A DNA stretch of 32,202 nt, taken from NCBI RefSeq assembly GCF_900491935.1, contig NZ_UEXK01000004.1, positions 2,746,235 to 2,778,436 of the forward strand. The letters run 5' to 3'. The translations under genes were made by a program, and so were the position numbers. The stretch is from Klenkia terrae. GTDB taxonomy: Bacteria > Actinomycetota > Actinomycetes > Mycobacteriales > Geodermatophilaceae. The notes below the pieces were generated by a model that saw only the letters and a program-made list of their open reading frames with translations, made no database searches and was not told the DNA's origin. This document shows positions 1 through 32,202 of this stretch, in pieces; position 1 is the stretch's first letter; the number at the start of each line of letters is the position of its first letter.

Positions 1-374
1 GCATCGACGGTGACCCCACCGTCACCGTGTGGGGCACCGGTACCCCGCGCCGGGAGTTCCTGCACGTGAGCGACCTGGCGCGGGCGTGCGTGCACCTGCT
101 GGAGCACTACGACGACGGCGCGCCGGTCAACATCGGGGTGGGGGAGGACCTGCCCATCGCCGAGCTCGCCCAGCTCGTCGCCGACACCGTCGGCTACACC
201 GGGGAACTGGTCTTCGACACCACCAAGCCCGACGGCACCCCCCGCAAGCTGCTGGACGTCTCCACCATCCACGACCTCGGCTGGCGCGCGCAGATCGGCC
301 TGCACGAAGGCCTCACCGCCACCGTCGCCTGGTACCGGGAGCAGCTCGCCGCCGGCACCGTCCGCACCGGCTGA
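1..374 (+). CDS. fcl: GDP-L-fucose synthase, C-terminal part (5' end outside window)
   Basis: The reading frame is open from base 3 and gives the last 123 residues of an NAD-dependent epimerase/dehydratase-type protein. GDP-L-fucose synthase (about 310 residues when complete) converts GDP-4-keto-6-deoxymannose to GDP-L-fucose by epimerisation and NADPH reduction in the cytoplasm. Typical family text is visible: VWGTGTPRREFLHVSDLARA, a NIGVGEDLPI segment, and the C-terminal pattern DGTPRKLLDVSTI followed by an LGW motif. The Rossmann domain and the catalytic Tyr/Lys lie to the left of the window. Its pathway partner, GDP-mannose 4,6-dehydratase, is found at the opposite end of the window. The family call is firm. 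The exact sugar is inferred from the strong motif match and from the gmd gene. Confidence 0.88.
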   Translation, partial: IDGDPTVTVWGTGTPRREFLHVSDLARACVHLLEHYDDGAPVNIGVGEDLPIAELAQLVADTVGYTGELVFDTTKPDGTPRKLLDVSTIHDLGWRAQIGLHEGLTATVAWYREQLAAGTVRTG

Positions 375-497
375 CAGACCTGTGCCTCTGTTCGCCGTTG
401 CCCGAGGCGTAGGTGTTCGTGTAGGTCCTCGCCTACTGTCCTGCTGCATTGGAACAGCACGACGAGGTGCCGGACTGTTCGACGAAGCGGGGATGTA

Positions 498-1883
498 GTG
501 GAACTCAGGGAAGTTCTGAAGGCGCTGAAGGCGTCTTGGTGGCTTGTGGTCGCCGGTGCATTGGTCGGGGCGTTGGCCGCGCTCGGGCTGAGCCTCCTGC
601 AGACCCCGCTCTACAGCTCGCAGACCCAGCTGTTCGTCTCGGCCACCGACTCCGTGACGACTGCCGAGGCGTTCCAGGGCAGCCAGCTCTCCCAGCAGCG
701 GGTCACCTCGTACGCCCAATTGCTGACCGGGGAAGAGCTTGCTTCGCGCGTCGTCGACGATCTGCAACTCGACCTGACTCCATCCGCCCTTGCCGGTCAC
801 ATCACCGCGACCGCGGTGACCGACACGGTGCTGCTCAACGTCACCGTCACAGACCCCTCGGCGGTGCAGGCGCAGCGGATCGCGGAGTCAATCGGCACTG
901 AGTTCAGCGCCATGGTCGAGGAGCTCGAGACTCCCAGCGGAGCCGACGCCGTGTCGCCGGTCAAGGTGACCGTGACCGACCGCTCCGACCTCCCGACCGC
1001 GCCGAGCTCGCCGCAGACGCTCCGCAACGTCGCCCTGGGTCTGCTCGTCGGTTTGCTGCTCGGAGCTGCCGGCGCGATTGCCCGCGTGCGCCTAGACCGG
1101 ACGGTCAAGGACGCCGAGGACGCGGCCGAGCTGGCCGGCGGGCCGGTCATCGGCGTCATCCTCCGCGACGACGACTTGGCCAGCCAGCACACCATCGAGC
1201 GCAACAGCCTGAGTCGCACCGCCGAGGGCTACCGGCAGCTGCGCACCAATCTGCAGTTCCTCAACGTCGACGAGCCGCCCAAGGTCATCATGGTGTCGAG
1301 CGCCGTGCCGTCGGAGGGCAAGACGACCCTCGCGGTCAACCTGGCGCTCTCCCTGGCCGAGGCAGGCCGCACCGTCACGGTCATCGAGGCCGACCTACGC
1401 CGCCCCCGGGTCACCCGCTACCTGGGCATGGTCGGCGGCGTTGGGCTGACGAACATCCTTACCGGGTCGGCCGGCCTAGAGGACGTCATCCAGCCCTACG
1501 GCGACGGCGGTCTCTCGGTCATCGCGGCCGGGCCCACCCCGCCCAACCCGAGTGAGCTGCTCTCGTCGTCGCACATGTTCTCGCTCATCGACGACCTGCG
1601 GCAGAAGAACGACTTCGTGCTGCTCGACGCGCCGCCTCTGCTGCCGGTCGCCGACTCCAGCGGGCTGGCCGTGCTCGTCGACGGCGTCGTGTTGTCGCTG
1701 CGGTACGGCAGCACCACCAAGGAGCAGCTCGCCCAAACCCACGCCACGCTCGAGCGGGTCGGCGCCAAGACGCTGGGCGTCGTCCTCAACATCGTGCCGC
1801 CCAAGGCCGAGGTCACCTCCGCCTACGGGTACGGCTACAACTACGGCTACGACCCGGACCCGGCTGCACCCAAGACCAGCTGA
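498..1883 (+). CDS. Polysaccharide chain-length regulator fused to BY-type tyrosine kinase
   Basis: The 461-residue protein combines a Wzz-type co-polymerase with a bacterial tyrosine kinase (CpsC-CpsD or Wzc type), which acts at the membrane and sets polymer length through autophosphorylation. A first membrane helix lies at about residues 14-35, the extracytoplasmic Wzz domain follows, and a second helix lies at about 176-196. The cytoplasmic ATPase has a Walker A with SEGKTT near residue 274, a Walker A' IEADLRRPR near 296, and a Walker B FVLLDAPP near 373. The tail carries a tyrosine cluster, YGYGYNYGYDPD near 443-454, which is the expected autophosphorylation site. The GTG start at 498 follows a GGGGAT stretch. 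A decayed copy of this gene's 3' end lies at 2709-2893, just before a tyrosine phosphatase gene. Confidence 0.93.
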   Translation: MELREVLKALKASWWLVVAGALVGALAALGLSLLQTPLYSSQTQLFVSATDSVTTAEAFQGSQLSQQRVTSYAQLLTGEELASRVVDDLQLDLTPSALAGHITATAVTDTVLLNVTVTDPSAVQAQRIAESIGTEFSAMVEELETPSGADAVSPVKVTVTDRSDLPTAPSSPQTLRNVALGLLVGLLLGAAGAIARVRLDRTVKDAEDAAELAGGPVIGVILRDDDLASQHTIERNSLSRTAEGYRQLRTNLQFLNVDEPPKVIMVSSAVPSEGKTTLAVNLALSLAEAGRTVTVIEADLRRPRVTRYLGMVGGVGLTNILTGSAGLEDVIQPYGDGGLSVIAAGPTPPNPSELLSSSHMFSLIDDLRQKNDFVLLDAPPLLPVADSSGLAVLVDGVVLSLRYGSTTKEQLAQTHATLERVGAKTLGVVLNIVPPKAEVTSAYGYGYNYGYDPDPAAPKTS

Positions 1884-1914
1884 CCGCGCCGCATGTACCA
1901 GGCGTGCAGCTCTG

Positions 1915-2607
1915 TCAGCCGAGGCTGATGAAGAACGACCACCCGCTCGCTTCCATCTCGGAAGAGCTGTTCGTGATCTGCCCCCGGTCGCCGACCTCAA
2001 TCGAGTAGAACTGTGCGTCCCCGACGTCGGGGATGGTCAACGTCCATGTGCACGTGCCGCCGGAGTAGTCCCCCTCGCTCAAGCTGGTGGCGCCCAGGAC
2101 CACGCCTGACTCGTTGGTGAGGCGAACCGGCGTTCCGGGTCCGATGTCGGCATACCCCCCGTCGCCTTCGCAGTCCTGACGTAGATCCGAATCGGACAGA
2201 GTGAACAACACGGTGACGGCGTGACTCGAGGGCGGGGCGATCGCCTCGGTCGGCGGCGGGGCCGCAACCGAAGTGGCTGTGGGGTCGGGGGCGAAGGTCC
2301 CGGTAGCGGCAAGGATGATCAGCATCAGGATCACCACGCCGGCCCCCAGTCCGAGACCCAGGCCAACAGCTCTGCCTGTGCCCGACGTGACCCGCTGGCC
2401 CGCAGCGCGTGGAGGCACTGTTCCTGCCTGGAAGGGGCTCTGCGTCTGGCGCCAGGGATCCTGCTGCACAGGACGCTGATGCGGGAAATTCTGCGCGGGC
2501 GGCGCCGGTGACCACGACCCGTTCGGTCCAGATTCGGCCCACCCATGGGGTGCCCAGCCGGGGGACCCCGCTGGTGGTCCGCTGCCGGGTGGCGGCATGT
2601 GTGTCAT
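1915..2607 (-). CDS. Pro-rich single-pass membrane protein of unknown function
   Basis: I do not recognise a family for this 230-residue protein. About 75 N-terminal residues are rich in Pro, Gly, Gln and Trp and are likely cytoplasmic. A hydrophobic helix follows at about residues 80-105 (GLGLGAGVVILMLIILAATG), then a Pro/Thr/Ala linker and an extracytoplasmic domain of about 100 residues. That domain has two cysteines (in LRQDCEGDGG and GGTCTWTL) that could form a disulfide. This layout is common among actinobacterial exported proteins of unknown role. The gene lies on the opposite strand between the kinase and the remnant of a second kinase tail, so it probably arrived with a rearrangement. 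Its codon use looks less extreme in GC than that of its neighbours. The start could also be the methionine three codons further in. Confidence 0.7.
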   Translation of the reverse strand: MTHMPPPGSGPPAGSPGWAPHGWAESGPNGSWSPAPPAQNFPHQRPVQQDPWRQTQSPFQAGTVPPRAAGQRVTSGTGRAVGLGLGLGAGVVILMLIILAATGTFAPDPTATSVAAPPPTEAIAPPSSHAVTVLFTLSDSDLRQDCEGDGGYADIGPGTPVRLTNESGVVLGATSLSEGDYSGGTCTWTLTIPDVGDAQFYSIEVGDRGQITNSSSEMEASGWSFFISLG

Positions 2608-2626
2608 CTGAACCCCGTTGGTCGCG

Positions 2627-2656
2627 TGGAACGGGTGGCAGAACGCACCCGTTCCA
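2627..2656. repeat. Perfect 11-bp inverted repeat (hairpin)
   Basis: TGGAACGGGTG at 2627-2637 is followed by its exact reverse complement at 2646-2656, with an 8-base loop. It lies 20 bases upstream of the start of the leftward membrane-protein gene and about 50 bases before the kinase remnant. No T-run follows on either strand. It could be an operator, a 5' leader hairpin, or a mark of the rearrangement that placed the neighbouring gene here. Confidence 0.6.
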
Positions 2657-2708
2657 GATCATCGGCAGGCTCACCCGGCATCTGGAACAGGGGTGTCGGC
2701 GTGTCCCT

Positions 2709-2893
2709 GCGGACGGCAGTACCACCAAGGAGCAGCTCGCCCGGGCGCATGCCACGCTCGAGCGGGTCGGGGCCAAGACGTTGGGCGTCGTCCTCAACAT
2801 CGTGCCGCCCAAGGCCGAGGTCACCTCCGCCTACGGGTACGGCCGTACAACTACGGCTACGACCCAGACCCGGCAGCGCCGAAGACCAGCCGA
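2709..2893 (+). pseudogene. Remnant of a second BY-kinase gene (3' end only)
   Basis: This stretch matches the last 177 bases of the intact kinase gene (1707-1883) with about 13 substitutions counted by eye. It also carries a 2-base insertion inside the tyrosine-cluster codons, which breaks the frame, and the stop codon TGA has become CGA. Just upstream, a base is missing relative to the intact copy (CTGCGGAC against CTGCGGTAC). No promoter, start or remaining kinase domain precedes it. The remnant ends about 105 bases before the first phosphatase gene, so it probably marks where an older kinase gene once adjoined that phosphatase. The rest of the 2608-2998 gap holds only the hairpin at 2627-2656 and a possible promoter. 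Confidence 0.85.
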
Positions 2894-2998
2894 CCCAGCC
2901 GCGCCCTGGTTGTCGATACCGCGGGTCAGACCGGGGCAGCTCCGCATCGTTACGCGTTGCGACTGTGCGGTGGCGCATCGGTAGGGAAGACTGACCGG

Positions 2999-3667
2999 GT
3001 GGCACGGCACTGGTCTCCCAATCCGGTGTTCACCGTGCTGTTCGTCTGCACCGGCAACATCTGCCGCTCGGCGATGGCCGAGCGCATGGCCCGCGCCTTC
3101 CTCGACGAGGCCCTCGGCGACGACGCCCACCGCATACAGGTGGTCAGCGCTGGCACGCACGCCGTGCAGGGTGCCGGTGTCCACCCCGACAGCGCCACCG
3201 TGCTCGAGGGGTTCGGCGGCGACCCCATCGGCCACGTCGCCCGGCAGCTGCTCGACGACATGGCCATCGACGCCGACCTGACCCTCGCGCTGACTCGCAG
3301 CCACCGCCGGTCGGTGCTCAAGGCCGCCCCGCGCGCCCTCCAGCGCACCTTCACCCTGCGCGAGGCCGCCGACCTCGTCGCCCTGGTCGGCCGCGACGTC
3401 CAGCTCGACGGCGACGACCTCGCCGAGCGGTGCCGGTCCCTTGTCAAGAAGATGGCCGCCGCACGGTCCAAGCGCCCCTCCGACGCCGCGGACGACGTCG
3501 CCGACCCCATCGGTCGGCCGCTCGAGGTGCACCAGGAGGTCGCCGAGGTGATCGCGGCGTCGCTCATCCCGCTGCTGACCCGACTGGTCGCCCTGCATCC
3601 GGCGGCGGCCGAGGTCGCCGGGACCGACGGGGACGACGGGAAGCCGCACCTCTACCTCGTCAGCTGA
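2999..3667 (+). CDS. Low-molecular-weight protein tyrosine phosphatase (copy 1)
   Basis: This cytoplasmic phosphatase of the Wzb/Etp/PtpA class removes phosphate from tyrosine, typically from the BY-kinase of the same locus. The signature loop VCTGNICRS places the nucleophile at Cys17 and the phosphate-binding Arg at 23. The general-acid Asp is about residue 169 in DDVADPIGRP. At 222 residues it is longer than the usual 150 or so, with extra sequence between the conserved FTLREA segment and the DP motif and a short C-terminal extension. The open frame continues upstream to 2618, but that part is the kinase remnant read out of frame. I chose GTG at 2999 because the conserved N-terminus begins soon after and GGGAAG lies 9 bases upstream. 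An AAGACT hexamer placed for a leaderless start is also present. Confidence 0.92.
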   Translation: MARHWSPNPVFTVLFVCTGNICRSAMAERMARAFLDEALGDDAHRIQVVSAGTHAVQGAGVHPDSATVLEGFGGDPIGHVARQLLDDMAIDADLTLALTRSHRRSVLKAAPRALQRTFTLREAADLVALVGRDVQLDGDDLAERCRSLVKKMAAARSKRPSDAADDVADPIGRPLEVHQEVAEVIAASLIPLLTRLVALHPAAAEVAGTDGDDGKPHLYLVS

Positions 3668-3755
3668 GCCACGCCACCCGCCAGGGTGAGGGCGCTGGTC
3701 CACGAGTCAGCACCGAGGCCGCAGACGCCGATGAGGGGACATCCGTGCTCCCGAC

Positions 3756-4109
3756 ATGACGAGGTCGACCGTGCTCACCCGCACCCTGCGCACCGCTGTG
3801 CTGCTCGCCGGCGTCCCCCTCCTGCTGACCAGCTGCGGCGGCGGTTCGGTCGAGGAGTTCTGCGCCGTCTACCAGCAGCTCGACGACGCCGACGGCGTCG
3901 AGGACGGCCTGCCGCTGCTGGACACGCTGATCGACGTCGCCCCCTCGGATCGGGTGGAGGAGGCCGCGGAGACACTCCGCGGTGCACTGATCACCTCGTT
4001 GCAGGGCGGCGGCGATGACGCCTCCGAGCTCCCGCAGGGGGCGCAGGACAGCGCCAGGGACGCTTTCGGCTTCATCGAGGCCTACGCCGACCAGAACTGC
4101 GTGCGCTGA
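3756..4109 (+). CDS. Small putative lipoprotein of unknown function
   Basis: The 117-residue product starts with a basic segment and a hydrophobic stretch ending in the lipobox LLTSC at about residue 27, so it should be lipidated and anchored outside the membrane. The mature part is acidic. It contains two further cysteines, one near its beginning (EEFCAVYQQL) and one close to the end (DQNCVR), which could pair. No enzyme motif is seen. The gene follows the first phosphatase after 88 bases and converges on an LCP gene with a gap of only 4 bases. The ATG at 3756 gives a complete signal peptide. A GTG five codons later would also work. Confidence 0.68.
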   Translation: MTRSTVLTRTLRTAVLLAGVPLLLTSCGGGSVEEFCAVYQQLDDADGVEDGLPLLDTLIDVAPSDRVEEAAETLRGALITSLQGGGDDASELPQGAQDSARDAFGFIEAYADQNCVR

Positions 4110-4113
4110 ACCG

Positions 4114-5220
4114 TCACCGCGGGGTGGCGGGAAGGGCCTCGTCGCTGAACTCGTCAGCGTTCTGGCCCAGTGAGTCGGTCTGCAGGTAGCCCCACATCCG
4201 GTCGCCGGTCGCCTGGTCCAGGTAGACCACGCTGGCCGCGCCCTCCGTGCCGGTGCCCAGCACCGGCGCGGTGAAGAAGTCCATCCCGCCGGGGGTGAGG
4301 CTGCGCGCCGACAGCGCCAGCTCCAGCAGGCCGGCGTTGCTCAGCGAGTCGTCGACCGCGATCGAGCTGGTCACCGCCTGCAGCACCGAGTCGATCTGGC
4401 CCACGCTGTCGAACGTGCCGGCGGCGAACAGCTTGCCGAACATCGAGCGCAGGTAGTTCTGCTGCCGCTTCACGCGGTCGAAGTCGCCGCCCGGCAGGTC
4501 GTAGCGCTGCCCGACGTACCAGCGGGCCATGTCGCCGTCGAGGTGGTTGAGGCCCTGGGTGAAGGTGTACGGGCCGTTCGTCGTGGTCTCCGCTACCTCG
4601 ACGTCCACCCCGCCCAGCTGGTCGGTCATCGAGATCAGCCCGTTGAAGCTGATCGCCGCGAAGTGGTCGATGCGCACCCCGGTCAGGTTCTCGATGGTCT
4701 GGATCAGCAAGCTCGGCCCGCCGAACGCGTAGGCGGCGTTGATCTTGTTCATGCCGTAGCCGGGGATGTCCACCCACGAGTCGCGGGGGATCGAGACCAC
4801 CTGCACGTGCTGCCGGTCGCCCGACAACCGAGCCAGCATGATCGCGTCGGACCGGGCGTCGGGGATCTCGCCGTCCACGATCTCGGCCCGGGTGTCCGAC
4901 CCCACCAGCAGGAACGTCACCGGGTCGGCCACGGTGGCGGCTGGCTGCGCGGGGGTGGCCGGCGCCGGGCGCTCGGCCTCGTCGAGGTCGTCGAACACCC
5001 CGGCCACCCGGTCCACGTTGCCGGCGTAGCGGTCGGTCAGGAACCAGGCGCCGCCGGCCACGGCGAGCGCCAGCACCACGGTCAGCACACCCAGGCCGAC
5101 GAGCAGCCGCCGGACGGGAGACACCGACCGCCGGCGGGGACGGGCGGCGGGCGTGGCGACGTCGTCCTCGTCGCCGAACAGCTCGTCGGCATCGGGACCG
5201 TGCTCGCGAGACCTGGCCAT
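4114..5220 (-). CDS. LCP (LytR-CpsA-Psr) family glycopolymer ligase, copy 1
   Basis: LCP enzymes transfer lipid-linked glycopolymers onto peptidoglycan or arabinogalactan outside the membrane. This 368-residue protein has an acidic, Arg-rich cytoplasmic N-terminus, one membrane helix at about residues 39-63, and an LCP domain from about residue 103. Typical motifs are LLVGSDTRA, ARSDAIMLARL, VSIPRDSWVDIPGYGMNKIN, and a DFDRVKRQQNYLRSM segment containing the conserved arginines. A GGGGAGG sequence upstream of the ATG serves as ribosome-binding site, and a TAGCCT hexamer about 30 bases upstream may be the -10 box. A second, very similar gene lies at 16609-17685 in the same orientation. The polymer attached is probably the one made by this locus, which is inference from context. 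Confidence 0.93.
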   Translation of the reverse strand: MARSREHGPDADELFGDEDDVATPAARPRRRSVSPVRRLLVGLGVLTVVLALAVAGGAWFLTDRYAGNVDRVAGVFDDLDEAERPAPATPAQPAATVADPVTFLLVGSDTRAEIVDGEIPDARSDAIMLARLSGDRQHVQVVSIPRDSWVDIPGYGMNKINAAYAFGGPSLLIQTIENLTGVRIDHFAAISFNGLISMTDQLGGVDVEVAETTTNGPYTFTQGLNHLDGDMARWYVGQRYDLPGGDFDRVKRQQNYLRSMFGKLFAAGTFDSVGQIDSVLQAVTSSIAVDDSLSNAGLLELALSARSLTPGGMDFFTAPVLGTGTEGAASVVYLDQATGDRMWGYLQTDSLGQNADEFSDEALPATPR

Positions 5221-5250
5221 GCGTCGTCCACCTCCCCGTCGGAAGGCCTC

Positions 5251-5256
5251 AGGCTA
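5251..5256 (-). promoter_or_regulatory. Possible -10 box (TAGCCT) for LCP copy 1
   Basis: On the minus strand TAGCCT fits the actinobacterial -10 pattern TANNNT and lies about 30 bases before the ATG, leaving room for the GGGGAGG ribosome-binding site. No convincing -35 box was found. Confidence 0.3.
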
Positions 5257-5306
5257 GGGGGTTGACCTGCACGGTCGCCCGCCCGTGACCCCGACGGGGA
5301 CGCTGG

Positions 5307-5876
5307 TCAGGGTTCGCAGGGCTGGAAGAAGAACGCCTCGTCGTCGAGCACGGCGGCGTGCACGGTGGCCGAGTAGGAACCGGTGGAGCCGGTCGCGGTA
5401 TCCGCCTCGTCCACGGTGATCGGCACGGAGTAGACGTCGCCGTCGGGCGCGAGGCCCGCGTACCGGCCGTCGGGCACCTGCCAGCCGGGGTCGACGTCCA
5501 GCTCGACGAGGTCCGGTGTGTAGAGCGCCCGGTAGGTGTCGGTGAGGCCCAGGCCCTGCAGGAAGGTCAGGCACTCCGGGCCGCCGAAGCTGAACTCGGG
5601 GTGGTTGTGGGTGGCCAGGAAGTCGGCGTACGCGGCCAGCCCGCCCTCCGTGGACGAGCTGAGGCCGGCGTACAGCTCGTCGACCAGGTTGCGGGCCCGG
5701 TTCAGGTCGTCGTCGGAGGGGTCGTCGGTACCGCTGGGCCCCGCAGGTGCCGATGACGAGGTCGACGACGGGGACGCCGCGGTCGTCGGGGCGGGCGAGG
5801 CGCTGCCCGCCACGGTCGTGCTGCAGGCAGCCACCAGCAGTGCGGTGGGCAGGCAGACCAGGGCAGCTCGGCGCAT
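5307..5876 (-). CDS. Putative lipoprotein of unknown function
   Basis: The 189-residue product begins with a signal peptide that ends in the lipobox LLVAAC at about residue 18. A low-complexity Ser/Thr/Pro/Ala stretch to about residue 50 follows, then a globular part without known motifs. That part contains two cysteines, one in GGPECLTFLQ and one three residues from the end (FFQPCEP). The arrangement is typical of actinobacterial cell-wall lipoproteins. The frame stays open far upstream on this strand, but the lipobox N-terminus and the intergenic region beyond 5876 fix the start. It is divergent from the second phosphatase and lies downstream of no obvious operon partner. Confidence 0.72.
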   Translation of the reverse strand: MRRAALVCLPTALLVAACSTTVAGSASPAPTTAASPSSTSSSAPAGPSGTDDPSDDDLNRARNLVDELYAGLSSSTEGGLAAYADFLATHNHPEFSFGGPECLTFLQGLGLTDTYRALYTPDLVELDVDPGWQVPDGRYAGLAPDGDVYSVPITVDEADTATGSTGSYSATVHAAVLDDEAFFFQPCEP

Positions 5877-6037
5877 GTTGGCACCATCGCACAGCCGGGG
5901 CCCGGGCACCTGTGGCGATGTGACCGACACGGGTGGGGTCGGTGGGACTCCCGGGACAGGGCGGCACTCGACCCCGAAAGTCCGCACGTCACAACACAAC
6001 AAATGCGTGTCGTCACACCACGTGACTGATCGGTCCC

Positions 6038-6043
6038 TACCGT
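6038..6043 (+). promoter_or_regulatory. Possible -10 box (TACCGT) for a leaderless phosphatase mRNA
   Basis: TACCGT fits TANNNT and ends 8 bases before the GTG start at 6051. A transcript from it would start at or next to the start codon. No ribosome-binding site is visible upstream of this gene, which agrees with leaderless translation. Confidence 0.35.
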
Positions 6044-6050
6044 TCCGTCC

Positions 6051-6710
6051 GTGCGCATGACCTTCGTCTGTACCGGGAACATCTGCCGCTCCGCCGTCGC
6101 CGAGCGGATGACCCGCCGTGGCCTGCAGGACTGGCTGCCGGGTGACGCCGACCAGATCGAGGTCGCCAGCGCCGGCACGGCCGCCGTCGTCGGCTCGGCC
6201 ATGCACCCCGCGTCCCGACGGGCGTTGGAGAACCGGGGGGTGCCCAGCAAGGGCCACGTCGCCCAGCAGCTCACCGAGGAGATGCTCGTCGACTCCGACG
6301 TCGTCATCACGATGACCGAGGAGCAGCGCGCCACCGTGCTCTCGATGTACCCGCGCGGCCTGCGCAAGGTTTTCACCCTCCGCGAGGCGGTCGGCCTGCT
6401 CGCCACCCTGCCGCCGGTCGTCGCCCCGCTGGCCCGCGACGGGGAGGCGCACGCCCGCGCCCTCGTCGCGCTGCTGGCCGACGCACGTCGCAACCGGGTC
6501 ACCGAACCCGGCCAGGACGACGTCCCCGACCCGATCGGCCAGCCCGCTCAGGCGCACGTCGAGGTCGCCCAGGTGATCGAGAAGCGCCTCGGCCGGCTGC
6601 TGCGCGCCTTCGTGCAGCCCGAGTTCGCCGCCGAGCTGTGGGCACCGGTCACGGCGCCCGCACGGGTTCAGTCGTCGAGCTCGTCGTCGTCGGTGAAGAA
6701 CGCGGCCTGA
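6051..6710 (+). CDS. Low-molecular-weight protein tyrosine phosphatase (copy 2)
   Basis: This second phosphatase has 219 residues and begins almost directly with the catalytic loop FVCTGNICRS, with the nucleophile at Cys7 and Arg at 13. The general-acid Asp is near residue 160 in DDVPDPIGQP. It shares the FTLREA segment and the long insert before the DP motif with the other two copies, so the three form one subfamily. The C-terminal 40 residues are extra and end in a serine run. The last 43 bases overlap the 3' end of a convergent zinc-ribbon gene. The start may be GTG 6051 or ATG 6057. Its likely substrate is the BY-kinase tail or another tyrosine-phosphorylated enzyme of the locus, which is inference. 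Confidence 0.92.
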   Translation: MRMTFVCTGNICRSAVAERMTRRGLQDWLPGDADQIEVASAGTAAVVGSAMHPASRRALENRGVPSKGHVAQQLTEEMLVDSDVVITMTEEQRATVLSMYPRGLRKVFTLREAVGLLATLPPVVAPLARDGEAHARALVALLADARRNRVTEPGQDDVPDPIGQPAQAHVEVAQVIEKRLGRLLRAFVQPEFAAELWAPVTAPARVQSSSSSSSVKNAA

Positions 6711-7054
6711 GTCGGCTTGGTCGACCGGATCGGCGTCGCGGGGCGGATCCGCGCGTCGTCCTCGGCGGGGTCCGGCTCGGTGCCCGCGAACAGCGGGGTC
6801 GGTGCCGCAGCCAGCACGGTCGACCGCGCGGCCGGCTGACGCGCATCCGGGTTGATCGGGAAGCGCATCCGGCAGGCCTGGCACACCTCGCGGTAGGTGA
6901 CGTTCGCGTCGAAGCGCGGCTTGGGCACGTCGCGCAGCCGCTTCGCGTACCGCGACGAGGTCAGCACCAGTGGTCCACCACCGCAGTGCGGGCACGGGAT
7001 CTCCGAGTAGCCGAGGATGGTCCGCCTTCGCTTCCTGTCTGCCACGGGCTCCAT
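6668..7054 (-). CDS. Small zinc-ribbon protein of unknown function
   Basis: The 128-residue protein has two CxxC pairs, CPHC near residue 21 and CQAC near residue 58, which should form a zinc ribbon. A basic N-terminus (ADRKRRRT) precedes it. The C-terminal half is low complexity, rich in Pro, Ala and Thr, and ends in an acidic DDDELDD tail. No catalytic motif is seen. The gene converges on the second phosphatase with a 43-bp overlap and is divergent from another zinc-ribbon gene at 7158. A transcription- or nucleic-acid-related role is possible, but nothing in the sequence proves it. Confidence 0.65.
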   Translation of the reverse strand: MEPVADRKRRRTILGYSEIPCPHCGGGPLVLTSSRYAKRLRDVPKPRFDANVTYREVCQACRMRFPINPDARQPAARSTVLAAAPTPLFAGTEPDPAEDDARIRPATPIRSTKPTQAAFFTDDDELDD

Positions 7055-7157
7055 GGTGGCCTGTCACGCTGGGAGACGTCACCCTCACGGGTAGCTCCGG
7101 CGCGTCGATCCGTCGCCCGCCTTGGCGGACAGCGCGCTGACCAGCGACGATGGCCGG

Positions 7158-7583
7158 ATGGACGACGGGGTGAAGGACCGGGTGCGCGTGCAGCTCTCGC
7201 GCGACGCGGTCAGCTGCCCGCGCTGCGAGCGCACCGAGCTCCGGCTGATGCGCTCGCGGGACGCACGCACCGGCCTGGCCAAGGTCAACCCGTTCTGGGA
7301 CGCGCACGAGAAGGTCTACGAGCGCTGCAAGGTCTGCGGCTTCCGGCGGGCGGTCTCCGGTGGCGCCGTGGCCCGAGCCGCGGCCGACCCGGCGCGCGAG
7401 GGGCGACCTGTGCTCACCGGGCTCGGCTGGGTCGCGGTGGCGCTGATGGTCGTGCTGATCGCCGTGCTGACCGTGGTGCTGGCCGGTCTGCTCCTGGTTG
7501 TCTCGGTCTGGCTGGCCGTCGCCGTCCCGCTGGTCGTGCTGCTGCTCGTCGTCGGCGTGGTCGCCTGGTCCCGGCGGGGCTGA
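7158..7583 (+). CDS. Zinc-ribbon membrane protein of unknown function
   Basis: About 141 residues. The N-terminal half holds CPRC near residue 20 and CKVC near residue 58, a likely zinc ribbon. The C-terminal half consists of two closely spaced hydrophobic helices made almost only of Val, Leu and Ala, ending in SRRG. I chose ATG 7158. The frame is open to a TTG at 7122, but GACGAT at 7146-7151 is positioned as a -10 box for a transcript starting at 7158. The stop is 4 bases before the GTG of the third phosphatase, so the two genes are almost certainly co-transcribed. The zinc ribbon may let the protein serve as a membrane-bound partner or sensor, which is speculative. Confidence 0.68.
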   Translation: MDDGVKDRVRVQLSRDAVSCPRCERTELRLMRSRDARTGLAKVNPFWDAHEKVYERCKVCGFRRAVSGGAVARAAADPAREGRPVLTGLGWVAVALMVVLIAVLTVVLAGLLLVVSVWLAVAVPLVVLLLVVGVVAWSRRG

Positions 7584-7587
7584 CCCC

Positions 7588-8178
7588 GTGCACCTGCTGT
7601 TCGTGTGCACCGGGAACATCTGCCGGTCCCCGCTGGCCGAGCGGCTCACCACGGCCTTCGCCGCCGAGGTGGGCACCTCCGAGCTCACCGCGGAGAGCGC
7701 GGGCATCGGTGCCCTGGTGGGCCGGGCGATGGACGGCGAGGCCGCCGCGGTGCTCGCCGAGCTCGGTGGGTCCGCCGAGGGGTTCCGTGCCCGCTCCTTC
7801 AGCCCGGCGCTCACCGACCACGCCGATCTCGTGCTCGCCCTCGAGCGCAGCCACCGCGCGGTCGTGCTCGAGCGCGCCCCGCGGGCCCTGCGCCGCACCT
7901 TCACCCTGCGGGAGGCGGCCGCCGTCCTCGAGCTGCTGCCGCCGGAGGACCTGCCGACCGCCGACTCGGTGCACGAGCGCGGCGTGCAGCTCGTCGCCGC
8001 GCTGGCCCGGCGGCGCAACGAGTGGCGGGGGAGCAGCGGGGCCACCGACGTCCCCGACCCCTACCGACGTCCGTCGGAGGTGCACACCGCCGTCGGCCAC
8101 GACATCGCCGACGCCCTCTTCCCCGTGCTGCAGGGCATCACGGGCGTGCTGCCGGCGTCGCCCGACCGCAGCGGGTAA
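7588..8178 (+). CDS. Low-molecular-weight protein tyrosine phosphatase (copy 3)
   Basis: The third phosphatase has 196 residues. The catalytic loop FVCTGNICRSP gives Cys7 and Arg13. The general-acid Asp is near residue 157 in TDVPDPYRRP, so the residues after the DP pair differ from the DPIG of copies 1 and 2. It has the same FTLREA segment and the same insert. GTG 7588 begins 4 bases after the zinc-ribbon membrane-protein gene, and the family N-terminus starts at residue 2, so this start is well supported although the frame is open to 7498. The gene lies 196 bases upstream of the glycosylphosphotransferase gene. The substrate is unknown. Candidates are the BY-kinase and the phosphotransferase. 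Confidence 0.92.
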   Translation: MHLLFVCTGNICRSPLAERLTTAFAAEVGTSELTAESAGIGALVGRAMDGEAAAVLAELGGSAEGFRARSFSPALTDHADLVLALERSHRAVVLERAPRALRRTFTLREAAAVLELLPPEDLPTADSVHERGVQLVAALARRRNEWRGSSGATDVPDPYRRPSEVHTAVGHDIADALFPVLQGITGVLPASPDRSG

Positions 8179-8284
8179 TCGGATCCTGCTTGTCCGTCAC
8201 CGCACGTCACAGTTGCGGAATCGACGTGGGCCGATTCACCCGTTCGGGTGTCCGAGGTCCTTCCGCGTAGCACCCGTGCCCCGC

Positions 8285-8290
8285 TAGGTT
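8285..8290 (+). promoter_or_regulatory. Possible -10 box (TAGGTT) for the glycosylphosphotransferase gene
   Basis: TAGGTT fits TANNNT and lies in the 196-base region between the third phosphatase and the phosphotransferase. It would give a leader of about 80 bases. No clear -35 box was found. Confidence 0.28.
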
Positions 8291-8374
8291 TTCACCCAGC
8301 CGAGTGGACGACGGGGTTCCTGGCGGAAGTCTTCTCAGCTCTGGGCGGTCCGCCCCGAGCGGTACCGCACGGGG

Positions 8375-9895
8375 GTGCGCACGGTGGCCATGCTCGACAC
8401 GCGGGACGACCTGCCCGCCCTCGCCCCGGCCACCGATCGGCGCCGGTTGTTCGCCACCACCCGGCTGCGCGGCCCCGGCACCGAGGCCCGCCGCTCGTGG
8501 CAGTCCACCTACGTGCGCAAGATCGTGCTCGCCGACGTGCTCTGCGCCCTGGTGTCGGCCCTCGTCGGCTGGGCCGTGCGGTTCGGCCCGGCATCGCTGG
8601 ACCCCGGCCACGTGCCCTTCTGGATCGTCGCCGCGCTCCCGCTGGCCTGGGTCGGCGCCATGCTGGTCGCCCGCAGCTACGAGCAGCGCTTCCTCTGGAT
8701 CGGCGCCGAGGAGTTCCGCCGGGTCTTCTTCGCCGCGATGCTCATGCTCGCCGCCGTCGGCACCGTCTCCTGGGCGCTCAAGCTCGACCTGGCCCGTGGC
8801 TTCGTGGTCGTGGCGCTGCCGCTGGCGACCGTGGCCACGCTGCTCACCCGCTACGTCCTCCGGGCCCGGCTGCACCGCGCCCGGGGCCGCGGCCTGTTCC
8901 TGCAGACCGCCGTGCTGGTCGGGCACCGCAACGGCGTCGGCGCCCTCAAGCGCCAGATCGAGCGCGAGAAGTACCACGGGTACTCCGTCGTGGGCTGCCT
9001 CCTGCCCGGCGGCCAGCACCTGCCGGCGCAGAGCCTGTTCGACGGCATCCCGGTGCTCGGCGGCCTGGACGACGTCGTCGCCGTGGTCGAGCGGTTCGAG
9101 GTGGACACCGTCGCCGTCCTGCCCTCGCCCGAGCTCGACGGGCCGCGGCTGCGCCGGCTCGGCTGGGACCTGGAGAAGACCAACGCCGAGCTGCTGCTCG
9201 CCCCGGCGGTCACCGAGATCGTCGGACCGCGGGTGCGCATCCGCCCCGTCTGCGGCCTGCCGCTGCTGCACATGGAGCGCCCCGAGCTGCGCGGCATTCG
9301 CCGGGTCGCCAAGGACACCGTCGACAAGACGGTGTCGGCGCTCGCCCTGCTCGCCCTGCTGCCGGTGCTGCTGGGTGTCGCGGCCGCCGTCGGGCTGACC
9401 AGCCGCGGCGGCGTGTTCTACCGGCAGGAGCGGGTCGGCCGCGACGGCCAGACGTTCTCCATGCTCAAGTTCCGCTCGATGGTCGCCGGTGCCGACGCGA
9501 TGGTCGACCACCTGGCCGGGGGCAACGACGGCAACGGCGTGCTGTTCAAGCAGAAGACCGACGCCCGGGTCACCCGGGTGGGCAAGGTGCTGCGCCGGTA
9601 CTCCCTCGACGAGCTGCCCCAGCTGCTGAACGTGCTCCGCGGCCACATGTCGCTGGTCGGCCCGCGCCCGCCGTTGCCCACCGAGGTCGAGCGGTACGGC
9701 TTCGACATGCACCGCCGCTTCCTGGTCAAGCCCGGCATCACCGGCCTGTGGCAGATCAGCGGCCGCTCGGACCTCTCGTGGGACGACTCGGTGCGCATCG
9801 ACGTGCGGTACGTGGAGAACTGGTCGCTGACCTTCGACTTCATGATCCTGTGGAAGACCGTCGGCGCCGTGCTGCGGGGCTCCGGGGCCTACTGA
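8375..9895 (+). CDS. Polyprenyl-phosphate glycosylphosphotransferase (initiating enzyme, WbaP/WcaJ type)
   Basis: This membrane enzyme transfers a sugar-1-phosphate from a nucleotide sugar to undecaprenyl phosphate and so starts the polysaccharide repeat unit. The 506-residue length is normal. Four predicted N-terminal helices lie at about residues 50-180, followed by a Rossmann-like domain (AVLVGHRNGV). A further hydrophobic segment near residue 330 precedes the catalytic domain. The catalytic motifs are clear: LKFRSMV, the RRYSLDELPQLLNVLRG block, SLVGPRPP, and KPGITGLWQISGRSDLSWDD. GTG 8375 is the first start. ATG 8390 is an alternative. The sugar transferred cannot be read from the sequence. 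Confidence 0.95.
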   Translation: MRTVAMLDTRDDLPALAPATDRRRLFATTRLRGPGTEARRSWQSTYVRKIVLADVLCALVSALVGWAVRFGPASLDPGHVPFWIVAALPLAWVGAMLVARSYEQRFLWIGAEEFRRVFFAAMLMLAAVGTVSWALKLDLARGFVVVALPLATVATLLTRYVLRARLHRARGRGLFLQTAVLVGHRNGVGALKRQIEREKYHGYSVVGCLLPGGQHLPAQSLFDGIPVLGGLDDVVAVVERFEVDTVAVLPSPELDGPRLRRLGWDLEKTNAELLLAPAVTEIVGPRVRIRPVCGLPLLHMERPELRGIRRVAKDTVDKTVSALALLALLPVLLGVAAAVGLTSRGGVFYRQERVGRDGQTFSMLKFRSMVAGADAMVDHLAGGNDGNGVLFKQKTDARVTRVGKVLRRYSLDELPQLLNVLRGHMSLVGPRPPLPTEVERYGFDMHRRFLVKPGITGLWQISGRSDLSWDDSVRIDVRYVENWSLTFDFMILWKTVGAVLRGSGAY

Positions 9896-9905
9896 CCGTC
9901 ACCGG

Positions 9906-10115
9906 GTGAAATGGAGACCGCCCATCCGGGGTCTTCAGCTCCGGCCGCGCACGACCGATGGTCTCCTCGTGATCATCGCGCTGTTGGCCGCCTGGGTCCT
10001 GGGGGGACTGCTCCTGGCCCTGCTCGTCGGCGGCGCCGTCCGGGTGGCGGACGCCCGGCGCGACTGGACGGTGCCCGCCGACCAGGTCGAGGTGCCCACC
10101 CCGATCGAGGTCTGA
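9906..10115 (+). CDS. Small single-pass membrane protein
   Basis: A 69-residue product with a basic N-terminus, one long hydrophobic helix at about residues 20-46, and a short polar C-terminus ending in VPTPIEV. It begins 10 bases after the phosphotransferase stop with GTG, so it is probably part of the same transcript. No family is recognised. Small helices of this type may assist membrane enzymes, but that is only inferred from position. Confidence 0.55.
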   Translation: MKWRPPIRGLQLRPRTTDGLLVIIALLAAWVLGGLLLALLVGGAVRVADARRDWTVPADQVEVPTPIEV

Positions 10116-10484
10116 GCCCAGCGCCTCAGCAGGCCGGAGCGCGGTCGAGCAGCACCGGGTCGATGTCCCGCTGCCGGCACACCTGCGTACATGCCGTGCG
10201 GCGCGCAGTCGGGAGCTCCGCAGCGGGGTGCCAACGGGTGATTCGGCTCCACCTCCTGGTCGGTCCTGCCGAGAACCCCAGGACCATGGACACCACCGTC
10301 GTCACCCTCATCCCGGCCCTGCTCGCCCCGCTGGCCGGCGTCTGCGCCGCGTTCCCCGGGCAGGGCCGGTGCACCGTCTCGCCGACCACGGCCGCGCTGC
10401 TGGCCCGCGCCGTCCCGACGCCGAGGACGCGCACCGCGGCCTGACAGGATGGACCCGTTGGCGTCCGACGACGACAGGGGTCCC
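10116..10484. other. 369-bp gap with a doubtful small ORF
   Basis: No confident gene is seen. A 52-codon frame at 10286-10444 on the plus strand starts with ATG after an AGGA and has a hydrophobic N-terminus (VTLIPALLAPLAGVCAAF), so a tiny secreted or membrane peptide is possible but weak. The CAGGAT at 10445-10450 may be a -10 box for the UDP-glucose dehydrogenase gene. Nothing else stands out. Confidence 0.35.
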
Positions 10485-11804
10485 ATGAAGCTCTCGGTGA
10501 TCGGCTGCGGCTACCTCGGTGCCGTGCACGCCGCCTCGATGGCGCAGCTCGGCCACGACGTCGTCGGCATCGACACCGACACCGCCAAGGTCGAGCTGCT
10601 CGCGGCCGGCCGGGTGCCCTTCCACGAGCCCGGCTTCGAGGAGCTGCTGCAGTCCTCGCTGGCCTCGGGGCGGTTGCGGTTCTCCCCGGACATGGCGCAG
10701 GCCGCCGGCTCGAAGGTGCACTTCGTCTGCGTCGGCACGCCGCAGAAGCGCGGCGAGTACGCCGCCGACCTGCGCTACGTGGAGTCGGCGACCGAGTCGC
10801 TGATCGAGGTGCTGGCCCCCGGCGAGCTGGTCGTCGGCAAGTCCACCGTCCCGGTCGGGACGGCGGCGCGGCTGGCCGAGCTGGTGACCGGCAAGGCGCC
10901 CGGTGCGCTGCTGGCCTGGAACCCGGAGTTCCTGCGCGAGGGCTTCGCCGTCCAGGACACCCTGCACCCCGACCGGCTGGTCTACGGCCTGCCCGCCGGC
11001 GCCGACGGCGACACCGCCCGGGCGCTGCTGGACGAGGTCTACGCCTCGATCGAGGCCGACGGCACGCCCCAGGTGGTCACCGACTACGCCACCGCAGAGA
11101 TGGTCAAGACCGCGGCGAACTCGTTCCTGGCCACCAAGATCTCCTTCATCAACGCGATGGCCGAGCTGTGCGAGGCCACCGGTGCCGACGTGAAGCAGCT
11201 GGCCGACGCGATCGGCTACGACGACCGGATCGGCCGCAAGTTCCTCAACGCCGGCCTCGGCTTCGGCGGCGGCTGCCTGCCCAAGGACATCCGCGCGTTC
11301 ATGGCCCGGGCCGGGGAGCTGGGCGCCGACCAGGCGCTGACCTTCCTGCGCGAGGTCGACAACATCAACATGCGCCGCCGGATCCGGATGGTCGAGCTGG
11401 CCCGCGAGGTCTGCGACGGTTCGCTGCTGGGCAAGCGGATCGCCGTCCTGGGGGCGGCGTTCAAGCCCGACTCCGACGACATCCGCGACTCCCCGGCGCT
11501 CAACGTCGCCGCCCAGCTCCAGCTGCAGGGCGCCACCGTGCGGGTCACCGACCCGGCGGCCGGGGACAACATCCGCCGGTCCTGGCCGCAGTTGGACGTG
11601 GTGGACTCCGCCGAGGAGGCCGCCGAGCGCGCCGACGCCGTCCTGGTGCTCACCGAGTGGAAGCAGTTCCGCGAGCTCGACCCGGTCGCCTTCGGCCGGG
11701 TCGTGGCGCGCAAGGCCGTGCTGGACGGGCGGCAGGCGCTGGACCGCGACGTGTGGGAGGCCGCGGGCTGGTCCTACCGGGCGTTGGGCCGCCGCGCCGG
11801 CTGA
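10485..11804 (+). CDS. ugd: UDP-glucose 6-dehydrogenase
   Basis: The enzyme oxidises UDP-glucose to UDP-glucuronate with two NAD, giving the acidic sugar often found in exopolysaccharides. The 439-residue protein has the usual three-part layout. An N-terminal NAD domain has the motif GCGYLGAVHA at residues 7-16. The central domain has NPEFLREGFAV and, later, the FGGGCLPKD motif with the catalytic Cys near residue 264. A C-terminal UDP-binding domain contains GAAFKPDSDDIRDSPA. ATG 10485 is chosen over the open frame to 10449 because AGGGG lies just upstream and the Rossmann strand starts at residue 2. A nearly identical ACAGGGG-(A/T)CCC-ATG arrangement precedes the second LCP gene. Confidence 0.96.
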   Translation: MKLSVIGCGYLGAVHAASMAQLGHDVVGIDTDTAKVELLAAGRVPFHEPGFEELLQSSLASGRLRFSPDMAQAAGSKVHFVCVGTPQKRGEYAADLRYVESATESLIEVLAPGELVVGKSTVPVGTAARLAELVTGKAPGALLAWNPEFLREGFAVQDTLHPDRLVYGLPAGADGDTARALLDEVYASIEADGTPQVVTDYATAEMVKTAANSFLATKISFINAMAELCEATGADVKQLADAIGYDDRIGRKFLNAGLGFGGGCLPKDIRAFMARAGELGADQALTFLREVDNINMRRRIRMVELAREVCDGSLLGKRIAVLGAAFKPDSDDIRDSPALNVAAQLQLQGATVRVTDPAAGDNIRRSWPQLDVVDSAEEAAERADAVLVLTEWKQFRELDPVAFGRVVARKAVLDGRQALDRDVWEAAGWSYRALGRRAG

Positions 11805-11839
11805 CCACCGCGTCGGCGCCGCGTCCGGCTGCAACCAGG

Positions 11840-11845
11840 GATACT
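11840..11845 (+). promoter_or_regulatory. Possible -10 box (GATACT) for a leaderless lipoprotein mRNA
   Basis: GATACT ends exactly 6 bases before the GTG at 11852. Transcription starting 7 bases after the box would begin on the start codon itself. No ribosome-binding site is visible. The box deviates from TANNNT in its first base. Confidence 0.35.
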
Positions 11846-11851
11846 GGGCCG

Positions 11852-13003
11852 GTGCTGACCCGCCGGGCCCTGCTGGCCTCCGCCGCCGCGACCGGTCTGG
11901 CCGCCGTGCTCGCCGCGTGCACCCGGGACCCATCCGCCGGCCCGGTGTCCACCCCGGCCCCGTCCGGGCCCGGTCTGCGCGCCGGTGACGAGCGGGAGCA
12001 GCTGCTCGCCGAGGGCGACTACGGCATGGTGAACTTCCCGGACGGGCACACCACCTACGTCGCGACGGACAACGGCTACCGGGTGTGGCTCGCCAGTGGG
12101 CTGGTCTCCGGTGGTGGTGGGAGCACCGTGGCCGTGGACAGCCCCGACCTGGTCCGGTTCCGGCCCGCCGAGCTCGACGGCCGGGACGCGGTCGCCGTCC
12201 TGGCGCCGGTGGGCGGCACGGAAGCCCTCGACAGCGACTACTGCGGCCCCGGATCGGTCTTCCCAGCGGCCGACGGCAGCGGGCTCTGGCTGGTCTACCA
12301 CGGGGAGAACCACACCTTCGCCGGAGTCACGAACGACGGTTCCCCCTACTACGCCACGATCGGCCTTGCCTGGTCGTCCGACGGCGGGCTCACCTGGCAG
12401 CGCCGGGGCGCCGTCATCACCGGACAGGTGCCCCGGGACGACCAGCCGGCACCCCGCGACGTCGTCGGCGCCGGATCGCTGTGCGCACTGGTGGCCGGCG
12501 GGTACGTCTACGTGCTCTACATCGACTGGAACCTGGCTACCCCGGACGAGCTGCACCTGGCGCGGGCCCCGCTCGACGCGGTCGACGACCCGGCGGCCTG
12601 GCAGAAGTGGCACGACGGTGCCTTCTCCACGCCCGGCGACGGCGGGGCCAGCACCGCCGTCGTCACCCGCCCCGGCGACGGTGACGTGACCGTCGTGGCC
12701 GGCGGGCCGTCGCTGAGCTGGAACACCCACCTCGAGCGGTACCTGCTGGTGTTCCAGACCGCTGACGGCTTCTGGTGGACCCACTCGACGACGCTCACCG
12801 ACTGGGCCGAGGCAGTGCAGTTCCTCGGCCTGGACGCGCCCTCGGTCGCCGGCGCGGCCTTCGTGGCCTACGGCACCCTGCTCAGCCCCGGGGCGCCCAA
12901 CGACCAGGTCACCGGGCGGGATTCCTACCTGTACCTCGCCATCAGCGAGGGCGAGGACGACAGCCACTCCCTCTGCCGGATCCCGGTGACGGTCTCCCGC
13001 TAG
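11852..13003 (+). CDS. Secreted lipoprotein with Asp-box, possible glycan-acting beta-propeller
   Basis: The 383-residue product begins MLTRRALLASAAATG and has the lipobox VLAAC near residue 23, so it is exported and lipid-anchored. The twin arginine suggests the Tat route is possible. The mature protein has one clear Asp-box (SSDGGLTW), a motif found in sialidase-type beta-propellers, and repeated blade-like segments such as YVYVLYIDW and YLYLAIS. This suggests a glycoside hydrolase or carbohydrate-binding fold. No catalytic set can be assigned. The open frame reaches back to 11168 inside ugd, but the signal peptide fixes GTG 11852. An IS481 element is inserted directly at its TAG stop codon without changing the protein. 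Confidence 0.75.
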   Translation: MLTRRALLASAAATGLAAVLAACTRDPSAGPVSTPAPSGPGLRAGDEREQLLAEGDYGMVNFPDGHTTYVATDNGYRVWLASGLVSGGGGSTVAVDSPDLVRFRPAELDGRDAVAVLAPVGGTEALDSDYCGPGSVFPAADGSGLWLVYHGENHTFAGVTNDGSPYYATIGLAWSSDGGLTWQRRGAVITGQVPRDDQPAPRDVVGAGSLCALVAGGYVYVLYIDWNLATPDELHLARAPLDAVDDPAAWQKWHDGAFSTPGDGGASTAVVTRPGDGDVTVVAGGPSLSWNTHLERYLLVFQTADGFWWTHSTTLTDWAEAVQFLGLDAPSVAGAAFVAYGTLLSPGAPNDQVTGRDSYLYLAISEGEDDSHSLCRIPVTVSR

Positions 13004-13004
13004 G
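12999..13004. repeat. Left target-site duplication (GCTAGG)
   Basis: It matches 14123-14128 exactly and contains the TAG stop codon of the upstream lipoprotein gene. Confidence 0.9.
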
Positions 13005-14122
13005 TGTACTGACCAGAGACGTTGTTCTCGGGCGTGTGACCACTCGATCTGACTGAGGATCTTGTGGAGGGAGGACCTCCGGACGTGGAGTGGAGCTGCT
13101 GAAGGCACCCATTCCCCGGACTCCGGAGGTCCTCGTGACCCACGCTAACGCCGCTTTGACCCCCAAGCACCGACTGCGACTGGCTCGGGCGGTGGTCGAG
13201 CAGGGCTGGACGCCGGCCTACGCGGCCACGGTGTTCAACGTGTCGGCACCCACGGCCCGCAAGTGGGCCGACCGCTACCTGGTGGGCGGGCCCGCGGCGA
13301 TGGAAGACCGCAGCTCACGACCGCACCACTGCCCGCGCCGCACCCCGGCGCCGGTGGTCCGCAAGATCGTGCACCTGCGGTGGAAGAAGCGCCTGGGCCC
13401 GGTTCAGATCGCCGGCCGGCTGGGGCTGGCGGCTTCCACCGTGCACGCGGTGCTGGTGCGCTGCCGGCTCAACCGGCTTTCCCACGTCGACCGCGCCACC
13501 GGCGAGCCGATCCGCCGCTACGAACACGACCACCCCGGCTCACTGATCCACGTCGATGTGAAGAAGCTGGGCAACATCCCCGACGGCGGCGGTCACCGCT
13601 ACGTCGGCCGCCCACAAGGCGACAAGCACCGCGCCGCCACCCCGGGCAAGCCGAAGAACGCGCACCACAACCCGAAGATGGGCACCGCGTTCGTGCACAC
13701 CGTCATCGACGACCATTCCCGCGTGGCCTACGCCGAGATCCACGACGACGAAACAGCGGCCACCGCCATCGCCGTCCTGCGCAACGCCACCGCCTGGTTC
13801 GCCGCCCGCGGGGTCCCCGTGCAACGGGTCTTGAGCGACAACGGGTCGGCCTACCGCTCGCACGCATGGCGCGAGGCCTGCGCCGAGCTGGGCATCACCC
13901 CCAAGCGCACCCGGCCCTACCGCCCGCAGACCAACGGCAAGATCGAACGCTTCCACCGCACCCTCGCCGACGGCTGGGCCTACGGCCGGATGTTCACCAC
14001 CGAGACCGCACGCCGTAAGGCACTACCGGCCTGGCTACACGAGTACAACCATCACCGGCCCCACACCGCGACCGGATCCCGACCGCCCATCACCCGCCTG
14101 AACAACCTCTCCGGTCAGTACA
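13005..14122 (+). mobile_element. Complete IS481-family insertion sequence
   Basis: The element is 1118 bp and is bounded by 23-bp inverted repeats with two mismatches (13005-13027 and 14100-14122), each beginning TGTACTGACC. A perfect 6-bp direct repeat, GCTAGG, flanks it at 12999-13004 and 14123-14128. This agrees with the NCTAGN target reported for Bordetella IS481. The element carries one transposase gene. It sits between the convergent lipoprotein and flippase genes. Removing it and one duplicate leaves those genes about 12 bases apart, so the insertion looks neutral. The intact ends and gene suggest a fairly recent and possibly still active copy. Confidence 0.93.
13071..13134 (+). promoter_or_regulatory. 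Long-range hairpin covering the transposase ribosome-binding site
   Basis: GAGGACCTCCGGA at 13071-13083 is the exact reverse complement of 13122-13134. The right arm contains the GGAGGT ribosome-binding site (13125-13130) and ends at the base before the GTG start. A transcript that reads in from outside would fold this 13-bp stem and hide the site. Such protection against read-through transcripts is known from other insertion sequences such as IS10 and IS50. That it operates here is inference. Confidence 0.6.
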
Positions 14123-14127
14123 GCTAG
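13135..14127 (+). CDS. IS481-family transposase (DDE)
   Basis: The 330-residue enzyme cuts and joins the ends of its own element. The N-terminus has a helix-turn-helix (YAATVFNVSAPTARKWADRY), and a second winged-helix region has AGRLGLAASTVHAVL. The DDE catalytic core is visible as Asp in HVDVKKLG, Asp in LSDNGSAY and Glu in GKIERFHRTL, with the usual RPHTATG segment near the end. I chose GTG 13135 because of the strong GGAGGT 4 bases upstream. An in-frame GTG at 13090 exists but lacks such a site. The stop TAG at 14125-14127 lies outside the element, in the right target duplication, and the last serine codon straddles the border. The gene is intact. Confidence 0.93.
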   Translation: MTHANAALTPKHRLRLARAVVEQGWTPAYAATVFNVSAPTARKWADRYLVGGPAAMEDRSSRPHHCPRRTPAPVVRKIVHLRWKKRLGPVQIAGRLGLAASTVHAVLVRCRLNRLSHVDRATGEPIRRYEHDHPGSLIHVDVKKLGNIPDGGGHRYVGRPQGDKHRAATPGKPKNAHHNPKMGTAFVHTVIDDHSRVAYAEIHDDETAATAIAVLRNATAWFAARGVPVQRVLSDNGSAYRSHAWREACAELGITPKRTRPYRPQTNGKIERFHRTLADGWAYGRMFTTETARRKALPAWLHEYNHHRPHTATGSRPPITRLNNLSGQYS

Positions 14128-14128
14128 G
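14123..14128. repeat. Right target-site duplication (GCTAGG)
   Basis: It matches 12999-13004 exactly and supplies the TAG stop codon that ends the transposase frame. Confidence 0.9.
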
Positions 14129-14133
14129 CCCGG

Positions 14134-15453
14134 TCAGGCCGGCGTCGTGACCGCGGGGTCCACCCGGGCGGTGCGACGGTCACCCCGGCGGAGCAGCAGC
14201 AGGCTGCCCAGCAGGAGCACCGGCTCACGGCTCAGCGAGGCCCAGGCAGCGCCTGCCGCGCCGAATCGGGCGTCGAGCTGCCAGTGCGCCAGTACGCAGA
14301 CGGTGAGCGCCAGGAACTGGACGGCGGTCAGCCCGTAGGCCTGTCCCCGCGCGACGGCGAGGGCCTGCAGCGGCACCCCGGCGGCCGCGATCGGCAGGGA
14401 GAACAGCAGGATCTGGAAAGCGATCGGGTCCGCCCCGATCCGCTCGCCGAAGAACAGCGGGGCCCACCACCCCGCGCTGACCGACAGCACCAGCGCGGCG
14501 GCGAGCAGCAGCCCCAGGCCCATGCCGGAAGACAGCAGCGCAGCGCGGCGGGAGTTGTCGATGCCCTTCTCGCGGGTGGCACCGAGCCGGGCCGCCGGGA
14601 TGACCCCCGCGGCCAGCAGCACCAGCACCCCGCCGAGCGCGTTCTGCAGCTGCGACGCCGGGGCGTAGAGACCGGCCACGGTCAGCCCGGCGAACACGGT
14701 GACCAGCAGGGCGTCGGCCCGGTTGACCACCACGTTGATCAGACTGTTGAGGGTGTGCGGCGCCGACGCCCGGATCGCCAGCAGCATCCGCGCCCGCCGG
14801 TCACCGGGCCGGTTCGCGAACGCGGTCCGGACGCCGTCCAGCCGGGTGCGGACCCGCCACAGCGAGTACAGCAGGGTCACGACCTCGGCCCCGGCCAGGC
14901 CGCCCAGGAGGAACGGCACGAGCACCGCGCCGTCCAGCACGAAGGCCAGCGGTGCGGCCACGCACAGCACCAGGCGGCCGGCGAACAGGGCCTCGCTGAC
15001 CACCCGGAACTCGTGCAGGTAGCCCAGCACGGCCTGGACGAACAGCGAGGCGGAGAAGGCCAGCCCGCCCAGCGCGACCAGCACGACCTCGGCCACCGAG
15101 AGGTCCCACAGCAGCTGGGCCACCACGACCCACCCCACGGCCACGCCCCCGGCCAGCCACAGCCGCAGGGTCACCAGCGAGGCCACGGCCGCCGAGCCGC
15201 TCTCGCGCCCGGCGAGCTGCTGCTGGATGTAGGTGCTGGTGCCGGCGTCGGCCGCGGCCGCCACCAGGAGCATCGCGCCCTGCAGGGTGAACAGGAACCC
15301 GAGCTCGCTGACGCCCAGCACGCGGCTGGCCACGACGGTGAACACCACCATGGCGACCTTGGTGACCAGCTGGGAGACCGCGTTCCAGCCCGCGGCCTTC
15401 GCCAGCAGGGCGACGACCGGGTTCTGCAGCCGGCTGGCCACCCATTGCCTCAC
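14134..15453 (-). CDS. Wzx-type polysaccharide flippase (MOP superfamily)
   Basis: The 439-residue protein is almost entirely made of hydrophobic helices, about 12 in number, which is the normal number for Wzx/RfbX flippases. These move lipid-linked repeat units across the membrane. The N-terminal part (AGWNAVSQLVTKVAMVVFTVVASRVLG) resembles the family's first helices and GLYAPASQLQNALGG its centre. The C-terminus is short and basic. GTG 15453 overlaps the stop of the upstream glycosyltransferase by 4 bases (GTGA), so translation is coupled. It is the last gene of the operon that also holds a GT4 enzyme and LCP copy 2. Its 3' end lies six bases beyond the right target duplication of the IS element. 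Confidence 0.88.
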   Translation of the reverse strand: MRQWVASRLQNPVVALLAKAAGWNAVSQLVTKVAMVVFTVVASRVLGVSELGFLFTLQGAMLLVAAAADAGTSTYIQQQLAGRESGSAAVASLVTLRLWLAGGVAVGWVVVAQLLWDLSVAEVVLVALGGLAFSASLFVQAVLGYLHEFRVVSEALFAGRLVLCVAAPLAFVLDGAVLVPFLLGGLAGAEVVTLLYSLWRVRTRLDGVRTAFANRPGDRRARMLLAIRASAPHTLNSLINVVVNRADALLVTVFAGLTVAGLYAPASQLQNALGGVLVLLAAGVIPAARLGATREKGIDNSRRAALLSSGMGLGLLLAAALVLSVSAGWWAPLFFGERIGADPIAFQILLFSLPIAAAGVPLQALAVARGQAYGLTAVQFLALTVCVLAHWQLDARFGAAGAAWASLSREPVLLLGSLLLLRRGDRRTARVDPAVTTPA

Positions 15454-16625
15454 GGCCGGGCCAGCAGCTGCAGGTAGCGCCGGGCCTGCCCCGCGGGGCT
15501 GAAGCGATCCTCGGCCCGTCGGCGCGCGGCGCGACCCATCTGCGCCCAGGCGGGTCGCTGGTCCAGGACCGTCGCCAGCTGGTCGGCCAGCGCGGCGGTG
15601 TCGAGGGTGTCCATCAGCCAGCCGGTCTCGCCGTCCACGACCGTCTCCGACGGCCCGCCGCTGCTGGTCGCGACCACCGGCCGCCCGGCGCGCATCGCCT
15701 CGACCACGCTGAGCCCGAACGACTCCACCCCGCGGTTGACGCAGATGGCCAGGGAGGCGGTGGCGAGGAACGTCTCCGGGTGGTCGCTGGCCGGCAGCAG
15801 CCGGATCCGGTCGCGGGCCGGGCTCGTGGCGACCAGCGCCCGGACCCGGTCCTGGAACACCGGGTCGTGGGAGCCGCCGACCAGGTCGAGCGCGAGGTCG
15901 GCCAACCGGGGGTCAGCCAGTGCCTCCACCAGGAGGTCCTGCGCCTTGTCTTCGGCGATCCGGGCGATGCATACCGCGCGCAGCGGTGCGTCGACGAGGT
16001 CGGGCACGGTGGCGAAGACGTCGGCGGCCGACAGGTGCATCACGTCGGCCGCGGGACGGCCGCCGTGCACGCCGAGGGAGGACAGCGTCGACCGGCTGTT
16101 GGCCAGCACGTGCACGTCCAGCACCCGGGCCAGCAGGCGGTAGGCCAGCCGGGCGGGCGCGCTGTCCCGGACCGGGCGGGTCAGCTCCCACACGCAGGTC
16201 GCCCCGAGCAACCGGGCGGTGATCGCCCCGGCCGGCACCAGGGCGGGGGACACCACGTGCAGGTGCGTCACCCCGGCCAGGGCCGGGTGCCGGCGGGCGA
16301 CCCGGACGAAGGAGACCATCCACGCCAGCAACCGGACGGCGTCCCGGAGCGCCCCGGGCCCGCGGCGGGATATGTAGGGCGGGTCGGGCAGGTCCAGCAC
16401 CGTCAGCGGCAACCCCGCTGCGGCCACCTCCTCGGAGGTCTCGCCGGCCCGGGCGCTGAGGCAGGTGACGGTGGCCCCGAGCCCGCGGACCTCGGTCATC
16501 AGGTTCACCACGCTGCGGGCGACGCCGTAGCCCTCGCCCCCGGCGACCACCCAGGCGATCGAGAGCCGGTCCACCGGCAGGTCGGCGGGCGCCGGAGCGG
16601 TGCCGCGGTCAGTTGACGACGTCAC
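15450..16625 (-). CDS. Glycosyltransferase family 4
   Basis: A 391-residue GT-B enzyme that adds a sugar from a nucleotide donor to the growing lipid-linked unit on the cytoplasmic side. The N-terminal domain has the glycine-rich loop GGEGYGVARSVV, which contacts the acceptor side. The C-terminal domain has ARIAEDKAQDLLVEAL and the donor-binding motif GVESFGLSVVEAMRAGRPVVAT with the EX7E pattern. GTG 16625 lies inside the end of the upstream LCP gene (17-bp overlap). The 3' end overlaps the flippase start by 4 bases. Donor and linkage cannot be deduced. Confidence 0.92.
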   Translation of the reverse strand: MTSSTDRGTAPAPADLPVDRLSIAWVVAGGEGYGVARSVVNLMTEVRGLGATVTCLSARAGETSEEVAAAGLPLTVLDLPDPPYISRRGPGALRDAVRLLAWMVSFVRVARRHPALAGVTHLHVVSPALVPAGAITARLLGATCVWELTRPVRDSAPARLAYRLLARVLDVHVLANSRSTLSSLGVHGGRPAADVMHLSAADVFATVPDLVDAPLRAVCIARIAEDKAQDLLVEALADPRLADLALDLVGGSHDPVFQDRVRALVATSPARDRIRLLPASDHPETFLATASLAICVNRGVESFGLSVVEAMRAGRPVVATSSGGPSETVVDGETGWLMDTLDTAALADQLATVLDQRPAWAQMGRAARRRAEDRFSPAGQARRYLQLLARP

Positions 16626-17685
16626 CCAGCGCCTCGTCGGTGAACTCGTCGGCGTTCTGGCCGAGGGAGTCGGTCTGCAGGTAGCCCCACATGCGGGCCC
16701 CGGTCACGTCGTCGAGGTAGACCACGCTGGCCGCCCCCTCGGTGCCGGTGCCCAGCACGGGCGCGGTGAAGAAGTCGATGCCGTCCGGGGTGATGCCCCG
16801 GGCGGACAGCACCAGCTGCAGGAGGTCGGTCGTGCTGAGGGTGTCGTCGACCGCGATGGAGCCGGTGACCGCGGTCAGCACGGTGTCGATCTGGTCCAGG
16901 CTGGTGAACGTGCCGGCGGCGAACAGCTTGCCGAACATGGAGCGCAGGTAGTTCTGCTGGCGCTTGACCCGGTCGAAGTCGCCGCCGGGCAGGTCGTAGC
17001 GCTGGCCCACGTACCAGCGGGCCATGTCGCCGTCCAGGTGGTTGGGGCCGGCGGTGAACGTGTACGGACCGTTGGACGTGGTCGTGGCGACGTCGACGTC
17101 GACCCCGCCCAACGCGTCGGTCATGGAGATGAGCTCGTCGAAGCTGATCGCGGCGTAGTGGTCGATGCGCACGCCGGTCACGGCCTCGACGGTCTGGATC
17201 AGCAGGGTGGGGCCGCCGTAGGCGTAGGCGGCGTTGATCTTGTTCATGCCGTAGCCGGGGATGTCCACCCACGAGTCGCGGGGGATCGAGATGACCTGCA
17301 CGTGCTGGCGGTCGCCGGAGAGCCGGGCGACCATGATCGCGTCGGACCGGGCGTCGGGCAGCTCGCCGGCCACGATGTCGGCCCGGGTGTCCGACCCGAC
17401 GAGCAGGAACGTCACCGGAGCCGCCGTCGTCGCGGTGACGGGGGTGGCCTCGGCGGGCCGGGACGACTCGTCCAGACCGTCGAAGACGTCGGACACGCGG
17501 GCGACGTTGCCGGCGTAGCGGTCGGTCACGTACCAGGCGCCCCCGGCGACGAGCAGGGCGAGCACCGCGGTGAGCACCCCGAGGCCCAGGAGCGCGCGTC
17601 GCAGCACCCGGCGGCGTGGCCGCCGGGGCGGCTGCTCGTCGGGCAGCTCATCGTCCAGTTCGTCGGGCTGGAGATCGTGGTCCAT
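16609..17685 (-). CDS. LCP (LytR-CpsA-Psr) family glycopolymer ligase, copy 2
   Basis: The 358-residue protein has an acidic N-terminus, an Arg-rich stretch, one membrane helix at about residues 32-55, and a full LCP domain. The motifs are LLVGSDTRADIV, ARSDAIMVARL, ISIPRDSWVDIPGYGMNKIN and FDRVKRQQNYLRSM. It is closely related to copy 1 throughout the domain and the C-terminus (SLGQNADEFTDEAL against SLGQNADEFSDEAL). ATG 17685 is preceded by AGGGG at good spacing. The open frame upstream to 18633 is antisense to another gene. It heads the operon with the GT4 enzyme and flippase, so it likely attaches the polymer that they help to make. Confidence 0.93.
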   Translation of the reverse strand: MDHDLQPDELDDELPDEQPPRRPRRRVLRRALLGLGVLTAVLALLVAGGAWYVTDRYAGNVARVSDVFDGLDESSRPAEATPVTATTAAPVTFLLVGSDTRADIVAGELPDARSDAIMVARLSGDRQHVQVISIPRDSWVDIPGYGMNKINAAYAYGGPTLLIQTVEAVTGVRIDHYAAISFDELISMTDALGGVDVDVATTTSNGPYTFTAGPNHLDGDMARWYVGQRYDLPGGDFDRVKRQQNYLRSMFGKLFAAGTFTSLDQIDTVLTAVTGSIAVDDTLSTTDLLQLVLSARGITPDGIDFFTAPVLGTGTEGAASVVYLDDVTGARMWGYLQTDSLGQNADEFTDEALGDVVN

Positions 17686-17711
17686 GGGGTCCCCTGTCGT
17701 GGTCGTCGATG

Positions 17712-17717
17712 AACCTA
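17712..17717 (-). promoter_or_regulatory. Possible -10 box (TAGGTT) for the LCP2-GT4-flippase operon
   Basis: On the minus strand TAGGTT fits TANNNT. It leaves a short leader of about 20 bases that contains the AGGGG ribosome-binding site. No clear -35 box was found. Confidence 0.3.
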
Positions 17718-17736
17718 CGGCCGGGTCGGGCAGGAG

Positions 17737-18627
17737 GTGTCGCCGACGTCCCGGGCGGTCGCCCGGACGGGTGAGGTGTGCCGGCGGGTGCTCAACCGGC
17801 GGTCCGGGGAGGTCGAGACCCACCTGGTGCACCCCGAGCCGTCCCCGATCGCCCCCACCGCGCCGATCACCGGTGCAGGTCGTCGGGCCGGCGATCCGGG
17901 CGGGCGAACCTGGGCGCAGACCCGGGAGCTGCTGCTCGCCTCGCTGGTCGCGCCGGTGCGGCCACCCACGCGGGTGGTCACGGTCCTGGCCGGTGCGGTG
18001 CTCCTGGCCGAGACGACCGGGCTGGTCGTCCGTCGCGCCTGCGCGGTCGGCTCCTGCAGCGAGGTCGCCGGCTCCTGGGCGCTCCGGTGGGACATGGACG
18101 CGCTGGGGTCGGTCCCGCGCGCACTGATCACCGGACTGCTCGCCGTCGCCGCGCTGGGCTGCCTGCGCGGGTTCCGCCGAGCCGGCCACGGGGGAGCTGC
18201 CGTGTGGTGGGCGGTCCTCGGCGCCGGGTGCGCCGCCCTCACCGTCGCCAAGCAGACCTCCCTGCACTCCCTGGTCGAGGGCCGGCTCGCGGGTCTGCTG
18301 CCGGGCATCGACATCCAGCTGCTCTTCGTGGTGACCAGCCTGGTCGGGCTGCTGACGGTGCTGGTCGCCGGCCGGTGGGTGCGCCGGGAGACCCGGACGG
18401 TCGTCGTCACCTGGCTCGGCCTGTACGCCCTGGCCAGCGTCGGCCTCGCCGCCGTCACCGTGGTGCTGGCTCCGCTGGGCTCCGTGGTCGCCGATCTGGC
18501 CACCTGGGTGGAGGAGTGCGGGGAGGGCCTCGCCGCGGTCGGGCTGCTGGCCGCCGTCCGGGTCTCCACCCGCGACCTCGGTCGCCGCCGACCGACCCCC
18601 ACGACGCCGAACGACCACGCACCGTGA
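17737..18627 (+). CDS. Multi-pass membrane protein of unknown function
   Basis: About 296 residues if GTG 17737 is used. After a polar N-terminus of about 75 residues, five or so hydrophobic helices follow (for example VVTVLAGAVLLAETTGLVV, ALITGLLAVAALGCL, LLFVVTSLVGLLTVLVAG). The C-terminus is basic and Pro/Thr-rich. Three cysteines occur in the first loops. I do not recognise a family. It is too short and too poor in large loops to be a convincing Wzy polymerase. The true start is uncertain: an AGGAGG at 17732-17737 overlaps GTG 17737, and no in-frame start lies at ideal spacing. GTG 17776 is an alternative. The gene is divergent from LCP copy 2. Confidence 0.65.
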   Translation: MSPTSRAVARTGEVCRRVLNRRSGEVETHLVHPEPSPIAPTAPITGAGRRAGDPGGRTWAQTRELLLASLVAPVRPPTRVVTVLAGAVLLAETTGLVVRRACAVGSCSEVAGSWALRWDMDALGSVPRALITGLLAVAALGCLRGFRRAGHGGAAVWWAVLGAGCAALTVAKQTSLHSLVEGRLAGLLPGIDIQLLFVVTSLVGLLTVLVAGRWVRRETRTVVVTWLGLYALASVGLAAVTVVLAPLGSVVADLATWVEECGEGLAAVGLLAAVRVSTRDLGRRRPTPTTPNDHAP

Positions 18628-18756
18628 CGCCACTCGAACGCATGCAGAAGAGACACCTCCGTATCACCAGTTCAGGTGGCAAGCGATGCACTCTGCTCCG
18701 TTCGCCCGCTACCTTCCGTCACGCCCCGAGCGGGGCAGTAGGTGATGGAGGAACAC

Positions 18757-21672
18757 GTGCGTCGGTTGGCGAGGATGACGACCCTCGGGGTCAGGACACG
18801 CGGGGCCTCGGCCCAGCGGGCTGGCCGTCGGCTCGCCGCGGTGGTCGCGTTCGCGCTCGTCGGCGGGTTGGCCGTCGCCGGGTCGGTCACGCCGGCCGCT
18901 GCGGCGTCCGGGTGCACTGTCGACGTCGTCGCCCACCCCGACGACGACCTGTTCTTCATCAACCCGGCCGTGCAGGCCGACATCGCCGCCGGCACATGCG
19001 TGGCGACGGTGTTCGTGACCTCCGGCGACGCGGGACGGGGCACGAGCTACTCCCGCGGGCGCGAGACCGGGATCGAGGCCGCCTACGCGTCGATGGCCGG
19101 GGTCGAGAACAGCTGGTCGACCAGCACGACCGTCGTCGCCGGGCACACGCTCACCCAGGCGACCCTGCGGAGCGCTCCGCAGATCGTGCTCACCTTCCTC
19201 CGGTTGCCCGACGGGAACCCCGACGGCAGCGGCACCTCGAGCTCGGGGTACACCAGCCTCCAGTCCCTCTACACGGGCGCGATCAGCTCTCTCACGACCG
19301 TCGACACCCCGGCAGAGACCTACACCGTGTCCAGCCTGGTGCAGACGCTCGGCGCGGTGATGTCGTCCTTCTCCGCGGACGTGGTCCGCACGCTGGACAA
19401 CGTGGGCAACTTCGGCGGCGGCGACCACAGCGACCACTACACGGTGGCCCGGTTGGCGACCCAGGCCCGCGCGTCCTCCGTCCCCTCTGCCCAGCTCGTC
19501 AGCTACGCCGGGTACCCCGCCGAGGCCCTCGCGCCCAACGTCGCGGGTGACGCCCTGGCGCGCAAGCGGAACGCGCAGTTCGTCTACGCCCAGCACGACG
19601 ACAACGTGTGCGGCAGCATCGATGCCTGCCAAGGGCGCAACGAGGAGCGCTGGATCACCCGCAACTACCTCGCCAGCCAGGTGCACCCGACGGTGGGCAC
19701 CGGCACCGGCAACGTGGCCGCGCTGGCCAGCGTCAGCGCATCGTCGGGTAGGCCTGGCCAGGGCCCCGAGAAGGCCGTCGACGGCGTCGTCAGCGGGTAC
19801 CCGGACAACTCGGGCGCAGAGTGGGCCAGCTTCTCCGGCGCCGCAGGGACCTCGTTGCAGCTGAACTGGGCCGAGCCGTTCCAGCTGGACACCGTCGTGC
19901 TGTACGACCGCCCGAACCTCGCCGACCAGGTCCTGGGCGGGACGCTCACGTTCACCGACGGCACCACGGTCGCCGTCCCGGCCCTGGACAACGCCGGGGC
20001 GCCGGTCACGATCACCTTCCCCGCCCGCACGACGAGCAGCGTCCGCTTCACCGTCACGTCGGTCAGCCCCACCACCGAGAACGTCGGGTTGGCGGAGATC
20101 CAGACCTGGACGTCCGGTTCGACACCCGCCCCGACCACACCCCCGGCCCCCACGACGACGCCGGCTCCGACCACGACGGCGGCTCCGACCACGACGCCGG
20201 CTCCGACCACGACGCCGGCTCCGACCACGACGCCGACGCCGGGGACGAACGTCGCCGGTCGAGCTTCGGTCGCGGCCTCCTCGGCGAATGCCTCGACGGG
20301 GCAGACGGCCGCCAAGGCGGTCGACGGCGTGGTCTCGGGGTTCCCGGACGACTACACCGCTGAGTGGGCGACCGACGGCGGTGGTGTCGGCAGCACCCTC
20401 ACCCTGACCTGGACGACCCCGGTCACCCTGGACAAGGTGGTCCTGTACGACCGTCCCAACGCCAGCGACCAGGTCACCGGGGCGACCTTGGCCTTCTCCG
20501 ACGGCACCTCCGTCACCGTGCCCTCGCTGGCCAACTCCGGGACCGCCACCACGGTGTCCTTCACGGCGCGCACGGTCACCCGGCTGACGTTCACCGTCAC
20601 CGCTGTCAGCGCCAGCACGAGCAACGTGGGGCTGTCGGAGATCCAGACGTGGACCCCGGTGGCGACGACCACGGCTCCCACGACGACGCCGGCTCCGACC
20701 ACGACGCCGGCTCCGACCACGACGCCGGCTCCGACCACGACGGCGGCTCCGACCACGACGGCGGCTCCGACCACGACGGCGGCTCCGACCACGACGAGCA
20801 CGGCAGCTGCGCGCAACGTGGCCGGTCAGGCCGCCGTCAGCGCGTCCTCGCAGAACACCTCGACCGGGCAGACCGCGGCGAAGGCCGTCGACGGTGTCGT
20901 GGGCGGGTACCCCGGTGACGCCACGACCGAGTGGGCCACCGACGGACGCGGGACCGGCAGCACCCTCACCCTGAGCTGGGCAACCCCGGTCACCCTGGAC
21001 AAGGTGGTCCTGTACGACCGTCCCAACGCCAGCGACCAGGTCACCGGGGCGACCCTGGCCTTCTCCGACGGCACCTCCGTCACGGTGCCCTCGTTGGCCA
21101 ACGCGGGGACCGCGACCACGGTGTCCTTCGCCGCCCGGACGGTGACCCGGCTGACCTTCACGGTGACCTCGGTGAGCTCGGCGACGAAGAACGTCGGCCT
21201 CTCCGAGCTGCAGGCCTGGACGCCGGCGACCGCGGCACCCGTCGTTGCCCAGAACGTCGCCGGGGTGGCGTCGGTCACGGCCTCCTCGCAGAACACCGCG
21301 GCCGGCCAGGGCGCGGCCAAGGCGGTGGACGGCGTGGCCGCCGGGGCGCCCGCCAACCCGACGGCGGAGTGGGTGACCAACGGCGGGGGCCGCGGGGCAA
21401 CCCTCACCCTGACCTGGGCCACGCCGGTCACCCTGGACCGGGTCGTGCTCTACGACCGGCCGAACCTGTCCGACCGGATCACCGGCGGCACGCTGACCTT
21501 CTCCAGCGGCAGCCAGGTCTCGGTCCCGTCGCTGTCCAACTCGGGTGCGGCCACGACCGTCTCGTTCAGCACGCGGACGGTCACCCGGATGACCTTCACG
21601 GTGACCTCCGTCAGCCTGCTCACCACCGACGTGGGGCTGGCCGAGATCCAGACCTGGACCCCGGCGTCCTGA
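18757..21672 (+). CDS. Secreted PIG-L-type deacetylase with four galactose-binding-like modules
   Basis: The 971-residue product has a long N-terminal signal sequence ending near TPAAAASG (about residue 50). The PIG-L domain (about 52-310) has the metal motif AHPDDD at 59-64 and HSDH at 224-227. PIG-L enzymes remove N-acetyl groups from GlcNAc-containing glycans or glycolipids. Four beta-sandwich modules of the discoidin/F5-8 type C kind follow at about 320-455, 497-636, 686-828 and 833-971. Each has the pattern KAVDGV, EWA or EWV, LYDRPN and VGL.E. Thr/Pro/Ala linkers (456-496 and 637-685) separate modules 1/2 and 2/3. GTG 18757 is chosen because GGAGGA lies 4 bases upstream. The protein probably binds and trims surface glycan outside the cell, which is inference. 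Confidence 0.88.
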   Translation: MRRLARMTTLGVRTRGASAQRAGRRLAAVVAFALVGGLAVAGSVTPAAAASGCTVDVVAHPDDDLFFINPAVQADIAAGTCVATVFVTSGDAGRGTSYSRGRETGIEAAYASMAGVENSWSTSTTVVAGHTLTQATLRSAPQIVLTFLRLPDGNPDGSGTSSSGYTSLQSLYTGAISSLTTVDTPAETYTVSSLVQTLGAVMSSFSADVVRTLDNVGNFGGGDHSDHYTVARLATQARASSVPSAQLVSYAGYPAEALAPNVAGDALARKRNAQFVYAQHDDNVCGSIDACQGRNEERWITRNYLASQVHPTVGTGTGNVAALASVSASSGRPGQGPEKAVDGVVSGYPDNSGAEWASFSGAAGTSLQLNWAEPFQLDTVVLYDRPNLADQVLGGTLTFTDGTTVAVPALDNAGAPVTITFPARTTSSVRFTVTSVSPTTENVGLAEIQTWTSGSTPAPTTPPAPTTTPAPTTTAAPTTTPAPTTTPAPTTTPTPGTNVAGRASVAASSANASTGQTAAKAVDGVVSGFPDDYTAEWATDGGGVGSTLTLTWTTPVTLDKVVLYDRPNASDQVTGATLAFSDGTSVTVPSLANSGTATTVSFTARTVTRLTFTVTAVSASTSNVGLSEIQTWTPVATTTAPTTTPAPTTTPAPTTTPAPTTTAAPTTTAAPTTTAAPTTTSTAAARNVAGQAAVSASSQNTSTGQTAAKAVDGVVGGYPGDATTEWATDGRGTGSTLTLSWATPVTLDKVVLYDRPNASDQVTGATLAFSDGTSVTVPSLANAGTATTVSFAARTVTRLTFTVTSVSSATKNVGLSELQAWTPATAAPVVAQNVAGVASVTASSQNTAAGQGAAKAVDGVAAGAPANPTAEWVTNGGGRGATLTLTWATPVTLDRVVLYDRPNLSDRITGGTLTFSSGSQVSVPSLSNSGAATTVSFSTRTVTRMTFTVTSVSLLTTDVGLAEIQTWTPAS
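20161..20232 (+). repeat. 18-bp tandem repeat, 4 units (linker 1)
   Basis: Four units of CCGGCTCCGACCACGACG, the second starting with G, encode the repeating peptide PAPTTT or AAPTTT. They join module 1 to module 2 of the secreted deacetylase. Confidence 0.92.
20671..20796 (+). repeat. 18-bp tandem repeat, 7 units (linker 2)
   Basis: Seven units of the same 18-bp repeat as in linker 1. The first is diverged, three begin with CCGG and three with GCGG. Copy number could vary without breaking the frame because 18 is a multiple of three. Confidence 0.92.
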
Positions 21673-21703
21673 GCCGTGGTCACCCCACGGGGGTGACCAC
21701 GGC
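21673..21703 (+). terminator. Perfect 14-bp stem hairpin, terminator-like
   Basis: GCCGTGGTCACCCC and its exact reverse complement are separated by ACG and start at the base after the TGA of the deacetylase gene. There is no T-run, as is common for actinobacterial terminators. The rest of the gap to 21792 holds only the GGGGGAC ribosome-binding region of the next gene. Confidence 0.75.
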
Positions 21704-21792
21704 CGACATCCCTTGACCTCCGATCCGGAGGGGGAAAGGGTCAGCGCACAGCTCCGACTCATGTCCGGGGTCCGACGGGGGGTGGGGGACAG

Positions 21793-22803
21793 GTGCCGGA
21801 GACGGACGCCCCGCTGGTGACCGTGGCCATCCCCACCTTCCGCCGGCCGGACTGGCTACGGCAGGCCATCGACAGCGCCCGGGCGCAGACCGTCCGCGAC
21901 GTCGAGATCCTGGTCTCCGACAGCGACGGGTCCCCCGAGATCGAGGACCTGGTCGCGGACTACGGAGATCCCCGGCTGCGCTACCGCAGCAACGAAGGGC
22001 CGACCGACGGGCTGCAGAACGCCCTGGCCATGTACCGCGACTGCCGGGGCCGGTTCGTCGCCACCCTGCACGACGACGACTTCTGGGACCCCACCTACCT
22101 CGAGGTCATGCTCGCTCCGTTGCAGGCCCAGGACGACATCCTGCTGAGCTTCGCCGACCACTGGGTGGTCGACGCCGAGGGGCGGGTGCTGCCGGCCGAG
22201 ACCGAGGCCACGACCGCCGAGCGGGGCCGCTCCCGGCTGGCCGCGGGCCGCATCCAGCCCTTCGTGCGGGAGTGCATGGTCGACCGCGCCGTGTTCTTCG
22301 TGGTCGCCACGGTCTTCCGCAACGGCGCCATGGACTGGGACGACGTCCCCGCCGAGGTCTCCCCGCCCTACGAGGTCTGGCTGACCTGGCTGGCCAGCCG
22401 CGACGGTGCGGCCGCCTGGTATGTCCCCGACCGGCTGTCCTACTACCGGCTGCACGGTGCCTCGGCCGCGCACAGCACCCGCCTCGAGGTGCCCCAGGTG
22501 CACACCTTCGACCGGGTCCTCGCCGACCCGCGCCTGGGCGACCTGCGGCCGGAGGTGCTGCGCGCCAGTGCCCCCTTCCGCGCCAGCCTGGCGTGGTCGC
22601 TGCTGGTGGAGGGCGACCCCGCGGACGCCCGCCGTCAGCTGCGCGACGCATGGGCCGCCGGGGCCCGCGGTGCCGTGGTGCTGGGCCTGGCGGTGTCGGT
22701 GCTCCCGCGCCGCCTCCGCGCCGGGCTGGTCACCCGCATCCGGGCCGTCCGCGCCCACCGCCGCCTGACCCACCGACCGACCGAGCAGGAGTCCGCCCCG
22801 TGA
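21793..22803 (+). CDS. Glycosyltransferase family 2
   Basis: A 336-residue GT-A enzyme that transfers a sugar from a nucleotide donor. The N-terminus has VTVAIPTFRRPDWLRQAI, the first nucleotide-binding strand, then VSDSDGS and the metal-binding LHDDDFWDP. The later part WLTWLASRDG and YRLHGASAAH is typical of the acceptor half of this group. No membrane helix is obvious, so it is likely cytoplasmic. GTG 21793 has GGGGGAC upstream. Its stop overlaps the next gene by 4 bases (GTGA). It begins the right-hand operon with C-methyltransferase and CDP-sugar genes, so it may use the CDP-linked sugar made there, which is inference. Confidence 0.9.
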   Translation: MPETDAPLVTVAIPTFRRPDWLRQAIDSARAQTVRDVEILVSDSDGSPEIEDLVADYGDPRLRYRSNEGPTDGLQNALAMYRDCRGRFVATLHDDDFWDPTYLEVMLAPLQAQDDILLSFADHWVVDAEGRVLPAETEATTAERGRSRLAAGRIQPFVRECMVDRAVFFVVATVFRNGAMDWDDVPAEVSPPYEVWLTWLASRDGAAAWYVPDRLSYYRLHGASAAHSTRLEVPQVHTFDRVLADPRLGDLRPEVLRASAPFRASLAWSLLVEGDPADARRQLRDAWAAGARGAVVLGLAVSVLPRRLRAGLVTRIRAVRAHRRLTHRPTEQESAP

Positions 22804-24077
22804 CCCGTCCCGCGACCCTCCCGACGACCCTGGCAGGGCTGTCCGCCCAGGGCGGCGGTGCGTGCCGGCTGTGCGATCGACCGCTGACCGACGTGTTCGT
22901 CGACCTCGGCATGTCCCCGCCGTGCGAGAGCTACGTGCCCCGCGAGCGGCTGGAGTCCCCGGAGGTCTTCTACCCGCTGCGGGTGTGGATCTGCGCGAAC
23001 TGCCTGCTCGTCCAGCTGCCCCCGCACGTGCCGGCCGAGGAGATCTTCTCCGACTACGCCTACTACTCCTCCTACTCCTCCTCCTGGGTGGCCCACGCGG
23101 AGCGCTTCGTGGACACCTCGGCCGAGCGTCTCGGCCTGGGCGCCGACAGCTTCGTGGTCGAGGTGGCCAGCAACGACGGCTACCTGCTCCAGCACGCCGT
23201 CGCCCGGGGCATCCGGGTGCTCGGCATCGAGCCCGCGGGCAACATCGCCGTCGACGCCGAGGCCCGGGGCGTGCCCACCCGGGTGGCCTTCCTGGGGGCG
23301 GAGGAGGGCGCGGCGGTCCGCGCCGAGCACGGTCCGGCCGACCTGGTGGCGGCCAACAACGTCTTCGCGCACGTCCCCGACGTCCGGGACTTCTCCGCGG
23401 GTCTGGCCGCACTCCTCGCCGACGACGGGTGGCTCTCCATCGAGGTGCCGCACCTGATGCGGCTGATCGAGCGGGCCCAGTACGACACGATCTACCACGA
23501 GCACTTCTCCTACTACACGCTGCTCACCGCCCAGCGGGTGCTCGCCACGGCCGGTCTGGTCGTGGTCGACGTCGAGGAGCTGGCCACCCACGGTGGCTCG
23601 CTGCGGATCTGGGCCCGGCACCAGCAGCACGCCGGCACCGGGACCCCGGCCGTGGCCGCGCTGCTGGCGGAGGAGGCGGCCCGCGGGCTGCACACCCTCG
23701 AGGGCCACAGCGGGTTCGCCGCCGTCGTCGACCGGGTCAAGCGCGACCTGGTGGCGTTCCTCTCCGCCGCCGCGGCGGAGGGGCGGACGGTGGTCGGGTA
23801 CGGCGCCCCGGGCAAGGGCAACACGCTCCTGAACCACTGCGGGATCCGCAGCGACCTGCTGGCCTTCACCGTCGACCGCAACCCGCACAAGCACGGCATG
23901 TTCCTGCCGGGCACCCACATCCCGATCCTGCCGCCCGAGGCCATCGACGAGGTGCGGCCGGACTACGTGCTGATCCTGCCGTGGAACCTCCGCACGGAGA
24001 TCAGCGCGCAGCTGGCCCACGTCCGTGACTGGGGGACCCGCCTGGTGGTCCCCATCCCCGCACTCGAGATCGACTGA
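22800..24077 (+). CDS. NDP-sugar C-methyltransferase (TylC3/TcaB9 type)
   Basis: The 425-residue protein has the three-part layout of SAM-dependent sugar C-methyltransferases. The N-terminal zinc-binding domain has C22/C25 and C65/C68. The SAM domain has VVEVASNDGYLL near 118-129, and the C-terminal domain has GYGAPGKGNTLLNHCGI. The catalytic YHEH motif is present at 232-235, together with the Tyr-rich YYSSYSSSW segment and the His in NNVFAHVPD, matching residues described for TcaB9 as I recall them. Such enzymes methylate a carbon next to the keto group of an NDP-4-keto-6-deoxysugar. GTG 22800 overlaps the GT2 stop. The open frame upstream to 22272 is a shadow of that gene. The substrate is probably a CDP-sugar, given the next gene. 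Confidence 0.93.
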   Translation: MTRPATLPTTLAGLSAQGGGACRLCDRPLTDVFVDLGMSPPCESYVPRERLESPEVFYPLRVWICANCLLVQLPPHVPAEEIFSDYAYYSSYSSSWVAHAERFVDTSAERLGLGADSFVVEVASNDGYLLQHAVARGIRVLGIEPAGNIAVDAEARGVPTRVAFLGAEEGAAVRAEHGPADLVAANNVFAHVPDVRDFSAGLAALLADDGWLSIEVPHLMRLIERAQYDTIYHEHFSYYTLLTAQRVLATAGLVVVDVEELATHGGSLRIWARHQQHAGTGTPAVAALLAEEAARGLHTLEGHSGFAAVVDRVKRDLVAFLSAAAAEGRTVVGYGAPGKGNTLLNHCGIRSDLLAFTVDRNPHKHGMFLPGTHIPILPPEAIDEVRPDYVLILPWNLRTEISAQLAHVRDWGTRLVVPIPALEID

Positions 24078-24087
24078 GGAGCTCGCC

Positions 24088-24951
24088 GTGAAGGTCGTCC
24101 TGTTCTGCGGTGGCCACGGGATGCGGATGCGCGACGGTGGTTCGTCGGTCCCCAAGCCCATGGTCATGATCGGTGGTCGGCCGCTGATCTGGCACGTGAT
24201 GCGCTGGTACGCCCACCACGGGCACACCGAGTTCGTGCTGTGCCTGGGCTACGGCGCCGGCTTCATCAAGGACTACTTCCTCCACTACGAGGAGACCGCC
24301 AGCAACGACTTCGTGCTGCGCGGGGGGCGTGAGGTCGACCTGCTCTCCAGCGACCTCACCGACTGGACCATCACCTTCGTCGACACCGGGCTCAACAGCA
24401 GCATCGGCGAGCGGCTGCGCCGGGTGCGGCACCTCGTCGAGGGGGACGAGTACTTCCTGGCCAACTACGCCGACGTGCTCAGCGACGTCCCGCTGCCCGA
24501 CGTGGTGGCGACGTTCCTGGCCGGCGACGCCACGGCGTCGTTGACCGCGGTGCCGCCGCAGTCCTCCTTCCACGTGCTCGACATCGGTGAGGACGACCGG
24601 GTGTCCGGGCTGCAGCCGGTGAGCCGGTTCCCGATCTGGGAGAACGGCGGGTTCTTCGTCTTCCGGCCCGAGCTGTTCGACGCGCTGCTGCCGGGGGAGG
24701 ACCTCGTCGACGGCGCGCTCGCCCGGCTGGCCGCGGCCGGCAAGCTCGCCGCCTACCGGCACGCCGGGTTCTGGGTGCCGGCCGACACGGTGAAGGAGCA
24801 CGCGCAGCTGGAGGAGCTCTACCAGTCCGGCCGCCGGCCGTGGGCGGTGTGGGAGCCGTCCGCCGCCGCGACCCCGGAGGCAGGCACCCGGACGGTGACC
24901 GACGTCGACCGCACCCCGTCCGCCCTCGACGGCGCCCTCGACCGGATCTGA
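24088..24951 (+). CDS. rfbF: Glucose-1-phosphate cytidylyltransferase-like enzyme
   Basis: The 287-residue protein is a nucleotidyltransferase that should make CDP-glucose from CTP and glucose-1-phosphate. The N-terminal loop is GGHGMRMRDGG, where the common form is GGxGTRL. It is followed by PKPMVMIGGRPLIWHVM, GYGAGFIKDYFLHY, GLNSSIGERLRRV and LANYADVLSDV, all as in RfbF-type proteins. The replacement of the usual Thr by Met in the first loop is a small oddity. GTG 24088 has GAGGA 7 bases upstream. The C-terminal 25 residues are low complexity. Its partner CDP-glucose 4,6-dehydratase lies at 29182. The cytidylyl specificity rests on similarity by eye. Confidence 0.88.
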   Translation: MKVVLFCGGHGMRMRDGGSSVPKPMVMIGGRPLIWHVMRWYAHHGHTEFVLCLGYGAGFIKDYFLHYEETASNDFVLRGGREVDLLSSDLTDWTITFVDTGLNSSIGERLRRVRHLVEGDEYFLANYADVLSDVPLPDVVATFLAGDATASLTAVPPQSSFHVLDIGEDDRVSGLQPVSRFPIWENGGFFVFRPELFDALLPGEDLVDGALARLAAAGKLAAYRHAGFWVPADTVKEHAQLEELYQSGRRPWAVWEPSAAATPEAGTRTVTDVDRTPSALDGALDRI

Positions 24952-24954
24952 GCC

Positions 24955-25635
24955 GTGCTGGCCCTCCTCCCCGCCGACCTCGGCCGTCCGCTGCGGGTGC
25001 TCGCGGTCGGCGCGCACCCCGACGACGTCGAGATCGGCGCCGGGGGCACCCTGCTGCAGCTGGTGGACCAGCGACCCGACACCGAGGTCGACGTCCTCGT
25101 CCTCACCGGCACCGCCGAGCGCGCCGCGGAGGCGCGGGCGGCGGCCGACCTGTTCCTCGCCGGCGCCCGGCACACGGTGACCGTGCACGACCTGCCCGAC
25201 GGCCGGCTGCCGGCGCACTGGGACGCGGTCAAGCAGGTGCTGGAGGACCACGCCGCCGCCGCCCCCCGCCCGGACCTCGTCATCGGTCCCGGCCCCGACG
25301 ACAGCCACCAGGACCACCGGCTGATCGCCGAGCTGCTGCCCACCGTCTTCCGCGGTGTGCTCACCCTGGGCTACGAGATCCCCAAGTGGGACGGCGACCT
25401 GGGCCGCCGTCCGGTGTACGTGGCCCTCGACCCGGCCACCGCCCGGCGCAAGGCCGAGCTGCTGGCGGCGTCCTACCCTTCCCAGCGGGGCCGCGCCTGG
25501 TACGACGACGAGGTCTTCCTCGGGCTCGCGCGGCTGCGCGGGGTCGAGTGCTCCTCGTCCTACGCCGAAGCGTTCAGCTGCGCGAAGGCCGTCCTGGCCT
25601 TCGCCCCCACCACCCCCGAGAGGCCCGGCGCATGA
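24955..25635 (+). CDS. PIG-L family deacetylase, cytoplasmic
   Basis: The 226-residue protein is a zinc-dependent LmbE/PIG-L hydrolase. The metal motif AHPDDVEIGAGG lies at about residues 20-31, and a second one, DDSHQDH, at about 118-124. Enzymes of this family remove N-acetyl groups from amino sugars. No signal peptide is present, in contrast to the secreted relative at 18757. It begins 4 bases after the cytidylyltransferase stop and its own stop overlaps the next start (ATGA). The location inside a CDP-sugar operon suggests a nucleotide sugar or lipid-linked sugar as substrate, yet no aminotransferase gene is visible in the window, so the amide it would cleave is unclear. Confidence 0.9.
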   Translation: MLALLPADLGRPLRVLAVGAHPDDVEIGAGGTLLQLVDQRPDTEVDVLVLTGTAERAAEARAAADLFLAGARHTVTVHDLPDGRLPAHWDAVKQVLEDHAAAAPRPDLVIGPGPDDSHQDHRLIAELLPTVFRGVLTLGYEIPKWDGDLGRRPVYVALDPATARRKAELLAASYPSQRGRAWYDDEVFLGLARLRGVECSSSYAEAFSCAKAVLAFAPTTPERPGA

Positions 25636-26972
25636 GCTCCGACCCCACTCCTGTCCCGGTCGCCGTCCTCGGCTCGGGCATGGCCGCGATGGGCGCGGCC
25701 CACGCGCTGCGCGACGCCGGCCGCGAGGCCGTCTGCTTCGACGCGAAGTCCTACGCCGGCGGGCACACCGCGACCTTCGACGCCGGCCACGGCTTCCTGT
25801 TCGACGACGGACCGCACCTGTCGTTCACCTCCGACGAGCGGGTCGCCGGCGTCTTCGCCGACGCCGTCGACGGTCGGTTCCGCACCGTGCAGGCCCACAT
25901 CGACAACGTGTGGCGCGGGCACCGGGTGCGCCACCCGGTCCAGCTCAACCTGCACGGTCTGCCCCCCGAGCTCGTCGTCGACGTCCTGGCCGACTTCGTC
26001 GCGGAGTCCACCGGCCCGCAGCGGTCCGTCGAGCACTACGCGGACTGGCTGGTCTCCTCCTACGGCCGCACGTTCGCCGAGACCTTCCCGATGGTCTACG
26101 GCCGCAAGTACCACACGACCGAGCCCGAGAACGTGACGACCGAGTGGCTGGGTCCGCGGATGTACCGCCCGGACCTCACCGAGATGCTGACCGGGGCGCT
26201 GGACGCACCGCGGGAGCACAAGCACTACGTCACCGAGTTCCGCTACCCCGAGCGCGGTGGGTTCGGCGCCTACCTGGCCGGGATGCGGCGCGGGCTGGAC
26301 GTCCGGCTGGACCACCGGGTGGTGGGCATCGACCCCGCCGCCGGGACGGTGCGGTTCGCCGACGGCAGCGCGGTCACCGCGGAGGCGATCATCTCCTCCA
26401 TCCCGCTGCCGGACCTGGTGCCGCTGGTCGACGGGGCACCCGCGGCGGTGCTGGCCGCGGCCGCGGCGCTGTCGTGGAGCTCGGCGATGGTGGTCAACGT
26501 CGGGGTCGCGCGGGAGGACCTGTCCCCGGCGCACATCACCTACTACTACGACCCCGACGTGGTGTTCCCGCGGCTGAACTTCCCGCACATGCTCTCCCCG
26601 CACGTCGTACCGGCCGGCGCGGGCGCCATCCAGGCCGAGGTCTACCACTCGCACCGCTACAAGCCGCTGCAGCAGACCCCGGAGCAGGTGGTCGAGCGGG
26701 TGCTGGCCGACCTCCGGCGGGTGGGGGTCCTGCGCGAGGACGACGAGGTCCTGGTCGCCGAGGCCCGCAACATCGAGTACGCCAACGTCATCTGGGACCA
26801 CCAGCGGGCCGACGCCGTCGCCACCGTGCACGCCTGGCTGGCCGAGGTGGGCATCGCCCGGTGCGGGCGCTACGGCGACTGGGACCACGCCTGGACCGAC
26901 GAGTCCTACCTCAGCGGCGAGCGGGCGGCCGCCGAGGTGCTCGCCCGCACCCCCGCCGCCGCGCTGCGCTGA
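25632..26972 (+). CDS. FAD-dependent oxidoreductase (UDP-galactopyranose mutase/amine-oxidase-like)
   Basis: The 446-residue protein begins with a Rossmann FAD-binding motif VLGSGMAAMGAAHAL, then an acidic residue and the AGGHTATF loop (about residues 40-47) typical of the amine-oxidase/phytoene-desaturase/UGM group. Later text such as EYANVIWDHQRADAV and LAEVGIARCGRYGDWDHAW matches the C-terminal FAD-contacting region of these proteins. In sugar clusters such proteins are often annotated as protoporphyrinogen-oxidase-like or mutase-like, and the reaction is unknown. ATG 25632 overlaps the preceding stop. The open frame upstream to 24840 is a shadow. The gene converges on the LLM oxidoreductase with 4 bases between stops. 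Confidence 0.82.
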   Translation: MSSDPTPVPVAVLGSGMAAMGAAHALRDAGREAVCFDAKSYAGGHTATFDAGHGFLFDDGPHLSFTSDERVAGVFADAVDGRFRTVQAHIDNVWRGHRVRHPVQLNLHGLPPELVVDVLADFVAESTGPQRSVEHYADWLVSSYGRTFAETFPMVYGRKYHTTEPENVTTEWLGPRMYRPDLTEMLTGALDAPREHKHYVTEFRYPERGGFGAYLAGMRRGLDVRLDHRVVGIDPAAGTVRFADGSAVTAEAIISSIPLPDLVPLVDGAPAAVLAAAAALSWSSAMVVNVGVAREDLSPAHITYYYDPDVVFPRLNFPHMLSPHVVPAGAGAIQAEVYHSHRYKPLQQTPEQVVERVLADLRRVGVLREDDEVLVAEARNIEYANVIWDHQRADAVATVHAWLAEVGIARCGRYGDWDHAWTDESYLSGERAAAEVLARTPAAALR

Positions 26973-26976
26973 GCGG

Positions 26977-27915
26977 TCAGGTCCCGGCCAGCCGGGCGAC
27001 CAGGGGGGCCAGCCCGTCGAGGTCGGCCCCCAGGTTGAGGTAGCTGAACCCGTAGCGCTCCCGCACCTCCTGCAGGCGGTCCACGCACTCGTCGACGTCC
27101 CCGACCAGCACCGCCGGGGAGTCGGCCAGGGTGTCGCCCGCGGCGGCCATCAGGGCGGCGAAGCTCGAGCTGGGCGCGGGGGCGTCCCGTCCCACCCGGC
27201 TGTGGTAGACGCTGAACTGCAGCTCGGGGTCGCGACCGGCGGCGGCGGCGGCCTCCCGCACCCAGCCGACCTTCTCGGCGACCCGCTCGGCCGTCAGGTC
27301 CGCGACGGCCTCGGAGTCCTGCACCCCGGAGCGCAGGGTGCAGTGCACCCCCACGACGTCGGCGGTCCGGGCGGCCAGCTCCAGCATCCGGCGGCCGCCA
27401 CCGCCGACCAGCAGCGGCGGACGGGGCGCCTGCACCGGCCGGGGCAGACCGGTGAGGTCCTGCACCCGGTAGTGCTCGCCGGCGAAGGTCAGCGGCTCGG
27501 GACCGAACAGGCCGGTCAGCACGGCCAGGGCCTCCTCGAGCCGGTCGATCCGCACGCCCGGTCGGTCCATCGGGATGCCCGCCGCGGTGTAGTCGGCGGC
27601 CATCCAGCCGGCGCCGATGCCGACCTCGACCCGGCCGCCGCTGAAGACGTCCAGGGTGGCCAGCGCCTTGTGCAGCAGGACCGGGTGCCGGTAGTCGTTG
27701 GCCAGCGCCAGGGACAGCACCCGCAGGGACGTGGTGGCCTCGGCGGCCACCGTCATGGCGGTCAGCGGCTCCAGCACCCAGCCGCTGCTGAGGTGGTCAC
27801 CGATGGACATCGTGGTGAACCCGAGGTCCTCGATCCGGCGCACCTCCGCGCGCCAGGCAGCCGGGTCGGTCCCCAACCGCGGGGCCGGGGCGATGAAGCG
27901 GAAGGGCCGGGTCAC
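26977..27915 (-). CDS. LLM-class flavin oxidoreductase, probably F420-dependent
   Basis: The 312-residue protein has the luciferase-like TIM barrel. Motifs are RIEDLGFTTMSIGDHL near the start, LALANDYRHPVLLHKALATLD, FSGGRVEVGIGAGWMAADYTAAG near the middle, and PPLLVGGGGRRML. This pattern matches actinobacterial F420-dependent enzymes. These transfer hydride between the cofactor F420 and a substrate, often a small metabolite or a keto-sugar-like compound. GTG 27915 overlaps the stop of the upstream methyltransferase-like gene by 4 bases, so the two are coupled. It stands in a CDP-deoxysugar cluster, so reduction or oxidation of a sugar is a reasonable guess without direct evidence. Confidence 0.87.
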   Translation of the reverse strand: MTRPFRFIAPAPRLGTDPAAWRAEVRRIEDLGFTTMSIGDHLSSGWVLEPLTAMTVAAEATTSLRVLSLALANDYRHPVLLHKALATLDVFSGGRVEVGIGAGWMAADYTAAGIPMDRPGVRIDRLEEALAVLTGLFGPEPLTFAGEHYRVQDLTGLPRPVQAPRPPLLVGGGGRRMLELAARTADVVGVHCTLRSGVQDSEAVADLTAERVAEKVGWVREAAAAAGRDPELQFSVYHSRVGRDAPAPSSSFAALMAAAGDTLADSPAVLVGDVDECVDRLQEVRERYGFSYLNLGADLDGLAPLVARLAGT

Positions 27916-29126
27916 GGGACGAGCTCCAGGGTGGGCAGCGGGAAGAGGAAGCGGGTGCCCCGGGCACGCAGGTCGGCGAGCTGGGCCAGCACCTCCTCCC
28001 GCAGCGGCCACACCAGGACCAGGACGACGTCCGGCGGGTCCGCGGCGAGCTCCTCGGGCGCGCACACCCGGGTGCCCGCACCCGGGAGGAACCTGCCCTG
28101 CTTGGCCGGCGAGCGGTCGGCGGTGCGCGGCAGCTCGGACGCGGTCAGCCCGCAGAGGTTCAGCAGCGTCGTCCCGCGGCTGGGGGCGCCGTAGCCGGCC
28201 ACCCGTACCCCGTCCCCCAGCCCGGCCAGCGCATCGCGCAGCGCGTCGGGCAGCCGGAGGGTCCGGTCGGCCAGCGGACGCCAGGCCGCGGGGTCCCCGA
28301 GCCCGGCCTCGGCCTCGGCGGCCAGCACCTCGGCGACGCCGCCTTCGGGCCGCGCCCCCTCGGCGGTGGACCGGGCCTGCACCCGGACGACGCCGCCGTG
28401 CAGGGTCAACGGCCGGGCCGTGGTCACGGTGAGCCCGTGCCGGCCCAGTGCCGCGGTCAGGGCGGTCAGCGACAGGTAGCTCCGGTGGGCGTGGCAGACC
28501 ACGTCCACCTGACCGCCGAGGAGGATGCCCAGGGCCGAGTGGAACTCGACCGCCAGCCGGCCGCCGGGGGCCAGCGAGCCGGCGAGGACCTCGACCGCGG
28601 CGTCGAGGTCGTCGGCGTGGCTGAGCGTGTGGTTGGCCAGGACGAGGTCGAACTCGGGCACGGCAGCACCCCGGACGTTGCCGTCGCGGACCGTCGTGGT
28701 GGTGCCCGCTGCGGTGGCCTGGTCGGCGAGGGCGCCGTCGCGCTCCCACCCGAGGACCTGGTGACCCGCCGCGGCGAACGGGCGGAGCAGCCCGCCCGAG
28801 CCCGACCCGACGTCCAGCACCCGGCCCGCGGGGGGCAGGTCGGCCATGAGCTCGGCCGCCCACCCGGCCTCGTGGTCGAGGACGGTGCCGGAGAAGGCGC
28901 TCCCGTGCCCGTGCGCGGCGTGGGCGAGCACCGGCGTCAGGGCGTCGAGCTGGACCAGCCCGCAGCTGCGGCAGCAGCCCACCGCCAGCCGGTGCCGAGG
29001 AGCACCGCGTGCGTCGTCCGGGCTGTCGGCCAGGTCGTCGGCGACCGGCTGGTGCCCGAGGTCGAGCACGGTGGTGACGGCGGCGTCGCGGCAGGATCGG
29101 CAACGACCGGCGGGCTCGTCGGGCAC
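27912..29126 (-). CDS. Methyltransferase of the sugar C-methyltransferase fold with altered active site
   Basis: The 404-residue protein has the same three-part layout as the enzyme at 22800: a CxxC zinc domain (C9/C12, then CRSC further on), a SAM domain (VLDVGSGSGGLL), and the C-terminal block GYGAPSRGTTLLNLCGL. The catalytic YHEH motif is replaced by CHAH at residues 211-214, and the Tyr-rich segment before the SAM domain is missing. It may therefore act on a different carbon or substrate, or have lost methyl transfer. GTG 29126 is preceded by GAGGGGG. An in-frame ATG at 29183 is possible but would overlap the divergent dehydratase start. The gene is coupled to the LLM oxidoreductase gene. 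Confidence 0.87.
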   Translation of the reverse strand: MPDEPAGRCRSCRDAAVTTVLDLGHQPVADDLADSPDDARGAPRHRLAVGCCRSCGLVQLDALTPVLAHAAHGHGSAFSGTVLDHEAGWAAELMADLPPAGRVLDVGSGSGGLLRPFAAAGHQVLGWERDGALADQATAAGTTTTVRDGNVRGAAVPEFDLVLANHTLSHADDLDAAVEVLAGSLAPGGRLAVEFHSALGILLGGQVDVVCHAHRSYLSLTALTAALGRHGLTVTTARPLTLHGGVVRVQARSTAEGARPEGGVAEVLAAEAEAGLGDPAAWRPLADRTLRLPDALRDALAGLGDGVRVAGYGAPSRGTTLLNLCGLTASELPRTADRSPAKQGRFLPGAGTRVCAPEELAADPPDVVLVLVWPLREEVLAQLADLRARGTRFLFPLPTLELVP

Positions 29127-29147
29127 CGTGACCCCCTCGGTCGGTCC

Positions 29148-29153
29148 TAGGCT
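29148..29153 (+). promoter_or_regulatory. Possible -10 box (TAGGCT) between divergent genes
   Basis: TAGGCT fits TANNNT and lies 34 bases before the dehydratase ATG. It overlaps the palindrome CCTAGG, whose other strand could serve the leftward methyltransferase gene. A start about 7 bases downstream falls next to the ATG of a 7-codon frame at 29162. Confidence 0.33.
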
Positions 29154-29161
29154 TGCGCACC

Positions 29162-29185
29162 ATGTCCTACCAGGTCCGGCCATGA
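29162..29185 (+). CDS. Possible 7-codon leader ORF (MSYQVRP)
   Basis: ATG at 29162 opens a frame of seven codons whose TGA overlaps the ATG of the dehydratase gene (ATGA at 29182-29185). With the -10 box at 29148 it could be translated without a leader and hand ribosomes on to the dehydratase, whose own ribosome-binding site is weak (CAGGT). It may also be chance. Confidence 0.3.
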   Translation: MSYQVRP

Positions 29186-30393
29186 CCGCTCCTCATCCCT
29201 CGGCACTGCGTGGCCGGGACGTGCTCGTGACCGGGCACACCGGCTTCAAGGGCTCGTGGTTGGCGCTGTGGTTGGCCGCGCTGGGCGCGCGGACCACCGG
29301 GTACGCACTGGCGCCGGAGACCGACCCGGCGCTGTTCGAGGTCGCCGGGGTCGCCGACGTCCTGCACGACCACGTGGTCGGCGACGTCCGCGACCGGGAC
29401 GCCGTCGACGCCGTGGTCGCCCGCTCCCGGCCCGACGTCGTGCTGCACCTGGCTGCCCGCACGGTGGTGAGCGAGGGGTACCGCCGCCCGGCGGAGGCGT
29501 TCTCGGTCAACGTCGACGGCACGACGGCGGTGCTCGACGCGGTGCGGGCCGCCGACCGGCCGTGCGCCGTCGTGGTGGTCACCAGCGACAAGTGCTACCT
29601 GAACGACGAGTCCGGCCGGCCGTTCAGGGAGACCGACCCGCTCGGGGGGCACGACCCGTACAGCGCGAGCAAGGCCGCCCAGGAGCTGGTGGTCCAGTCC
29701 TACCGGCGTTCCTACTTCGACCCGCAGGCCCAGGCCGCGGCGGGCTGTCCGGTGGTGCGGCTGGCCTCCGGCCGGGCGGGCAACGTCATCGGCGGCGGGG
29801 ACTGGACCGAGGACGGCCTGGTGGCCGACCTGGCCCGGGCCCGGGCCCGCGGCGGCGAGCTGGTGCTGCGCAGCCCGCACGCGGTGCGGCCCTGGCAGCA
29901 CGTGCTGGAGCCGCTGTCGGGCTACCTCACGCTGGCCGCGGCGTTGCTGCAGGACGACGCCGACGCCCTCGCCGGCGCCTACAACTTCGGCCCGCACCCC
30001 GAGGACGACGCCACGGTCGCCGAGCTCGTCGACGGGCTCAGCACCGCGTGGGGGCCGCTGGCCGACGGCTCCCGCGGTTGGCGCAGCGAGCCCCACGAGG
30101 ACCTGGGTCACGAAGCCGGGGTGCTCCGGCTGGACGTCGAGCTGGCCGCGCGGGCGCTGTCCTGGACCCCGACCTGGCGGCTGGGCGAGACGCTGGGCAG
30201 GACCGCCGACTGGTACCGCGGGTTCGGGGCGGAGCCGGCCAGTGCGCGCGACCTCTGCCTCGAGGACATCGCGGCGTTCGAGGGCGCGGTGTCCGGGAGC
30301 GCCACGCGGGGCAGCGCCGGCGCCGGCCCCGGCACGTCCAGGAGCGACGCGGACAGCTCCCGGTCGAGCGGCGACGTGACCCCCACCGGCTGA
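29182..30393 (+). CDS. rfbG: CDP-glucose 4,6-dehydratase
   Basis: The enzyme converts CDP-glucose to CDP-4-keto-6-deoxyglucose with bound NAD. The 403-residue protein is of the SDR/NDP-sugar dehydratase type. The NAD loop is TGHTGFKGSWLALWL, which is characteristic of RfbG, and the catalytic pair Tyr160/Lys164 lies in DPYSASKAAQE. VVTSDKCYLND carries the Thr and Asp of the dehydratase site, and ASGRAGNVIGGGDW is also typical. About 30 residues at the C-terminus are Ser/Gly-rich and unlike the family, which usually ends near 360-370. That extension lies antisense to a glycosyltransferase gene, and the two overlap by 286 bp. Together with the cytidylyltransferase at 24088 it defines a CDP-deoxysugar route. 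Confidence 0.93.
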   Translation: MTAPHPSALRGRDVLVTGHTGFKGSWLALWLAALGARTTGYALAPETDPALFEVAGVADVLHDHVVGDVRDRDAVDAVVARSRPDVVLHLAARTVVSEGYRRPAEAFSVNVDGTTAVLDAVRAADRPCAVVVVTSDKCYLNDESGRPFRETDPLGGHDPYSASKAAQELVVQSYRRSYFDPQAQAAAGCPVVRLASGRAGNVIGGGDWTEDGLVADLARARARGGELVLRSPHAVRPWQHVLEPLSGYLTLAAALLQDDADALAGAYNFGPHPEDDATVAELVDGLSTAWGPLADGSRGWRSEPHEDLGHEAGVLRLDVELAARALSWTPTWRLGETLGRTADWYRGFGAEPASARDLCLEDIAAFEGAVSGSATRGSAGAGPGTSRSDADSSRSSGDVTPTG

Positions 30394-31628
30394 GGGACGA
30401 GCTGGCCGTCCCCCGCCAGCTGGTGCACCCAGCAGGTGTAGCGGCGCAGAGAGGCGGCGCTGGTCAGGTGCTCGGCCGCGTAGACCCGGCCCCGGGCACC
30501 CATCGCCGTCGACGCGGCCGGGTCGGCGGCGACCTGCTCGATCGAGTCCAGGATCGCGGCCGCGTCCCCGGCCGACGTGGACCGGCCGGCTCCCGCGGCG
30601 GCCATCAGCGAGCTCGCCCCGCTGCGGGGATCGGTTGCGGCGACCACCGGTCGGCCGGCGGTGAAGTAGCTGGTGAGCTTGCTGGGGACACTCATCTCGA
30701 CCAGCCCGGGCTTCTCGTGCAGCACGAGCACGTCCGCGGCAGCGAGGGCGGTCTCGAACTCCCCGTCCGGCAGTGGCGCCAGGAACGTCAGCCGGTCGAC
30801 GTCGGCACCCAGGGCCATCACGTGCGCCCGCTGGGACCCGTCACCCATGACGACGACCCGCACCCGGCTGCCGCGCTGGTCGGCCAGCCGGGCGACGTCC
30901 ACGAGGCCGTCGAGGCCCTGCTTGACGCCGATGTTGCCGGCGTGCAGCGCGATGACCTCGTCGGGTCCCCAGCCCAGGCGGGCCCGGACCGCGGGGACGT
31001 CGACGTCCTCGGGGACGTACACGTGCGACCAGTTGGGGATGACCTCGATCCGGTTGGGCGCGATGCCGGCCTCGACCAACCGGCGCCGGAAGACCTCGTG
31101 GATGACGGAGATCGAGTCGGCCCGCTTCAGGAGCGCGATCTCCAGCCAGGCGGTGGCGCGGGTGAGCAGACCCCCGCCCAGTCCCGTCTCGGCCAGCGCA
31201 GCGCCGTACAGGTCCTGCACCCACACCCCGAGCCGGTAGCCACCCGCCCGGCGCAGCAGAACCGCCGGCAGCAGGGACAGCAGCACCGGGCTGACCGCCA
31301 CCACGACGTCCGCCCGACGGCGCATCAGCTGCCACGCGGTCTTGACCGCGAACGTGGACTCCATGACCACCCGGGTGAGCGCAGTGGGCTCAGCCGGCAC
31401 CAGGTGCCGCTGCCGGCGCACGGTGACCCCGTGGTCGACCTCCACGCGGCGTCGGCGCAGGTAGTCCGGGTGCAGGTGCCACTCCGGGTAGTGCGGGTAG
31501 CCCACGACCGCCGTCACGTCCATGTCCTCGGTCGCGAGGTGCCGGGCCAGGCCGGTGGTGTAGGGCGCGTTGCCCGAGTGCTCGGGGGCGTAGTGCAGGC
31601 CGACGACGGTGACGTCCAGGCGGGTCAT
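30108..31628 (-). CDS. Glycosyltransferase family 4 (WcaI-like) with antisense C-terminal extension
   Basis: The first 400 or so residues form a complete GT4 enzyme: [20 protein letters not shown] at the N-terminus, the YPHYPEW segment, [16 protein letters not shown] at the start of the donor domain, and the [18 protein letters not shown] donor motif. Such WcaI-like proteins act in colanic-acid-type synthesis. The remaining 95-105 residues (Ser/Pro/Arg-rich) are read from the strand opposite the dehydratase gene and do not resemble a domain. They arise because no stop codon occurs in this frame until 30108. A lost stop codon or an indel is likely. ATG 31628 overlaps the stop of the gmd gene (ATGA), so expression is coupled to it. 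Confidence 0.88.
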
Positions 31629-32184
31629 GAGTCGACCCGGACTGATCTGCCGGAGAGCTGGTCGTCGAGGGCCTGGATGTCGGCGTCGACCATGATCTTA
31701 ACCAGTTCGGGGGTGTGGACCTTGGGTTCCCAGCCGAGGATGGTCTTGGCCTTGGTGTAGTCCCCGACGAGTGCGTCGACCTCGCTGGGTCGTTCGTAGC
31801 GCTTGTCGTACTCGACGTGGTTCTCCCAGTCGAGGCCGGCGTGCTCGAAGGACAGCCGCACGAAGTCCTTGACGCTGTAGGCGGTGTTGGTCGCGAGGAC
31901 GTAGTCGGTGGGTTCAGACGCCTGGAGCATCCGCCACATGCCTTCGACGTACTCGGGGGCGTAGCCCCAGTCGCGGACGGCGTCCAGGTTGCCCATGAAG
32001 AGCTTGTCCTGCAGGCCGGCCTTGATGCGGGCCACGGCGCGGGTGACCTTGCGGGTCACGAAGGTCTCCCCGCGGCGGGGGGACTCGTGGTTGAACAGGA
32101 TGCCGTTGACGGCGTAGGTGTCGTAGGCCTCGCGGTAGTTGCGGGTGGCCCAGTAGGCGTAGAGCTTGGCGACGCCGTAGGGGG
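31625..32184 (-). CDS. gmd: GDP-mannose 4,6-dehydratase, C-terminal part (5' end beyond contig end)
   Basis: About 185 residues are present, from the active-site segment [10 protein letters not shown] (catalytic Tyr and Lys) to the stop. The protein converts GDP-mannose to GDP-4-keto-6-deoxymannose, the substrate of the fucose synthase at the left end. Family text is clear: [33 protein letters not shown]-like text (here [19 protein letters not shown]), and the C-terminal [12 protein letters not shown] and LGWEPKV. The N-terminal half would lie to the right but the contig ends there. The codons right of 32184 come from adapter sequence and should be ignored. The stop overlaps the start of the GT4 gene. 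Confidence 0.93.
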
Positions 32185-32202
32185 CTGGCTCTTATACACA
32201 TT
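32185..32202. other. Residual Nextera transposon adapter (sequencing artefact)
   Basis: The last 18 bases, CTGGCTCTTATACACATT, match the start of the Tn5 mosaic-end adapter CTGTCTCTTATACACATCT at 16 of 18 positions. Sequence before it still reads as gmd. The match at the very end of the window marks a contig end with incompletely trimmed adapter. Confidence 0.93.

Follow-up and report, generated by a model that had tools for sequence, protein, structure and literature searches.

The window analysed here, a stretch of 32,202 nucleotides from the genome of Klenkia terrae, carries an IS481-family insertion sequence between a gene that we refer to as the host gene and a convergent neighbour. The features on which the following description relies are, in order along the window:

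11852–13003, forward strand: host gene, with an N-terminus that looks lipoprotein-like by eye; the TAG of the left target duplication is its stop
12999–13004, unstranded: left target duplication GCTAGG, containing the host-gene stop TAG (13001–13003)
13005–14122, forward strand: IS481-family insertion sequence, TGT...ACA, 1118 bp, recognized by its sequence and its profile match
13005–13024, unstranded: left terminal inverted repeat, 18 of 20 bases equal to the right end
13071–13083, forward strand: 5' arm of the leader hairpin, a perfect 13-bp inverted repeat with 13122–13134 (folding z -3.59; covariation among relatives)
13122–13134, forward strand: 3' arm of the leader hairpin, holding GGAGG (13125–13129) and adjoining GTG 13135
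13135–14127, forward strand: transposase gene, with GTG 13135 as its likely start and its stop (14125–14127) outside the element
14103–14122, unstranded: right terminal inverted repeat, 18 of 20 bases equal to the left one, doubling as the end of the coding sequence
14123–14128, unstranded: right target duplication GCTAGG, containing the transposase stop TAG (14125–14127)
14134–15453, reverse strand: convergent neighbour gene, ended by a separate TGA (14134–14136) and matching Polysacc_synt with 44.5 bits (cut-off 28.2)

Elements of the IS481 family have one transposase frame that takes up most of about 1.1 kb between TGT...ACA inverted repeats, and are expected to transpose by copy-paste. The window's element has this layout, with a single frame filling most of the 1118 bp between such repeats. 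The transposase reaches 349.1 bits against the NCBIfam IS481 model NF033577 (cut-off 224), which bears out the family assignment of the original prediction, and contains the domains rve (67.3 bits, cut-off 32.6) and LZ_Tnp_IS481 (33.1 bits, cut-off 22.2). Three residues, D156, D250 and E286 (numbered from GTG 13090), are invariant across 16 aligned sequences, the window's included, and are presumably the DDE residues of the transposase. No second close copy was found in the same 4.8-Mb high-GC genome. The surrounding DNA forms a polysaccharide cluster (10449–16625) with a UDP-glucose/GDP-mannose dehydrogenase, a polysaccharide biosynthesis protein and a group 1 glycosyltransferase.

Direct reading of the two target copies, 12999–13004 and 14123–14128, gives identical GCTAGG on both flanks of the element, in the order ...CCC GCTAGG, then TGTACTGACC...GGTCAGTACA, then GCTAGG CCC... 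This is a six-base NCTAGN duplication of the IS481 type, in agreement with the target proposed at the outset, and published passages report such duplications for IS481, ISLxc2 and TnRErm46. The interval originally assigned to the element, 12999–14128, is correct for the element plus both duplications, but not for the element alone, which spans 13005–14122.

The transposase frame is open from GTG 13090 and likely starts at GTG 13135, five bases 3' of GGAGG. It meets no stop within the element, and the target copy supplies one. The final codon is AGC, in which the A is the last base of the element and GC belongs to the target, and TAG follows directly. Since the first base of the target varies (G 57, C 35, T 22 and A 12 in 126 rows of the survey described below), the last residue of such transposases is Ser, Thr, Asn or Ile. 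As CTAG is a palindrome, the stop would be provided in either orientation of insertion, and the relaxed targets TTAG and CTAA would likewise yield TAG or TAA. Annotation should allow for transposases that end beyond their element and whose last residue is determined by the target.

On the other side of the element, the host gene stops at the left TAG; its product resembles DUF4185 weakly (36.4 bits, under the Pfam cut-off of 39.5). Among 112 family genomes, the window's own included, a single other one (G078) has the upstream gene at E 1e-20. This relative (L059), from the same genus, is 72% identical and stops at the same codon, but with TGA. Because its stop occupies the same codon, the host protein is of native length, and the claim that the insertion spared the end of the host gene holds. 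The G078 locus was also considered as an empty site and rejected, as it reads GCCTGA there with different DNA behind, and shows the native gene end only. A 26-base pattern of the joined flanks had 0 matches in the genome contigs searched, and a search for the downstream gene at E 1e-40 found nothing in the genus's 8 other genomes. Taken together, we regard it as very probable that an apparently intact IS481 element entered a GCTAGG located right where the host gene ends, and that the duplicated TAGs now serve both genes.

To place this copy among others, we surveyed 149 loci, all of them samples of best matches: 57 loci of the family, those of the window's genome among them and including 20 places taken from a capped match list, 80 named genome loci (the best 80 of 579) and 12 viral contigs. 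Two loci had no protein match (L007, L056) and L001 was excluded as the same copy as L008, leaving 146 rows. From these we dropped 7 transposases stopping before residue 325, 5 loci that showed no right end, 4 whose flank was missing or given as N, and 1 duplicate. In this best-match sample, NCTAGN adjoins 121 of the 129 distinct right ends whose flank can be read, and the target supplies the transposase stop in 124. Both figures agree with the original prediction, according to which the window's frame exits through the last base of the element to end at the TAG of the right duplication, and other copies should be flanked by NCTAGN and end in the same way.

The remaining right flanks are TTAG (3), CTAA (2) or something else (3 of 129). 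TTAG and CTAA represent a single relaxed target read on opposite strands; each stops the frame, giving a stop in 5 of the 8 right ends without CTAG. Two TTAG cases, L121 and L165, show identical six bases on both sides; the sides differ in L112 and L088. A published passage likewise places an insertion of Bordetella IS481a in CCTAAC (PMC3053399). The five exceptions to the target-supplied stop comprise L057, frameshifted before its end, and L169, which has an internal TGA and the right flank TCTAGG, both flanked by CTAG, together with L120, L155 and L162, whose right flanks contain no stop. An unrelated flank combined with a longer frame, the pattern that the original prediction named as evidence against itself, is confined to these last three right ends out of 129. 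One of them, L120, retains CCTAGC at its left, which suggests that its right flank was rearranged later.

The six bases to the left and right of the element agree at 5–6 of 6 positions in 99 of 147 rows, and at all six in 87 (the window's copy is counted twice in these rows). This agreement in other copies excludes chance as the source of the GCTAGG pair in the window. The window's genome also contains a second IS481 element (L002–L006; 1129 bp in four of them), which is distant from the window's element and has an inverted repeat like that printed for ISRe46. Its frame ends on the target TAG in all five loci, three of which have identical six bases on both sides. The survey as a whole shows the borrowed stop to be general, including four loci in three proteobacterial genera, and the relaxed targets encountered keep a stop.

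The double use of TAG is accordingly neither peculiar to this insertion nor previously unnoticed, as the original prediction had supposed: besides being general in the survey, it has already been described. For TnRErm46/ISRe46 of Rhodococcus equi (2019), the passages available to us describe both TAGs as in the window's element (PMC6794481). In those passages TnRErm46 shares with the window's element the IS481 family, the NCTAGN duplication and a right TAG that ends the transposase, but it is a transposon of 6.9 kb that carries passenger genes and has a different inverted repeat (PMC6794481); by the look of the printed repeat, it stands nearer to the second element, L002–L006, than to the window's. 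For ISLxc2 and ISLxx4 of Leifsonia xyli (2008), the relevant passages place the stop codon inside the host insertion site NCTAGN, and these same passages contain no statement on host-gene sparing (PMC2516522). There, ISLxc2 resembles the window's element in family and length (1105 bp), and differs in a reported in-frame stop inside the gene (PMC2516522).

The closest named relative among the plasmid matches listed is the cmx-bearing IS5564, also of the IS481 family and about 69% identical in protein sequence, which, unlike the window's element, travels with a passenger gene. IS870 of Agrobacterium belongs to another family, IS5. According to the title of its 1993 paper, the large ORF requires the CTAG target for its stop codon, and to this extent IS870 resembles the window's element. 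The borrowed stop is already published, and the window's copy adds one member of a widespread kind.

In 6 of the 8 plasmid relatives, the frame runs past the ACA end and terminates at the TAG of the CTAG immediately beyond it. Four of them are from Proteobacteria (Burkholderia ISBcen26, Rhizorhabdus and two Rhizobium) and two from Actinobacteria; one of these six, L198, has no CTAG at its left. The other two, IS1122 of Clavibacter (L196) and a Rhodococcus pyridinivorans element (L200), terminate at an internal TGA of their own, located 12 bp before the right end, and have six-base NCTAGN duplications. IS1122 is otherwise like the window's element in its family, its NCTAGN duplication and a 13-bp hairpin over the ribosome-binding site.

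These two relatives speak against the earlier claim, which saw the targeting of NCTAGN as a means of providing a stop. Since they retain the target despite an internal stop, target choice is separable from stop supply. The broader idea that NCTAGN targeting was selected for supplying the transposase stop and sparing the host gene appears quite unlikely to us. Stop supply is near-universal in the sample (124 of 129), and off-consensus targets still stop the frame in 5 of 8 right ends without CTAG, as this idea would have it; yet the NCTAGN duplications are unchanged in IS1122 and L200 with their internal TGA, L169 combines an internal TGA with TCTAGG at its right, and survivorship predicts the same picture, given that any copy with a run-on frame would be lost. 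In the reading that we prefer, the enzyme would favour CTAG for its own reasons, and the absent internal stop would be a saving common to most of the lineages examined.

We then asked how often such insertions meet the end of a gene. CTAG is rare in the window's genome: for 400 kb, trinucleotide counts predict 341 occurrences, and 62 are present. Of these 62, 12 lie at called stops, 11 inside called genes and 39 elsewhere, the in-gene count varying with the caller (11 of 62 vs 2 of 58). Conversely, 13 of 30 called TAG stops lie within CTAG (window's genome; L060–L079). For the comparison, 90 insertion sites with CTAG on both sides, 5–6 of 6 agreement and 400 nt of flank were kept. As controls for the window's genome and its family served 121 CTAGs, taken from the same 400 kb and from 20 stretches of family genomes.

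With a simple custom gene caller based on codon usage, and in a sample made up of surviving copies with control rates of 6 to 26%, a gene stop coincides with 21 of the 33 insertions from the window's genome and its family, compared with 30 of 121 control CTAGs (Fisher p 5e-5). Excluding in-gene sites leaves 21 of 32 against 30 of 113 (p 1e-4). The other insertions are on a stop in 24 of 57 cases; of the 116 control CTAGs taken from the DNA flanking these insertions, 7 are. Three score thresholds agree. With a cruder caller, 44 of the 90 fall on stops (22 of 33, with 8 of 121 controls, and 22 of 57, with 14 of 58 controls), so that the control rates are sample-dependent.

The frequency of insertions at stop codons would follow from the scarcity of CTAG together with the little harm done by a copy settled on a stop, or from a preference for such sites, which we propose as alternatives. 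We lean slightly towards survivorship alone as the source of the excess, with harmful insertions lost and an enzyme that sees only CTAG. Among the 90 insertions, the gene concerned lies to the left in 19 and to the right in 17, with both in 9, and this near equality is expected for a symmetric target. Moreover, a wider target consensus than NCTAGN was considered and set aside: over 11 positions outwards, base frequencies differ only mildly between the 90 insertions and 128 controls, with A, for example, less frequent at insertions three bases away from CTAG (0.04 vs 0.23). Against survivorship alone, the excess persists in comparison with CTAGs outside genes (the 21 of 32 vs 30 of 113 given above), where many insertions should be harmless.

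Transposase leaders that hide the ribosome-binding site are known from elements of the IS10/IS50 type. The leader of the window's element shows two traits of such leaders, with the ribosome-binding site in the 3' arm of the hairpin and a pairing that is kept through two-sided changes. A Shine-Dalgarno word occurs in the 3' arm of 58 of 74 leaders; the remaining ones have no start motif (9), no stem (2) or a stem without this word (5). In an alignment of 64 of 65 leaders (L002, whose leader is unrelated, was excluded), 59 have a perfect stem of at least 9 bp near the start; after shuffling the upstream part, the mean over 20 rounds is 0.65 and the highest count 2. The ten core pairs are paired in 95.5% of cells, against 39–63% in slid versions. 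Two-sided changes are present in 53 cells and at 5 of the 10 pairs, and the covariation score exceeds 500 of 500 shuffles, which do not remove relatedness. Further pair types are not above shuffles (9 vs 10.0), and the consensus structure of the aligned leaders is energetically weak (-1.13 kcal/mol).

Stems are also present in plasmid relatives, with 13 bp in IS1122, 11 bp in L200, 10 bp in L198 and 7 bp of different letters in L199. L193 and L194 have a different 7-bp stem that includes the ATG itself, while L195 and L197, 2 of the 8 plasmid relatives, have no 7-bp stem near the start. A search of Rfam over 12900–14250 gave no match up to E 1, and a literature search confined to one library returned no earlier report of the hairpin. 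The loop motif GTGGAGTGGAGCTG is conserved in the leaders. A leader peptide encoded in the hairpin loop was considered and rejected, as its frame is not kept in the alignment.

The inverted repeat could instead be a DNA site for the transposase or a host protein and not an RNA lock on translation, which we consider unlikely. The arms do form an inverted repeat at the DNA level too, the loop carries the conserved GTGGAGTGGAGCTG, and promoter and terminator scans found none, including no promoter for a lock-free message, within the limited set of promoter types that the promoter scan covers. The letters, however, change on both arms with the pairing kept, as the 53 cells at 5 pairs and the contrast with the slid versions indicate, the 3' arm contains the ribosome-binding site, and the stem of L193 and L194 takes in the ATG. 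For the RNA hairpin, we infer that messages running in from the host gene would fold and be poorly translated; in this manner, the hairpin would keep such read-in messages from making much transposase.

The gene-end excess and the leader hairpin go beyond the known borrowed stop. Tentatively, and with some doubt, they can be combined into a coordinated gene-end niche of IS481-type elements in Actinobacteria, which would consist of a preference for stop-codon CTAGs, a spared host stop, a borrowed stop of the element's own, and a hairpin silencing read-in messages. The excess and the hairpin would help explain a low-harm life in gene-dense, high-GC genomes.

Two groups of loci stood out in the survey for other reasons. 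The same element with near-identical flanks is present in three family genomes (L020, L021, L022), which may reflect an ancient insertion that they share, a mobile piece of larger size, or contamination. Elements of 2436–2438 bp with passenger DNA (L131, L132, L133, L143, L148) were found in Burkholderia, Tessaracoccus, Brachybacterium, Kocuria and a Microthrixaceae MAG, and are perhaps IS5564/cmx-like.
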